Positions 1 through 38,431 of a stretch of DNA of 38,431 nucleotides are shown here, piece by piece (the stretch's first letter is position 1; the number at the start of each line of letters is the position of its first letter). This stretch comes from an uncultured Pelagibacteraceae bacterium (lineage in GTDB: Bacteria; Pseudomonadota; Alphaproteobacteria; Pelagibacterales; Pelagibacteraceae). The notes under the pieces were generated by a model. That model had not been told where the DNA came from. It made no database searches and saw only the letters and a program-made list of their open reading frames with translations. The position numbers and the translations under genes are program-made. Location: positions 1-38,431 of the forward strand of contig CACOMK010000010.1 in assembly GCA_902628305.1 (NCBI GenBank), read 5' to 3'.

Positions 1-108
1 ACCGATAGAAACATAATTAAAGAAAAAATTAAAAATGACATAATTTTATTAAACAAAGTGAATTTTATAAAATTTAATTTGGCCAAAATAGATAAAAATA
101 TTTTATGA
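1..108 (+). CDS. 3' end of an unidentified upstream gene (partial)
   Basis: Frame 1 is open from the first base for 35 codons and ends in TGA at 106-108, while the other two forward frames hit stops within the first few codons. Its stop overlaps the ATG of the next gene (105-107) in an ATGA arrangement, the same coupling used by many real gene pairs in this window. The visible peptide is rich in Lys, Ile and Asn and shows no motif I recognise, so I assign no function. It could be an AT-rich chance frame, but 35 stop-free codons in such AT-rich DNA plus the ATGA junction favour a real gene tail, probably co-transcribed with the cyclophilin gene. Confidence 0.45.
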   Translation, partial: TDRNIIKEKIKNDIILLNKVNFIKFNLAKIDKNIL

Positions 109-755
109 TTAAATCAATAAAAGCTTCTAAATCAGAAAAAATATTATTTATATTTTTAATAAGTTTTGCAATTTTTGTATTTACATCTTTTTTTTTATTG
201 AAAAATAAGTGTCTGTTTGTGGAAAAAAATAATTTAAGCAAACTTAAAGTTACTAAACCAAATAATATTGCTGTAATGAATGTAGAATGTGGCAATGTAA
301 TTATTGAACTCTATCCAGATATTTCTCCGAAAGCAGTTGAAAGATTTAAAATCTTAATTAAACAAAAAAAATATGATGGGTCAGCCTTCTATAAAGTTAC
401 CGAAAACACTTTTGTACAAGCTGGAGATATTGAATATGGAAACATAAATAATTTAGATTATTCTAAAATTGGTAGTGGTAAATCAGGATTGGGGTTATTA
501 AAATCTGAATTGAGCAATGATTTTATATTTACGGAGGGGAGCGTTGGTTTTGCTAGAACAACAGAATTTGATACTGAGGATAGTGAATTCTTCATTACCC
601 TAAAAGAAATTCCAATTTATCAGGGGGAGTACACACCAATTGGTAAAGTAATTCGAGGATTAGACATTTTAGGGAAAATTAAAACAGGTAATAAATCTAT
701 TTATGTTTTAAGACCTGATTATATCAAAACCTTTAGGATGTTAAAATCTAATTAA
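105..755 (+). CDS. Membrane-anchored cyclophilin-type peptidyl-prolyl isomerase
   Basis: A 216-residue protein with one hydrophobic segment (about residues 13-33) followed by a cyclophilin-like domain (about 55-210). This suggests an inner-membrane-anchored or secreted prolyl isomerase facing the periplasm. Recognisable cyclophilin elements are the start of the domain (NVIIELYPDISPKAVERF, 64-81), the FVQAGD block (103-108) that matches the usual QGGD segment, and SEFFITL later on. The residue corresponding to the catalytic Arg of the usual FHRV motif is Lys here (FYKV, 95-98), so isomerase activity may be weak or altered. The start ATG overlaps the stop of the preceding frame. The gene converges with, and overlaps by 8 bp, the minus-strand beta-oxidation gene. 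The family is clear; the client proteins are unknown. Confidence 0.85.
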   Translation: MIKSIKASKSEKILFIFLISFAIFVFTSFFLLKNKCLFVEKNNLSKLKVTKPNNIAVMNVECGNVIIELYPDISPKAVERFKILIKQKKYDGSAFYKVTENTFVQAGDIEYGNINNLDYSKIGSGKSGLGLLKSELSNDFIFTEGSVGFARTTEFDTEDSEFFITLKEIPIYQGEYTPIGKVIRGLDILGKIKTGNKSIYVLRPDYIKTFRMLKSN

Positions 756-2970
756 TTAAAGGTTTCCCAGTTGATAAGGTGTGCTTAATTCTTTCTTGGG
801 TTTGTTTGGTTTCAATCAATCTCATAAAAGATTCTAATTCAAGTTTATAAAGATCGTCCTCAGATAATGTTTTTTCAATAGTAGTATCACCTCCACTTAA
901 AACATTTGCAAGTTCTGACCCAACTTGCATACCGTGATCTAAAATTACCTTTTCATTATATAATTTTTCTAAAATCTTAATCATTTTATCTTTCAACGGT
1001 TTTCCAGAAAAATTGAATTTGCACTCCTCTGGTGGAATAAAATCAGTATTTTGATCAATTAGTTTTTTTGATTCTTCAAAAAGACTATTTCTATTCATTA
1101 TTTTTTTATCTTCTGGTTTTAAATATTTTAAAGGCTCAGCTTCTATTGGAGATGAAGCTGTTTTGGCGTAACCAATAATATCAAAAACTTTTAGTGGTGC
1201 ATAATCTGGGTCTGATTTTGCTTCTTCTGTTTGAGACCATCTCCATAACATTTCTTTACATCCTCCACCTGCAGGAACTAAACCAACAATAGTTTCAACT
1301 AATCCAATAACTAAATTAGTATGTGAAGCTACAAAATTACTTTGAACTAAAACCTCAAACCCCCCTCCAAGAGTAAGTCCAGACGGAGCTGATACAACTG
1401 GGTGCTTTGAGTATTTTAAAGTTTTACAAGTATCTTGGAAATATCTAATAAATTTTTCAATTGATTTAAAATCTCCTTTGTCTGCAAAATTCATCGTATA
1501 GCTCAAATTCACACCTGCTGAAAATTGCATACTCTCATTAATTACAATTAAAGGTTTGTCAGTTGCATTTTTTAATGCATCCATTGAGTCATAGTCTAAA
1601 GCACAAGCTTTAGTCGTAAATTCAACAATATTAAAATTTTTAAATCGATGTATTTCAGCAGAATTATTTTTATCCAATTTAACTGCTGATGGTCTTATTT
1701 TTCCTAAGGTTTGGATAGCTGTATAAAGCTGTCTTTCTCCATAAAAGTTTTCATCTTTTGTTTTTGACAAATTTTCTAAAAATTTGTTATTTTCAAAGTT
1801 ATCGATTTTATCAATAAAATTCTTAACTCCTATCGATCTTAACATTTCAAATGGGCCCATCGCCCAGTTAAAACCTAGTCTCATAGCTTCATCAATATCA
1901 TTAAACTTATCGGTAATTCCTGGAACAAGTGAAGATGCATATTTAATTATTTTTGAAATTACAATCCAAGCATATTCACCAAACTTATCTTGTCGATTAA
2001 TTAATTTATTAATATCAACAGTGTCAATTCCTAAATCTATTTTTTTTGCTGTAGAATAATCTCCTGTTTCTAAATTAATTGCCTCTAAAATTTTTTGATC
2101 TCCACTTTTATTAATTCTATAAAAGCCTCCTTTACCTTTTCGACCGGTATAGCCCGTCTCAATTAATTTTTTTACTAATGGAATTTCTTTTGCAACTATT
2201 TGAAATTCATCTTTATCTGAAAGTTCCCTAATAAAGCTTTTTAATACATCTGCCATAAGATCAATTCCTATTAAATCATATAATCCAAAAACTCCCGTTT
2301 TAGGTATACCCATCGGTCTACCAAAAATTGCATCTGCCTCTTCTATTGAAAGTTTCAATTTGAATGCTTCTGTCATAGCAACCTGCATTGCATAAACACC
2401 TATTCTATTACCTAAAAAACCTGGGGTATCATTACAAACTATAGCTCCCTTACCAAGCTCAACTTCACAAAATTTCTTTAAAGAATTAATTTTATTTAAA
2501 TCGTTATTTTCATTTTTAACAATTTCTAATAAACCCATATATCTCACAGGATTAAAAAAGTGAGTTATACAAAAATCTTTTTTTTCCTTGTCAGTAAGTT
2601 TTTCAGATAACACTTTAATTGGAATAGATGACGTATTTGATGAGACTATTGCTCCTTTTTTTCTATTCTTAAATATCTTTTCGTAAATATTATGTTTAAT
2701 ATCAATTCTTTCTACTACTGCCTCCACAACCCAGTCTGCATCTTTTACTACATCAAAATTATCATTGATATTTCCTATATTAATATTGTTAATTTTACTT
2801 CTGTCTATTAATAGAGGAGGTCTAGATTTATGTATTCTTTCCCTAGCTTTTTCACAAATCTCTGTAGTTAAATCCAAGAGAGTAACAGGTATATCTGCAT
2901 TGCATAAATGTGCTGCTATCCCACTACCCATGGTACCAGATCCAATAACTACAACTTTTTTAATTTCCAT
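748..2970 (-). CDS. Fused 3-hydroxyacyl-CoA dehydrogenase / enoyl-CoA hydratase (FadN-like order)
   Basis: A 740-residue cytoplasmic beta-oxidation enzyme. The N-terminal half is an NAD-dependent 3-hydroxyacyl-CoA dehydrogenase: dinucleotide-binding GSGTMGSGIAAHL at about 10-22, catalytic-His region THFFNPVRYMGLLEIV, and a second dehydrogenase C-domain copy reaching about residue 430. The C-terminal part is a crotonase domain with the oxyanion-hole segments SAGVNLSYT and SGLTLGGGFEV and a GLVPAGGG loop. Dehydrogenase first and hydratase second is the order of Bacillus FadN-type proteins, the reverse of E. coli FadB/FadJ. No thiolase partner lies in this window. The gene follows the PotC-like permease after 36 bp on the same strand and may be read through from it, though no clear Shine-Dalgarno is seen. 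The acyl substrate is unknown; a role in processing a compound imported by the adjacent transporter is only an inference. Confidence 0.9.
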   Translation of the reverse strand: MEIKKVVVIGSGTMGSGIAAHLCNADIPVTLLDLTTEICEKARERIHKSRPPLLIDRSKINNINIGNINDNFDVVKDADWVVEAVVERIDIKHNIYEKIFKNRKKGAIVSSNTSSIPIKVLSEKLTDKEKKDFCITHFFNPVRYMGLLEIVKNENNDLNKINSLKKFCEVELGKGAIVCNDTPGFLGNRIGVYAMQVAMTEAFKLKLSIEEADAIFGRPMGIPKTGVFGLYDLIGIDLMADVLKSFIRELSDKDEFQIVAKEIPLVKKLIETGYTGRKGKGGFYRINKSGDQKILEAINLETGDYSTAKKIDLGIDTVDINKLINRQDKFGEYAWIVISKIIKYASSLVPGITDKFNDIDEAMRLGFNWAMGPFEMLRSIGVKNFIDKIDNFENNKFLENLSKTKDENFYGERQLYTAIQTLGKIRPSAVKLDKNNSAEIHRFKNFNIVEFTTKACALDYDSMDALKNATDKPLIVINESMQFSAGVNLSYTMNFADKGDFKSIEKFIRYFQDTCKTLKYSKHPVVSAPSGLTLGGGFEVLVQSNFVASHTNLVIGLVETIVGLVPAGGGCKEMLWRWSQTEEAKSDPDYAPLKVFDIIGYAKTASSPIEAEPLKYLKPEDKKIMNRNSLFEESKKLIDQNTDFIPPEECKFNFSGKPLKDKMIKILEKLYNEKVILDHGMQVGSELANVLSGGDTTIEKTLSEDDLYKLELESFMRLIETKQTQERIKHTLSTGKPLIN

Positions 2971-3006
2971 AAAAACTTATATATATGATTAAATTATTTG
3001 GGTAAA

Positions 3007-3861
3007 TTATCTATTTATTCCCCTTAATCTCTCAGATCTTCGTCTTAATAATTCAGCACTAATGAGGATCAAAGTAGATAGAATGATTAAGCAAGTAGCA
3101 ACGGCAAGAATTGTTGGACTTAATTGTTCTCTTAATCCTGTCCACATTTGAATTGGAATTGTCGTGTTTTCTAATCCTGCCAAAAATAAAACTACTACAA
3201 CTTCATCAAAAGATGTTACGAATGCAAACAACCCTCCTGAAATGACTCCAGGTAGTATTAAAGGCAGAGTAATTTTCATGAATGTATTGACGGGATTACT
3301 GCCTAAGCTGGCAGCAGCTCTTGTAACACTATGATCAAAACCAGAAAGTGTAGCTGTAACCGTAATTACAACAAAAGGAGTTCCTAATATTATATGAGCC
3401 AAAACAATGCCAGTATGAGTTGCTGCTAATCCTACTTTTGCCATAAAGAAAAAAATTGCTACACCTGATATAATTAAAGGGACAATCATCGGTGAAATTA
3501 AAGTAGCCATAATAATACCTTTGTAAGGCATATGTCTGCTACTTAGTCCTAATGCAGCAAGAGTTCCCAAAATAATTGATCCAATTGTTGCAAAAATTGC
3601 AATTATAAAACTATTTTTTGCAGCTAGACCCCATGGATTTTTTGTACCGTAAATCATATCTTCATACCATCTTAAAGAGAATGCATCTGGGTCAAGATTT
3701 TTCATGCCCTCAGAAAAAACCAAAAATTCTTCTGCATTAAAAGATAATGGAAAAATTACAAATAGTGGTGCAATCAAAAAGAAAAAAACAAAAGTACAAA
3801 TAGCGATATAGAAATAATGCCAAATTCTATATCTTGTTTCTGTATAACTTGGTAAAGCCAT
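3007..3861 (-). CDS. ABC transporter permease, PotC-like
   Basis: A 284-residue inner-membrane permease of the spermidine/putrescine (PotBC) family. It opens with a hydrophobic segment at about 17-40 and contains five or six further membrane spans. The EAA-type cytoplasmic loop is visible as TRAAASLGSNPVNTFMKITL, where the ATPase would dock. It starts 2 bp after the stop of the PotB-like gene; an AGGA within the end of that gene is positioned as a ribosome site. It forms the second half of a heterodimeric channel with the upstream permease, driven by the PotA-like ATPase and fed by the PotD-like binding protein, all on the same strand. Polyamines are the family's usual substrates, but related systems carry other organic cations, so the substrate here is not fixed. 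Confidence 0.9.
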   Translation of the reverse strand: MALPSYTETRYRIWHYFYIAICTFVFFFLIAPLFVIFPLSFNAEEFLVFSEGMKNLDPDAFSLRWYEDMIYGTKNPWGLAAKNSFIIAIFATIGSIILGTLAALGLSSRHMPYKGIIMATLISPMIVPLIISGVAIFFFMAKVGLAATHTGIVLAHIILGTPFVVITVTATLSGFDHSVTRAAASLGSNPVNTFMKITLPLILPGVISGGLFAFVTSFDEVVVVLFLAGLENTTIPIQMWTGLREQLSPTILAVATCLIILSTLILISAELLRRRSERLRGINR

Positions 3862-3863
3862 TA

Positions 3864-5126
3864 TTATCCTAATTTAATATTATCTACTCCAACTAATTTA
3901 TTATAAATCCAATAAATAACTAGAACTCCCGTTAATAACATTAGTCCCATTGCAGATGCAAAACTCCAATCTAAAGTTTGTTTCATGTGAAATGCAATTT
4001 GATTACTAATTAAAGTACCTGATGCCCCACCTACTAAAGCTGGAGTTATGTAGTACCCGATAGCTAAAATAAATACTAACAAACACCCTGCTCCAATACC
4101 AGGAATTGTTAATGGAAAATATACTTTCCAAAAAGCAACAAAAGGTGTTCCACCTAATGATTTACCCGCTCTCATTAAACTTGGAGATATAGTTTTCATT
4201 ACACTGTAAAGTGGAAGAACCATAAAAGGTAAAAGTATTTGCGTCATTGCAACATAAGTGCCAACTTTATTATACATCATTTCAGGTCTACTATCGTCTG
4301 CTACGAGACCTATCATAACGAAGAAATCGTTTACAACTCCTTGCTGTTGAAGCAAAATCATCCAACTCGCAGTTCTAACTAATAATGAAGTCCAAAAAGG
4401 AAGTAGAACACATATCATTAATAGATTTGAATATTTCATTGGTAAAGTTGCTAATAAATGGGCGATTGGGTATCCCATCAGGAAGCAAAACAAAGTAACA
4501 AAAAAGGCAATTTCCAGAGTTCTTAGCCAAAGAATTCTATGAATTCTTCGATCTTCATCAACTTGAGCAATACTACCATCTGCTCCATAGTACATATCCA
4601 TACCTTTTAGATATTTTGCTAAAGTATATGGTGGGGCAGTTCTTTTAATTGCTTGCCAGTATTCGACATTTCTCCATCTTTTATGTACTTTCATTATTTG
4701 TTCTTTGATACTGATACCTTCGTCAATTTTATTTCTCTTGACTTGTCTAAAAAGTTTTTTGGTTATGGAATTAAAACCATTTTTTTCTTTATTTAGTCTT
4801 TGACCAAGTTTACCGTGTTCCTGTTTTTCAACAAGAAGCTTGAAATCATAATAAAAAGCTTTAAAGACGTCCTCTGGTGGTAATTCTTTTCCATCCCATT
4901 TTTCCATTTCTTTAAAAGTTTTAGGAAGCATATTCGTTATCATTTTGTCATCTATACTTCTGCTAAACATCTCTCCTATTGGAAAGACATATGTAATTAT
5001 TAAAAATAAAAGTAATGGTGCTACAAGAAGAAAGGCTTTGATTTTATTTTTTTTTTCAGCTTTTTTTAAACTAACCTCTAAAGGAATTCCGTCAGTTGTT
5101 AAAATTTGTTTTGTTTCAGAGCTCAT
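3864..5126 (-). CDS. ABC transporter permease, PotB-like, with large insertion
   Basis: A 420-residue permease, well above the roughly 280-300 residues usual for PotB. The first membrane span (about 30-52) is separated from the next (about 202-229) by some 150 charged residues, which would lie in the periplasm under normal topology. The C-terminal half has the regular permease core, including the docking-loop segment LMRAGKSLGGTPFVAFWKVYFPL. The start ATG immediately follows a T-run that belongs to the terminator-like hairpin after the binding-protein gene, leaving no room for a Shine-Dalgarno. Translation may therefore be weak or leaderless-like. It pairs with the PotC-like permease 2 bp downstream. 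The long loop could interact with the binding protein or the substrate; this is inference. Confidence 0.9.
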   Translation of the reverse strand: MSSETKQILTTDGIPLEVSLKKAEKKNKIKAFLLVAPLLLFLIITYVFPIGEMFSRSIDDKMITNMLPKTFKEMEKWDGKELPPEDVFKAFYYDFKLLVEKQEHGKLGQRLNKEKNGFNSITKKLFRQVKRNKIDEGISIKEQIMKVHKRWRNVEYWQAIKRTAPPYTLAKYLKGMDMYYGADGSIAQVDEDRRIHRILWLRTLEIAFFVTLFCFLMGYPIAHLLATLPMKYSNLLMICVLLPFWTSLLVRTASWMILLQQQGVVNDFFVMIGLVADDSRPEMMYNKVGTYVAMTQILLPFMVLPLYSVMKTISPSLMRAGKSLGGTPFVAFWKVYFPLTIPGIGAGCLLVFILAIGYYITPALVGGASGTLISNQIAFHMKQTLDWSFASAMGLMLLTGVLVIYWIYNKLVGVDNIKLG

Positions 5127-5133
5127 AAAAAAA

Positions 5134-5159
5134 TAGGGCGGTTATAACTAACCGCCCTA
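5134..5159 (-). terminator. Terminator/attenuator hairpin between binding-protein and permease genes
   Basis: Perfect 11-bp inverted repeat: TAGGGCGGTTA (5134-5144), 4-base loop, TAACCGCCCTA (5149-5159). Read on the minus strand it is followed directly by seven T (complement of 5127-5133), then the permease ATG at 5126. It is GC-rich against a very AT-rich background. This fits a rho-independent terminator that allows partial read-through, letting the binding protein be made in excess over the permeases and protecting its mRNA 3' end. Confidence 0.85.
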
Positions 5160-5193
5160 AATATATTATATAAATTCAGTGATTAAAACTGAA

Positions 5194-6312
5194 TTATAAG
5201 CCTGCTTTCATTGCTTCCCACTTTTCACCGATCTCTGTTCCGTTATCTGCCCAGTAGAAAGGATCAACTAAGAAATAGTTCTTAGTGTTTGCAGGAGCTG
5301 TTGGCATTTGTGGCATCATTTCTGTTTTACCATCTTTATACCACGGCTCATTAGCTTTGATTATATCTAAAGATGACAATCTGTAAGGAGCATATGCAAT
5401 ATACTTCGCACTACCTGCTAACATCTCAGTGTTAGTCATCATAGCTAAAGCTTTTTTAGCATTTGCTTCATCTGGTCCACCTTTAACAAGTGCAAAATAT
5501 TCGTAGTCTAAACCTTGACCATCCCATACTTGTTTAATTGGAGCACCTTCACCTATTTCAGCGTTGAAGAATCTTCCGTTCCAACCAGTAGCCATTACAA
5601 CTTCACCTGCAACTAATAGTTCTGGTGGTTGAGCACCAGCAGACCAGAATACACATCCACCGTTTGGATCTTGGCAAAGTTTTTTAATTTTATTCATAGC
5701 TCTGTCAACACCACCATCAGCTTCAAGTTTTCTGTAGATTAACTCTCCACCTTTACCCATTTTTACACCATCAGCAGCTAAAGCTATTTCTAAGTTTGTA
5801 AGAGCACTTTTATAAATAGCTCTTTTTCCTGGAAATCTTTTAGTGTTGAAGAAGTCTTTTATAGTTTTAGGTTCTTTACCACCAAATGCTCTTGTATCAA
5901 AAGCATAGTTCCAAGAATATAAAATGTTACCTACTGCACATTCACTTGGCATTGGAGCAAAGAAATCTTTACTTGCAGGAGTTCCATCTGGAGCAGCTGG
6001 GAAATCTTTGTCAAAATCAAATTTAACAAATAAACCCTCATCACATCCATTAATAGTATCAAATGCAAATACGTCTATTATATCCCAAGTTATAGCACCT
6101 GCTTCTTTTTGTGCTTTAATTTCTGATAAACCACCAGAATAATCAACCCAGTTGATATCAATTCCTAGTTTTTTAGCAGTTGGATCACCATACCCTAACT
6201 TTTGAGACTCTGTATACGCTCCACCCCATGATGCTACTGTAACAGCAAAGGCTGAAGAAGTTAAAGACACAACAAAAGAAAGAGCTAGTAATAATTTACT
6301 CATTTTTCTCAT
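5194..6312 (-). CDS. Polyamine-type ABC transporter substrate-binding protein (PotD/PotF-like)
   Basis: A 372-residue periplasmic binding protein. Residues 1-23 form a typical Sec signal peptide ending in SAFA, with likely cleavage before VTVASWGG. The mature part follows the spermidine/putrescine-binding pattern (ASWGGAYTESQ at the N terminus, INWVDYSGG, an extended two-lobe fold). The start at 6312 is supported by CGGAGG just upstream; a second in-frame ATG lies at 6303. The gene has its own likely promoter in the 118-bp gap from the ATPase gene and is followed by a strong hairpin, so it is probably the most abundant product of this cluster. It would deliver ligand to the permeases encoded next. 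Codons here look more G/C-rich than in the neighbours, as expected for a highly expressed gene. The ligand is probably a polyamine or related cation but is not proven. Confidence 0.9.
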   Translation of the reverse strand: MRKMSKLLLALSFVVSLTSSAFAVTVASWGGAYTESQKLGYGDPTAKKLGIDINWVDYSGGLSEIKAQKEAGAITWDIIDVFAFDTINGCDEGLFVKFDFDKDFPAAPDGTPASKDFFAPMPSECAVGNILYSWNYAFDTRAFGGKEPKTIKDFFNTKRFPGKRAIYKSALTNLEIALAADGVKMGKGGELIYRKLEADGGVDRAMNKIKKLCQDPNGGCVFWSAGAQPPELLVAGEVVMATGWNGRFFNAEIGEGAPIKQVWDGQGLDYEYFALVKGGPDEANAKKALAMMTNTEMLAGSAKYIAYAPYRLSSLDIIKANEPWYKDGKTEMMPQMPTAPANTKNYFLVDPFYWADNGTEIGEKWEAMKAGL

Positions 6313-6326
6313 TATTCCTCCGTTTA

Positions 6327-6410
6327 AACGTTGATATAAATTAATTTATATAAGTAAAATTACAACAAATAGGCCCGCTGAAGTCAACAGCTCATTTTAA
6401 CGTTGGTATA
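6327..6410. repeat. Pair of 12-bp direct repeats flanking the predicted promoter
   Basis: AACGTTGATATA (6327-6338) and AACGTTGGTATA (6399-6410) match at 11 of 12 positions and lie 72 bp apart, one on each side of the predicted promoter. Each carries an AACGTT palindrome core. They could be binding sites for a regulator encoded elsewhere; chance similarity in AT-rich DNA cannot be excluded. Confidence 0.35.
6359..6387 (-). promoter_or_regulatory. Likely sigma70 promoter of the binding-protein gene
   Basis: On the minus strand a -35-like TTGACT (6382-6387) is separated by exactly 17 bp from a -10-like TGTAAT (6359-6364), giving a predicted start near 6352 and a leader of about 40 nt before the ATG at 6312. 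The -35 box sits inside an interrupted palindrome, GCTG-7-CAGC. This would uncouple the binding-protein gene from the upstream ATPase gene. Confidence 0.55.
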
Positions 6411-6430
6411 TATAATTTTTAATTACAAAA

Positions 6431-7516
6431 TTACTTTGGATCTAATGCTCTTGCATCAGTACTATTCCATCCAATATTGATATCCTGACTTACTTTTAAT
6501 TCTAAATTGGATGTGCTATTAGGAACTTTAAGAATAAATTCTGAGCTTCCCAATAGATTTAATCTAACTCTTGTATGATCACCATGATAAATTACCTCTT
6601 CAATCTTTCCTGTAAACATATTATCCATTTTGTCAGAGGGATTTATTAATGCTCTCTCAGGTCTTAATGAAACTGTAGTTTTTTCACCTTTCGACTTAAC
6701 TGATATTGGATTAGCTAATATTTCTGAATTTGCTAATTTAACTTTACATTTGTCTTTATCTATGTCGACTACTTCTCCATTAAAAGTATTATTTTCACCA
6801 ATAAACTCAGCAACAAATGAATTAACTGGTTTTTCATAAAGTTCTGCAGGATCTGATAGTTGTTGAACTTTTCCATCATTAAATACAGCAATTCTATTTG
6901 ACATTGTTAGAGCTTCACTTTGATCATGGGTAACGTATACAACTGTTACACCAATACTTTCATGTATATGTTTAATTTCATACTGCATACTTTCTCTTAA
7001 ATTTTTGTCTAATGCACCTAGAGGTTCATCCATTAACACCACTGCTGGATCGAAAACTAATGCTCTAGCAACTGCAACCCTCTGTTGTTGTCCACCAGAA
7101 AGTTGTGCCGGCATTCTCGACTCAAAACCATTGAGCGAGACCATTGATAATGCTTTATCAACTTTTTTATCGATCTCGCTTTTTTCAACTTTTCTAACTC
7201 TTAGTGGAAAAGCTAAATTTTCATAAACAGTCATATGAGGAAATAATGCATAGTTTTGAAATACCATTCCTATACCTCTTTTATGTGGTGGTATATTTGA
7301 AATTATATTTCCATCTAATAATATTTCACCGTGCGTTGGTGTTTCAAATCCAGCTAACATCATTAGACACGTAGTTTTACCTGAGCCAGATGGCCCTAAC
7401 ATTGTAATAAATTCGCCTTCTGCAATATCTAATTGAAGATCTTTAACAACCAGAACTTTACCATCATAACTTTTATCTACTTTATCAAATTTTACAAATT
7501 CAGGATTTTTAGACAT
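6431..7516 (-). CDS. potA: ABC transporter ATP-binding protein, PotA-like
   Basis: A 361-residue importer ATPase. Walker A GPSGSGKT is at 41-48, the Q-loop FQNYALFPHMTVYENL follows, the ABC signature LSGGQ is at 139-143 and Walker B VVLMDEP at 159-165, with a switch His in VTHDQSEAL. After about residue 235 comes a TOBE-type regulatory domain, usual for PotA/MalK-class proteins. It energises the PotB/PotC-like channel from the cytoplasmic face. It lies 45 bp after the M24 hydrolase gene and 118 bp before the binding-protein gene, on the same strand. That order (ATPase, binding protein, two permeases) differs from the E. coli potABCD order. The ATPase class is certain; the substrate is inherited from the partner proteins. 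Confidence 0.92.
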   Translation of the reverse strand: MSKNPEFVKFDKVDKSYDGKVLVVKDLQLDIAEGEFITMLGPSGSGKTTCLMMLAGFETPTHGEILLDGNIISNIPPHKRGIGMVFQNYALFPHMTVYENLAFPLRVRKVEKSEIDKKVDKALSMVSLNGFESRMPAQLSGGQQQRVAVARALVFDPAVVLMDEPLGALDKNLRESMQYEIKHIHESIGVTVVYVTHDQSEALTMSNRIAVFNDGKVQQLSDPAELYEKPVNSFVAEFIGENNTFNGEVVDIDKDKCKVKLANSEILANPISVKSKGEKTTVSLRPERALINPSDKMDNMFTGKIEEVIYHGDHTRVRLNLLGSSEFILKVPNSTSNLELKVSQDINIGWNSTDARALDPK

Positions 7517-7561
7517 AAAGTTGAATATAAAACATTTGTATAACTAGATTTCAATAGCTAA

Positions 7562-8731
7562 TTAACTCTTTATATGAAGCTCTTTTGGAAAATTACAGAA
7601 TAATTCTGATCCATTCTCAGTAACTCTTATAGCTTCCGAAGCCTCAACACCCCAATCTCCAAATTGCATTACTGCTATCATATGAAAACAAACATTAGGC
7701 TCAAGTACTGTCATGTCTCCTTTGTATATATTAAGAGTATGTTCTCCCCAATCAGGTGGATAACCAATTCCGATTGAATAACCTGTTCTAGACTTTTTTT
7801 CTATTCCATATTTATCTAAAATTTTCCAAAAAGCTTGAGCTACATCATCTGCTGTATTCCCTGGTTTGATTGCACTAATTCCAGCGTTTAAAGCCTCAAT
7901 CGTTTTATTCATTGTATCAATTTTTAATTGATTAGGTTTTCCGAGCAGGACCGTTCTAGCCATTGGGGCATGATATCTCTTATAAACTCCAGATAATTCA
8001 ATAATTGTAGCTTCTCCCTCTACGAATTTATCTTGAGTTGCTGTTAGATGTGATGCTGAAGTTCCTTTTCCCGTTGGAAGTAATGTTGCAATACTAGAAT
8101 ATTCACCTCCAATTTCCTCAGTTCCATAAAATAAAGTTTTTTGAATCTCTCCTACTGCATCGCATTGTCTGACTCCTGGTTTAATAACATCTATTGCAGT
8201 TTTCATTCCTCTCTCTGAAATTTTTGCTGCAGATTTCATAAATCCTATTTCAGCATCAGATTTTACTAATCTTGCCCAATTAACTAAACGATCACTATCT
8301 TTAATCTGGGCATTTGGTAATCCTTGTTTAATTTTTTCATAACAGAATGCAGTAAAATAATGAGCATCCATTTCTAAACCAATGGTTAATTTATCCCACT
8401 TCCTCTCCTTAATAATTTCAACTAGGTTATCATAAGGATGTTTTGGCCATGTATGAATGTACTCTTCATCATAAACTAAAATATTCTCGTCCTTTAAATA
8501 TGTTTTAATGTATGCTCCACCAGCATCTTGAGCTCTTACAAAACATAATGGTTCTTCAGCATTGACATGAACTATAGCACATTGAGCATAATAAAAAGAC
8601 CAAGCATCATAACCTGTTAAATAATTCATATTGTTTGTATCATGTGAAATTAAGAGCTCGATGCCTTTTTCCTGCATCATTTTTTGAACTTTTTTTAATC
8701 TTTGTTTGTATTCTTCTCTGCTGAAAAGCAT
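7562..8731 (-). CDS. M24-fold hydrolase, ectoine hydrolase (DoeA/EutD)- or creatinase-like
   Basis: A 389-residue protein with the creatinase N-domain and a pita-bread M24 C-domain. The usual M24 metal ligands are not intact: the first Asp position reads IIELSG (Glu245) and the second reads YHAPMART with no Asp, while a His in SASHLT (His228) matches the catalytic-His position of creatinase. Loss of metal ligands is typical of C-N hydrolases such as creatinase and ectoine hydrolase rather than aminopeptidases. The N terminus (SREEYKQRL, NMNYLTGYDAWSFY) also resembles ectoine hydrolases as I recall them. It overlaps by one base (TAATG) the EutA-like gene, which is the partner expected in ectoine-utilisation clusters. 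No N-acetyl-diaminobutyrate deacetylase (DoeB/EutE) is present here, so another cyclic or guanidino substrate remains possible. Confidence 0.75.
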   Translation of the reverse strand: MLFSREEYKQRLKKVQKMMQEKGIELLISHDTNNMNYLTGYDAWSFYYAQCAIVHVNAEEPLCFVRAQDAGGAYIKTYLKDENILVYDEEYIHTWPKHPYDNLVEIIKERKWDKLTIGLEMDAHYFTAFCYEKIKQGLPNAQIKDSDRLVNWARLVKSDAEIGFMKSAAKISERGMKTAIDVIKPGVRQCDAVGEIQKTLFYGTEEIGGEYSSIATLLPTGKGTSASHLTATQDKFVEGEATIIELSGVYKRYHAPMARTVLLGKPNQLKIDTMNKTIEALNAGISAIKPGNTADDVAQAFWKILDKYGIEKKSRTGYSIGIGYPPDWGEHTLNIYKGDMTVLEPNVCFHMIAVMQFGDWGVEASEAIRVTENGSELFCNFPKELHIKS

Positions 8732-9477
8732 TAGTTTACTTGGAATAATTTTCCAAATCCCTCTATTAAATTATTTTTTTTTATTTTTACAAGGGTATCC
8801 CAAATTAACGCCTGGTTGCTAGATAAAACTATGGTGTTTAATTTTTTTTCTAATTTATCAATAATTTCTAAAACTGGTAGAGCAGTACATGAAACAAACA
8901 AAGCGTCTGCTCCATTCAAATCTATTTTTGAGAGAACATCATATAAATAATTTTGATCAACTTTTCCAATATCATAATCATCTTGAATATCAAAGTATGA
9001 ATTCGAGGTAACCTCAAAACCTTCGCTTTTAAAATAATCTAAAACATCATCGTTTAATTTTTTACTGTAAGGTGTAAAAATTGATACTTTTTTAATATTT
9101 AATTTCTTTAATGCTTTAATAGCTGCAGTGCTTGGTGTTGAAACTTCTGCCATTGGTTTTGCGACTTTAACTTTTTGTTCTATTGATTCATGCCCAGCCG
9201 CAATAGTCCCTGATGTACATCCATAAACTACACAATCCAAATCTTGATCAGGCAAAATATCTTTAGTTACTTCCGTCACTTTATTAGACATTTTGATCAG
9301 GTTCTCTTTCGTGAGAGGGTTGTAGCATTCAATACGATTAACAAAAAAATCAATTTTCCTGTTTTTAATCACATTAATAAAATCTTTTTCAATCATAAAG
9401 TCACTTGCAAGAGCAATTAAGCCAACTCTGGGATTAGCTTGGCTTATAAACTTTGGATCTATTTTTGTTGAATTCAT
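8731..9477 (-). CDS. Asp/Glu racemase superfamily protein, EutA / maleate isomerase-like
   Basis: A 248-residue cytoplasmic protein with the two-cysteine active-site layout of the Asp/Glu racemase, arylmalonate decarboxylase and maleate isomerase superfamily: Cys87 in YGCTSGT and Cys197 in SCTALP. Members named EutA accompany ectoine hydrolase in ectoine-degradation operons, and here the M24 hydrolase gene starts on this gene's last base. It is the first gene of the minus-strand run, with a 57-bp divergent gap shared with the EamA gene at 9535. It might alter the stereochemistry of an intermediate handled by the hydrolase. The superfamily call is firm; the exact reaction is inferred from context only. 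Confidence 0.75.
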   Translation of the reverse strand: MNSTKIDPKFISQANPRVGLIALASDFMIEKDFINVIKNRKIDFFVNRIECYNPLTKENLIKMSNKVTEVTKDILPDQDLDCVVYGCTSGTIAAGHESIEQKVKVAKPMAEVSTPSTAAIKALKKLNIKKVSIFTPYSKKLNDDVLDYFKSEGFEVTSNSYFDIQDDYDIGKVDQNYLYDVLSKIDLNGADALFVSCTALPVLEIIDKLEKKLNTIVLSSNQALIWDTLVKIKKNNLIEGFGKLFQVN

Positions 9478-9534
9478 ATTTTAAAAAGTGAATATATCAC
9501 AAGTTCTTTAATAATCATTAATATTAAAATAGGC

Positions 9535-10407
9535 ATGAATATAAAAGATACTTTTGTAGCCTCCTTGGTGCCTATTTTTTTAGGCTTCGGTTTTGTAATT
9601 GCAAAACCTGCTTTTGAATCTTTCCCCCCTATACTTTTAATGGGTATAAGATTTACATTTGCTGCATCATTATTAATTTGGTGGTTTCCAATACCAAAAG
9701 GATATTTGAAAAGAATATTTGCTGCATCATTAGTGGCTAATACGTTGCAATATAGTATTACATATACTGGTTTAGATTTAATTGATGCATCTTCAGCAGT
9801 TCTTTTGGTTCAGATGGAAGTTCCGTTTGGAGTTATTTTTGCTTACTTCATTCTTAAAGAAAAACCAACTATTAGAGCTTTGATTGGTATAGCTATCGCT
9901 TTTGTTGGTGTTTATATTTTAACTGGATCTCCTAACTTAGATGGAAAGTTTATTGGAATTAGCCTTACAATTTTAGGGTCAGCTATATGGGCTCTTGGAC
10001 AAGTTATGGTTAAACCTTTAAGCAAGGAGATAAATCCTTTAGCTCTAGTTGCTTGGTTAGCATTTTTCTCTGGGCCAATTTTAATATTGCTTTCTTCAAT
10101 AATTGATGGAAATACAGTTAATTATTTAACAAATGCCAAGATTGATCACTGGATCATTGCAATTTATATTGGTTTAATCATGCAACCGATTACTTATGGT
10201 TGTTTCTATTATGTTTTAAAAAACAACCCACTTTATAAAGTGCTACCCATCGTTACCATGGGTATACCTCCAACAGGTTTACTAGCTGCTATATTTCTTT
10301 TAGGTGAAAAACCAACACAAGAATTATTTATAGGTGGTGCAATAATAATAGTAGGTGTGATTTTAATTATATTTACAAAAAACAAAAAAGAAGAGGAAAT
10401 AAAATGA
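9535..10407 (+). CDS. EamA/DMT-family transporter
   Basis: A 290-residue membrane protein with about ten hydrophobic segments arranged as two EamA repeats. The first ends with FGVIFAYFILKEKPTIRALIG and the second with LLAAIFLLGEKPTQELFIG; the repeated E-K-P motif at the end of each half is typical of this family. Such proteins usually export amino acids or metabolites, though some import. It opens a three-gene + unit: its stop overlaps the ATG of the beta-hydroxyacid dehydrogenase (ATGA), so the two are translationally coupled, and an aldehyde dehydrogenase follows. The substrate cannot be read from the sequence. Confidence 0.88.
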   Translation: MNIKDTFVASLVPIFLGFGFVIAKPAFESFPPILLMGIRFTFAASLLIWWFPIPKGYLKRIFAASLVANTLQYSITYTGLDLIDASSAVLLVQMEVPFGVIFAYFILKEKPTIRALIGIAIAFVGVYILTGSPNLDGKFIGISLTILGSAIWALGQVMVKPLSKEINPLALVAWLAFFSGPILILLSSIIDGNTVNYLTNAKIDHWIIAIYIGLIMQPITYGCFYYVLKNNPLYKVLPIVTMGIPPTGLLAAIFLLGEKPTQELFIGGAIIIVGVILIIFTKNKKEEEIK

Positions 10408-11345
10408 AAATAGGTTTTATTGGATTAGGAAATGTAGGCGGTAAACTAGCTGGAAGCTTAATAAGAAATAATTTTGATCTAACTGTTAGAGAAATTGATG
10501 AAAGTTTAACAAATGAATTTAAAAAGCTAGGTGCTAAAGTTACAAAGTCTCCTAAAGAATTGGCAGAACAAACTGATCTAATTATTACTTCACTTCCTTC
10601 ACCTGAAGTTTCTGCAGAGGTTATGGAAAGTGAAGATGGAATTCTAAATGGTTTAACAGAAAATAAAATTTGGTTAGAAATGAGCACAACTGATGAAGAT
10701 GAGGTTAAAAGACTTGGAAATAAGGTGCTATCAAAAAAAGCTATCCCACTAGATGGACCTGTTAGTGGAGGATGTCATAGAGCAGCCACAGGTAATATTG
10801 CTATATTTGTAGGAGGAGATAGAAAAGCTTTTGAAAAAATATTACCTGCCTTAACTGTAATGGGTAGAAAAGTTTTACATACCGGAGAGTTAGGTAGTGC
10901 ATCAATTCTTAAAGTTATAACAAATTATTTGGCATCAGTTCATTTGGTAGCTTTAGGTGAGGCGTGGACTATTGCGAAAAAATCAAATTTAGATCTAAAT
11001 AAAACATTTAAAGGTATAGCAGTCTCATCTGGAAATTCATTCGTTCATGAAACAGAAAGTCAGGTTATTTTAAATGGATCTTATAATATTAATTTTACAA
11101 TGGATCTTGTTTTGAAAGATACCGGTTTATTCGACAATTTAGCTAGGAAATTAAATGCTCCTTTGGAAATTTCTCCAAAAATAGTTGAGATATTTAAAGA
11201 TGGACAAAAAAAATATGGTTCAAGAGCATGGTCATCAATGATTGTAAAAAGAATGGAAGATTTAAATAAAATTGATTTTAGAGCCGATGGATTTCCTGAG
11301 AAGCTTGTAGATAATGAGCCAGAAGAAAAAGGCTATGAAATTTAA
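10404..11345 (+). CDS. NAD(P)-dependent beta-hydroxyacid dehydrogenase (3-hydroxyisobutyrate dehydrogenase family)
   Basis: A 313-residue oxidoreductase with the N-terminal dinucleotide-binding motif GFIGLGNVGGKLAGSL (4-19), the substrate-binding signature DGPVSGGCHRAATGN and the catalytic Lys in the SILKVITNYL helix. The family oxidises or reduces short beta-hydroxyacids such as 3-hydroxyisobutyrate, tartronate semialdehyde or 4-hydroxybutyrate. A GAGGAAAT just upstream serves as ribosome site. It is coupled to the transporter (ATGA overlap) and followed 21 bp later by an aldehyde dehydrogenase. The pair hydroxyacid dehydrogenase plus semialdehyde dehydrogenase would take a hydroxyacid to an acid via its aldehyde. 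The specific substrate is unresolved. Confidence 0.88.
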   Translation: MKIGFIGLGNVGGKLAGSLIRNNFDLTVREIDESLTNEFKKLGAKVTKSPKELAEQTDLIITSLPSPEVSAEVMESEDGILNGLTENKIWLEMSTTDEDEVKRLGNKVLSKKAIPLDGPVSGGCHRAATGNIAIFVGGDRKAFEKILPALTVMGRKVLHTGELGSASILKVITNYLASVHLVALGEAWTIAKKSNLDLNKTFKGIAVSSGNSFVHETESQVILNGSYNINFTMDLVLKDTGLFDNLARKLNAPLEISPKIVEIFKDGQKKYGSRAWSSMIVKRMEDLNKIDFRADGFPEKLVDNEPEEKGYEI

Positions 11346-11366
11346 TTAATATGTTAAAATTAATAA

Positions 11367-12797
11367 ATGTTAGATAAAAGAAAATTTTACATAAACGGTA
11401 AATGGGTTGACCCAGTAGAAAATAATGATTTTGAGGTAATCAATCCTTGTAATGAGGATCCTTTTGCAATTATTTCATTAGGCTCTAAAGAAGATACTGA
11501 TAATGCTGTAAAAGCAGCAAAAAAAGCATTTGAAAGCTGGAAAGAAACTAGCAAAGAAGAAAGGTTAGATTTGCTAAAAAAACTATTAACAGTTTACAAA
11601 AAAAGATTTGGAGAAATGGCAGAGGCTATTTCACTAGAAATGGGAGCGCCAATAGATTGGGCAACAGATGTTCAAACTGGATCTGGACAAGCACATTTAG
11701 AAGATTTTATTTTAAGATTGAAAGAATTTAATTTCGATGAACACTTTGATCAAAAATCTAATAATCACATTTATTATGAACCAATTGGAGTATGTGGATT
11801 AATTACTCCATGGAATTGGCCAATAAACCAAATAGCTCTTAAAGTCATACCTGCATTTGCAACTGGGTGCACGATGATACTTAAACCATCTGAAATAGCT
11901 CCTATCTCTGGAATGTTATTTGCTGAAATGATTGATGAAGTTGGATTTCCTGATGGTGTATTTAATCTAGTAAATGGTGATGGCGCAGGTGTTGGAACAC
12001 AAATGTCAAGTCATCCTGATATTGATATGGTTTCTTTTACAGGATCAACTCGTGCTGGAAGACTTATTTCAAAAAATGCAGCAGAAACAATTAAAAGAGT
12101 TTGTTTAGAGCTTGGAGGAAAAGGCGGAAATATAGTTTTTTCAGATAGTTACAAAAATGCTGTTCGAGATGGCATAAGAAATGTAATGAGTAACTCTGGC
12201 CAATCTTGTGATGCTCCTACAAGAATGCTAGTTGAAAAATCTATTTATGAAAGAGCAGTTGAGGAAGCAGTTGATGAAGCAAATAAAATAAAAGTAGATC
12301 AAGCCTCAAAGAAAGGTGATCACATAGGACCTGTAATATCTAAAACTCAATATGATAAGATCATCAATTTAATTGAAAGCGGAATTTCTGAAGGTGCAAC
12401 ATTAGCAGCAGGTGGTCCAGATTTACCTAACGGATTAAATAAAGGTTATTTTATAAAACCAACGATTTTTACAAATGTTACAAACGACATGAGAATAGCA
12501 AAAGAAGAAATCTTTGGTCCTGTCCTTTCTATTATTCCGTTTGAAACTGAAGATGAAGCAGTAAATATTGTTAATGATACTTCTTATGGTTTGGGGAATT
12601 ATTTACAGACAGAAGATAGAGAAAAAGCACATAGAGTTGCTAAAAAATTACGCTCAGGGTGTGTTTACATTAATGGTAATGCGGCTGATGCTGGTACACC
12701 TTTTGGAGGTTATCGACAGTCAGGAAATGGCAGAGAAGGTGGCGTTTGGGGTCTTGAGGAATATCTTGAAGTTAAAACTGTTACTGGTTGGAATTAA
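11367..12797 (+). CDS. NAD(P)-dependent aldehyde dehydrogenase
   Basis: A complete 476-residue aldehyde dehydrogenase. The oxyanion Asn is in TPWNWP (Asn150), the general base Glu in LELGGKG (Glu248) and the catalytic Cys in NSGQSCDAP (Cys281); the C-terminal segment PFGGYRQSGNGREGG is also typical. It oxidises an aldehyde to a carboxylate in the cytoplasm. The order after the hydroxyacid dehydrogenase suggests sequential oxidation. Betaine aldehyde is conceivable because a choline-dehydrogenase-like gene lies elsewhere in the window, but nothing in the sequence points to it specifically. The last bases overlap only a weak TTG alternative start of the next gene. Confidence 0.9.
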   Translation: MLDKRKFYINGKWVDPVENNDFEVINPCNEDPFAIISLGSKEDTDNAVKAAKKAFESWKETSKEERLDLLKKLLTVYKKRFGEMAEAISLEMGAPIDWATDVQTGSGQAHLEDFILRLKEFNFDEHFDQKSNNHIYYEPIGVCGLITPWNWPINQIALKVIPAFATGCTMILKPSEIAPISGMLFAEMIDEVGFPDGVFNLVNGDGAGVGTQMSSHPDIDMVSFTGSTRAGRLISKNAAETIKRVCLELGGKGGNIVFSDSYKNAVRDGIRNVMSNSGQSCDAPTRMLVEKSIYERAVEEAVDEANKIKVDQASKKGDHIGPVISKTQYDKIINLIESGISEGATLAAGGPDLPNGLNKGYFIKPTIFTNVTNDMRIAKEEIFGPVLSIIPFETEDEAVNIVNDTSYGLGNYLQTEDREKAHRVAKKLRSGCVYINGNAADAGTPFGGYRQSGNGREGGVWGLEEYLEVKTVTGWN

Positions 12798-12802
12798 AAT
12801 TT

Positions 12803-13444
12803 ATGCATTTAATCCATCGAGGGATTGTAAGCAAAAAATATAAAGAAAACCTTTTAAATTCATTTAAACAATCATTTAAAAAAGGATTTGGAATAGAAAC
12901 CGATATACACGCAACTAAAGATCATAAATTTATCTGTTATCATGACTTTACTTTAAAAAGAATTTTTAAAAAAAAAGAGAGTATAAAAAACCTAAATTAT
13001 CAAAAAATAAAAGAAATCAGCGTTAAGTATCAAAAGCCAATACCTCTGCTCCAAGATTTGCTCAAGATATCAAAAAATAAATTCTTTTTATTTATTGAGA
13101 TTAAACCTAAATTTTCAATAAAATTGCTTAAAAAACTGATTAAAGAAACATCTAAATATTCAAAATGTGTATTTATCTCCTTTAAACATCAAAATATTTA
13201 TAACCTTTTAAAATTAAATAAAAAAACAAAGGTAGGTTTATCTTTTTCACCACCTACAACCATAAAATCAATAGCAAGGAAATCAAAAATAAAAAATGTT
13301 GATTGCTTAATTCTTGATAAATCGTATATAAAAAACAAAAAAATTCAGAGCTTAAAAATTAAAAAATATTTTTATACAATTAAAAACAAAACCGAATTCA
13401 TGAAATATAATAAAAAAAATAACTTAATATTTGAAAATTTATAA
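12803..13444 (+). CDS. Small glycerophosphodiester phosphodiesterase-like protein
   Basis: A roughly 213-residue protein with GDPD-family landmarks near the N terminus: HRG at residues 5-7, ENLLNSF, GIETDIHATKD, and CYHDFTLKRI, where the family's catalytic His normally sits (HD). FIEIKP later provides the usual metal-binding Glu. I chose the ATG at 12803 rather than the TTG at 12788 because it places HRG at the usual distance from the start and avoids overlap with the aldehyde dehydrogenase. The protein is shorter than typical GDPDs (about 240-250 residues) and extremely Lys-rich, and its 3' end overlaps the convergent 2OG oxygenase gene by 6 bp. It would hydrolyse glycerophosphodiesters, possibly glycerophosphocholine, which would link it to choline supply; that link is speculative. 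Confidence 0.75.
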   Translation: MHLIHRGIVSKKYKENLLNSFKQSFKKGFGIETDIHATKDHKFICYHDFTLKRIFKKKESIKNLNYQKIKEISVKYQKPIPLLQDLLKISKNKFFLFIEIKPKFSIKLLKKLIKETSKYSKCVFISFKHQNIYNLLKLNKKTKVGLSFSPPTTIKSIARKSKIKNVDCLILDKSYIKNKKIQSLKIKKYFYTIKNKTEFMKYNKKNNLIFENL

Positions 13445-14563
13445 TTTCTGCTTAAGATAATTTAATCTTCCAATTATTTCATCTCTATCCATATAATAAC
13501 CTTGGAGATGTCTATTACCTGAATTAGGATCAAACTCAGTTCTGCCATGAAGCAGTCTTCTATTATTAAATGAAAAAATATCTCCTGGTTCTAACCTAAA
13601 ATTAATTTGGAATTTGGAATCATGTAAAAGATTTCCAAAACGATGGTGTGCTTTATAAACAGAGTCCATTATGTCTGGATGACAATCTAATGCATCTAAA
13701 GTTGCAATACTGTATCTAACATCATTATAGTCCCCATCTTTAGTTAGTGAAATAGCTGTACCATGGACGCTTCTTATTGCTTCTTGTGTATAATCTTTAT
13801 CTCTAAATTTTAATGGTGTGTTTACTAAAATATCAAAAGTATCTTTTTCATTTTTTCTTAAAAAATCAGCAACCGCAAAAGCATCAACAGCTGAGGAATC
13901 TCCTCCTTTTGCTGAATTTACTAAACAATGTAGGAATTGATAACCTGGAGGATTTTCAAACCAAGGTAAATCCATATGATTATTTAATGCATGAGCAGTA
14001 TAAGCAGAATTATTCGGTTTAGGAATATTTATTACCTCAAAAGGGGTTTTAAAAAATGTTTCACGAGTATGACTTATACGATTTAAAACATTTAATGCAG
14101 AATTTTTTTCAATTGGTGAATTTTTTACAATTGCAATACCAGTATGGTGCAAAAGTTCTAACCATTTAATTAATCCAGATTCGGAATTTATTATTTCATC
14201 ATGATCAATTTGAATAGATTTTAAATCTTTTTCTAAAGAGTTATCCCAAAGTTTGTATGGTGAAATATATTTGCGTTTATGTTTTAAAGTATAACAATTT
14301 TCTCGTAACCATTTAGGATCATAATAACTTTTATGATCTCCCTCGCTCCATTCAATTTCCAATTTTCCATCTGAACTCATTGAATATGTTTTGGGATTAA
14401 TGCTTTGAGAAACTTTTAAAATATTAAACATTCTGTGTCTAGAATCTTTATCGTGCGCAGATGGACAATTATCTCTTAGCCAGAGATAGTTAAATTTACT
14501 CTCTTCACCATCATTCCAAACAATTTTTAGATATGTAGAATTTTTTTCTAATTTCGAAATCAT
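13439..14563 (-). CDS. Gamma-butyrobetaine hydroxylase-like Fe(II)/2-oxoglutarate dioxygenase
   Basis: A 374-residue oxygenase with the two-part layout of gamma-butyrobetaine and trimethyllysine hydroxylases: an N-terminal domain (about 1-100, YLWLRDNCPSAH and WLRENC) and a TauD-like catalytic domain. The iron facial triad is His196-x-Asp198 (NNHMDLPW) and His339 (LLHGRTEFD), with Arg351 placed to bind 2-oxoglutarate. The N-terminal zinc site seen in the human enzyme is incomplete: only Cys33 remains of the three clustered Cys, with His37 nearby. The gene is divergent from the betaine-type transporter across 137 bp. With carnitine dehydrogenase, BKACE and thioesterase in the window, conversion of gamma-butyrobetaine to carnitine is the simplest role. 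TmpA, which hydroxylates 2-trimethylaminoethylphosphonate, belongs to the same family and is the main alternative. Confidence 0.8.
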   Translation of the reverse strand: MISKLEKNSTYLKIVWNDGEESKFNYLWLRDNCPSAHDKDSRHRMFNILKVSQSINPKTYSMSSDGKLEIEWSEGDHKSYYDPKWLRENCYTLKHKRKYISPYKLWDNSLEKDLKSIQIDHDEIINSESGLIKWLELLHHTGIAIVKNSPIEKNSALNVLNRISHTRETFFKTPFEVINIPKPNNSAYTAHALNNHMDLPWFENPPGYQFLHCLVNSAKGGDSSAVDAFAVADFLRKNEKDTFDILVNTPLKFRDKDYTQEAIRSVHGTAISLTKDGDYNDVRYSIATLDALDCHPDIMDSVYKAHHRFGNLLHDSKFQINFRLEPGDIFSFNNRRLLHGRTEFDPNSGNRHLQGYYMDRDEIIGRLNYLKQKL

Positions 14564-14621
14564 TATCAGTATTAATATTTATATAAATGAGTATTCAAAT
14601 CAACTCAATTAATGGTTGTAT

Positions 14622-14633
14622 TTTGAATTCAAA
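14622..14633. promoter_or_regulatory. 12-bp perfect palindrome in a divergent promoter region
   Basis: TTTGAATTCAAA lies near the middle of the 137-bp gap (14564-14700) between the hydroxylase-like gene (-) and the binding-protein gene (+), about 68 bp upstream of the latter's start. Its position between two divergent genes suits an operator acting on both. It is short and AT-rich, so chance is possible. Otherwise the gap shows only a strong ribosome site (TAAGGAGA, 14686-14693) for the binding-protein gene. Confidence 0.3.
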
Positions 14634-14700
14634 GCTTGTTTTTTATCTTTATTCATTATTAAATCTTCTTATTAAAACTTAACCTTAAGGAGATAATTTA

Positions 14701-15717
14701 ATGAAGTTTTTAAAAAGATTAACTATCTCGATTTTCCTTTTATCATCTTTGGTTGTGTCCAACGCAAACGCAGGTGACTGTAAGGCTAGATTGGGAGATT
14801 TTGACTGGAGTAGTGCTAATATTCATACAGCTATTACTACTTTTATTCTTGAAAAAGGATACGGTTGTGAAGTTTCTGTAACTAAAGGAAGTACAACTCC
14901 GATTATGGCCGCTCATTATGACGGTCAATTAGATGTTATTACTGAAGTTTGGTACGACAACATCATTGGTAATTACAAACCTCACGAAGAAGCAGGTACA
15001 ATTATCCATATGGGAACAAACACACCAGACTCTCAGCAAGCATTCTATGTTGATAAAGCTACTGCTGATAAATACAATTTAAAATCAGTTGAAGATATGA
15101 AAGATCCAAAAATAGCTGCGCTATTTAAAGATCCAGAAGATCCTTCAAAAGGTAGAATGACAAGCTGTATATCTGGTTGGACATGCTACACTGTTAACTT
15201 GGTTAAACAAAAAGAGTATGGTTTAGATAAATACTACACAAACTTTGATCCAGGTTCAGGAGGTGCATTGGATGCAGCTATAGCAGGTGCATTTGCTAAG
15301 AAAAAACCAATCTTTACTTATTACTGGGCACCAACTGGTTTAATGGGTAAAGTTGATCTTGTAAGATTAAAGGAACCTAAATTTGATCAAGCGTGCTGGG
15401 ATGCAATGTCTGCAGTTGTAGAAGACATTAAAGCAAATGGTCCAGATGCTTATAAACCTTCTTGCGCAAGTGAGTACAGAGATATGGCTTTAACTAAATC
15501 TGTTCTTGCTACTTGGGCAAAAGCTCATCCAAAAGAAAATGAGTTTATTGGAAAATATACTATTCCAACAGCTACTGTTAACAAGATGTTGGCATTTTAT
15601 GAAGATGAGTCAGGTGGTGATATGGAAGCTACTGCAATAGAGTTTTTAAAAACAGAAACTATGTGGAAAGACTGGGTACCAGCTGATGTTGCTAAAAAAG
15701 TTTCAGCAGCATTATAA
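14701..15717 (+). CDS. proX: Glycine betaine/proline-type ABC transporter substrate-binding protein (ProX-like)
   Basis: A 338-residue periplasmic binding protein of the ProX/OpuAC family. Residues 1-24 are a signal peptide ending in SNANA, and the mature protein starts GDCKARLGDFDW. Several Trp and Tyr residues (DFDWSSAN, EVWYDN, SGWTCY, YYWAPTG) could form the aromatic box that cages quaternary ammonium groups. A strong TAAGGAGA lies 7 nt before the ATG. The permease (ProW) and ATPase (ProV) genes follow, separated from this gene by a hairpin terminator, as in the Pot-like cluster. Context with carnitine and choline enzymes suggests glycine betaine, carnitine or gamma-butyrobetaine as ligand; the sequence alone does not separate these. 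Confidence 0.9.
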   Translation: MKFLKRLTISIFLLSSLVVSNANAGDCKARLGDFDWSSANIHTAITTFILEKGYGCEVSVTKGSTTPIMAAHYDGQLDVITEVWYDNIIGNYKPHEEAGTIIHMGTNTPDSQQAFYVDKATADKYNLKSVEDMKDPKIAALFKDPEDPSKGRMTSCISGWTCYTVNLVKQKEYGLDKYYTNFDPGSGGALDAAIAGAFAKKKPIFTYYWAPTGLMGKVDLVRLKEPKFDQACWDAMSAVVEDIKANGPDAYKPSCASEYRDMALTKSVLATWAKAHPKENEFIGKYTIPTATVNKMLAFYEDESGGDMEATAIEFLKTETMWKDWVPADVAKKVSAAL

Positions 15718-15739
15718 TCACTAAGAAAAATTTATTGAT

Positions 15740-15766
15740 AGAGCCCCTTTATGGGGCTCTTTCTTT
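15740..15766 (+). terminator. Terminator/attenuator hairpin between proX and proW
   Basis: An 8-bp perfect stem, AGAGCCCC (15740-15747) and GGGGCTCT (15753-15760), with a 5-base loop and followed by TTTCTTT. It lies 22 bp after the proX stop and 15 bp before the proW start. It fits a leaky intrinsic terminator that keeps binding-protein expression above that of the membrane components. Confidence 0.85.
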
Positions 15767-15781
15767 AAATAAAGAAAAACT

Positions 15782-16813
15782 ATGGAAGCATTAAAGAAAA
15801 ATAAAAAAATATTTTTTAATATTGGTTTGTTAGCTATTTTTGTTTGGTTGTTAATAACTAGTTACAGTCAATCAAAAAGAAAACCTGACAATATAGGAGA
15901 ATTATTAAATGATTTTTCATGGTTAGGAGGTAAATGGCCTAAGTGGTTAGACCTACCATTAATGAATTGGATAAATTCTGGTTTTAAAACACTTAACGAA
16001 AAATATGGATATATATTTGAGGCTATAAATAATGTTCTTCTTTATATGCTAATGCTTGTAAAAAACTTTTTAATTCAAGCTCCATGGCCTTTAGTAATAC
16101 TTGGTGTTATAGTATTAACTTATTTTGCAAGCGGTAGAAAAATAGGAACAACAGTATTTGTAGGTTTTTGTACTTTTTTTATAGGTTTCCTTCATCCAAT
16201 ATTTTGGCAAAAAGCAATTGAAACAACTGCAATAATGTTAATTGGAATATTTCTTTGTGTGGTTGCCGGTATTCCATTGGGAATAGCGATGGCGAGAAGT
16301 GCAAGAACTAGAAATGTTATTCTGCCAGTTTTAGACTTAATGCAAACCATTCCAAGTTTCTGCTATTTGATACCAGGTATTATGTTGTTTGGCTTAGGTG
16401 CTGTTCCTGCAATTATAGCTACATTTATTTATGCAGTTCCGCCTTTAGTTAGGCTTACAGATTTAGGAATAAGATTGGTTGATACTGAAGTTATTGAGGC
16501 TGCAGACGCATTTGGCGCAAGTAAAAAACAAAAACTATGGGGTGTGCAAATGCCTTTAGCTTTGCCCAATATAATGCAGGGAATTAACCAATGCACAATG
16601 ATGGCATTAGCTATGGTCGTTATTGCATCAATGATAGGTACTAGAGGTTTGGGAGATGAAGTGTTACTTGGTCTTCAACAATTAAATGTTGGAAGAGCTG
16701 CTGAAGCAGGAATTGCAATTGTTCTGTTAGCGATAGTTCTCGATAGAATTACCCAATCATATGGGGAAACCCTCCAAGAAAGAACAGCACCAAATACAAA
16801 GAAAGGTAAATAA
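15782..16813 (+). CDS. proW: Glycine betaine/proline ABC transporter permease (ProW-like)
   Basis: A 343-residue inner-membrane permease. A first hydrophobic segment (about 9-28) precedes a hydrophilic stretch of about 45 residues, then the membrane core begins. The core has the AMARSARTRNVILPVLDLMQTIPSFCY-type region typical of ProW/OpuAB and an EAA-like loop, VIEAADAFGASKKQKLWGVQMPLALP. It forms the homodimeric channel energised by ProV, whose start overlaps this stop by one base (TAATG). Translation initiation looks weak (only AAAGAAAAA upstream), in keeping with low permease demand and the preceding terminator. Confidence 0.92.
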   Translation: MEALKKNKKIFFNIGLLAIFVWLLITSYSQSKRKPDNIGELLNDFSWLGGKWPKWLDLPLMNWINSGFKTLNEKYGYIFEAINNVLLYMLMLVKNFLIQAPWPLVILGVIVLTYFASGRKIGTTVFVGFCTFFIGFLHPIFWQKAIETTAIMLIGIFLCVVAGIPLGIAMARSARTRNVILPVLDLMQTIPSFCYLIPGIMLFGLGAVPAIIATFIYAVPPLVRLTDLGIRLVDTEVIEAADAFGASKKQKLWGVQMPLALPNIMQGINQCTMMALAMVVIASMIGTRGLGDEVLLGLQQLNVGRAAEAGIAIVLLAIVLDRITQSYGETLQERTAPNTKKGK

Positions 16814-17838
16814 TGTCTAAAATAGAGATTAATAATGTTTACAAAATTTTTGGTAATAATCCTCAATCAGTTATGCCAATGGTAAAAGAAGGAGCAAATA
16901 AAGAGGAGGTATTAGAACAAACAGGTCACACAGTTGGTCTTGATAATGTTTCATTAAAAATAGAGGAAGGTGAGACCTTTGTTTGTATGGGTTTATCTGG
17001 ATCTGGAAAGTCAACATTAATTCGACATTTAAATAGGCTAATCGATCCTACTGACGGAGAAATTATAGTAGAAGGTACAAATGTTATGTCTTTTAATAAA
17101 GAGCAATTAATTGATTTTAGAAGACACAAGATGAGTATGGTTTTTCAAAGGTTTGGTTTATTTCCACACAAAACAGTGATCCAAAATGTTGGATATGGAT
17201 TGGAAATGCAAGGAAAACAGCTGGAAGAAATAAATAAAACAGCTATGGAAAAAATTGAAGCTGTAGGCCTAAGTGGTTTTGAAAATCAATTTCCAAATCA
17301 ATTATCAGGCGGTATGCAACAACGTGTTGGTCTTGCAAGAGCTTTAGCAACTGATAGTGATATAATGTTAATGGATGAAGCTTTTAGTGCTTTAGATCCA
17401 CTAATAAGAAGTGATATGCAGAAACAATTACTTGATCTTCAATCGGAATTAAAAAAGACAATCGTATTTATTACTCATGACTTAGATGAGTCTTTAAGAC
17501 TTGGAGACCATATTGGAATATTGAATGCTGGAAAACTAGTTCAAGTTGGAACTCCAGTTGATATCATTATGAACCCTGCAGATGATTATGTTAAAGCATT
17601 TGTGAAAGATGTTAATAGAGCAAAAGTAATTAAAGCAAAAATAATTATGAAAAGTACTAACCAGTCGGATGATATTGATAAAACAAATTTAATTAAAGTA
17701 AATGAGGATCAATTTATTGAAGAATTTTTACCACAAATTGTATGTTCGAATTCTAATTGTGAAGTAGTTGATAAAAGTGGAAATGTAAAAGGTTATATAT
17801 CTAATAAAGAATTACAGACATCACTTACAAAATCATAA
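16813..17838 (+). CDS. proV: Glycine betaine/proline ABC transporter ATP-binding protein (ProV-like)
   Basis: A 341-residue ATPase with the ProV-type N-terminal extension (KIFGNNPQSVMPMVKEG). It has Walker A GLSGSGKST, the Q-loop segment FQRFGLFPHKTV, the signature LSGGMQQRVGLARAL and Walker B IMLMDEAFSALDP. The DEA instead of DEP is characteristic of ProV/OpuAA. After about residue 270 only a short C-terminal segment remains, ending in a region that resembles part of a CBS domain (VVDKSGNVKGYISNKEL). E. coli ProV, at about 400 residues, carries two CBS domains that sense ionic strength, so osmotic gating may be reduced. An SDR gene follows 3 bp later. Confidence 0.92.
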   Translation: MSKIEINNVYKIFGNNPQSVMPMVKEGANKEEVLEQTGHTVGLDNVSLKIEEGETFVCMGLSGSGKSTLIRHLNRLIDPTDGEIIVEGTNVMSFNKEQLIDFRRHKMSMVFQRFGLFPHKTVIQNVGYGLEMQGKQLEEINKTAMEKIEAVGLSGFENQFPNQLSGGMQQRVGLARALATDSDIMLMDEAFSALDPLIRSDMQKQLLDLQSELKKTIVFITHDLDESLRLGDHIGILNAGKLVQVGTPVDIIMNPADDYVKAFVKDVNRAKVIKAKIIMKSTNQSDDIDKTNLIKVNEDQFIEEFLPQIVCSNSNCEVVDKSGNVKGYISNKELQTSLTKS

Positions 17839-17841
17839 TTA

Positions 17842-18630
17842 ATGATTAATCAATCATTAAAGAATAAAAAAATTATTATTTCTGCTGGTGCATCTGGTAT
17901 TGGATTAGCTACAGCTAAGGTCTGTCTTTCGCGTGGAGCATATGTATATCTCTGTGACATCGATAATAAATCTTTAAATAAATTAGATAAACATTCTCTT
18001 AAAAATAAAAGACTTTTTACATTTAATTGTGATGCAGCAGACGAAAGTCAAGTATCAGATTTGTTTAAGAAAATACTTAAGAAGACAAAAAAAATTGATG
18101 CTTTGATAAATAATGTTGGAATTGCTGGACCGACTGGATCACTTGAAAAATTAAATTCTAAAGATTGGGAAAAAACTATTCAAGTAGATGTTAATAGTCA
18201 TTTTTATTTTACCAAAAGAGCTATACCTTTAATTAAAAAATCAAGAAACGGATCAATAATTAATATTTCATCAACAGCAGGTATACTTGGTTTTCCTTTA
18301 AGATCACCTTATGCAGCAAGTAAATGGGCAATAATTGGCGTTACCAAAACTTTAGCAATGGAACTTGGAAAATTTAATATTAGAGTGAATGCAGTTTGCC
18401 CTGGTTCAATAAAGGGTGAGAGAATGAAAAGAGTAATAAGAGATAAAGCAAAATTTACAAAAGTTTCCTCTAAAACAGTTGAAAAAGAATTTATTTCAAT
18501 GAGTTCTATGAAAAAGTGGATTCTAGAGGAAGATATAGGAAAAATGTGCGCTTTTTTAATATCAGATGACTCAAGCAAAGTGTCGGGGCAAGTAATCTCT
18601 GTAGATGGGCATACAGAGAGAAACGACTAA
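17842..18630 (+). CDS. Short-chain dehydrogenase/reductase (SDR)
   Basis: A 262-residue classical SDR with the cofactor motif AGASGIG (15-21), the NNVG structural motif and the catalytic set Ser144, Tyr157 and Lys161 (YAASK). It would use NAD(P) to interconvert an alcohol and a ketone. It starts 3 bp after the ProV-like gene and is presumably co-transcribed with the transporter, so its substrate may be the imported compound or a product of it. Its 3' end overlaps the convergent GFA-family gene by 4 bp. No specific substrate can be read from the sequence. Confidence 0.88.
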   Translation: MINQSLKNKKIIISAGASGIGLATAKVCLSRGAYVYLCDIDNKSLNKLDKHSLKNKRLFTFNCDAADESQVSDLFKKILKKTKKIDALINNVGIAGPTGSLEKLNSKDWEKTIQVDVNSHFYFTKRAIPLIKKSRNGSIINISSTAGILGFPLRSPYAASKWAIIGVTKTLAMELGKFNIRVNAVCPGSIKGERMKRVIRDKAKFTKVSSKTVEKEFISMSSMKKWILEEDIGKMCAFLISDDSSKVSGQVISVDGHTERND

Positions 18631-19025
18631 TTTGAAAATCTTTTATATTTTGGAAGTTTATCAGTTATTTTATAAAAATCTGATTTAGAACTGACAAATA
18701 TATTTCGCACTGTTTTAAGACCTGTTTTTCCGTTAAACATGCCTGCTGCTATCGAAATATTATCTGAATTTTTAAATTTAAAAAAAATACTAGCCCCACA
18801 TTTATTACAAAAACCTCTTCTTGCATGAATAGATGATTTAAACCATTTAAGTGTTTTTTTATTTATAAATTTAATATCCTTATTTTTAACATTAGAGTAG
18901 GCACCATATGATCCATGAGTTTTTCTACACTGAATACAATGACAATTTGAAACGTTTCTGTGTTTACCACTAGTTTTAAACTTTACTCCTTTACATAAAC
19001 AACTAGCTATCAAAGTTCTCTTCAT
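18627..19025 (-). CDS. GFA-family protein (CENP-V/GFA zinc fold)
   Basis: A 132-residue zinc protein with the GFA cysteine pattern: Cys9 and Cys11, Cys28, Cys30 and Cys33 (NCHCIQC), and Cys73 and Cys76 (FCNKCG). The name-giving member was proposed to speed condensation of formaldehyde with glutathione, though most relatives have no demonstrated reaction. It is the last gene of the minus-strand operon that begins with a Rieske oxygenase, and its start overlaps the carnitine dehydrogenase stop by one base (TAATG). If the Rieske enzyme removes methyl groups oxidatively, formaldehyde would be released and a GFA protein would make sense as a handler. That link is inference. Confidence 0.82.
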   Translation of the reverse strand: MKRTLIASCLCKGVKFKTSGKHRNVSNCHCIQCRKTHGSYGAYSNVKNKDIKFINKKTLKWFKSSIHARRGFCNKCGASIFFKFKNSDNISIAAGMFNGKTGLKTVRNIFVSSKSDFYKITDKLPKYKRFSN

Positions 19026-19969
19026 TATCCTCTAATTTTATTTTCGTATTTTTTTCTTAACTTTTGAAGATCAACTAAATACTGATCTCTTATATTTGAT
19101 ATCATTGCAACCGATTTACCTTTGGCTTGTTTTGCTGTCCCTGAAATAAGTCTAGATGATAGTTTTTTTGATAATTTTGGAGCTTTTAATTTTGTCCAAG
19201 GTAATTTTAAAGCAGGTCCAAATTGTTCAAGCATATGTTTCATGCCAGTTTTTCCACCTGCTAGATGAAAAGTTAAAAATGTACCCATTAAGGACCATCT
19301 TAGTCCTGGACCATCCTCAATCGCTCTGTCTAATTCCTCAGTAGTTGCATATCCTTCGTTAATAATATGTAGCCCTTCTCTCCATAAAGCTTCTTGCAAC
19401 CTATCAGATAAATATCCAGGTAACTCATTTTTTACCATAATTGGATTCATGGAAATCGATTTATAAAATTTTTTAGCTTCTTTTAAAAATTTATTTTTTG
19501 TTTTTTTACCTGGCACAATTTCAACAGCAGGTAATAAATAGACAGGATTAAATGGATGTCCAATCATTGTTCTTTCAGGATTTTTACATTTAGAATAAAT
19601 TCTTGAAGGTAACAGGCCTGAAGAACTTGATGAAATAATTGCATTGGGTTTAGCATATTTTCCAATTAAGCTCATCAATTTAGTTTTTAAAGCATAATTT
19701 TCACTAGCACATTCTTGAACAAAATCTGCATTTCTTAGAGTTTCTTCAATTGTAGTAAAAAATTTAAAATTTTTAAGATTAATTGATTTTTTATTAAAAA
19801 GTTTTTTTACATATGGCCAAGTTCTTTTAATTTCTGAAATTAAATTTTTTTTTAATTTAAGATCTTTGTCGTAAGCATAAACAATTTTATTATGTGCCAA
19901 ACATCTAATAATCCAACCTGTACCAATTACACCAGTGCCTACTACTGCTACTTTATGAATTCTTGTCAT
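19025..19969 (-). CDS. L-carnitine dehydrogenase (CdhA/LcdH-like)
   Basis: A 314-residue member of the 3-hydroxyacyl-CoA dehydrogenase family. It has the NAD motif GTGVIGTGW (11-19), ASENYALK, SSSSGLLPS, the catalytic-His region GHPFNPVYLLPAVEIVPG, and GPGLRWSLMGTFLTFHLAGG in the C-domain. The last block closely matches what I recall of bacterial L-carnitine dehydrogenases, not acyl-CoA enzymes, and the length (about 315) also agrees. It oxidises L-carnitine to 3-dehydrocarnitine in the cytoplasm. The next two steps of the pathway (BKACE, thioesterase) are encoded at 24849-25736 and 26501-26968. It starts one base after the MetX-like gene's stop, in a tightly packed operon. Confidence in the substrate is good but rests on memory of motifs. 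Confidence 0.85.
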   Translation of the reverse strand: MTRIHKVAVVGTGVIGTGWIIRCLAHNKIVYAYDKDLKLKKNLISEIKRTWPYVKKLFNKKSINLKNFKFFTTIEETLRNADFVQECASENYALKTKLMSLIGKYAKPNAIISSSSSGLLPSRIYSKCKNPERTMIGHPFNPVYLLPAVEIVPGKKTKNKFLKEAKKFYKSISMNPIMVKNELPGYLSDRLQEALWREGLHIINEGYATTEELDRAIEDGPGLRWSLMGTFLTFHLAGGKTGMKHMLEQFGPALKLPWTKLKAPKLSKKLSSRLISGTAKQAKGKSVAMISNIRDQYLVDLQKLRKKYENKIRG

Positions 19970-19970
19970 T

Positions 19971-20981
19971 TCAATTTAAAAGTTCTTTAATATTTTTATC
20001 AAGTTTTTTTTCAAAATTTTTATCATTTCCAGGATTTGCTGCACAATGACCAAAAGATGAATCTACCGGTCTTAAAGAAGAATTAGGAATAAATTTTTCT
20101 TCATATTTATTATCTTCCGTTCTAAAATAAAGATCTTGATTGCAAGGCATCAAAATTGTTTTTGCTTTAATTGATTTAAGTGCTTTAGTATAATTATTTT
20201 TATAAATTGGTCCTTTGCTTATATCGTTAAGTTGCCAAGTTTTAAGCTTTGAAAGTAAATTATTTGCATCCCAATTTCTAGCATGATCATTTTCCCAATC
20301 CTTTAATAATTCTTCAGAATTTTTGTAACCAAGTTTTTTATATAATTTTTCTCTATAAAATTTTTGAGAAAAAGCCCAACCAGCATAAACTCGTCCAAAC
20401 GCTCTTAAACCTTTAACTGGCTGTTTTTTATAGTTACCTTTATTCCAACTTTTATCAGCAGTAAGCGCGGCTTTAACTCCTTCTAAAAACACATGGTTAT
20501 GAATTGATGTTTTAGACGAAGCACAAAAAGGCAGAATTGCTTCGACCATATTTGGATATTGTGCTGCCCATTGATAAGACTGACAACCAGCCATTGACCA
20601 ACCTGTTACTAGTGCTATTTTTTTTATTTTTAATTTCTCTGTAATAAGTTTGTGTTGACAGTAAATATTGTCCCATAATGTTATAGTTGGAAATTTTGCT
20701 CCAAATTGTTTTTTTATAGAATTATTTGGTGATGAAGAAAAACCATTTCCAAACATATTGATTGATACGATAAAGTATTTATTTGGATTTATAGCTCTAT
20801 TTTTTCCCATAAATCCCTCGTTCCTTATGTGGCTTCCTGTGTAAAAGGTTGGAAGAACAATTGCATTAGAGCAACTTTTATTTAATTTACCATAAGTTTT
20901 ATATGCTAGTTCTGCAGAATTTAAAATTTTACCCGATAAAAGCTTAACGTTTCCTAATTTAAACGTCTCATAACTAGCCAT
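19971..20981 (-). CDS. MetX-like alpha/beta hydrolase
   Basis: A 336-residue alpha/beta-hydrolase of the homoserine O-acetyltransferase family. The nucleophile elbow is GWSMAGCQSYQW (Ser129), with Asp in CNQDLYF and His in SSFGHCAANPG as likely triad partners. True MetX enzymes usually carry GGSMGGMQ at the elbow and GHDAFL near the end; both are altered here, so a methionine-pathway acyltransferase is doubtful and a hydrolase of an ester, amide or thioester is as likely. It starts 3 bp after the glutamine-synthetase-like gene and leads directly into carnitine dehydrogenase. Hydrolysis of an acyl-carnitine or gamma-glutamyl product would fit the context but is speculation. Confidence 0.75.
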   Translation of the reverse strand: MASYETFKLGNVKLLSGKILNSAELAYKTYGKLNKSCSNAIVLPTFYTGSHIRNEGFMGKNRAINPNKYFIVSINMFGNGFSSSPNNSIKKQFGAKFPTITLWDNIYCQHKLITEKLKIKKIALVTGWSMAGCQSYQWAAQYPNMVEAILPFCASSKTSIHNHVFLEGVKAALTADKSWNKGNYKKQPVKGLRAFGRVYAGWAFSQKFYREKLYKKLGYKNSEELLKDWENDHARNWDANNLLSKLKTWQLNDISKGPIYKNNYTKALKSIKAKTILMPCNQDLYFRTEDNKYEEKFIPNSSLRPVDSSFGHCAANPGNDKNFEKKLDKNIKELLN

Positions 20982-20984
20982 GGA

Positions 20985-22406
20985 TCAATAGAGTCTTAGG
21001 TACTCTTTTACTTCCCAATCAGTAACTGCTTGATGGTATCTTTCCCACTCATCATTTTTATAAGCAAGCAAAGATTTTTTCATGACTGATCCTATTACTT
21101 CTTCAGATAGATCGTCTTTTTTTAGTGCTTCAATGGCCATTAGTAAATTTCTTGGAAGTCTTTTAATTCCAAGTTTTTTAAACTCACTATCAGTCATTTC
21201 ATAAAGATCTTGATCTGTTGGTTTACCTGGGTGAATTTTATTTTTAATACCCTCTACTGCAGCTGAAAGTGTCATTGAAAAAGCTAAATATACATTCATT
21301 GTCATGTCTGCAGCTCTATTTTCAATACAATATCTATTTTGTGGTAATCTAAACTGAGCTGATCTGTTATTGTGTCCATATGTAATGTTTGTGGGCGCCC
21401 AAGTAACTGTACCCCCTTCAAATCCACCAACTCTTGGTACCAATCCATTATATGAATTTACAGTTGAACATGTAATTGAGGTTAGTGCTTCTGCGTGTTT
21501 CATAAGCCCACCAACGGCAAACAAAGACTCTTTAGACCATTTATTTCCACCATCAAAAATATTTTTTCCCTTTTTATCAACCATTGAAAAATTTATGTGA
21601 GCTCCTGATCTCCAATCACCTATCGTTGGTTTTGGCATAAATGTAATAAACATGTTATGTTTTTTTGCGACTTCCTTAAGGAGAATACGAAGAAAAACTA
21701 ATCTGTCAGCCATTTCTAAAAGATTCGTATAATGGAAATCTAACTCAAATTGAGAATATGCTCCTTCAGCAACTACATCGTGCAGTTTCCAACCTAATCC
21801 GTTAAGAATATCTATTAACTCTTTTAAAAAATGCATTGAGTCTAATGAATGCTCAACATCGTAACCAAAAGCTTGACGTCTCGGTCTAATTCCTTTTATA
21901 GGATCAGTATCAATAGCTTTTATAGGTTGACCATTTTCATCATACTTCATTGCAATAAATTCAGGTTCCACACCAGCCATACCTTTGTATCCAGCATCTT
22001 GTGCTTTTTGCATGTTGCGTTTTAAAGCCTGTCTTGGACAAACATTATAGGGTTTATCTTCCCAAAAAAGGTCTGCAAAAATAATTGCTGTAGATGTATC
22101 CCAAGGACAAATATAAACAGAATCTAAATCTGGTAACATTACCTGATCAGAGTCTGCTGGTGTTAATTCTGGAACAAAAGAAATAGAATGAACAGCAAAT
22201 TGAGGACCTTTTCCTAAACATAATGGTTCAAAATCGGACATAGGAACAGGTTTTGATTTTGGGATACCATGGAGATCAATCCAACTTGATAAAACATATT
22301 TTACACCAGCATTTTTTAATTTTTTATGAACTGCAGGTATTTTTTTTCTATTACGATCAACCGCATCTTTGAAATTTTCATAATAGATTTTTTCGTTTTT
22401 ATTCAA
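20985..22406 (-). CDS. Type III glutamine synthetase-like ligase (GlnT / gamma-glutamylmethylamide synthetase type)
   Basis: A 473-residue glutamine-synthetase-family enzyme. The family landmarks are SSWIDLHGIPKSKPV near the N terminus, GVEPEF (metal-binding Glu), RSGAHINFSM where classic enzymes have GMHVH, and NRSAQFRLPQNRYCIENRAADMTMNVY at the C-terminal active site. The form resembles type III glutamate-ammonia ligases, a group that includes gamma-glutamylmethylamide synthetase of methylamine users. It may join glutamate to ammonia or an alkylamine with ATP. The start is TTG at 22406, chosen because a strong AGGAGG lies 8 nt upstream and no nearby ATG fits. Placement downstream of a Rieske oxygenase suggests capture of an amine released by C-N cleavage or demethylation; that is inference. 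Confidence 0.82.
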   Translation of the reverse strand: MNKNEKIYYENFKDAVDRNRKKIPAVHKKLKNAGVKYVLSSWIDLHGIPKSKPVPMSDFEPLCLGKGPQFAVHSISFVPELTPADSDQVMLPDLDSVYICPWDTSTAIIFADLFWEDKPYNVCPRQALKRNMQKAQDAGYKGMAGVEPEFIAMKYDENGQPIKAIDTDPIKGIRPRRQAFGYDVEHSLDSMHFLKELIDILNGLGWKLHDVVAEGAYSQFELDFHYTNLLEMADRLVFLRILLKEVAKKHNMFITFMPKPTIGDWRSGAHINFSMVDKKGKNIFDGGNKWSKESLFAVGGLMKHAEALTSITCSTVNSYNGLVPRVGGFEGGTVTWAPTNITYGHNNRSAQFRLPQNRYCIENRAADMTMNVYLAFSMTLSAAVEGIKNKIHPGKPTDQDLYEMTDSEFKKLGIKRLPRNLLMAIEALKKDDLSEEVIGSVMKKSLLAYKNDEWERYHQAVTDWEVKEYLRLY

Positions 22407-22414
22407 GTTGATTT

Positions 22415-22420
22415 CCTCCT
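22415..22420 (-). promoter_or_regulatory. Ribosome binding site deciding a TTG start
   Basis: AGGAGG on the minus strand, 8 nt before TTG at 22406-22404. It is one of the strongest Shine-Dalgarno sequences in the window and supports TTG as the start of the glutamine-synthetase-like gene. Confidence 0.75.
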
Positions 22421-22423
22421 AAT

Positions 22424-22822
22424 TTACGGTTGTGGCATGTCCTCAGGATCAATTCCAGGTACAAAAGTAATGCCAGCTTTTTGTTTCCAGTCATGAGGAT
22501 ATGCTGCATAAAATATTACACATTTTTCATCACACTCATATGCTATGTGATTATCTTTAGGAATATAAAGCACATCCCCTGGATTGCAGACATATGATTG
22601 CCCATCACAGGTCAATCTAAAAGTTCCTTCCATACAGTAAATAATTTCATCACAAGTCAAATCCCATGGCACTGATACTTTGTTCAAAAAATTTAACCCT
22701 CCACACATCGTGTTACTTACTTTGCTAGTGACAAATGGTTTAATATAACTTTTGCCTGGTTCTAGAGTATGAAGTCTATGCTCTATGTCTTTAAATTTAT
22801 ACAGCTGAGGCTTATTTGACAT
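22424..22822 (-). CDS. Cupin-domain protein
   Basis: A roughly 132-residue single-domain cupin. The two conserved blocks are seen around DEIIYCMEGTFRLTCDG and NPGDVLYIPKDNHIAYECDE; the metal-binding His set is incomplete compared with classic cupins. I chose ATG at 22822, which has AAAGGA 6 nt upstream, over the TTG at 22837. It lies 17 bp before the glutamine-synthetase-like gene and 16 bp after the glyoxalase-like gene. Small cupins of this sort (EutQ-like) often accompany amine catabolism, but their reactions are mostly unknown. A binding or isomerase role in the Rieske operon is possible; I do not assign one. Confidence 0.8.
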   Translation of the reverse strand: MSNKPQLYKFKDIEHRLHTLEPGKSYIKPFVTSKVSNTMCGGLNFLNKVSVPWDLTCDEIIYCMEGTFRLTCDGQSYVCNPGDVLYIPKDNHIAYECDEKCVIFYAAYPHDWKQKAGITFVPGIDPEDMPQP

Positions 22823-22838
22823 TCTAATTCCTTTCAAT

Positions 22839-23258
22839 TTATATTTTTAGTGGTTCATTTAATTCAACTTTGTAGCCATCAGGATCTTCACAAAATGCTA
22901 TTACTCTTGTTCCATGTTTCATTGGACCTGGTTTACGAGTTATATTGACACCAAGTTTTTCAAGATCCTCACAAGCTTTATAAACATCTGGAGTTTCTAT
23001 ACAGACATGGCCCCATCCGTTTCCTTTGTCATAATCTTCCTTTTGATCCCAATTATGAGTAAGCTCTAAACAAGGAGACTCAGTTTCTAAACCATATCCA
23101 ATAAAAGCATTTGTAAATTTTCCTTCTGGATAATCTGTTTTTCTTAAAATTTTCATACCTAGGGTTTTGCAGTAAAAATTAAAAGATGCTTCCAGATCTT
23201 TAACTCTGATCATTGTATGGGCTAATCGATATCCCTCTAGATTAATCTCTTTAGACAT
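22839..23258 (-). CDS. gloA: Glyoxalase I-like protein (lactoylglutathione lyase family)
   Basis: A 139-residue vicinal-oxygen-chelate protein with the glyoxalase I layout: His in AHTMIRVKD (about 14), Glu in CLELTHNW, His in WGHVCIET and Glu in YKVELNEP, the four expected metal ligands. The length and the GNGWGHVCIETPD block are those of bacterial GloA. It converts the hemithioacetal of methylglyoxal and glutathione to lactoylglutathione. Its ATG overlaps the end of the Rieske gene by 8 bp and is preceded by AAGGA. Placement in an amine-oxidising operon that also ends in a GFA gene suggests handling of a reactive aldehyde by glutathione, possibly methylglyoxal or a related 2-oxoaldehyde. Confidence 0.88.
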   Translation of the reverse strand: MSKEINLEGYRLAHTMIRVKDLEASFNFYCKTLGMKILRKTDYPEGKFTNAFIGYGLETESPCLELTHNWDQKEDYDKGNGWGHVCIETPDVYKACEDLEKLGVNITRKPGPMKHGTRVIAFCEDPDGYKVELNEPLKI

Positions 23259-24387
23259 TTTTTTTCCTTTTTATTGATTTAGAAGACTTCATTGTAGCAT
23301 CAACTATTAATTTTTGAAATGCTTGAACACCTTTTTCCCAAACTGGAGACAATAGACCACCTTCATGAGATGCTGGAGAATGTCTGCCCTCTTGAAGTCT
23401 TTCGCACATTTCGTGATCTTCTTTATGAACACTCCACCATATATTTTTAACCATTTTAATTTCTTCCTCGCTCATATCTTTACCATCTGTCGTGTAAATT
23501 ATCCTTTTTTGAGATGTCAAGCCTGGGCTAATAGGTACATTAAGATAAACACCAATTTGATTTGGAAAGTAAGAGCCAATGATAAAATTTGGGAATAGCG
23601 ACAAATATCTAGATGTTACAGATAAGGCTGTACTATTTTTAGTATCTTCTTCAGCTACATCAACTCCACTACCATAACAAACACCATCAACAACTGTATA
23701 ATGATCTTTAAGTGGTTGGTTAGTAGTAGTTTTATGAACGAATTGTACGTGATAAGGTTCAATAAAATTTTCAATTAAAAATTTCCAATTAGTATTTATT
23801 TTTCCAAAATCTAATGTTGCTGCATATCTTAATTTATTAAAATCAATATCATTAAACTTTGAAATAAGTGGTTTTGCATATTGCTCAAATTTTTTTGCTT
23901 TGCCATTAAAATTAATAAAAATCCAATCATGCCAAATGTGAATCTTTATTGGTTTTAAACCGTGATCAATATAATTAAATCCTTGTGGTTTATGTTGATT
24001 TGTACCACCAACATGAGGCGCTGCCTTTAAGTTTCCATCAAGATCATAACTCCAAGCGTGATAAGGACAACTTATAAGTTTACCTACATTTTTTTTTTCA
24101 TCGACAAGCTTTAGGCATCTATGACTACAAACATTATGGAAGGCTTTTATTTCATTATTATTGTTTTTTAATAAAAGTATCGGTTTATTTGCTATAAATA
24201 GTGGAATTACATCTCCAGAATTTTTTAGTTCATGAGCAAAACCCACAAACAACCAGTCATTAGATAAAACTGTTTCACATTCTTTTTTCCAAAAATTTTC
24301 ATCAATATAAGATTTAGCTGGTAAACCAAATATGGTGTTAGCATTTTTTGATTTTTTGATTTTTACTAAATTTTTTCCTTTAGACAT
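23251..24387 (-). CDS. Rieske non-heme iron oxygenase, alpha subunit (quaternary-amine type)
   Basis: A 378-residue oxygenase. The [2Fe-2S] cluster ligands are Cys87-x-His89 and Cys107-x2-His110 (CPYH). The mononuclear iron site is His213 and His218 (EPYHVQFVH) with an acidic ligand near Asp324. Length and the NWKFLIENFIEPYHVQFVH segment match the family of choline monooxygenase, glycine betaine and stachydrine demethylases, and carnitine monooxygenase (CntA). It would hydroxylate or demethylate a methylated amine, needing electrons from a ferredoxin-reductase partner that is not encoded in this window. It is first in an operon with glyoxalase, cupin, a GlnT-like ligase, MetX-like hydrolase, carnitine dehydrogenase and GFA. 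The 153-bp gap upstream (24388-24540) holds its promoter by position, though I see no clear -35/-10 pair there. Confidence 0.87.
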   Translation of the reverse strand: MSKGKNLVKIKKSKNANTIFGLPAKSYIDENFWKKECETVLSNDWLFVGFAHELKNSGDVIPLFIANKPILLLKNNNNEIKAFHNVCSHRCLKLVDEKKNVGKLISCPYHAWSYDLDGNLKAAPHVGGTNQHKPQGFNYIDHGLKPIKIHIWHDWIFINFNGKAKKFEQYAKPLISKFNDIDFNKLRYAATLDFGKINTNWKFLIENFIEPYHVQFVHKTTTNQPLKDHYTVVDGVCYGSGVDVAEEDTKNSTALSVTSRYLSLFPNFIIGSYFPNQIGVYLNVPISPGLTSQKRIIYTTDGKDMSEEEIKMVKNIWWSVHKEDHEMCERLQEGRHSPASHEGGLLSPVWEKGVQAFQKLIVDATMKSSKSIKRKKNV

Positions 24388-24540
24388 AAGCTAGTAGAAA
24401 GTTATTAATTATATTGAAAACCCTATTTTAGAATATGAGGATTTACAATAAAATATTTTGCTAATGCAATAGAGCAAGAGCAAATGTGGAAAAATGTGAG
24501 TAATCAGAGAAAATTTTGAAATTAAAAACCTAAAAAGTAA

Positions 24541-24849
24541 TTATATAATATCAATTGGGCTAAGAACTTTTACCTCTATAGGTTTGTTTAAAAGATCATT
24601 AATTTTAGATCTATAATTTTTATAATGCTCTGTATTCCTATGAAAATCTAACGCTTCAGTATCTTTATAAATTTCAAATAAATGAAAAGATTCAATTTTT
24701 TTTTCTGAATTTTTTTCCCCATAAAAATTATAAAGTTCATTACCCTCTTCTAATCTCGTTGGTTTTGTCATAGACAATAAAATTTCTCGTACATCATTAA
24801 CTTTATCTTCCTTGGGATAAAAACTTGCTATAACAGTTATCTTTGACAT
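24541..24849 (-). CDS. Antibiotic biosynthesis monooxygenase (ABM)-domain protein
   Basis: A 102-residue single-domain protein with the dimeric ferredoxin-like ABM fold pattern: ITVIASFYPKEDKVNDVREIL at the start, TRLEEGNELYNFY, and SFHLFEIYKDTEALDFHRNTEHY, the last typical of YgiN-like small proteins. Such proteins can be cofactor-free monooxygenases or have unknown roles. It overlaps the BKACE stop by one base (TAATG), so it is translated with it. The following 153 bp to the Rieske gene contain no gene I can detect. No specific reaction is assignable; linkage to dehydrocarnitine cleavage is by position only. Confidence 0.8.
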   Translation of the reverse strand: MSKITVIASFYPKEDKVNDVREILLSMTKPTRLEEGNELYNFYGEKNSEKKIESFHLFEIYKDTEALDFHRNTEHYKNYRSKINDLLNKPIEVKVLSPIDII

Positions 24850-25736
24850 TAATAATGTTTTACTAATTTTAGTTTTTCTCTTGTCTCAGCTGGTGTCATT
24901 GGTGAATAACCAATTTCATCTATTATTCTTATTGCTTTTTCTACCAATTGATCATTAGTTGCCAACTTACCTTTTGATAGATACAAATTATCTTCTAATC
25001 CAACTCTAGGGTTTCCCCCCATAAGAACAGTTTGCGCAACAAATGGCATTTCATTTCTTGAAATTGCAAATCCTGACCATACGCCTTCTTTGGGCATTAT
25101 ATCTTTCATCGCTTGCATAGCTGAAATTGTTGCAGGCGCTCCCCATGGAATTCCTAAACACATTTGAAAAAGAGGTGGATCACTTAAAAGTCCTTCTTTA
25201 TATAGCTGTGAACCAAACCACATATTACCTAAATCAAATGCTTCTATTTCTGGTTTCACTTTAATTTCTTGCAACTTTTTTGCAGCTTTTCTTAAATCAT
25301 TTGGTGTGTTCACTGTAATAACTGAGCTGTCACCAAAATTTAGTGTGCCTGCATCCAATGTGCAAATCTCGGGAAGAAATTGTTCAGCGTTTGCAATTCT
25401 TTCCATTACGTTTGCCATGTCAGTCATTGGACCAAATTCTAAAGGATTTTTTCCTTGTCCAATATCAAGGTCTCCCCCCATGCCAGTTGTTAGGTTCAAA
25501 ATTACATCTGTGTCACTTGATCTGATTCTATCAATAACCTCTTTATATAATTCCAATCTTCTACTTGGAGTTCCATCATTCTCTCTAACATGAATATGAG
25601 CGATGGCAGCTCCAGCTTTTGCAGCCTCTATTGAGGCTTTGGCAATTTGTTCTGGTGTTTTTGGTAAATCGGGATGCTTGCTAGCAGTGTCACCTGATCC
25701 AGTTACTGCACACGATATAAAAACTTTATTGCTCAT
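24849..25736 (-). CDS. Beta-keto acid cleavage enzyme (BKACE), dehydrocarnitine-cleaving type (CdhC-like)
   Basis: A 295-residue zinc enzyme of the 3-keto-5-aminohexanoate cleavage family. The zinc ligands His47 and His49 are in AHIHVRE, and NLTTGMGG, LGNMWFGSQL, CLGIPWGAP and MGGNPRVGLEDNLY are further family blocks. The N terminus (SCAVTGSGDT followed by KHP, TPEQIA) resembles dehydrocarnitine-cleaving members as I recall them. In that role it reacts 3-dehydrocarnitine with acetyl-CoA to give acetoacetate and betainyl-CoA. Carnitine dehydrogenase and a matching thioesterase in the window support this choice over lysine fermentation. It is divergent, across only 35 bp, from the aldolase-thioesterase-oxygenase operon, and followed by the ABM gene. 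Confidence 0.85.
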   Translation of the reverse strand: MSNKVFISCAVTGSGDTASKHPDLPKTPEQIAKASIEAAKAGAAIAHIHVRENDGTPSRRLELYKEVIDRIRSSDTDVILNLTTGMGGDLDIGQGKNPLEFGPMTDMANVMERIANAEQFLPEICTLDAGTLNFGDSSVITVNTPNDLRKAAKKLQEIKVKPEIEAFDLGNMWFGSQLYKEGLLSDPPLFQMCLGIPWGAPATISAMQAMKDIMPKEGVWSGFAISRNEMPFVAQTVLMGGNPRVGLEDNLYLSKGKLATNDQLVEKAIRIIDEIGYSPMTPAETREKLKLVKHY

Positions 25737-25771
25737 AAATTGTAAATTAAATATAGTTTAATTTAACAAAA

Positions 25772-26500
25772 ATGGAAATAACCGAATTACAAAAAGATTT
25801 AGCTGCTACTTTTAGATGGACTGCAAGACTAAATATGCACGAGGGTGTTGCAAACCATTTTAGTGCGTGTCTTCCAGGCTCCTCAACAGATTTTTACGTC
25901 AATAAAGCTGGCATACATTTTAGTCAAATTAAAGCTAGTGATTTAATTTTAGTGACTAAAGAAAATATTAATGAACTAAAGAATAAGCCTAATTTAATTG
26001 ACCCTACAGCAATTAGCATTCATGGTGCAATACATCAAAAAATTCCACATGCAAAATGTATTTTTCATTGTCATTCAAAGTATGCAACAGCTTTATCAAC
26101 ATTAAAAGATCCTATAATGAAACCTATAGATCAAAATACTATGATATTTTATAATAGAGTCTCAGTTTATAATGAATTTGGAGGATTAGGATTTGAGGAT
26201 GAGGCTATAAAGATGGCTAGTGCTTTAGGAAACAAACAACATATGTTACTTGCTAACCATGGAATTATTACAACAGGACAGACAGTTGCAGAAGGTTTTA
26301 ATTATTTATATTATTTTGAAAAAGCAGCAGAAACTTACTTAACTGCTTTAGCCTCAAATCAAGAATTGAATGTAGTTAGCGAAGATGTTGCTGAAAAAAC
26401 AGCTCAAGAAACTGCAAACTATCCAATTGATTTAGCAAAATTACATCTTGATCAAATAAAATTAATTTTAGATAAAGAAGAACCAGATTATAAAAATTAA
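25772..26500 (+). CDS. Class II aldolase/adducin-family protein
   Basis: A 242-residue protein with the fuculose-aldolase fold. Three zinc-binding His are seen: His99 and His101 (FHCHS) and His163 (ANHGI). The usual catalytic Glu a few residues before the first strand (PSSEW-type) is missing; the segment reads PTAISIHGAIH. Aldol cleavage by the classic mechanism is therefore uncertain, as in adducin-like and decarboxylase-like members. It is the first gene of a + operon with the thioesterase directly abutting (0 bp), two oxygenases and a GMC dehydrogenase. Start ATG at 25772 lies 35 bp from the divergent BKACE start. The substrate is unknown. Confidence 0.82.
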   Translation: MEITELQKDLAATFRWTARLNMHEGVANHFSACLPGSSTDFYVNKAGIHFSQIKASDLILVTKENINELKNKPNLIDPTAISIHGAIHQKIPHAKCIFHCHSKYATALSTLKDPIMKPIDQNTMIFYNRVSVYNEFGGLGFEDEAIKMASALGNKQHMLLANHGIITTGQTVAEGFNYLYYFEKAAETYLTALASNQELNVVSEDVAEKTAQETANYPIDLAKLHLDQIKLILDKEEPDYKN

Positions 26501-26968
26501 ATGTCTATACATATAGCGAATCAAATTATCAAAAAAGAGTGGACAGACTATAATAATCATATGAACATGGCTTACTATGTTCTTATTTTTGATCAAATTT
26601 GGGAAATAATGTTACAAAAATTTAAGATGGGTGAGGACTCAGCAAAAACTAACAAAATGAGCACCATGGTTGTTGAAACACACACAACTTATAATAATGA
26701 GGTAAAGGAGGGTGAAGAGGTAGAAATTAATCTTACCTTTTTTGATCATGACAAAAAAAGATTACACTTCAAAATGGAAATGCTTGAAAAAACTACAAAA
26801 AAATTATCGGCAACTTTAGAAATGTTATCTTTGTATATTGACTTAAATAAAAGAAAAGTGGCAGAATTTGAAGAAGATAAAATTAAGTTAATGGATGATT
26901 TTATTAAATTAAACAAATCAAATTTTAAAGATAATGATCTTGTAATAACTGGAAAGTTGAAAAAATAA
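26501..26968 (+). CDS. Hotdog-fold thioesterase, betainyl-CoA thioesterase-like (CdhB-like)
   Basis: A 155-residue 4-hydroxybenzoyl-CoA thioesterase-type protein. The N-terminal motif WTDYNNHMNMAYYVLIFDQ contains the DYN-HMN block with the family's active-site Asp/Asn, and VVETHTTYNNEVKEGEEVEI is the second typical strand. In carnitine degraders this protein hydrolyses betainyl-CoA, the BKACE product, to glycine betaine and CoA, so with carnitine dehydrogenase and BKACE the three-enzyme set would be complete. Its ATG follows directly on the aldolase-like gene's stop, and its own stop overlaps the next ATG (TAATG). Other short acyl-CoAs are possible substrates if the pathway reading is wrong. 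Confidence 0.82.
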   Translation: MSIHIANQIIKKEWTDYNNHMNMAYYVLIFDQIWEIMLQKFKMGEDSAKTNKMSTMVVETHTTYNNEVKEGEEVEINLTFFDHDKKRLHFKMEMLEKTTKKLSATLEMLSLYIDLNKRKVAEFEEDKIKLMDDFIKLNKSNFKDNDLVITGKLKK

Positions 26969-27801
26969 TGGAAATTAAGTTACTTTCTGGTGCATTAGGA
27001 GCTGAAATTAAAGGTATAGATTTAACTGATGTTTCAGATTTAAATTTTAACAAAATTAATGATCTTCTTTTAGAACATAAAGTTATTTTTTTTAGAGATC
27101 AGCCTATTACTAAAGAGCAACAAATTGCACTTGCTGAAAAGTTTGGACCTCTAGAAACTCATGCTTATGTAAAAGGATTAAACGATTATCCTGAAATTGT
27201 CAGAATAATAAAAGGTAAAGAAGAAAAAAACCAATGGGGTGAGAATTGGCATAGTGACGTTAGTTATAACGCAAAACCAACAAAAGCTGTAATTTTAAAA
27301 TCACTAAAAATACCTCCTGTTGGTGGTGATACTTGTTTTTCCAATATGGAGTTAGCTTGGGAAACACTAGATGATAAAATTAAAGAGAAAATAAAAGATA
27401 GAAAAGCAATTCATAGCTCACTTGGTGCAGAATTTTTCATCGATAACTATAAGTATATGGAAGGAAATGAAAAAAGAAATTATGACTCTTATTCAAACGA
27501 ACATCCAATTGTTAGAACACATCCAGAAACAGGTAAGAAAATCTTATTTGTTAATTGGACTTACACTAAACAAATTATTGGATTGGAAAAAGAAGAAAGC
27601 GATCAAATATTAAAAGAAATATTTGAGCATCAAGCTAGATTGGATCTAACATGCAGGTTTAGCTGGACAGAAAATACTGTAGCAATCTGGGATAATAGAA
27701 GTGTTATTCATTACGCAATTGCAGATTTTTTTCCTGGAAGAGGTTTAGGATATGAGAGAATTATGGATAGAATTGCAATTGAGGGGGACAGACCTCAATA
27801 G
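26968..27801 (+). CDS. TauD/TfdA-family Fe(II)/2-oxoglutarate dioxygenase
   Basis: A 277-residue dioxygenase with the facial triad His95-x-Asp97 (NWHSDVSY) and His248 (SVIHYAIADF); Arg264 or Arg268 (ERIMDR) would bind 2-oxoglutarate. Length and the FFRDQPITKEQQIALAEKFGPLE start are those of TauD-type enzymes, which hydroxylate carbon next to a sulfonate, phosphonate, ether or amine. It is immediately followed (5 bp) by an HD-domain oxygenase of the PhnZ/TmpB type. In both known systems of this kind (PhnY-PhnZ, TmpA-TmpB) a 2OG hydroxylase makes the alpha-hydroxy compound that the HD enzyme then cleaves. By that logic this enzyme hydroxylates the substrate of the pair; its family (plain TauD) is not that of PhnY or TmpA. 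Confidence 0.87.
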   Translation: MEIKLLSGALGAEIKGIDLTDVSDLNFNKINDLLLEHKVIFFRDQPITKEQQIALAEKFGPLETHAYVKGLNDYPEIVRIIKGKEEKNQWGENWHSDVSYNAKPTKAVILKSLKIPPVGGDTCFSNMELAWETLDDKIKEKIKDRKAIHSSLGAEFFIDNYKYMEGNEKRNYDSYSNEHPIVRTHPETGKKILFVNWTYTKQIIGLEKEESDQILKEIFEHQARLDLTCRFSWTENTVAIWDNRSVIHYAIADFFPGRGLGYERIMDRIAIEGDRPQ

Positions 27802-27806
27802 TCATC

Positions 27807-28343
27807 ATGCAAGTAATTGAAAAAATAATATCAAATTTTACAAATAACCAATCACTCTATATTGGAGAAAACGTAACCATGTCTCAACACATGATTCAAG
27901 CTGCGATGCTCGCTGAAAAAGCTAAATGTAAAAAAGAAGTTATTTGCTCATGTCTATTGCATGATTATGGACATTTCATTATTGAAAACCCAGATGAGTT
28001 AGTTGAGTCAAATTTAGATGGTGAGCATGAGAGTATAGGTTATGAATATTTAAAAAGTTTCTTTAAAGAGGAGGTTGTTGAACCAATTAAATATCATGTT
28101 CTTGCTAAGCGTTATTTAGCTAGAAATAAAAATTATTATAATAAACTTTCTGAGGCTTCAAGAGTAAGCCTTAATTTACAAGGTGGAATTTTAAAGGATG
28201 ACGAATGCAGAGAGTTTGAGAAAAAAAAATATTTCAAATCATCAATTCTTGTTAGAAAATTTGATGAAGCGGCAAAAAGGACAGGCATCAAAATGAAGTC
28301 TATTCATCAATATAAAAAATTACTAACATCAAGTCTTATATGA
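27807..28343 (+). CDS. HD-domain mixed-valent diiron oxygenase, PhnZ/TmpB-like
   Basis: A 178-residue HD-domain protein. The complete diiron ligand set of PhnZ can be placed at nearly identical spacing: His28, His52-Asp53 (LLHDYGH), His74, His97 and Asp153. The PhnZ-type loop Tyr18-x2-Glu21 (YIGE), ten residues before the first His, is also present. The later blocks RYLAR, LSEASRVSLNLQGG and DDECREFEK also resemble PhnZ as I recall it. PhnZ cleaves the C-P bond of 2-amino-1-hydroxyethylphosphonate; TmpB cleaves the trimethylated analogue to glycine betaine and phosphate. Given the quaternary-amine setting, a TmpB-like reaction is attractive, but other alpha-hydroxy substrates are possible. 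It overlaps the BetA-like gene by 4 bp (ATGA). Confidence 0.82.
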   Translation: MQVIEKIISNFTNNQSLYIGENVTMSQHMIQAAMLAEKAKCKKEVICSCLLHDYGHFIIENPDELVESNLDGEHESIGYEYLKSFFKEEVVEPIKYHVLAKRYLARNKNYYNKLSEASRVSLNLQGGILKDDECREFEKKKYFKSSILVRKFDEAAKRTGIKMKSIHQYKKLLTSSLI

Positions 28344-29920
28344 AGTTTGATTATTTAATAATTGGTGCTGGTTCAGCTGGCTGTGTGCTCGCAAATCGAT
28401 TAACTGAAAATGGAAAAAACACTGTAGCAATATTTGAAGCTGGTAAACCTAGTGATATTTGGAAAGTAAACATGCCACTTGCAATTTTATATACAATGCA
28501 TGATCCCAAATATAATTACAAATATTATTCAGAGCCAGAGCCTTATTTAAATAATAGAAAATTATTTTGCCCAAGAGGAAAAATGATCGGTGGGTGTTCT
28601 GCTCACAATGGAATGGTTTATGTAAGAGGAAATCCAAACGATTATCAAAGATGGGCATCTTTTGGATTAACAGATTGGTCATATGAAAAGGTATTGCCTT
28701 ATTTTAAAAAAATTGAGACTTGGTCTGAAGGAGAGAATGAATACAGAGGTGGAAACGGCATATTACCAGTTAATCAATCTAAAAATAAAAATCCTCTATT
28801 TAAAGCATTTATCGATTCAGCTGGAGAAGCTGGTTATAAAATAAATAATGATATGAATGGTAAAGAACAAGAAGGTTTTGGTATGTATGATGTAACCATT
28901 CACAATGGAGAAAGAGCTAGTGTTTCAAAATATTATTTAAATCCAGTAAAAAAAAGAAAAAATTTAAATATTTTTACCGACTCATTTGTTGAAAAAATTA
29001 TTTTTGATGGAAAAAAGGCAATAGGTATTGAGGTAAAAATAAAAAATAAAGTTGAAAAAATTTATGCAAATAAAGAGGTTATACTAAGTGGTGGTGCAAT
29101 TAATTCACCTCAGTTGTTAATGCTATCAGGAGTTGGACCTAGTCAACATTTGAAAGACAAAGGAATTGATGTTGTTCATCATCTTGAAGGTGTAGGTAAA
29201 AATTTGCAGGATCATTTAGAAACCTACGTTCAACAAGAGTGTAAAACATCTGACACTCTGTATTCTTATATTAATAAATTAAATATGTTAAGGATCGGTA
29301 TTCAGTGGTTTTTATCAAAAACAGGACCATGCTCGACTTCATTTTTAGAGGCTGGTGGATTTTGCAAATCATCGCCTGAACGAGAATATCCTAATATTCA
29401 ATTTCATTTTTTTCCTGCATTTGTAATTGATCATGGATTAGTAGATCCTGACAGGCATGGATATCAATTGCACGCAAGTCCAAACCACCCAAAAAGTAGA
29501 GGTCATGTAACCTTAAATAGTTCAAATCCATATGACTATCCAAAAATTCAATTTAATTATTTAGAACATGAAGATGATTTAAAACAAACTATTGAGTGTA
29601 TTCATGTCGCAAGAAAAATTTTAGGACAAAATTCTTTAAAACCATATGCAGGAAAAGAAATTGGACCCGGAGAGCATGCTGACACTAATGAAGTATTTGA
29701 GGAGTATATTCGATCTAAAGCTGAAACTGCTTATCATCCATCTTGCACTTTAAAGATGGGAATTGATGAACAAGCTGTTGTTGATGATAAACTAAAAGTG
29801 CATGGTTTAGAAAATCTTAGAGTTGTTGATGCCTCTGTAATGCCAGAAATTACAAGTGGAAACTTAAATGCTCCAACATTAATGATTGCTGAGAGAGCGT
29901 CGGAGTTTATTTTAAATTAA
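28340..29920 (+). CDS. betA: GMC-family flavoprotein, choline dehydrogenase (BetA)-like
   Basis: A 526-residue FAD enzyme with the N-terminal dinucleotide motif GAGSAGCVLANRL (7-19), the GMC signature PRGKMIGGCSAHNGMVYVRG, and the C-terminal active-site blocks AYHPSCTLKMG (catalytic His) and TSGNLNAPTLMIAERAS. Length and motifs fit choline dehydrogenase, which oxidises choline to betaine aldehyde, but GMC alcohol dehydrogenases for other alcohols look alike. It is the last gene of the + operon, coupled by ATGA to the HD oxygenase, and converges with the ureohydrolase gene with one base between them. No terminator hairpin is visible there. A role in glycine betaine formation fits the neighbourhood. 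Confidence 0.8.
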   Translation: MKFDYLIIGAGSAGCVLANRLTENGKNTVAIFEAGKPSDIWKVNMPLAILYTMHDPKYNYKYYSEPEPYLNNRKLFCPRGKMIGGCSAHNGMVYVRGNPNDYQRWASFGLTDWSYEKVLPYFKKIETWSEGENEYRGGNGILPVNQSKNKNPLFKAFIDSAGEAGYKINNDMNGKEQEGFGMYDVTIHNGERASVSKYYLNPVKKRKNLNIFTDSFVEKIIFDGKKAIGIEVKIKNKVEKIYANKEVILSGGAINSPQLLMLSGVGPSQHLKDKGIDVVHHLEGVGKNLQDHLETYVQQECKTSDTLYSYINKLNMLRIGIQWFLSKTGPCSTSFLEAGGFCKSSPEREYPNIQFHFFPAFVIDHGLVDPDRHGYQLHASPNHPKSRGHVTLNSSNPYDYPKIQFNYLEHEDDLKQTIECIHVARKILGQNSLKPYAGKEIGPGEHADTNEVFEEYIRSKAETAYHPSCTLKMGIDEQAVVDDKLKVHGLENLRVVDASVMPEITSGNLNAPTLMIAERASEFILN

Positions 29921-29921
29921 T

Positions 29922-30908
29922 TTATTTATTACGATTTATAGAAATCAAACAAATAATTTCAAACATTATTGAGGCTGCTACCATGGCTGTTATTTGATTT
30001 GGACTATCTTTAGTTGGCATTAAACACACTACATCACCACCAATAATATTTTTTCCTTTTAAGGACTGAAGAAGTTTTCTGACCTCGTCCATGTTAAATC
30101 CTTTATATGCTGGCTCAATGTTTGCAACACCTGGTGCAACTGATGGATCTAAACAATCTAAATCAAAAGTTATATAAATTGGGTTGTCCCCTAACCTATC
30201 CAAAATCATTTTTGAACATTTTTCATGGCCCCACTCTCTATATTCATCCATAGTTATTACTTGATAACCAATATCATAACTAGCTTGAAGCCAATCTAAT
30301 GTTCTTGGATTTCCTCTTATACCTATTTGAGTACTTGTATGTGGATCAACGTTTCCCTGTTTAACTAAGTAAGAAGCCCAATGAGCTGCTGATTTTTTTG
30401 CTCCAAGAAAATGATCTAATTTTTCAAAACAATCAGTGTGAGCATCAAAATGAACGAAAGTTATTTTTTTACCTTTTGTAAGTTTTGAATCTTTCTTTGC
30501 TAAGCTTTGTACAATTCCACCTGTTATAGAATGGTCTCCTCCTATTGATACAACTGGTTTTTCTGCTTCCTCAATTCGATTATAAAAAGCTGAAATCCTT
30601 TCAATACATTTTTCATTATTATTTGCTTCTGGAAAAGGAACATCTCCTAAATCATGAATTCTATTTTCTTTCCAAGGATCAATTTTATAATCAAAATGCG
30701 AACGTTTTAGCATTGCAGAAATATTTCTAACTGCCCTTGGACCTAGATGTTGATCTCTTTCTGTGGTCCCATTTCCTGTGCTATGTGGAACACCAACTAA
30801 TGCTATATCGCAATTCTTTGGTTCAGGATCATTTTTACATCTAAATAAAGTTGGAATACCCCACCAATAAAGGGTTTCCATCATTATCTTATCTTCATCT
30901 GAACTCAT
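29922..30908 (-). CDS. Ureohydrolase (agmatinase/guanidino-acid hydrolase family)
   Basis: A 328-residue arginase-superfamily enzyme. Metal ligands are His126 (GGDHS), Asp155, His157 and Asp159 (FDAHTD), and Asp249 and Asp251 (FDLDCLDPS); GIRG and the GGDVV ending are also conserved. It removes urea from a guanidino compound. Agmatinases usually carry an SHGT-type loop after the DAHTD motif; here that region reads GAKKSAAHWASY, so the substrate may be a guanidino acid or another guanidine instead of agmatine. It is a single minus-strand gene, divergent by 63 bp from two EamA transporters. A polyamine-type importer elsewhere in the window makes arginine or polyamine catabolism plausible. Confidence 0.85.
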   Translation of the reverse strand: MSSDEDKIMMETLYWWGIPTLFRCKNDPEPKNCDIALVGVPHSTGNGTTERDQHLGPRAVRNISAMLKRSHFDYKIDPWKENRIHDLGDVPFPEANNNEKCIERISAFYNRIEEAEKPVVSIGGDHSITGGIVQSLAKKDSKLTKGKKITFVHFDAHTDCFEKLDHFLGAKKSAAHWASYLVKQGNVDPHTSTQIGIRGNPRTLDWLQASYDIGYQVITMDEYREWGHEKCSKMILDRLGDNPIYITFDLDCLDPSVAPGVANIEPAYKGFNMDEVRKLLQSLKGKNIIGGDVVCLMPTKDSPNQITAMVAASIMFEIICLISINRNK

Positions 30909-30971
30909 ATGATGAATATGTCATAAATTTAATAAATTTAAAAACATATTCTTTTTTGATATAGGTCATCA

Positions 30972-31922
30972 ATGAGTACTCCAAACAATAATCCTAAAGG
31001 AATAGCTTACATATTAATTGCCATGATGGTTTTTTCTGTACAGGACGGAATTATGAAACATATTTATAATTTTGTTTCACTTTATGAAGTTTACTTAGTA
31101 AGGACAGTAGTAAGTTTTGTGCTTATTTTATTATTTTTAATAATTACAAAAAAACCAATAGTATTTAAAAGCCAATATCCTCTTTTAACTTTTACCCGTG
31201 TAATACTTTTTTTCTTTGGTTTTAGTTCTTTTTATGTTTCTTTGACTGTATTACCGCTTGGGACTGCCACAGCTTTATTTTTTGTTACTCCATTTTTAAT
31301 TACAATATTTGCTCATTTTTTTTTAAAAGAAGAAATAGGATTAAGAAGATGGTCTGCTGTGGTTGTGGGATTTATTGGTGTTTATGTGACATTAAATCCT
31401 GATTTCAGTAATTTTAATTATTTAAGTTTATTACCTATTTTATGTGCGTTTTGTTATTCATTATCTATGATCATTATAAAAAAAACATCTGATAAGGATA
31501 GCGTTTATACCCAAACTTTTACATTTTATATTGGTGCAATTATTCTAAGTATAATTTTCTATTTTGTAATTGGTGACGGTCAATACAACACTTTAAATCA
31601 TCCAGCTTCTCAATTTATATTTAGAGAATGGTTTGTTAATTTTAATTCCAATATCCTATTAATGACTGCAACTGGTGTTACAGCAACTATTGCTTTCTTT
31701 TTTTTATTTACAGCTTACAGCATAGCTTCTCCTTCTGTAGTTTCACCTTTTGAATATTCAATATTATTTTGGTCCCCATTAGTAGGATGGCTATATTTTG
31801 ATGAAATACCTACGTTAAACACAATAATTGGAATTTTAATAATTGTATCAAGTGGAATTTATATTTTTATGCGTGAAAAAGCACAAAATCAATCAATTGT
31901 TACAGAAAAACCTCTAAGATAA
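30972..31922 (+). CDS. EamA/DMT-family transporter (first of tandem pair)
   Basis: A 316-residue, ten-span membrane protein with two EamA repeats (LGTATALFFVTPFLITIFAHFF in the first half; SPFEYSILFWSPLVGWLYFDEIP in the second). The next gene starts on the base after its stop and encodes a clear paralogue with the same block order, including EEIGLRRWSAVVVGF here and EFIGIRRWSAIVFGF there. The family mostly exports small metabolites. The two could work separately or as a heterodimer, as some paired DMT proteins do. The substrate is unknown; the 2OG oxygenase encoded after the pair may make or modify it. Confidence 0.88.
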   Translation: MSTPNNNPKGIAYILIAMMVFSVQDGIMKHIYNFVSLYEVYLVRTVVSFVLILLFLIITKKPIVFKSQYPLLTFTRVILFFFGFSSFYVSLTVLPLGTATALFFVTPFLITIFAHFFLKEEIGLRRWSAVVVGFIGVYVTLNPDFSNFNYLSLLPILCAFCYSLSMIIIKKTSDKDSVYTQTFTFYIGAIILSIIFYFVIGDGQYNTLNHPASQFIFREWFVNFNSNILLMTATGVTATIAFFFLFTAYSIASPSVVSPFEYSILFWSPLVGWLYFDEIPTLNTIIGILIIVSSGIYIFMREKAQNQSIVTEKPLR

Positions 31923-32876
31923 ATGACAAGAGATAATAATTCAAAAGGTATATTTTTAATTATCATTGCGATGACTTTATTTGCGATGCAAGACTCTTTA
32001 ATTAAATATATTTTTGAAAAATCCTCTCTTTATGAGATTTTTTTTGGAAGATATTTTGTTGCAGCTGTTTTACTTTTTAGTTACATAAAATTTAGAAAAC
32101 AAAAAGTTTCTTTAAAAACTTATTATCCTATTTTAACAATTGTTAGAGTAGTTCTTCACTTTTTAGCATTTTCAGCTTTTTTTATTTCTCTTACTTATAT
32201 GCCCTTAGCAACAGCAAATGCCCTATTTTTCTCTTGTCCTTTTTTTGTATCTATTTTTGCTAAATTTTTTTTGAAAGAGTTTATTGGGATAAGAAGATGG
32301 TCAGCAATTGTATTTGGTTTTGTGGGAGTTTTTATTGTGCTTGATCCAAACTTTTCTGACTTTGAATATAAAAGTTTGCTTCCAGTATTATGTGCATTTT
32401 TTTATGCTGCATCAATGACAATTACAAAATACACATCTGATAAAGACGATGTAAATACTCAACTATTTTATTTTTATTTAATAGCTCTAATTTTATGTGG
32501 TCTTATATATTTATTTATGGGAAATGGACAACTGAATAACCCAGACTTTGATCCAACTACACAGTTTATTTTTAGAGAATGGTTTTCAAACATTGAATAT
32601 ACATGGAAGTTTATCTTGTTTTTTGGTTTTGTCGCCTCGATAGCTTTTCTCTGTATATTTTCAGCTTACATTGTGGCTTCACCTTCTGTAGTGTCTCTAT
32701 TTGAATACTCATTGATTATTATGTCAATGATACCTGGATATTTTTTATTCAATGAAATTCCTTCAGGCAGAACATTTTTTGGAGTTGCGTGTATAATAGC
32801 AGCTGGAATTTATATTTACTTTAGAGAAAAAGCTAGAGATCAATACATTGCAACAGAAACTCCCGTAAGAAGATGA
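31923..32876 (+). CDS. EamA/DMT-family transporter (second of tandem pair)
   Basis: A 317-residue protein colinear with its upstream neighbour, sharing NSKGIFLIIIAMTLFAMQDSLIKYIF at the start (NPKGIAYILIAMMVFSVQDGIMKHIY upstream in the same positions), the RRWSAIV segment, the ASPSVVS block before the last spans and a near-identical tail IYFREKARDQ. This marks a tandem gene duplication. The ATG directly abuts the upstream TAA, and its own stop overlaps the next ATG (ATGA), so the three genes are translationally coupled. Sequence divergence between the pair is clear across the spans, suggesting different specificities or a heterodimer. Confidence 0.88.
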   Translation: MTRDNNSKGIFLIIIAMTLFAMQDSLIKYIFEKSSLYEIFFGRYFVAAVLLFSYIKFRKQKVSLKTYYPILTIVRVVLHFLAFSAFFISLTYMPLATANALFFSCPFFVSIFAKFFLKEFIGIRRWSAIVFGFVGVFIVLDPNFSDFEYKSLLPVLCAFFYAASMTITKYTSDKDDVNTQLFYFYLIALILCGLIYLFMGNGQLNNPDFDPTTQFIFREWFSNIEYTWKFILFFGFVASIAFLCIFSAYIVASPSVVSLFEYSLIIMSMIPGYFLFNEIPSGRTFFGVACIIAAGIYIYFREKARDQYIATETPVRR

Positions 32877-33841
32877 AAAAAAGCTATATACCAACAATTA
32901 ATATATCCTCGCTAATTGAAAATAATTTTGAAACCCAAAGTGCGTTTAAAACAATTAAAGAAATTGAAAAAGCTTGTGTTAATATAGGATTTTTTCAAAT
33001 TACAGGTCATGGAATTAATTTAAAAGAAATTTACAAAATCTGTGAGGTTGGAAATAAATTTTTTAATTTATCTGATAATAATAAAAGAAAATTATCTCCA
33101 AAAAAATGGAATAAAAAAAATAAAAATTTATACAGGGGGTATTTTCCTAACGATGTAAATGGAAAAGAAGGTTTAGACATAGGTGATTTAAAAGTAACAA
33201 AAAAATATTCTACAAATCTAAACAATCAATATATAGAGTATCTTAAACTAGATAAATGTTTTAACAAAAAATCAATTAACATTTTAAATAAATATTTTGA
33301 TAATATTTACAGTATAAGTGAAACTTTATTTAAAAGTATAATCAAACTTAATAGAAAGAATCCAAATATTTCAAAGAAAGCTTTTTCAAGATTAAAAACA
33401 TTAAGTACATTGAGATTTAATTATTATCCTAATCAGACTAAGCCAGTAGAAATATCAAAACAAGATGGGGTTGCTCTTGGATGTGAAACTCATGTAGACA
33501 GCGGAGTATTTACAGTTCTATATCAAGATAAAAAAGGTGGATTGCAAGTTCAAAATAGAAAAAACAAAAAATGGTATAATGTACCATTTAACAAAAAAGC
33601 CTTGGTCGTAAATACTGGTAGAGCTCTAGAATTTTTAAGCAGGGGCAAATTTAAAGCAACAAATCACAGAGTTTTGTGGAATAGAAGCAAGAGACTCTCT
33701 GTTCCTTTTTTCTTTGAGCCTTCTTACGATTTCAAAATGAACAAATCATTTTTAAATGGAAGCAAATTAAAGAATAATGGTGAAATTTATGAGAAATTTC
33801 TCAACAAATCATTAAAGAAATTTATTGAATATCAACGTTAG
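32873..33841 (+). CDS. Isopenicillin N synthase-like Fe(II)/2OG oxygenase
   Basis: A 322-residue oxygenase of the IPNS/plant-type 2OG family. The iron triad is His207-x-Asp209 (THVDSG) and His265 (TNHRVLWN), and the 2OG-binding Arg274-x-Ser276 (RLSVPFF) follows. The N terminus (IPTINISSLI, GFFQITGHGI) is the usual DIOX_N region. It is coupled by a 4-bp overlap to the second EamA transporter. The family hydroxylates or desaturates small molecules including amino acids; the substrate is not evident. Very Lys- and Asn-rich codons follow the local AT bias. It is followed by a 105-bp gap and a new transcription unit. Confidence 0.85.
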   Translation: MKKSYIPTINISSLIENNFETQSAFKTIKEIEKACVNIGFFQITGHGINLKEIYKICEVGNKFFNLSDNNKRKLSPKKWNKKNKNLYRGYFPNDVNGKEGLDIGDLKVTKKYSTNLNNQYIEYLKLDKCFNKKSINILNKYFDNIYSISETLFKSIIKLNRKNPNISKKAFSRLKTLSTLRFNYYPNQTKPVEISKQDGVALGCETHVDSGVFTVLYQDKKGGLQVQNRKNKKWYNVPFNKKALVVNTGRALEFLSRGKFKATNHRVLWNRSKRLSVPFFFEPSYDFKMNKSFLNGSKLKNNGEIYEKFLNKSLKKFIEYQR

Positions 33842-33876
33842 TAATTATAAAGTTTGGATATAAAGCGATACATAAC

Positions 33877-33927
33877 TCGTCGTTAAATTCATAGATTTAC
33901 GAAAGTGGGATCGGTCGTCTTTAAATT
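33877..33927 (+). repeat. 13-bp direct repeat in the leader of the LLM operon
   Basis: TCGTCGTTAAATT (33877-33889) and TCGTCTTTAAATT (33915-33927) match at 12 of 13 positions, 38 bp apart, in the 105-bp gap 33842-33946. This gap is locally richer in G/C than most gaps here. The repeats may be operator half-sites for the operon that follows; no matching regulator gene is in the window. Confidence 0.35.
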
Positions 33928-33934
33928 AACATTT

Positions 33935-33942
33935 AAAGGAGG
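33935..33942 (+). promoter_or_regulatory. Ribosome binding site deciding the LLM start
   Basis: AAAGGAGG ends 4 nt before ATG at 33947. It supports this ATG over the in-frame GTG at 33905, which would add 14 residues with no family similarity. Confidence 0.8.
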
Positions 33943-33946
33943 CTTT

Positions 33947-35116
33947 ATGAAATTTGGATATTTCTGCAATACTACGAACTGGAAACAAAAACCTTATCAT
34001 CAATTATTAGACGAAACTAAGGAAATCACAGAATATTGTGATCAAAATAAATGGAATTCAATATGGTTTACAGAACATCATTTCAATCATGAAGGCATGG
34101 AATCTTGCACTAACCCTTTAATGATGGGTGCTGATGCAGCTGCAAGAACAAAAAATATTCGAATTGGTCAAGCTGCAAATGTTATTACTTTTCATAACCC
34201 AATTAGATTAGCTGAAGACATTGCCACATTAGACCAACTTTCAAAAGGAAGAGTTGAGGTAGGAGTTGCTAGAGGTGTGTATGGAAGAGAAGCAATTAAT
34301 TTAAACAAAGAGGCAGATCTAAAAGATCAGGCAAAGAACTTTAGATTGTTTGCTGAAACATTAGAGGTATTAAAGAAATCCTGGACAGAAAAATTTTTTA
34401 AACACGAGGGAGAGTTCTATACTTACCCTTCGCCGAATTATGTTTGGCAACATGACATGAGCCCTCCAAGTGAAGAATTTATGAATATGGAAGATAACAC
34501 AATGAAAAAAATAAGTGTATTACCTAAACCTTATCAAAATCCACACCCACCAATTCATCAAGTTGTGGATGGAATTAGGTCAATTGAATGGGCTGCTGAG
34601 CAAAATATAAATGTCATAATGTGGATACCAACTGTAAAAGCTTTAAAGGTAAGATTTGAAGCTTATAAAAATAAAAGATCAGAGGTCACAAAAAAAAATG
34701 TTCCTCTAGGTGAGGGTGTTTCCCTTGTGAGAGACATGTTTGTTGCTGACACGATGGAAGAAGCTAAAGAAAAAGCTGGAGAACATATGGTTAATTACAT
34801 GAGATGGGTATGTCATTGGAGAGGTTTAGGAAATCATATGGATCCAGGTGAAGAATTACCTGAAACGAAAGGTAAATTAGATCTGCTAAATTATGAATTT
34901 TTACACAAAAGAAATATGTTATTTGGAACACCGGAGTATGTAATTGATAAAATTCATGAATTAAAATCTGAACTTAACTTACAAAATTTACAAGTTTGGT
35001 CTAATTTCCCAGGTGTAAAGCATAAAGATTGTATGAAAAGTATTAAACTTTTTACTGAAAAAGTTATGCCTCATTTTCAAGATGATTTTGATACTGAAGT
35101 AAAAAAAGTTTCGTGA
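33947..35116 (+). CDS. LLM-class flavin-dependent monooxygenase (luciferase-like)
   Basis: A 389-residue TIM-barrel flavoprotein of the bacterial luciferase family. Typical blocks are MKFGYFCNTTNW at the N terminus, WFTEHHFNHEGM (the EHH segment near the flavin), RIGQAANVITFHNPIRLAEDIATLDQLSKGRVEVGVARG and FGTPEYVIDKIHEL at the C terminus. Such enzymes oxidise substrates with reduced FMN and O2 and need a separate flavin reductase, which is not encoded in this window. I set the start at ATG 33947 because of AAAGGAGG. It is the first gene of a + operon, overlapping the ThDP enzyme gene by 4 bp (GTGA). The substrate is unknown; relatives act on sulfonates, aldehydes, amines and heterocycles. 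Confidence 0.87.
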   Translation: MKFGYFCNTTNWKQKPYHQLLDETKEITEYCDQNKWNSIWFTEHHFNHEGMESCTNPLMMGADAAARTKNIRIGQAANVITFHNPIRLAEDIATLDQLSKGRVEVGVARGVYGREAINLNKEADLKDQAKNFRLFAETLEVLKKSWTEKFFKHEGEFYTYPSPNYVWQHDMSPPSEEFMNMEDNTMKKISVLPKPYQNPHPPIHQVVDGIRSIEWAAEQNINVIMWIPTVKALKVRFEAYKNKRSEVTKKNVPLGEGVSLVRDMFVADTMEEAKEKAGEHMVNYMRWVCHWRGLGNHMDPGEELPETKGKLDLLNYEFLHKRNMLFGTPEYVIDKIHELKSELNLQNLQVWSNFPGVKHKDCMKSIKLFTEKVMPHFQDDFDTEVKKVS

Positions 35117-36816
35117 AAACAAAACGAAAAAGAATTAGCGGTGGTCAGGCCGCTGTTCAATCATTAAAAAAAGAGAGAGTAAGAAATGTTTTTGGACTCA
35201 TTGGTTCAGCAACAATGGAAATGTTTGATGCTCTTTATCATGAAAAGAGTATAAAATTTATTGGAGTAAGAGATGAACGAACAGGCACTCATATGGCTGA
35301 CGGATACGCAAGAGCTTCAAATAAACATGGTGTAATTATTGCAGGTCAGAACGGACCTGGTGCTACAAATTTAGTTACAGGAGTTGCTCAAGCAAATGCA
35401 GCTTTTTCGCCAGTGGTTGCAATTGCAGGCTCTTATTCAACAAAAGATAAAATGGAGGATGCATTTCAGGGTTTAGATCAACAGTCTTTATTTTCACCAA
35501 TTACAAAAAAAACCTGGACTATAAAAAATTCAAAAAAAATTCCAAATATCATGAGTGATGCATTTAATTTGTCTATGAAACCTAGGAGAGGACCTGTTTG
35601 TATAAATTTACCAAGAAATATATTAGCTGAATCAAACTCTTATAATATAAATACTAAAAAGCCATCATTCACAAATGAGAATAAACAAAAAGGTAATAAA
35701 GATAATATAAAAAAGGCTGCGAAATTAATTGAAGCTTCAAAATGTTCAGTAATTATTGTTGGTGCAGGAATTAAATATAATTCTAAATACAAAGACGTAT
35801 TAAAATTAGCTGAAATATGCAACATGCCTATTGTTACAGCAGCAGGTCATGGAGATGCAATTCCATTTGGCCATATATTAAATGCAGGACAAATGGGTCC
35901 TAGGGGAAATCCTGTTGCCTCAAGATTAGTTAAGAATGCGGACATTATTTTAGCAATTGGAACACGTTTAGGATTTAACTCAACTTTTTATTCTTATGAA
36001 AACATAAATAAAAAAGCAAAAATCATACAAATAGAACTTGAAAAAAAAATGCTTGGAAAATATTTTCCTGCAACCATTAAAATTCATGCTGATGCTGCTA
36101 CTGCAACTAAACAACTTTATGATCAAATTAAAAAAGATAAGATTAAACTAAATATAAAAAATTGGACAAACTTATATTTAAAAGAAAGAAACGAGTATTT
36201 ACAAAAAAGAGATAAGGAAAATTTAGGTTCAAATTTTCCAATACAGCCCAAAGGTCTATTTAAACAATTAAGAAGAGTGCTGCCAAAAAACTCTGCAATT
36301 ACATTAGATGCTGGAACATTATGCCTGCAAGCAACTGATGCTCTAGATTATTACGATCCTCCCTCTTTATTTACTCCATTAGATTTTGGCCTTGTTGGTT
36401 TTTCATTTGCGTGCGGTCTTGGAGTGAAAGTTGCAAAACCAAAAAAAACTGTTGTAAGTTTAATGGGTGATGGAGGTTTTGGAATGACAATTTCAGAATT
36501 AAGCACAGCTGTTGAATATGGAATTAATACAACAACAATTGTAATGAATAATCAAAGTTGGGGAGCAGAAAAAGCTTATCAAAAGGACTTCTTTGGTAAA
36601 AGATATTTAGGTGCAGATATTACTAGTCCATCGTTTGACAAGGTTGCAGAACTATATGGTGCAAAAGGATTTAAAGTTAAAAAAGTTTCTGAGATTAATG
36701 AAGCTGTACGAGCTTCCATTAAATCAAATAAGCCATCAGTGATAGATGTTGATGTAGATCCAAAAGCATTATACAGTTTTAGAAGAGATAGTTTCGCACA
36801 TAGAGTAAAAAAATGA
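35113..36816 (+). CDS. Thiamine-diphosphate-dependent enzyme (acetolactate synthase/sulfoacetaldehyde acetyltransferase-like)
   Basis: A 567-residue ThDP enzyme with the three usual domains. The pyrimidine domain has FGLIGSATMEMFD and the activating Glu55 in RDERTGTHMADGYARAS, followed by GQNGPGATN. The central domain begins near residue 190. The ThDP/Mg motif runs from GDGGFGMTISELSTA (about 453) to MNNQSWG. FGLIGSA and QNGPG recall sulfoacetaldehyde acetyltransferase (Xsc), but acetolactate synthase, glyoxylate carboligase and oxo-acid decarboxylases share much of this. The start is GTG at 35113, whose last two bases begin the TGA of the LLM gene; no ATG is near. It would make or break a C-C bond next to a carbonyl; the substrate is not resolved. 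Confidence 0.85.
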   Translation: MKTKRKRISGGQAAVQSLKKERVRNVFGLIGSATMEMFDALYHEKSIKFIGVRDERTGTHMADGYARASNKHGVIIAGQNGPGATNLVTGVAQANAAFSPVVAIAGSYSTKDKMEDAFQGLDQQSLFSPITKKTWTIKNSKKIPNIMSDAFNLSMKPRRGPVCINLPRNILAESNSYNINTKKPSFTNENKQKGNKDNIKKAAKLIEASKCSVIIVGAGIKYNSKYKDVLKLAEICNMPIVTAAGHGDAIPFGHILNAGQMGPRGNPVASRLVKNADIILAIGTRLGFNSTFYSYENINKKAKIIQIELEKKMLGKYFPATIKIHADAATATKQLYDQIKKDKIKLNIKNWTNLYLKERNEYLQKRDKENLGSNFPIQPKGLFKQLRRVLPKNSAITLDAGTLCLQATDALDYYDPPSLFTPLDFGLVGFSFACGLGVKVAKPKKTVVSLMGDGGFGMTISELSTAVEYGINTTTIVMNNQSWGAEKAYQKDFFGKRYLGADITSPSFDKVAELYGAKGFKVKKVSEINEAVRASIKSNKPSVIDVDVDPKALYSFRRDSFAHRVKK

Positions 36817-37400
36817 GATTAGAATTAAGAAAATTTACCAAATTCGTAGACAAAACTTTTATTGAAGGTGGTAAAGAAGCGAAAGAACCAGTTTTAATGG
36901 TATCAGTAGCAGCAGTGTTTGAAAATCCATGGCATGGTCAGGGTTTTGTTGAAGATCTTAGACCAACTATTTTAGATCTTGCGCCAAAGCTAGGTGATTT
37001 ACTTGTTCCAGAATTGATAAAAGAAATAGGATCACCTGAAAAAATATTAGCTTATGGTAAGGCAGGCATAGTTGGATTGAACGGTGAAATAGAGCATGCT
37101 TCAGCTTTTATTCATACTTTAAGGTTTGGAAATAAATTTAGAGATGCGGTAGGTGGAACTTCCTATTTAAGTTTTACAAATACCAGGGGACCTGCTGGAT
37201 CAAAGATTGCGATTCCTATGATGCATAAAACAGATTCTGGATTGAGACCATATTACCTAACTCATGAATTTACTATTCACGATGCACCCTTCGATGATGA
37301 GGTGGTTATTGCAATTGGTGGGGCTTCAAGTGGTAGAGCACATGCAAGAACTGGTGACAGATATCAAGATATGAAAGAAATGGGTATTGAGCCAAAATAA
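36813..37400 (+). CDS. DUF1185 / 'amino acid synthesis' family protein
   Basis: A 195-residue protein recognisable as the AA_synth (DUF1185) family by its length and blocks: VSVAAVFENPWHGQGFVEDL, YGKAGIVGLNGEIEHASAFIHTLRFGN, and the C-terminal IAIGGASSGRAHARTGDR. It is coupled by ATGA to the ThDP enzyme gene. The family name is a database label; I know of no established reaction. Conserved GKAG, E-H-A and R-A-H-A-R-T-G-D-R segments look like a ligand-binding or catalytic surface. Its fixed company here (flavin monooxygenase, ThDP enzyme, hydrolase, aldehyde dehydrogenase) suggests a ring-opening or hydrolytic step in the same pathway, which is inference. Confidence 0.82.
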   Translation: MRLELRKFTKFVDKTFIEGGKEAKEPVLMVSVAAVFENPWHGQGFVEDLRPTILDLAPKLGDLLVPELIKEIGSPEKILAYGKAGIVGLNGEIEHASAFIHTLRFGNKFRDAVGGTSYLSFTNTRGPAGSKIAIPMMHKTDSGLRPYYLTHEFTIHDAPFDDEVVIAIGGASSGRAHARTGDRYQDMKEMGIEPK

Positions 37401-37406
37401 TTCTTG

Positions 37407-38189
37407 ATGAGGACGGGAACTACTGCTTCAGGAACTTATTATTTATACAATAAAAAGGATCAAGATGTGCCCATAGTATTTGTTCATGGTGTAGGTCTAA
37501 CACATGAAATTTGGCATCCTCAATTAGAATTTTTTAATTATCACTCAACTCTTGCTTACGACATTTTAGGTCATGGAAAATCTTTATTACAAAAAGAGGA
37601 AATAACTTTTGACGATTTTTCTCAACAATTAATTGAGTTGATGGATCATCTTAATATTAAAAAAATACATCTTATAGGTTTCTCTATAGGATCTTTAATT
37701 GCACGTAATTTTGCAATAAAACAAAATGAACGTTTAAGTTCATTAACTCTTCTATGTTCTGTTTATAAAAGAACTGCAGAACAACAAAAAATTGTTAACC
37801 AAAGATTTGAGCAAGCAAAAAAGGAATTAAAGCTTTCAAAGCAAGCTTTAAAAAGGTGGTTTACTGACAAATATCTAGAAAATAATCCAGAAATATATGA
37901 AAAAATTAGTTCAATTTTGTCAGCTAACAATATGAATAATTTTTTAAAGGTTTACGAGTTATTCGTTAATCACAAAAATGATGAAGATTTTAATAAAATT
38001 AAAGCTAACACATTAGTTATGACAGGTGAATACGACATTGGCTCAACGGTAAAAATGTCTCAAGAATTGAATGCTTTAATCTCTAAAAGTCAGTTAAAGA
38101 TCATAAAAGATGGAAAACATCTTTGTGGTATTGAGTGTTCTGATGATGTAAATTTAACAATCAAAAATTTTATTGGATCAGATGAGTAA
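37407..38189 (+). CDS. Alpha/beta hydrolase (enol-lactonase/esterase-like)
   Basis: A 260-residue alpha/beta hydrolase. The oxyanion region is FVHGVGLTHEIW, the nucleophile elbow GFSIGS (Ser93), the acid is in TGEYDIGST and the base in DGKHLCGIE. The pattern is that of 3-oxoadipate enol-lactonase-like and carboxylesterase-like enzymes. I chose ATG at 37407 over the TTG immediately before it. It follows the DUF1185 gene by 6 bp and overlaps the aldehyde dehydrogenase gene by 8 bp. It likely hydrolyses an ester, lactone or amide made by the flavin monooxygenase branch; a Baeyer-Villiger-type oxidation followed by hydrolysis would fit, but is unproven. Confidence 0.85.
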   Translation: MRTGTTASGTYYLYNKKDQDVPIVFVHGVGLTHEIWHPQLEFFNYHSTLAYDILGHGKSLLQKEEITFDDFSQQLIELMDHLNIKKIHLIGFSIGSLIARNFAIKQNERLSSLTLLCSVYKRTAEQQKIVNQRFEQAKKELKLSKQALKRWFTDKYLENNPEIYEKISSILSANNMNNFLKVYELFVNHKNDEDFNKIKANTLVMTGEYDIGSTVKMSQELNALISKSQLKIIKDGKHLCGIECSDDVNLTIKNFIGSDE

Positions 38190-38431
38190 ACTTAAACAAT
38201 ATAAAATGTTTATAAATGGTGAGTGGGTTGACTCTGAAAGTAAAAAAACATTTGAAACTCTAAATCCAGAACATAATGAGCCATGGGCAGTTGTTCCAGA
38301 ATCAAGTGCTAAAGATGTTGATAATGCAGTTAAGGCTGCCCAAAAAGCATTTGAGGGTGAATGGCCAAAGTTACTTCCTAGGGAAAGAGCTAAATTTTTA
38401 AGAGCTATTGGAAATCAATTAAGAGAGAATG
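38182..38431 (+). CDS. Aldehyde dehydrogenase, N-terminal part (cut by window edge)
   Basis: Starting at ATG 38182, 83 codons remain open to the end of the window. The peptide (KMFINGEWVDSESKKTFETL, then DVDNAVKAAQKAFEG and a PRERAKFLRAIGNQL-like helix) is the unmistakable N terminus of an aldehyde dehydrogenase, colinear with the complete one at 11367. The catalytic Cys and Glu lie beyond the edge. It overlaps the hydrolase gene by 8 bp and is therefore part of the LLM-ThDP operon, where it would oxidise an aldehyde product. Confidence 0.85.
   Translation, partial: MSKLKQYKMFINGEWVDSESKKTFETLNPEHNEPWAVVPESSAKDVDNAVKAAQKAFEGEWPKLLPRERAKFLRAIGNQLREN

Follow-up and report, generated by a model that had tools for sequence, protein, structure and literature searches.

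An HD-domain protein of PhnZ/TmpB type is encoded at this locus directly behind a TauD-family dioxygenase, among genes that appear to handle carnitine, choline and betaine. This raises the question of whether the two enzymes form a dedicated two-step system, with the dioxygenase hydroxylating a phosphonate and the HD enzyme cleaving it, and what such chemistry would contribute in a quaternary-amine setting. Within the window, by which we mean the whole stretch of 38,431 nucleotides that was analyzed, both open reading frames, their lengths and the 5 bp between them are exactly as originally predicted, and the HD gene in turn overlaps the choline-dehydrogenase-like gene by 4 bp. The class II aldolase, thioesterase, TauD, HD and GMC frames (25772-29920) share one orientation and are separated by 0-5 bp or overlap by 1-4 bp, which gives them the look of a single operon (Table 1). 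The aldolase/adducin gene is kept in only part of the relatives. The GMC gene directly follows HD in 51 of the 54 clade loci with room for it (some genomes counted twice), the three exceptions being L052 and L131, which lie on one contig, and L133. No Rfam match at the gathering cut-off and no tRNA were found within the window.

Table 1. Genes of the window that are discussed in the text, with the profile matches behind their names
Feature	Coordinates	Strand	Remarks
Gamma-butyrobetaine dioxygenase-like	13439..14563	-	TIGR02409 314 bits (cut-off 415); TmpA model 270 bits (cut-off 400)
ProX/ProW/ProV-type ABC transporter, quaternary amines	14701..17838	+	ProX 87 bits (cut-off 215); ProW and ProV named from translations
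L-carnitine dehydrogenase-like	19025..19969	-	PRK07066 352 bits (cut-off 414)
BKACE/KCE-family enzyme	24849..25736	-	best model 3-keto-5-aminohexanoate cleavage enzyme, 240 bits (cut-off 382)
Class II aldolase/adducin-family protein	25772..26500	+	first gene of apparent operon
4HBT_2 thioesterase	26501..26968	+	resembles C-terminal part of carnitine 3-dehydrogenase PRK07531, 62 bits (cut-off 592, for the whole fusion)
TauD-family Fe(II)/2OG dioxygenase, 277 aa	26968..27801	+	PF02668
HD-domain oxygenase, PhnZ/TmpB type (mixed-valent diiron family), 178 aa	27807..28343	+	member of Pelagibacteraceae clade
GMC oxidoreductase, choline-dehydrogenase subfamily	28340..29920	+	PRK02106 743 bits (above cut-off 605); TIGR01810 betA 681 bits (cut-off 732)

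The profile matches of the neighbors bear out the proposed quaternary-amine cluster. Taken over both strands, the gene set reads as a route from carnitine to glycine betaine plus choline oxidation, with several of the labels scoring below curated cut-offs. The carnitine route presumably consists of the dehydrogenase, the BKACE and the thioesterase, the latter two probably being a dehydrocarnitine cleavage enzyme and a betainyl-CoA thioesterase.

The HD protein belongs to the right family, yet falls under all the curated subfamily cut-offs applied to it. It scores 171.5 bits (E 1.2e-50) with the Phn-HD model TIGR03276 (cut-off 214.6), 155.7 bits with the TmpB equivalog NF049941 (cut-off 300) and 139.7 bits with the PhnZ1 model (cut-off 300), and it matches the HD superfamily domain PF01966. 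Control HD proteins that adjoin TmpA relatives divide on the TmpB model, L058 (364.7 bits) and L162 (339.8) passing, L146 (270.3) and L148 (224.5) failing; with TIGR03276, all four reach 198-211 bits, also just under the cut-off. A PDB sequence search up to an E-value of 1 returned four distinct sequences as its sole matches, TmpB (6npa, E 4.5e-33) and three of PhnZ (best E 1.8e-27). The full PhnZ-type ligand set (His28, His52, Asp53, His74, His97, Asp153) that had been read from the translation aligns with PhnZ and TmpB with no ligand missing, as does the Tyr-x2-Glu loop (Tyr18, Glu21), whose role in HD oxygenases is treated in the excerpted text of PMC8177086. All eight residues are identical in 49/49 rows of the SAR11 clade described below. 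Lys101, Ser118, Gln125, Arg150 and Lys157 are also the same in SAR11, TmpB and PhnZ rows. The predicted structure (pLDDT 94.5) matches TmpB with Z 26.6 (1.5 Å over 167 residues) and PhnZ with Z 26.1, 167-174 residues being aligned, versus Z 10.5 for MIOX, an enzyme that cleaves inositol, and at most 9.4 for the remaining listed chains, hydrolases included. The modeled fold is far nearer to TmpB and PhnZ than to phosphohydrolases.

In a tree of 112 HD rows, for which identical proteins had been merged (117 to 109) and fragments left out, the Pelagibacteraceae proteins fall into a single clade (49 rows, support 100/99) with a long stem of 1.02. Two of them, L052 and L133, in which the HD gene lies near TmpA-like genes, branch beside the 47 operon rows (split support 94/72). 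Without constraints, the tree places the clade next to HD proteins from other SAR11 phosphonate loci (support 72/0). When the clade is constrained to group with TmpB, the likelihood rises by 10.4 (p-AU 0.72), and neither tree is rejected. Two hand-picked comparison groups, TmpB-type HD proteins and other, mostly phn-operon ones, can be told apart at 19 columns; there the clade agrees with TmpB in 8, with the other group in 3 and with neither in 8. Met29, beside the ligand His28, and Phe57, beside His56, are TmpB-like in 49/49 clade rows. The HD protein is best read as a separate SAR11 branch of the C-P-cleaving HD oxygenase family: the kind of enzyme is known, the setting is new.

How closely TauD is bound to this protein can be judged from 68 SAR11 GMC operons, of which 42 contain TauD and HD, 13 TauD only, 4 HD only and 9 neither (Fisher p 0.003, kinship ignored). 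Chance adjacency is ruled out by the recurrence of the order in 42/68 operons, and strict pairing by the TauD-only and HD-only operons. Close strains remain in this count because identical GMC proteins alone were merged. Thirteen rows had been dropped as duplicates (L038, L102, L118, L120), as cut by contig ends (L044, L054), as stretches without a full GMC gene (L052, L131, L133, L053, L082) or as belonging to another context (L225, L235); among them, L053 has both genes, L082 has TauD without HD, and L131 is the same contig as L052. Rows without thioesterase were kept only when TauD and HD were both there, which cost no TauD-only row. The TauD frame of L048, split in two beside intact HD and GMC genes, was counted as present; L132 also has two TauD pieces. 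Thioesterase-TauD-GMC arrangements without HD and thioesterase-HD-GMC arrangements without TauD both occur, and a separate contig of G020, the genome of L052, has TauD-GMC without HD. The GMC tree implies 6 changes for HD and 2 for TauD; averaged over four independent pairs that differ in HD, too few for significance, TauD is unchanged in 3.5 and changes in the same direction in 0.5.

At the genus level (G000-G120, sets copied by hand), HD is present in 23 of 121 genomes, TauD in 35 and both in 19 (Fisher p 2.7e-9), which means TauD in 19/23 genomes with HD versus 16/98 without; this co-occurrence stems partly from shared operon and ancestry. G004 (96% complete) and G123 (98%) have TauD and no HD match at E 1e-8, and the HD-only genomes G089 and G010 have a TmpA-like gene and no TauD match at E 1e-60. 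Since the genomes are 55-100% complete, single gene absences weigh little. TauD is a frequent but dispensable companion of HD, not its obligate partner. The expectation that the two genes are conserved together in relatives is borne out for 42 of the 46 HD-bearing operons, and fails as an obligate rule. A dedicated two-step pair, as originally predicted, is not supported in that form: TauD occurs without HD in 13/68 operons and HD without TauD in 4, orthologous TauDs are found elsewhere, and the genome also has a TmpA-like gene. The adjacency is real and common, and sequential action of the two enzymes may be considered a candidate reading. In the one literature collection searched, we found no description of a TauD-HD pair and, among the papers listed there on phosphonates and SAR11, none with both PhnZ and TauD.

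The TauD protein itself matches PF02668 (E 3.5e-59, 201 bits versus a Pfam cut-off of 27), keeps the iron triad H95, D97 and H248 and both C-terminal arginines (R264, R268), and stays below the cut-off of the taurine dioxygenase equivalog NF007104 (228.4 versus 313 bits). It retains the His and Arg that bind the sulfonate in E. coli TauD, whereas W, Y and Y stand at the positions of D94, F104 and F206 of the E. coli enzyme. These pocket residues recur in 15 other aligned orthologues, with and without HD. Orthologues of 64-76% identity sit in other SAR11 loci without HD, two of whose contexts were identified by Pfam: in L091 the TauD gene adjoins an EamA transporter and an alkylsulfatase-like gene, and in L093 it is flanked by glycosyltransferase and polysaccharide-lyase genes. 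The TauD tree intermixes proteins from loci with and without HD, with 6 changes. The predicted TauD structure was poor (pLDDT 56.4) and was left out of the analysis.

Another possible source of a hydroxylated substrate is a TmpA-like gene on a different contig of the window genome (G000:C1:30650-31750), which scores 343 bits with the TmpA model (cut-off 400) and 274 bits with the gamma-butyrobetaine (GBB) dioxygenase model. Such genes occur in 83/121 genomes of the genus, a set that includes the broken copy of G071, and are about as common with HD (17/23) as without (66/98), so that they lend no co-occurrence support and were rejected as a co-occurring partner (p 0.62). None was detected in six of the genomes with HD, which are 58-85% complete. 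Near clade HD genes it was found only in L131, the contig of L052, and in L133, in both cases less than 1 kb from HD with one gene between; in the window, TauD stands upstream instead. In L133, the other side of the HD gene is taken by a FAD/GcvT-domain gene, which we label as dimethylglycine/sarcosine-dehydrogenase type.

Outside SAR11, the distant sample rests on the best 80 of 496 relatives from the contig profile scan. At none of the 76 listed HD loci outside the clade does a TauD relative lie less than 1.6 kb from the HD gene (29/76 reach only about 1.5 kb per side), and 32 of the 76 listed non-SAR11 loci have a TmpA/GBB-dioxygenase relative near HD. In three of the 31 loci that were examined more widely (L162, L242 and L243, from other Alphaproteobacteria), a TmpA/GBB-dioxygenase-HD pair adjoins relatives of BKACE and carnitine dehydrogenase; as L242 and L243 share one genus code (g175), these represent two lineages. 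L162 also has a thioesterase relative and a FAD/GcvT-domain gene, and its HD protein is one of those that pass the TmpB cut-off. Such pairs beside carnitine genes argue independently for an HD step whose product joins the same pool of glycine betaine.

The predicted lack of a phosphonate transporter nearby agrees with a scan of the window genome (69.7% complete), which yielded no match to the phosphonate-binding family PF12974 at E up to 0.001. G120 and G054 each have a strong PhnD-type match (157 bits) some 5 kb away from an HD gene of the other, 38%-identical type; a third genus genome with that type, G097, has a match of only 22.6 bits. None of the 22 clade genomes has a strong PhnD-type match: 16 have weak partial PF12974 matches (20-29 bits), of which the one in G024 is just above the cut-off of 27 at 28.9 bits, and 6 have none. 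From these weak matches, clade genomes may contain an odd phosphonate-binding protein. Uptake of a phosphonate substrate would probably require a different system, and the ProXWV transporter is a candidate.

The original prediction thus stands as to the identity of the HD oxygenase, its ligands and loop, the quaternary-amine setting, the missing transporter and the conservation, and is unsupported, in the form given, as to the dedicated two-step pair. We suggest, and give an even chance to, a model in which the HD protein is an accessory inserted into an operon for converting carnitine and choline to glycine betaine. As a diiron oxygenase, it would split the C-P bond of a (R)-1-hydroxyphosphonate, releasing glycine betaine and phosphate; the likeliest substrate is an N-methylated 1-hydroxy-2-aminoethylphosphonate, either that of TmpB or one closely similar to it. 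For the hydroxylated substrate there are three possible sources: the neighboring TauD, the TmpA homologue encoded on another contig, and the cell's surroundings. In favor of the model we count the structural match, the ligands with Tyr18 and Glu21, the TmpB-like Met29 and Phe57, the likelihood difference, the TmpA-HD pairs beside carnitine genes, the neighbors in L133 and the strong PhnD matches that accompany the other HD type and are absent from clade genomes. Against it we count that no curated subfamily model is passed, the 72/0 support in the free tree, the weak PF12974 matches and the lack of association with TmpA-like genes.

Two alternatives are ways of completing this model, and their odds overlap with it for that reason. 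TauD and HD could be independent members of one betaine operon, HD completing the work of the TmpA homologue and TauD cleaving a sulfonate, for example N,N,N-trimethyltaurine to betaine aldehyde and sulfite, with the GMC enzyme oxidizing the aldehyde. The existence of operons with either gene alone, the better score of the TmpA-like protein with the TmpA than with the GBB model, its position one gene from HD in L131 and L133, its presence in G089 and G010, and the retained sulfonate-site residues make this a tentative possibility; against it, the sulfonate is a substrate that we purely infer, the TmpA-like protein is below its cut-off and common regardless of HD, and in six HD genomes none was seen. 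That TauD instead stands in TmpA's place in a dedicated pair, hydroxylating C1 of a quaternary-amine phosphonate for HD to cleave, seems somewhat unlikely. The 5 bp spacing, the upstream TauD in most HD-bearing operons and the strong genus co-occurrence argue for it, and TauD occupies the position taken by a TmpA relative in most other lineages that we looked at; its His and Arg make an oxyanion substrate plausible, and the W, Y and Y might form an aromatic cage. The operons with one gene only, the changes of HD without TauD, pocket residues that are the same in HD-less and distant orthologues, the mixed TauD tree, the TauD genes of G004 and G123 and the split frame of L048 argue against it. 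Rather unlikely, too, is a history in which a plain TauD displaced TmpA as hydroxylase of a quaternary-amine phosphonate and the new HD clade finishes SAR11 C-P cleavage from within a carnitine/choline operon, yielding glycine betaine and phosphate, with the substrate imported by a transporter of betaine rather than phosphonate type.

The remaining alternatives depart from C-P cleavage. A MIOX-like reaction on a C-C or other C-X bond of a non-phosphonate quaternary amine would fit clade genomes without a clear phosphonate-binding protein, the carnitine/choline setting and the long stem of the clade; we consider it improbable given the five residues common to SAR11, TmpB and PhnZ and a structural match to the latter two far above that to MIOX. 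An ordinary HD phosphohydrolase, as the PF01966 domain would allow, is hardly credible for a protein with the complete dinuclear ligand set and the YxxE loop, and was rejected on the low Z-scores of the listed hydrolases.

Among known systems, TmpA-TmpB of Leisingera caerulea, which converts 2-(trimethylammonio)ethylphosphonate to glycine betaine and phosphate according to excerpts of PMC8177086 and PMC10574752, shares with the present locus the HD fold, ligands and loop, the residues beside two histidines, the betaine setting and, in the three loci of other genomes, carnitine genes nearby. It differs in that the window protein is 44% identical to TmpB over 150 residues, falls far short of the TmpB cut-off, belongs to a separate clade, and has a plain TauD gene upstream and a GMC gene downstream. 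The PhnY*-PhnZ system acts on 2-aminoethylphosphonate, and Gimesia maris has a methylphosphonate pair (PMC10574752, in part). PhnZ has the same oxygenase fold and ligands, and in part of the genomes a 2OG enzyme likewise adjoins the HD enzyme; however, the window protein is 34% identical to PhnZ and has Met29 where PhnZ has Ser, and no PhyH-type (PhnY) match was found among the 20 window proteins scanned with Pfam. The Phn-HD proteins of the SAR11 phosphonate loci L060, L065, L068 and L069 are of the same HMM family and bacterial order, but only 34-38% identical to the window protein; L060 and L065 have phosphonate-transport-like and phosphonatase-like neighbors (named by reading), and strong PhnD matches lie near two of three such genes in the genus.

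Many ocean SAR11 thus carry a distinct relative of C-P-breaking enzymes inside an apparent operon from carnitine and choline to glycine betaine. According to PMC12478193, glycine betaine can substitute for the glycine that SAR11 requires, and a betaine route that frees phosphate would, if true, link SAR11 phosphonate use to osmolyte catabolism. One survey interprets marine phnZ as 2-aminoethylphosphonate (2-AEP) degradation and attributes 45% of the marine phnZ sequences to Pelagibacterales (PMC9381506). A second one divides phnZ into subclades, among which the 2-AEP form is rare (PMC8316502), and a review points out that estimates of abundance vary between one of the least and the most abundant (PMC10574752). 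Should the first survey (PMC9381506) have included the present clade, part of its "2-AEP" signal would represent another reaction.

Contamination or an assembly artefact is ruled out as the origin of the clade by its presence in at least 33 records titled Pelagibacteraceae or Candidatus Pelagibacter. The isolate codes of these records look like those of single-cell genomes, and some titles say MAG.

A TmpA-like dioxygenase gene lies outside the window, on another contig of the same genome, and its product scores 343 bits against the TmpA model versus 274 against the gamma-butyrobetaine dioxygenase model. Such a gene is present in 83 of the 121 genus genomes (a broken copy included), while only 23 have a member of the HD clade. 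Within the window, a second betaine dioxygenase-like protein scores 314 bits against the gamma-butyrobetaine dioxygenase model and 270 against the TmpA model. Another 2OG oxygenase, which had no NCBIfam match at E 0.01, is encoded in the same region as the TauD-HD operon, on its downstream side.

SAR11 contains a second HD lineage, found at loci L060 and L065, where the HD genes adjoin phosphonate-transport-like and phosphonatase-like genes (names assigned by inspection). These proteins share 34-38% identity with the window HD, and a phnZ survey could merge them with its clade.

At two loci the TauD frame is in two pieces, followed downstream by intact HD and GMC genes; TauD may have decayed there, with HD being retained. 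A lyase gene precedes the thioesterase gene in HD-only operons and in several relatives without HD. In another SAR11 family (L091), the proximity of an alkylsulfatase-like gene to an EamA-TauD pair hints at a sulfur ester or sulfonate role for that TauD.

Coordinates of the additional genes in the window and at compared loci
Feature	Location	Strand	Remark
Betaine dioxygenase-like protein, second	window 13439-14563	(-)	adjoins ProX
2OG oxygenase, another	window 32873-33841		Pfam DIOX_N + 2OG-FeII_Oxy
TmpA-like dioxygenase	G000:C1:30650-31750 (= L218:8651-9754)		profile scores
CitE/RipC-like HpcH/HpaI lyase	L041:6679-7539		
Split TauD	L048:7182-8007		genome G071
Split TauD	L132:844-1680		
Alkylsulfatase-like metallo-beta-lactamase	L091:3413-5140	(-)
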